In this document: in pieces, positions 1 through 5,630 of the stretch
How the letters are laid out: each line of letters begins with the position of its first letter
How positions within the stretch are numbered: position 1 is the first letter of the stretch
Origin: Methanofastidiosum sp.
GTDB taxonomy: Archaea > Methanobacteriota_B > Thermococci > Methanofastidiosales > Methanofastidiosaceae
Length of the DNA stretch: 5,630 nucleotides
Reading direction: 5' to 3'
NCBI GenBank assembly: GCA_013329085.1
Contig: DUKX01000152.1
Coordinates: 1-5,630 of the forward strand
Made by a program: the position numbers and the translations under genes
The notes under the pieces: generated by a model
Database searches by the model: none
The model's input: the letters and a program-made list of their open reading frames with translations, nothing else
What the model was told of the DNA's origin: nothing

Positions 1-31
1 TGCCAATAACAATAAAACTATCTTTCCTCAT
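1..31 (-). CDS. 5' end of an unidentified gene, cut by the window edge
   Basis: An ATG at 31-29 on the minus strand opens a frame reading MRKDSFIVIG before the window ends. A strong ribosome binding site, AGGAGG (43-38), lies 6 nt upstream, which supports a real start. Only ten residues are visible. The short hydrophobic FIVIG stretch could begin a Rossmann-type beta strand, but that is too little to name a family. The gene follows the geranylgeranyl reductase on the same strand after about 140 nt containing T-rich tracts and a possible promoter of its own, so it is probably a separate transcription unit. Confidence 0.6.
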   Translation of the reverse strand, partial: MRKDSFIVIG

Positions 32-97
32 TTTATTCCTCCTTTTAATTTTTAATAATCAAAATATTGTTTTATCTTATTAAAGGAAAATTATAAG

Positions 98-114
98 GAT
101 ATAACTTTTTCGGT
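98..114 (-). promoter_or_regulatory. Candidate BRE/TATA promoter for the gene leaving the left edge
   Basis: On the minus strand the sequence reads ACCGAAAAAGTTATATCC: a purine-rich BRE-like block, then a TATA-like GTTATATC (105-98). Transcription about 25 nt further on would start near 73-78, giving a leader of about 45 nt that contains the AGGAGG site. This is an assignment by pattern only. Confidence 0.4.
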
Positions 115-122
115 ATTTATCT

Positions 123-170
123 AGAAAAAATTAGAGAGTTGTCGATAATAAAAATAATAAAATAAAAGAA
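123..170 (-). terminator. T-rich intrinsic terminator region after geranylgeranyl reductase
   Basis: Directly after the reductase stop codon, the minus strand carries several T-rich tracts (TTCTTTTATTTT, TTATTTTTATTAT, then CTAATTTTTTCT) and no obvious GC-rich hairpin. Archaeal RNA polymerase commonly terminates at such oligo-T tracts. The next start codon lies about 140 nt away. Confidence 0.45.
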
Positions 171-1349
171 TTACATGAACTTTCCAAGCTTGAATAAAAG
201 TCTAGGATTCTTTGCAACTATCGCCTTTAGTATGCTTATTGTAGAAATTGTTTCAAGCTTAAGGTCTTTTAGGGTGTCTGCGATTGAATCTAGGTCCTTC
301 TCACTAAAAGTCATGAAAGCTTCTTGCGCTTTTAAGCACTTGTCAAGCTCTTCGTAGATATCTGGCATCCACATGTCGTTGTATTTCTTCAAGAAATTAG
401 CAGTGTAATCTTCTTTAGCAATAGCTTCGGCTGCAAGCTCTCCTGCATGCTTTCCTGTTATGATTGCTGTGTGGATTCCTCCACCTGTAAGTGGATTTAC
501 AAATCTTCCCGCGTCCCCTACAAGTAAAAGATTGTCCATGTAAGGCTCTTTTAACGGTCCATTTACAGGTATTGCACCGGCATTCACTTCAACTATCTTG
601 GCCTTTTTGAACCTTGGTCTTTCGATAAACTTGTCCAAATAATATTGGGCAGTTTGCTTTGCCTTTACTGGAAGGACGCCAAGCCCTACATTTGCCTGAT
701 CCTCTCCTTTGGGGAATATCCAAGTGTATCCACCAGGCGCATAACAGTCGCCAAAGTAAAGCTCAATACAGGGCTCAATCTCCATTGGCATCATAAGATA
801 CTGTATACCGGACTCTAGGTATCTCAAAGGAACAGTTGTATTCATTCCTAGTGACTTAGCAACTATTGAAGGGGGGCCATCTGCACCTATAACCATTTTA
901 GCATCAATTTGAATATCTTCGTTCATATGTTTTGCTTGTACTGTCACACCTTTAGAGTTTCTTTTTGCTGAAACAAATCGTGTCTTCATCAAAAAGTCTG
1001 CACCGCTTCTTGCGGCTTCTTTTGCAATAGCTTTATCAAATACTTCTCTATCAAGAACCATTCCACTCTTCCAGTATTTTACCTTCTCGCCATCAAGCCT
1101 TACAACTGTGCCGTTTGGTGCAATAAGTTTCACGAATTCAATCTTAGTAGAAATGTACCTGCTGTCCTGTTTCATATCAAGCTTTTCAAAAAGCCCTTGA
1201 GAAACTCCTTCGGCACACTGGACAGGTCCGCCAATCTCCTTCTTCTTTTCTATAACAAGGACATCGGCACCCTTTGCCGCATATCTTGCAGCATTGCTTC
1301 CTGCAGGCCCTCCGCCCACAACAAGAACATCACATTTGTAGTTCTTCAC
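171..1349 (-). CDS. Geranylgeranyl reductase family FAD-dependent oxidoreductase (archaeal lipid saturation)
   Basis: This 392-residue flavoprotein matches digeranylgeranylglycerophospholipid reductases, which hydrogenate the geranylgeranyl chains of archaeal ether lipids at the membrane. The N-terminal FAD-binding Rossmann fold shows GGGPAG (12-17) and the ribose-binding Glu at 34. PVQCAEG (42-48) holds the family's conserved Cys (C45), and GADGP lies at 155-159. The substrate-domain motif YxWxFP-x8-GxG is present (YTWIFP, 208-213; GLG, 222-224). The second FAD motif, GDAGRFVNPLTGGG, is at 278-291. The length is normal and no key motif is missing. The start is GTG at 1349; its GTGA overlaps the stop of the upstream ferredoxin by 4 nt, which implies translational coupling. 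No good ribosome binding site is seen at this GTG. Ferredoxin is known to support the methanosarcinal enzyme, so the pair is probably one functional unit. Family assignment is secure; the exact substrate among lipid precursors is inferred. Confidence 0.93.
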   Translation of the reverse strand: MKNYKCDVLVVGGGPAGSNAARYAAKGADVLVIEKKKEIGGPVQCAEGVSQGLFEKLDMKQDSRYISTKIEFVKLIAPNGTVVRLDGEKVKYWKSGMVLDREVFDKAIAKEAARSGADFLMKTRFVSAKRNSKGVTVQAKHMNEDIQIDAKMVIGADGPPSIVAKSLGMNTTVPLRYLESGIQYLMMPMEIEPCIELYFGDCYAPGGYTWIFPKGEDQANVGLGVLPVKAKQTAQYYLDKFIERPRFKKAKIVEVNAGAIPVNGPLKEPYMDNLLLVGDAGRFVNPLTGGGIHTAIITGKHAGELAAEAIAKEDYTANFLKKYNDMWMPDIYEELDKCLKAQEAFMTFSEKDLDSIADTLKDLKLETISTISILKAIVAKNPRLLFKLGKFM

Positions 1350-1495
1350 TCAATCGCCCCCACAGGACAGGCTTTAACACAGATCTTACACTCTGTACAG
1401 TTTTCATTAAAGATAATCTCATTCTCTGTCATATCAATGCCGTTATTTGGACACACAGAAGCACAACATGTGCAGAGAAGACATCGCTCCTTCAT
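1346..1495 (-). CDS. Small 2[4Fe-4S] ferredoxin, probable electron donor to geranylgeranyl reductase
   Basis: A short minus-strand frame encodes 49 residues from the ATG at 1495 and contains two complete cluster motifs. These are C5-x2-C8-x2-C11-x3-C15-P and C33-x2-C36-x2-C39-x3-C43-P. This is the pattern of low-potential bacterial-type ferredoxins, though 49 residues is slightly short for the class. An additional Cys at position 10 (CTCC) is not part of the usual ligand set. The stop TGA (1348-1346) overlaps the GTG start of the reductase. The ATG has no well-spaced ribosome binding site. An in-frame TTG at 1504 lies 5 nt after AAGGTGA (1516-1510), with a stop codon just upstream, so the true protein may start MKVMKER. 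Inferred role: passing electrons to the reductase's FAD. Confidence 0.9.
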   Translation of the reverse strand: MKERCLLCTCCASVCPNNGIDMTENEIIFNENCTECKICVKACPVGAIE

Positions 1496-1509
1496 AACCT
1501 TCAATTATT

Positions 1510-1516
1510 TCACCTT
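1510..1516 (-). promoter_or_regulatory. Ribosome binding site favouring a TTG start for the ferredoxin
   Basis: AAGGTGA on the minus strand pairs well with the 3' end of archaeal 16S rRNA. It lies 5 nt from the TTG at 1504-1502 but 14 nt from the ATG at 1495. Spacing therefore favours the TTG, which would add three residues. Confidence 0.55.
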
Positions 1517-1540
1517 GATAGATTTTTGACGTTTACGTTT

Positions 1541-1554
1541 TAAAATTTTTGGTT
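1541..1554 (-). promoter_or_regulatory. Candidate BRE/TATA promoter of ferredoxin-reductase operon; copy 1 of a 14-bp direct repeat
   Basis: The minus strand reads AACCAAAAATTTTA, a BRE-like AACCAAAA followed by an AT-only box that continues into AAAC. Initiation about 25 nt downstream would fall near 1516-1520, leaving a very short leader that begins at or just ahead of the AAGGTGA site. The identical 14-mer occurs at 2114-2127 upstream of the antitoxin gene. Promoter function is inferred from position and composition. Confidence 0.4.
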
Positions 1555-1590
1555 CTATAGTTATTTCAAGCTATTATTATGTTTATCTAT

Positions 1591-1865
1591 CTACTTCCTA
1601 TATATCTTATCATGATGATCATAATCTAATAATCTTATTATTTTGTTTTTTTTTTTTTCATCGATTTCATATACTAAAACGAAAGATTTTGCTAAATGAA
1701 CTCTTCTAGCGCCTTTCATTTCGCCCTTTAAAGGTTTAAACATATAAGGATTTATCAAAATTTGAATTATTTTTTTATTAATAATTCTAATTGGTGTTTG
1801 TCTTTAACAAGTAATTTAACAAATTTATTTTTCAAATGTTCCGGTATTTCTAAAGAAAATCCCAT
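1591..1865 (-). pseudogene. RelE-like mRNA interferase toxin, reading frame interrupted at an A7 run
   Basis: The ATG at 1865 opens a frame reading MGFSLEIPEHLKNKF that stops at TAA after 32 codons, directly after seven A (1776-1770). One base back, the frame continues through IIQILINP, FKPLKGEMKGARRVH, SFVLVYEIDE and LLDYDHHDKIYRK to TAG at 1591. Joined, the two frames give 91 residues, the normal size of a RelE/ParE-superfamily toxin with its basic GARRVH core and DHHDKIY tail. RelE enzymes cleave mRNA on the ribosome. The start codon directly abuts the antitoxin stop (TAAATG), the usual order for such pairs. The zero-frame heptamer A-AAA-AAA followed at once by TAA fits a -1 slippery site, so the interruption could be a mutation, a sequencing error or programmed slippage. 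A 13-A tract (1658-1646) lies in the second part. Confidence 0.85.
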
Positions 1866-2087
1866 TTAAAGACCGAAATGTTCAGCAAAATTGTTAACTT
1901 TGAAGAATTTACCTTTACGTATGGTATCTAATTTCTCTTTATATTCTACAGTTATTTCTTTATCGTCGTCTAGAATCGATAAAATAAAAGTTTCTATTTC
2001 TTCATCTGGCGTAGTCCCAATTTTTTCGCAAAATAGCTCAAATTTATGATATAATTTATTGCTAATATTAAGACTTATTGAGCCCAT
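1866..2087 (-). CDS. RelB/VapB-like ribbon-helix-helix antitoxin
   Basis: This 73-residue protein looks like the antitoxin of a type II toxin-antitoxin pair. The N-terminus, SISLNIS (3-9), can form the DNA-binding beta strand. It is followed by a helix at about 10-22, a GTTPDEE turn and a second helix at about 28-39, the ribbon-helix-helix layout. The C-terminal part (about 50-73, IRKGKFFKVNNFAEHFGL) resembles the toxin-wrapping tail of RelB/VapB proteins. Such antitoxins neutralise the toxin and repress their own promoter. The stop codon abuts the ATG of the RelE-like frame with no gap. No ribosome binding site precedes the ATG, and a TATA-like element sits about 26 nt upstream, consistent with a leaderless mRNA. 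The surrounding DNA is visibly more AT-rich than the core genes, which suggests acquisition. Family naming rests on pattern and on the neighbouring toxin. Confidence 0.75.
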   Translation of the reverse strand: MGSISLNISNKLYHKFELFCEKIGTTPDEEIETFILSILDDDKEITVEYKEKLDTIRKGKFFKVNNFAEHFGL

Positions 2088-2113
2088 GTAAATATGTTTA
2101 TTTTGATTGTTAA

Positions 2114-2127
2114 TAAAATTTTTGGTT
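2114..2127 (-). promoter_or_regulatory. Candidate BRE/TATA promoter of the toxin-antitoxin pair; copy 2 of the 14-bp direct repeat
   Basis: AACCAAAAATTTTA on the minus strand continues into TTAAC, overlaps the endA stop codon and ends 26 nt before the antitoxin ATG (2087). That spacing would place the transcription start at or next to the ATG, a leaderless arrangement that fits the missing ribosome binding site. The 14-mer is identical to the one at 1541-1554. Confidence 0.4.
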
Positions 2128-2632
2128 AAAACGTCACCCTTTTGACAAGATAATATGTAATATCATTGTCTGTATCGACAAAAGCAAAGACCATATCTTT
2201 CTTAACAGAATGTGCTATCCTAACATGCGCTGCAAGTATATTGGCGTCTATCTTTTCCCCTTCCATAAAAACATCTATTATATAATCGGCATGCTCCTCT
2301 TCTATAGAGCCCCTATAAACACGGAAGGCACACCCATATTTGAAGGCAGTTTTTACGTGATACCCTTTCTCTTTTAGATCCTTAAAAACAATGTATTTGG
2401 CAAGTATGTTCTGCTCAGCACTCCCAATCTTTAGGAGTTCTTCAAAAGTTACCTCTTTTTCATCAGAAATAACCTTAATCATGCCCCTTTCAGATAGATA
2501 AATGCCCTCGACAAAAGTCAGGTATAGCTTGTTATCGATAAGTTCGCCAAATCCTCTTTTTCTGTGAATCTTGCTAACGGCGTCGGAGTCTTTAATTATC
2601 ATCCTATTTTCAACGAGAGTGGCAGAAATCAT
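2126..2632 (-). CDS. endA: tRNA-splicing endonuclease, homotetrameric archaeal type
   Basis: EndA cuts introns out of precursor tRNAs (and rRNA) at bulge-helix-bulge structures. At 168 residues this is the short single-unit form that assembles as a homotetramer, close to the 179-residue Methanocaldococcus jannaschii enzyme. The catalytic triad is present: Y106 in FRVYRG, H114 in EEEHADY and K145 in HSVKK, with H-to-K spacing identical to that enzyme. The N-terminal domain (about 1-75) precedes the catalytic domain, which contains the family signatures KYGCAFRVYRG and VFAFVDTDNDITYY. The gene is divergent from rpo7, 91 nt apart. No ribosome binding site is visible before the ATG (the upstream sequence is TAATTATTTC), so the message may be leaderless. 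The toxin-antitoxin pair follows 38 nt downstream on the same strand. Confidence 0.95.
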   Translation of the reverse strand: MISATLVENRMIIKDSDAVSKIHRKRGFGELIDNKLYLTFVEGIYLSERGMIKVISDEKEVTFEELLKIGSAEQNILAKYIVFKDLKEKGYHVKTAFKYGCAFRVYRGSIEEEHADYIIDVFMEGEKIDANILAAHVRIAHSVKKDMVFAFVDTDNDITYYLVKRVTF

Positions 2633-2654
2633 GAAATAATTATGATTTTAGATG

Positions 2655-2668
2655 TTAAAAGCTTTTAG
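2655..2668 (-). promoter_or_regulatory. Candidate TATA element for endA, overlapping a 12-bp palindrome
   Basis: The minus strand reads CTAAAAGCTTTTAAC about 25 nt before the endA ATG. A TATA-like CTTTTAA here would give a start at or next to the ATG, matching the absent ribosome binding site. TAAAAGCTTTTA (2656-2667) is also a perfect palindrome lying between the two divergent genes, so it could bind a regulator. A TATA-like reading of the rpo7 box in reverse (TATATTTAA, 2683-2675) is an alternative. Confidence 0.3.
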
Positions 2669-2684
2669 AAACACTTAAATATAC
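2663..2684 (+). promoter_or_regulatory. BRE/TATA promoter of the rpo7-spt4-dpck-rps24e-rps27ae operon
   Basis: A purine-rich BRE-like AGAAACAC precedes a good archaeal TATA box, TTAAATATA (2675-2683). Initiation about 25 nt downstream would fall near 2704-2708, giving a short leader that still includes the AAGGTGG ribosome binding site at 2710-2716. Confidence 0.65.
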
Positions 2685-2723
2685 TTGGACCAATTTCACC
2701 ATATATTCTAAGGTGGCCATATT

Positions 2724-3266
2724 ATGTTTAAAGTTATACAGATTAGGGATACTGCAAGGGTTCCACCCAATAAATTTGGTGGGGAACTTAGCCAATCCAT
2801 AGCTGAAATCCTTCAGGGTCAGTATGAAGGGACCTGGGATAAAGATCTTGGATTTATTCTTGCTATCCACAACATCATTGAAATAGGGGATGGAAAGATA
2901 GTGCCTGGCGATGGCAGCGCCTATTATGACACAGTATTTGAGGCTTTAATTTACCTTCCAAAACTCTATGAAGTTGTTGAAGGAGAAGTTGAGGAAATAA
3001 CTGAGTTTGGCGCATTTGTAAGGCTTGGGCCCATAGATGGTCTAGTCCACGTATCCCAGCTTACAAACGACTTCATAAATTACGATAAGAAAAATAATAC
3101 TCTTTCCGGTAAGGAGAGCGGAAGAGCCCTAAAAGCAGGCGACAAGATAAGAGGCAGGATTGTAACTCTTTCCCTTAAGAGGGGTTCTGCAAAGATTGGG
3201 CTTACCATGAGACAGCCTTACCTAGGAAAGTATGAATGGATAGCAGAGGAAAAGAAAGAGGGATAA
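2724..3266 (+). CDS. rpoE1: DNA-directed RNA polymerase subunit Rpo7 (RpoE', RPB7 homologue)
   Basis: Rpo7 forms the stalk of archaeal RNA polymerase with Rpo4, binds nascent RNA and helps open-complex formation and termination. The 180-residue product has the expected two parts. An N-terminal RNP-like tip domain (about 1-80) carries IRDTARVPPNKFG and GTWDKDLGFILAI. An S1 OB-fold (about 82-164) carries VEGEVEEITEFGAFVRLGPIDGLVHVSQL in family order and ends GSAKIGLTMRQPYLG. Length is normal. The ATG follows AAGGTGG at 7-nt spacing. It is the first gene of the operon and is followed after 1 nt by spt4, the common euryarchaeal order. Confidence 0.96.
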   Translation: MFKVIQIRDTARVPPNKFGGELSQSIAEILQGQYEGTWDKDLGFILAIHNIIEIGDGKIVPGDGSAYYDTVFEALIYLPKLYEVVEGEVEEITEFGAFVRLGPIDGLVHVSQLTNDFINYDKKNNTLSGKESGRALKAGDKIRGRIVTLSLKRGSAKIGLTMRQPYLGKYEWIAEEKKEG

Positions 3267-3267
3267 A

Positions 3268-3453
3268 ATGAAGGTAGCATGCCAGAAATGTCAGAGAATT
3301 CTATATGAAAACATGTGCCCAGTGTGCAAGGATGACAAAACTACTGACAACTGGAGCGGCATTGTCGTAATAATTGATCCTGAAAGATCAAAGATAGCCA
3401 AGGCCATTGGAGTCAATGTTCCTGGTGCCTATGCCCTTAAGGTTAGGGGATGA
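3268..3453 (+). CDS. spt4: Transcription elongation factor Spt4 (RpoE'')
   Basis: A 61-residue zinc protein with C5-x2-C8 and C17-x2-C20, followed by TTDNWSGIVVIIDPERSKIAKAIG, the archaeal Spt4 signature. Spt4 pairs with the NGN domain of Spt5 (not in this window) to clamp RNA polymerase and raise processivity. The gene starts 1 nt after the rpo7 stop and uses GAGGG at 3259-3263 as its ribosome binding site, inside the previous coding end. It has historically been annotated as polymerase subunit E''. Confidence 0.95.
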   Translation: MKVACQKCQRILYENMCPVCKDDKTTDNWSGIVVIIDPERSKIAKAIGVNVPGAYALKVRG

Positions 3454-3462
3454 AGTAAAGAG

Positions 3463-3981
3463 ATGGCTCTTGTTCTCACAGAAGATCTCAGATTGAAACT
3501 AAAATCTCCTATGGGACTTCTTATAGAAGGCGATGTTGAATCCATTATGGATAGACTTTTGCCTGTAATAAGGAATAAGAGGATAATATCCGTCGGGGAT
3601 GTTGTTTCTCAAAATCTTATCGACCATGGGATTTACCCGGAACTTGTAATTGTCGATGGAAGGAACTTGAGAGCCGAAATAGACGATTGTATTGAGTGTG
3701 ATAACACAGTTACAGTTGAAAATCCTCAATCAGAGATTACTGGTGAGCTTTGGGTGGCTATTGAGCGATTATTTATGGACAAAACCAAAAGGTTTAAAAA
3801 AATATTGGTAGAGGGAGAAGAAGATTTGGCAGTTATGCCTGCTGTTCTCCACGGAGATGGGGATACAGTTGTACTTTATGGTCAGCCCGATAGGGGAATT
3901 GTGATTATTGAAGTAACAGAACAGAAAAAAAGGGAGATATCAGATTATTTAAATGAGATGGAGGGAGATCTATGGAATTAA
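3463..3981 (+). CDS. GTP-dependent dephospho-CoA kinase (DUF359 family)
   Basis: This 172-residue protein belongs to the archaeal DUF359 family, shown in Thermococcus to phosphorylate dephospho-CoA with GTP. It therefore catalyses the last step of coenzyme A synthesis, unrelated in sequence to bacterial CoaE. Recognisable blocks in order are: an N-terminal LRLKLKSPMGLLIEG; ISVGDVVSQNLIDHGIYPEL (42-61); the acidic IVDGR (63-67); VENPQSEIT (85-93, where relatives often have NPAG); LVEGEEDL (115-122); and VLYGQPDRGIV (137-147). The Asp/Glu residues in these blocks are the candidate metal and nucleotide ligands. The start is 9 nt after the spt4 stop, with GGGGATGA as ribosome binding site. The end overlaps eS24 by 10 nt. 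Its place between transcription and ribosomal genes is common in Euryarchaeota. Confidence 0.9.
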   Translation: MALVLTEDLRLKLKSPMGLLIEGDVESIMDRLLPVIRNKRIISVGDVVSQNLIDHGIYPELVIVDGRNLRAEIDDCIECDNTVTVENPQSEITGELWVAIERLFMDKTKRFKKILVEGEEDLAVMPAVLHGDGDTVVLYGQPDRGIVIIEVTEQKKREISDYLNEMEGDLWN

Positions 3982-4268
3982 CGATCGTAAACGAGAGAGA
4001 GAACCCACTATTCAACAGAAAAGAATTAGAAGTTAAAGTAATTCATGATGGTGGAACTCCTAAGGTATCAGAAGTTAGGGATAAGTTGTCTGCTTTAAAG
4101 AGCTTTAAAATGGATTCCTTTGTAGTAAGATCCATTGAAACTGGATATGGGAAGGAAGAATCTATTGCTAAGATATACGTGTACAGCGACCCAAAAACCC
4201 TAATGAGAGTCGAACAGAAATATATATTGAAAAGAAATGGCTTGATTGTGGAAAAGGAGGAAAATTAA
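3972..4268 (+). CDS. rps24e: 30S ribosomal protein eS24
   Basis: The 98-residue product is the archaeal/eukaryal small-subunit protein S24e. It opens with MELTIVNERENPLFNRKEL and has the central PKVSEVRDKLSALK and FVVRSIETGYGKEES blocks of the family, with a C-terminal IYVYSDPKTLMRVEQKY. Length is typical. The ATG lies inside the end of the dephospho-CoA kinase gene (10-nt overlap) and is preceded by GGAGG (3960-3964) at 7-nt spacing. Its stop shares one base with the next start (TAATG). Confidence 0.96.
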   Translation: MELTIVNERENPLFNRKELEVKVIHDGGTPKVSEVRDKLSALKSFKMDSFVVRSIETGYGKEESIAKIYVYSDPKTLMRVEQKYILKRNGLIVEKEEN

Positions 4269-4423
4269 TGCCGTCCATGTACAGCATAGAGGGAGACAAG
4301 GTAATTAAAAAGAATCCTTACTGCCCAAGATGTGGCCCTGGCACATTTATGGCCGACCACAAGGACAGATTTGTATGTGGCAAATGTGCATACACCCAAT
4401 CCAAAAAATTAGAAAAAAAATAG
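4268..4423 (+). CDS. rps27ae: 30S ribosomal protein eS31 (S27ae), zinc ribbon
   Basis: A short gene of 51 codons reading MPSMYSIEGDKVIKKNPYCP and ending QSKKLEKK. It carries a four-cysteine zinc ribbon, C19-x2-C22 and C37-x2-C40, with CPRCGPGTFMA and RFVCGKC characteristic of archaeal S27ae. This is the ubiquitin-free counterpart of the eukaryotic ubiquitin-S27a fusion. GGAGG (4256-4260) sits 7 nt before the ATG, supporting this start over the Met at codon 4. The start overlaps the eS24 stop by one base. It is the last gene of the operon; in many archaea kae1 follows, but here a terminator and sepF do. Confidence 0.96.
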   Translation: MPSMYSIEGDKVIKKNPYCPRCGPGTFMADHKDRFVCGKCAYTQSKKLEKK

Positions 4424-4427
4424 ATAA

Positions 4428-4457
4428 TAACTATTGTTTAACAATAGTTAAACTTTT
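4428..4457 (+). terminator. Palindromic hairpin plus T-run ending the rpo7-rps27ae operon
   Basis: TAACTATTGTT (4428-4438) and AACAATAGTTA (4440-4450) are perfect inverted arms around a single T. In RNA the middle bases would form a loop of about 5 nt on a 9-bp stem. AAC and then TTTTTT follow (to 4459). It begins 4 nt after the eS31 stop. The T-run alone could suffice for an archaeal polymerase, and the perfect symmetry would also suit a protein-binding site. Confidence 0.6.
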
Positions 4458-4472
4458 TTAACTGCTGTTGTA

Positions 4473-4490
4473 AGCGAAAACTATAAAAAG
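4473..4490 (+). promoter_or_regulatory. BRE/TATA promoter of the sepF-zpr1 unit
   Basis: GCGAAAAC (BRE-like) is followed directly by TATAAAAAG, a strong archaeal TATA box at 4482-4490. Transcription would begin near 4510-4515 and give a leader of about 45-50 nt. The box lies after the upstream terminator, so sepF is expected to be transcribed independently of the ribosomal operon. Confidence 0.6.
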
Positions 4491-4499
4491 GGTTAGTTA

Positions 4500-4537
4500 C
4501 ATATTAATAGTTAGCGTTAGTATTAATGATTAATATG
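4500..4537 (+). repeat. Repeated TATTAAT half-sites in the sepF leader, candidate operator
   Basis: TATTAAT occurs at 4502-4508 and 4521-4527, and its reverse complement ATTAATA at 4529-4535. The last two form the perfect palindrome TATTAAT-G-ATTAATA. The outer copies form a 9-bp inverted repeat (CATATTAAT at 4500-4508, ATTAATATG at 4529-4537). The cluster lies around and just after the predicted start site and ahead of the ribosome binding site, where a bound repressor could block transcription. It is AT-only sequence, so chance cannot be excluded. Confidence 0.4.
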
Positions 4538-4547
4538 GGCTCCATAA

Positions 4548-4555
4548 GGAGATGA
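4548..4555 (+). promoter_or_regulatory. Ribosome binding site of sepF
   Basis: GGAGATGA, preceded by AA, matches most of the archaeal Shine-Dalgarno consensus and lies 4 nt before the ATG at 4560. It fixes the sepF start. ATGs at 4552 and 4555 inside it lead only to a stop at 4561. Confidence 0.6.
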
Positions 4556-4559
4556 TGTT

Positions 4560-5036
4560 ATGAGAAGACTCAATAAACTGTTTGGTAGGGATGATAGTCA
4601 AGACTACGGTGAGTACGATGAAAACTACTACCCTGATGAGTATTATCAAGATGAGGAGACTACGGAAGATGAATCATGGGCTGAAGACGAAAAGTCAGAG
4701 TCTCCAAGGGCTATTAGAGAAGTAGAGTCAATTCCATACGAGGAAGAGGTTCTAAAAAGAAACGATTTCATGGACTATGGGGTCGTTTATGTAAAATCCT
4801 TGAAGCTCAGAGGGCTTGGGGACATAAGAGATATTTCTAAACAGCTCTCAGAGGGACACATCCTGATAGTTGATATCGGTCTTTTGGCAGAGAGGGAACC
4901 GCTTGAACTTAAGAGAGCCGTTGACCAGATCAAAGGTATTCTAAGAGGTATTGGCGGGGATATTGCTGGTATTAGTGAGCGAAAGATTTTAATAGCCCCT
5001 GCGTCTGTCAAGATTGTAAGATCACATGAGCAATGA
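4560..5036 (+). CDS. sepF: Archaeal SepF cell-division protein, FtsZ membrane anchor
   Basis: SepF tethers FtsZ to the membrane at the division site in archaea that use FtsZ, which lack FtsA. The 158-residue product shows the three expected parts. A short basic amphipathic N-terminus (MRRLNKLFGR) can serve as membrane anchor. A strongly acidic, Tyr/Asp/Glu-rich flexible linker covers about 11-64. The compact SepF/DUF552 core covers about 72-154 and includes YVKSLKLRGLGDI, EGHILIVDIGLL, AVDQIKGILRGIGGDIAGIS and ILIAPASVKI. Length is near the archaeal norm. It is the first gene after its own promoter and overlaps the zinc-finger gene by 11 nt. No ftsZ lies within the window. Confidence 0.92.
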   Translation: MRRLNKLFGRDDSQDYGEYDENYYPDEYYQDEETTEDESWAEDEKSESPRAIREVESIPYEEEVLKRNDFMDYGVVYVKSLKLRGLGDIRDISKQLSEGHILIVDIGLLAEREPLELKRAVDQIKGILRGIGGDIAGISERKILIAPASVKIVRSHEQ

Positions 5037-5610
5037 GAACGTAGAATGCGATTATTGCCCTTCGTGCAATAAAAAATCGCTTAGAGTAACCAATACTATT
5101 ATTTCTATCCCTTATTTCGGGGAAGTTCTAGATTTTACTATTCTTTGTAGTAACTGCGGTTATAGAAGGGCAGATATTATGCCCATAGAGGTTAAAGAGC
5201 CGTCAAGATATTCTTTAAACGTTGAATCTGCGTGTGATGCAAGCATAAGAATTGTCAAATCTAGCACCTGCACCATTAGAATCCCTGAACTTGGCGTTAC
5301 AGTTGAACCTGGACCGTTATCTGAAGGCTATATCAGCAATGTAGAAGGCCTACTTTCCAGGATATCAAAAGTTATCAGCATGGGGATGAAGATGGGGGAA
5401 GATGAAGAGAAAAAGAACGGTAAGGAATTAATTGACAGGATAAATAAGTTGGTAGAAGGCCAGGAAACTGTCTGCATAATTCTAGAAGACCCGTTGGGTT
5501 ATAGTGCGATTGCCTCTGATAAGGCTAGAAGGGAATCATTGACAAAAGAAGAATTAAAAGATCTGAAATATGGAGATTCAGATTTTGAAATAATACCAGA
5601 TGCTTGTTAA
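5026..5610 (+). CDS. ZPR1-type zinc-finger protein
   Basis: The 194-residue product matches the archaeal ZPR1-related family. It carries a four-cysteine zinc finger, C11-x2-C14 then C41-x2-C44, with the 26-residue gap typical of ZPR1, flanked by FTILCSNCGYRRADI. The rest forms the beta-rich domain that follows the finger in this family (SRYSLNVES, RIPELGVTVEPGPLSEGYISNVEG, ILEDPLGYSAI). Eukaryotic ZPR1 binds, and assists folding of, translation factor eEF1A; the archaeal role is less well established, so a chaperone-like role with aEF1A is only an inference. The ATG at 5026 lies 11 nt inside the end of sepF. No ribosome binding site is evident (TTGTAAGATCAC precedes it), so re-initiation by coupled ribosomes is likely. 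The sepF link may reflect shared growth control rather than a joint mechanism. Confidence 0.88.
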   Translation: MSNENVECDYCPSCNKKSLRVTNTIISIPYFGEVLDFTILCSNCGYRRADIMPIEVKEPSRYSLNVESACDASIRIVKSSTCTIRIPELGVTVEPGPLSEGYISNVEGLLSRISKVISMGMKMGEDEEKKNGKELIDRINKLVEGQETVCIILEDPLGYSAIASDKARRESLTKEELKDLKYGDSDFEIIPDAC

Positions 5611-5630
5611 GAAGGTTTCTGCCAGTTCCA
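5600..5630 (+). CDS. Possible 5' end of a further gene, cut by the window edge
   Basis: An ATG at 5600 inside the end of the ZPR1 gene opens a frame reading MLVKKVSASS that is open to the window edge. It would overlap its neighbour by 11 nt, exactly like the sepF-zpr1 junction, and likewise lacks a visible ribosome binding site. Ten residues are too few to identify a family, and the true start may lie beyond the window. Confidence 0.35.
   Translation, partial: MLVKKVSASS

What the first reader, a model, noticed from the sequence alone, without database searches (positions are those of the whole stretch)
1763..1790. RelE-like toxin split by one base at A7 directly followed by a stop: pseudogene or -1 frameshifting
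The two halves of a normal 91-residue RelE-like toxin lie in adjacent frames. The break is exactly at seven A on the coding strand (1776-1770), phased as ATA-AAA-AAA-TAA. A single -1 slip on A-AAA-AAA restores the full toxin, and eight A would also restore it. The coding sequence on both sides is otherwise well conserved, including the C-terminal DHHDKIY. So the lesion is very recent, an indel error in a homopolymer, or a device keeping toxin synthesis low. RelE family knowledge supports the intact reconstruction; frameshifting itself is inferred.
Basis: partly seen in the sequence, partly recalled or inferred. Interest (0 to 1): 0.7.

Follow-up and report, generated by a model that had tools for sequence, protein, structure and literature searches.

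The report
Archaeal toxin gene broken by frameshift
A small RelE-type toxin gene in a methane-archaeon genome is split into two reading frames; three close relatives carry it in one frame, and comparison with them places the lost base beside, not inside, its run of seven As, so it is most likely an ordinary, recently broken gene and not a frameshifting device.

Summary
The split is real. On the minus strand an antitoxin-like gene (1866-2087) is followed by a 32-codon frame (1767-1865) and, in an adjacent frame, a 55-codon frame (1591-1758). They match the two ends of a RelE-superfamily toxin. The A7 lies at 1776-1770, phased ATA-AAA-AAA-TAA. The window lies in an unnamed draft genome of the genus Candidatus Methanofastidiosum.

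In the three other genus genomes that hold the pair, at the same slot, the toxin runs through the break in one 89-codon frame (one has ATC for its start). The best single gap lies upstream of the A7 (1777-1786) against each. Intact L003 has the identical string ATAAAAAAATAA in another phase, so slip site and stop are not made by the lesion. Downstream RNA folds no better than shuffles. 48 of 53 wider loci have an open frame across the site.

Both halves keep coding constraint, so the lesion is recent, or an error. A 49-residue stub cluster with one lysine fewer, on six contigs, speaks against an error private to this contig. Accidental leaky slippage is not excluded.

Verdict: most likely a recent frameshift pseudogene; low interest.

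The parts
1866..2087 (-). antitoxin-like gene, 73 codons, stop abutting the toxin ATG
   Evidence: ORF; the same gene precedes the toxin in the 3 other genus genomes that hold the pair. Pfam RelB only 12.7 bits against a cut-off of 22.4, so named by position, not by family.
1767..1865 (-). N-terminal toxin fragment, 32 codons, ends at TAA
   Evidence: ORF; 66-72% identical to the toxin N-termini of three genus relatives; no family hit on its own.
1777..1786 (-). stretch in which comparison with relatives places the one-base difference
   Evidence: single-gap scan against L002, L003, L004; blastn alignment printed for L004's locus only.
1770..1776 (-). A7 run, phased A-AAA-AAA before TAA
   Evidence: sequence. 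The identical 12-base string lies in the one-frame toxin of L003 at 2981-2992 in another phase.
1591..1758 (-). C-terminal toxin fragment in the adjacent frame, 55 codons from an internal TTG
   Evidence: ORF; TIGR02385 RelE_StbE 36.3 bits, above its cut-off of 27.9; 80-85% identical to three genus relatives.
1646..1658 (-). A13 run, two extra lysine codons compared with relatives, frame kept
   Evidence: run list; six-base gap there against L004's locus; no extra codons there in 22 full-length relatives.

Best explanation
This is a RelE-superfamily toxin gene, likely knocked out recently by loss of one base just upstream of its run of seven As, beside an antitoxin-like gene that stays open. 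Ribosomes in the first frame would stop after 32 codons (inferred from sequence). By the predicted fold of a full-length relative, the first piece holds only the first strand, the first helix and part of the second helix, and 2 of the 13 invariant residues. The second piece would need an internal start and lacks the first part of the fold. Neither piece is predicted to work alone, so the locus most likely makes antitoxin without active toxin (inferred, untested). The A7 and the stop after it do not come from the lesion: a one-frame relative has the same letters in another phase.
For: One 89-codon frame through the break at the same slot in the 3 other genus genomes (of 9) that hold the pair. 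Gap placement upstream of the A7 in 3 of 3 comparisons. The Asn before Lys-Lys is invariant in 5 of 5 genus-type N-termini, though not in the wider family. The identical ATAAAAAAATAA lies in L003, and the out-of-frame TAA in L002 and L003. 48 of 53 wider loci have an open frame across the site, seven of them with runs of 7 or 8 A there. pN/pS is low in all three blocks (N 0.20-0.33, C1 0.14-0.24, C2 0.00-0.08), near the values among relatives: little time since the lesion. P0001, a 49-residue C stub (98% identical, one lysine fewer than the window, 4 member sequences on 6 contigs), is nearest; the best full-length one is 84% identical. Break inside helix 23-38 of a confident model of P0002.
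Against: No reads were available, so an assembly error is not excluded. Low pN/pS is also what a functional frameshifted gene would show. A-AAA-AAA is correctly phased for a -1 slip. Against L003 the margin for the upstream placement is only 1-2 mismatches, and the three relatives share ancestry. One of the three (L004) has ATC where the start codon is expected, so its own toxin may be silent. C1 pN/pS is slightly higher for the window than among relatives, on few sites. The contigs behind P0001 could not be opened: the shared lesion is inferred from the stub's length, and the tool lists P0001 as the window's own, so some of the six contigs may be the window's.
Confidence: 0.74

Rival explanations
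1. Assembly or sequencing error: the living cells carry a continuous toxin frame and the contig lost one base.
For: Draft genome, 247 contigs, 77% complete, contig of 5.6 kb; coding constraint intact in both halves; some of P0001's six contigs may be the window's own.
Against: The best gap position is not inside the long homopolymer. P0001, a stub with one lysine fewer than the window and hence another sequence, is on 6 contigs, the longest of 60,679 bases. The six other window genes scanned against Pfam (besides the locus) are open. Two other RelE/ParE-type matches in the same genome lie in open frames (one has an unread base near its end).
Confidence: 0.15
2. Accidental leaky bypass: the gene is broken, but slippage of RNA polymerase or ribosome on the adjacent A7 gives a little full-length toxin, so selection still sees it.
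For: A laboratory drift of one gene found frameshifting indels bypassed in repeats of 3-8 bases, and its authors suggest that some are bypassed at an adjacent repeat (PMC3812077, abstract and passages). Low pN/pS in both halves.
Against: No expression data. That study's long A repeat was A8, in a laboratory system. The conserved halves are equally explained by a recent lesion.
Confidence: 0.08
3. Programmed -1 ribosomal frameshifting at A-AAA-AAA sets a low toxin dose, as in the archaeal fucA1 gene.
For: Heptamer in the right phase directly before a stop. Archaeal fucA1 uses A-AAA-AAT (PMC8211752, passages). A conserved A_AAA_AAR is thought to be used in magnesium chelatase genes of some methanogens (PMC5009743, passages).
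Against: Phasing absent in the three genus relatives, whose genes are continuous. No downstream structure above shuffles: z 0.26, 112 of 200 fold at least as well. The A7 is also in a one-frame relative. In-frame A-AAA-AA[AG] occurs 19 times in 54 ORFs of 11,714 codons, orthologues counted repeatedly. In E. [quoted passage not shown]
Confidence: 0.03

Closest known systems
RelE/StbE-type toxins (TIGR02385, RelE/ParE superfamily)
   Same: The C half and full-length relatives pass the TIGR02385 cut-off. The model of P0002 matches solved RelE, YoeB and ParE toxins, best 3g5o_B, TM 0.75 by query and 0.82 by target.
   Different: The window's copy is in two frames; the three genus relatives are in one.
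YafQ toxins (TIGR00053, PF15738)
   Same: TIGR00053 is the best-scoring NCBIfam model for three full-length relatives (62-66 bits).
   Different: Below the curated cut-off of 87.25 bits and below the Pfam YafQ cut-off of 30, so not filed as YafQ.
fucA1 of Saccharolobus solfataricus, -1 programmed frameshifting
   Same: A-rich heptamer phased for a -1 slip in an archaeal gene split into two frames (PMC8211752, passages).
   Different: There the slip is shown by translation, and a putative stem-loop and rare codons flank the site. Here no structure above shuffles, and the split is absent from the three genus relatives.
Frameshifting indels bypassed near homonucleotide repeats (PMC3812077)
   Same: A one-base indel close to a repeat in an otherwise conserved gene.
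   Different: No bypass has been shown here.

Membership tests
RelE/StbE toxin family (TIGR02385) | score above the curated cut-off of 27.9 bits | tested here: met
   C half alone 36.3 bits; three full-length relatives 43.7-45.1. The N half alone has no hit.
RelE/StbE toxin family (TIGR02385) | RelE/ParE fold | tested here: met
   Tested on the full-length relative P0002 only: model pLDDT 88.7; 26 PDB matches at E <= 0.001, whose titles name RelE, YoeB, ParE or YafQ toxins, Helicobacter proteins or a pneumococcal toxin-antitoxin complex.
RelE/StbE toxin family (TIGR02385) | single open frame encoding the whole toxin | tested here: not met
   Window copy split; met by three genus relatives, of which L004 has ATC at the start.
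RelE/StbE toxin family (TIGR02385) | ribosome-dependent mRNA cleavage (recalled) | not testable with these tools
   No assay available.
YafQ family (TIGR00053) | score above the curated cut-off of 87.25 bits | tested here: not met
   62-66 bits for three full-length relatives; 46.1 for the window's C half.
Type II toxin-antitoxin pair | antitoxin gene directly upstream in the same direction | tested here: met
   Stop and ATG abut in the window, L002 and L003; L004 has ATC at that place.
Type II toxin-antitoxin pair | antitoxin belongs to a known antitoxin family | tested here: inconclusive
   RelB 12.7 bits against a cut-off of 22.4; no family above cut-off for relatives' antitoxins.
-1 programmed ribosomal frameshifting | X-XXY-YYZ heptamer in the zero frame | tested here: met
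   A-AAA-AAA before TAA.
-1 programmed ribosomal frameshifting | split and heptamer phasing conserved in relatives | tested here: not met
   0 of 3 other genus genomes with the pair.
-1 programmed ribosomal frameshifting | downstream RNA structure as stimulator | tested here: not met
   80 bases downstream fold no better than shuffles, z 0.26. Pseudoknots not tested.
-1 programmed ribosomal frameshifting | fused product in cells | not testable with these tools
   No proteome or Ribo-seq.

The most novel reading that the evidence does not exclude
The A-rich Lys-Lys-Ile stretch of this toxin family is a hidden safety cassette: out of frame it reads as a slip site plus stop, so an upstream indel turns the toxin from full to trace dose instead of null, and Methanofastidiosum lineages repeatedly pass through such low-dose alleles while keeping the antitoxin.
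Probability: 0.05. Interest if true: 0.6.

Novelty: new member of a known kind. Interest (0 to 1): 0.12.

Why it matters
Mostly as a caution: a perfect-looking slippery heptamer before a stop can be left by the Lys-Lys-Ile codons of an A+T-rich gene after an indel elsewhere. Comparison with one-frame relatives shows where the lesion lies and that the 'cassette' does not come from the break. If low-level bypass were shown, slippage would be setting the dose of a toxin in an archaeon. The 2021 review that I read in passages says that only one archaeal case of -1 programmed frameshifting has been reported, fucA1 (PMC8211752).

Tried and rejected
Lesion inside the A7 run: rejected as the best placement, because a gap there costs more mismatches against each of three relatives, though only 1-2 against L003. 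Conserved programmed frameshifting: rejected, because those relatives are continuous. Stimulatory RNA structure: none above shuffles. Old pseudogene: not supported, because both halves are conserved. YafQ membership: cut-offs not met. Homologues in viral contigs: none by tblastn for P0005. Same toxin in 61 genomes of the phylum (the window's own, one of the order, the rest of the class; no other genus member in that sample): matches only in the window's own genome. The C half also has weaker matches elsewhere in three genus genomes, at 40-64% identity, taken as paralogues and not followed. Solved structures by sequence: two Helicobacter entries for P0005; the same and YafQ, weakly, for the C half. 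Antitoxin search: two clusters, 92% and 79% identical; neither tells whether the split is shared. The search for N-terminal stubs found two short clusters, P0120 (74 aa) and P0121 (63 aa), neither of them the window's 32-residue piece. Paper searches: Methanofastidiosum with toxin-antitoxin, 0 papers; ribosomal frameshifting with antitoxin, toxin and slippery, 3 papers, and from titles and abstract starts I saw no split toxin gene; two broader ones, listings only.

Full report
What is there. The window is contig C229 of a draft genome (G000; 1.57 Mb, 247 contigs, 77% complete). The genus is inferred: three other genus genomes hold the same locus, and their loci give the same blastn scores as L002, L003 and L004. 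L003 and L004 are records of Candidatus Methanofastidiosum methylothiophilum; L002 is titled only Euryarchaeota archaeon. On the minus strand, between a tRNA-splicing endonuclease gene and a ferredoxin-like/geranylgeranyl-reductase-like pair ('ferredoxin' is recalled from the sequence), lies a toxin-antitoxin-like locus. The antitoxin-like frame is 1866-2087. Its stop abuts the ATG at 1865 of a 32-codon frame that ends at TAA (1769-1767). The rest of the toxin lies in the adjacent frame, down to the stop at 1593-1591. The C half passes the NCBIfam RelE_StbE cut-off (36.3 against 27.9 bits). The N half has no family hit alone but matches the N-termini of three relatives at 66-72%.

Relatives have one frame. 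The pair is found in 4 of 10 genus genomes, the window's own included. The other three (G002, G003, G009) hold it in the same slot. In all three the toxin runs in one 89-codon frame through the break; in one of them, L004, ATC stands where the start codon is expected. In the other 6 of 10 the pair was not found, and endonuclease and ferredoxin-like genes lie about 50 bases apart. Of 53 wider loci found by the C half, 48 have a long enough open frame upstream of the C part and 5 do not; one of the five (L053) is at a contig edge. Seven of the 48, L003 among them, hold a run of 7 or 8 A in the 45 bases before the C part. This openness was tested by length, not by homology.

Where the lesion lies. 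I placed one gap at every position of the window's coding strand from 1811 to 1700 against each relative. The fewest mismatches are at 1784 (L002: 15), at 1786-1784 or 1779-1777 (L003: 26), and at 1786-1784 or 1782 (L004: 22). At or inside the A7 the counts are 18-19, 27-28 and 25-26. So the best place is upstream of the run in all three, by 3-4, 1-2 and 3-4 mismatches. These are not independent tests, because the relatives share ancestry. An Asn just before Lys-Lys, invariant in 5 of 5 genus-type N-termini, agrees: the window's own frame reads Ile there. In the wider family that position varies.

The 'cassette' does not come from the break. L003, with a one-frame toxin, contains the identical string ATAAAAAAATAA at 2981-2992, beginning at the second base of codon 30. 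There it is read as part of Asn-Lys-Lys-Ile. The out-of-frame TAA at codon 33 is present in L002 and L003, and absent in L004. A stop directly after the run is therefore what this codon string gives when read out of phase. Runs of 7 or more A or T: 5 in the window, 4.07 expected. In-frame A-AAA-AA[AG]: 19 in 54 ORFs of at least 100 codons from the window and 13 loci, with orthologues counted repeatedly. Downstream RNA folds no better than shuffles (z 0.26; 112 of 200).

Age and generality. pN/pS was computed for separate blocks. N block: 0.20-0.33 between window and relatives, 0.24-0.31 among relatives. C1: 0.14-0.24 against 0.08-0.16. C2: 0.00-0.08 against 0.08-0.11, with synonymous sites saturated. 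There is no sign of long decay; the numbers are small. In the protein collection the nearest C-half match is P0001: 49 residues from an internal Met, 98% identical over 91% of the query, 4 member sequences on 6 contigs. It has one lysine fewer in the run than the window. The best full-length match is 84% identical; one 40-residue stub (P0097) is 88% identical over 76%. P0001 is thus another sequence that is also a stub, which speaks against an error private to this contig. But the tool marks it as the window's own, some of its contigs may be the window's, and none could be opened: the shared lesion is inferred. By my own reading, 12 clusters look like this genus's toxin (10, 2), out of 121 listed, of which I read 15 in full and 22 in alignment. 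Five are full length (89 aa: P0002, P0003, P0005, P0006, P0007). Seven are short: P0001, P0004, P0097, P0101, P0102, P0120, P0121. Short ones may also come from contig edges or from start-calling. P0004 matches L004, the copy with ATC at the start. Repeated loss of this toxin is a hint, not a result.

What the pieces would do. The model of the full-length relative P0002 (pLDDT 88.7) has strand 4-6, helices 9-21 and 23-38, strands 53-58, 62-69 and 74-82, and helix 83-87. It matches solved RelE, YoeB and ParE toxins (best 3g5o_B). The break falls in the second helix. Of 13 invariant columns among 22 proteins, 11 lie in the C part. The N piece would lack those, and the C piece would lack the first strand and helix. 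Neither is predicted to act alone; this is inference. The window's two extra lysine codons (A13) fall in the loop between the last two strands and are seen in none of the 22.

Literature. The 2021 review that I read in passages reports one archaeal case of -1 programmed frameshifting, fucA1 at A-AAA-AAT with a putative stem-loop and rare codons (PMC8211752). [quoted passage not shown] coli (PMC5009743). A laboratory-drift study, abstract and passages, found indels bypassed by slippage in repeats of 3-8 bases, some possibly at an adjacent repeat (PMC3812077). That makes leaky rescue at the A7 possible, not programmed.

Verdict. A RelE-type toxin gene broken most likely by a recent one-base loss beside, not in, the A7. 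Confidence 0.74; assembly error 0.15; accidental leaky bypass 0.08; programmed frameshifting 0.03.

Noticed in passing
window 1646-1658: A13 run in the C half adds two lysine codons that none of 22 full-length relatives has. P0001 has one lysine fewer than the window; if its codons are all AAA that would be an A10. Runs of 13 or more are expected 0.008 times per window.
   Followed up: partly
L004:974-976: The orthologous toxin in G002/L004 has ATC where L002 and L003 have ATG; the matching called protein P0004 starts at an internal Met (53 aa). A second, independent possible silencing.
   Followed up: partly
L068, L071, L072, L074, L075, L076 (between endonuclease and ferredoxin-like genes): In 6 of 10 genus genomes the toxin-antitoxin pair is not found and the flanking genes lie about 50 bases apart, which suggests that the pair comes and goes as a unit at one slot.
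   Followed up: partly
proteins P0097, P0101, P0102, P0120, P0121: Short versions of the same genus's toxin, some nearly identical over their length to full-length ones; P0120 and P0121 look shifted out of frame at different places. Could be repeated loss, contig edges or start-calling.
   Followed up: partly
L083, L084 (G000 contigs C219 and C183): The window's genome holds other small RelE/ParE-like frames that are open, with possible antitoxin genes nearby; the one in C219 has an unread base near its end.
   Followed up: no
window 2724-5610: Plus-strand run of conserved genes, four of which were scanned and are open: Rpb7-like RNA polymerase subunit, DUF359 protein, SepF-like cell-division protein and ZPR1-type zinc-finger protein.
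   Followed up: no
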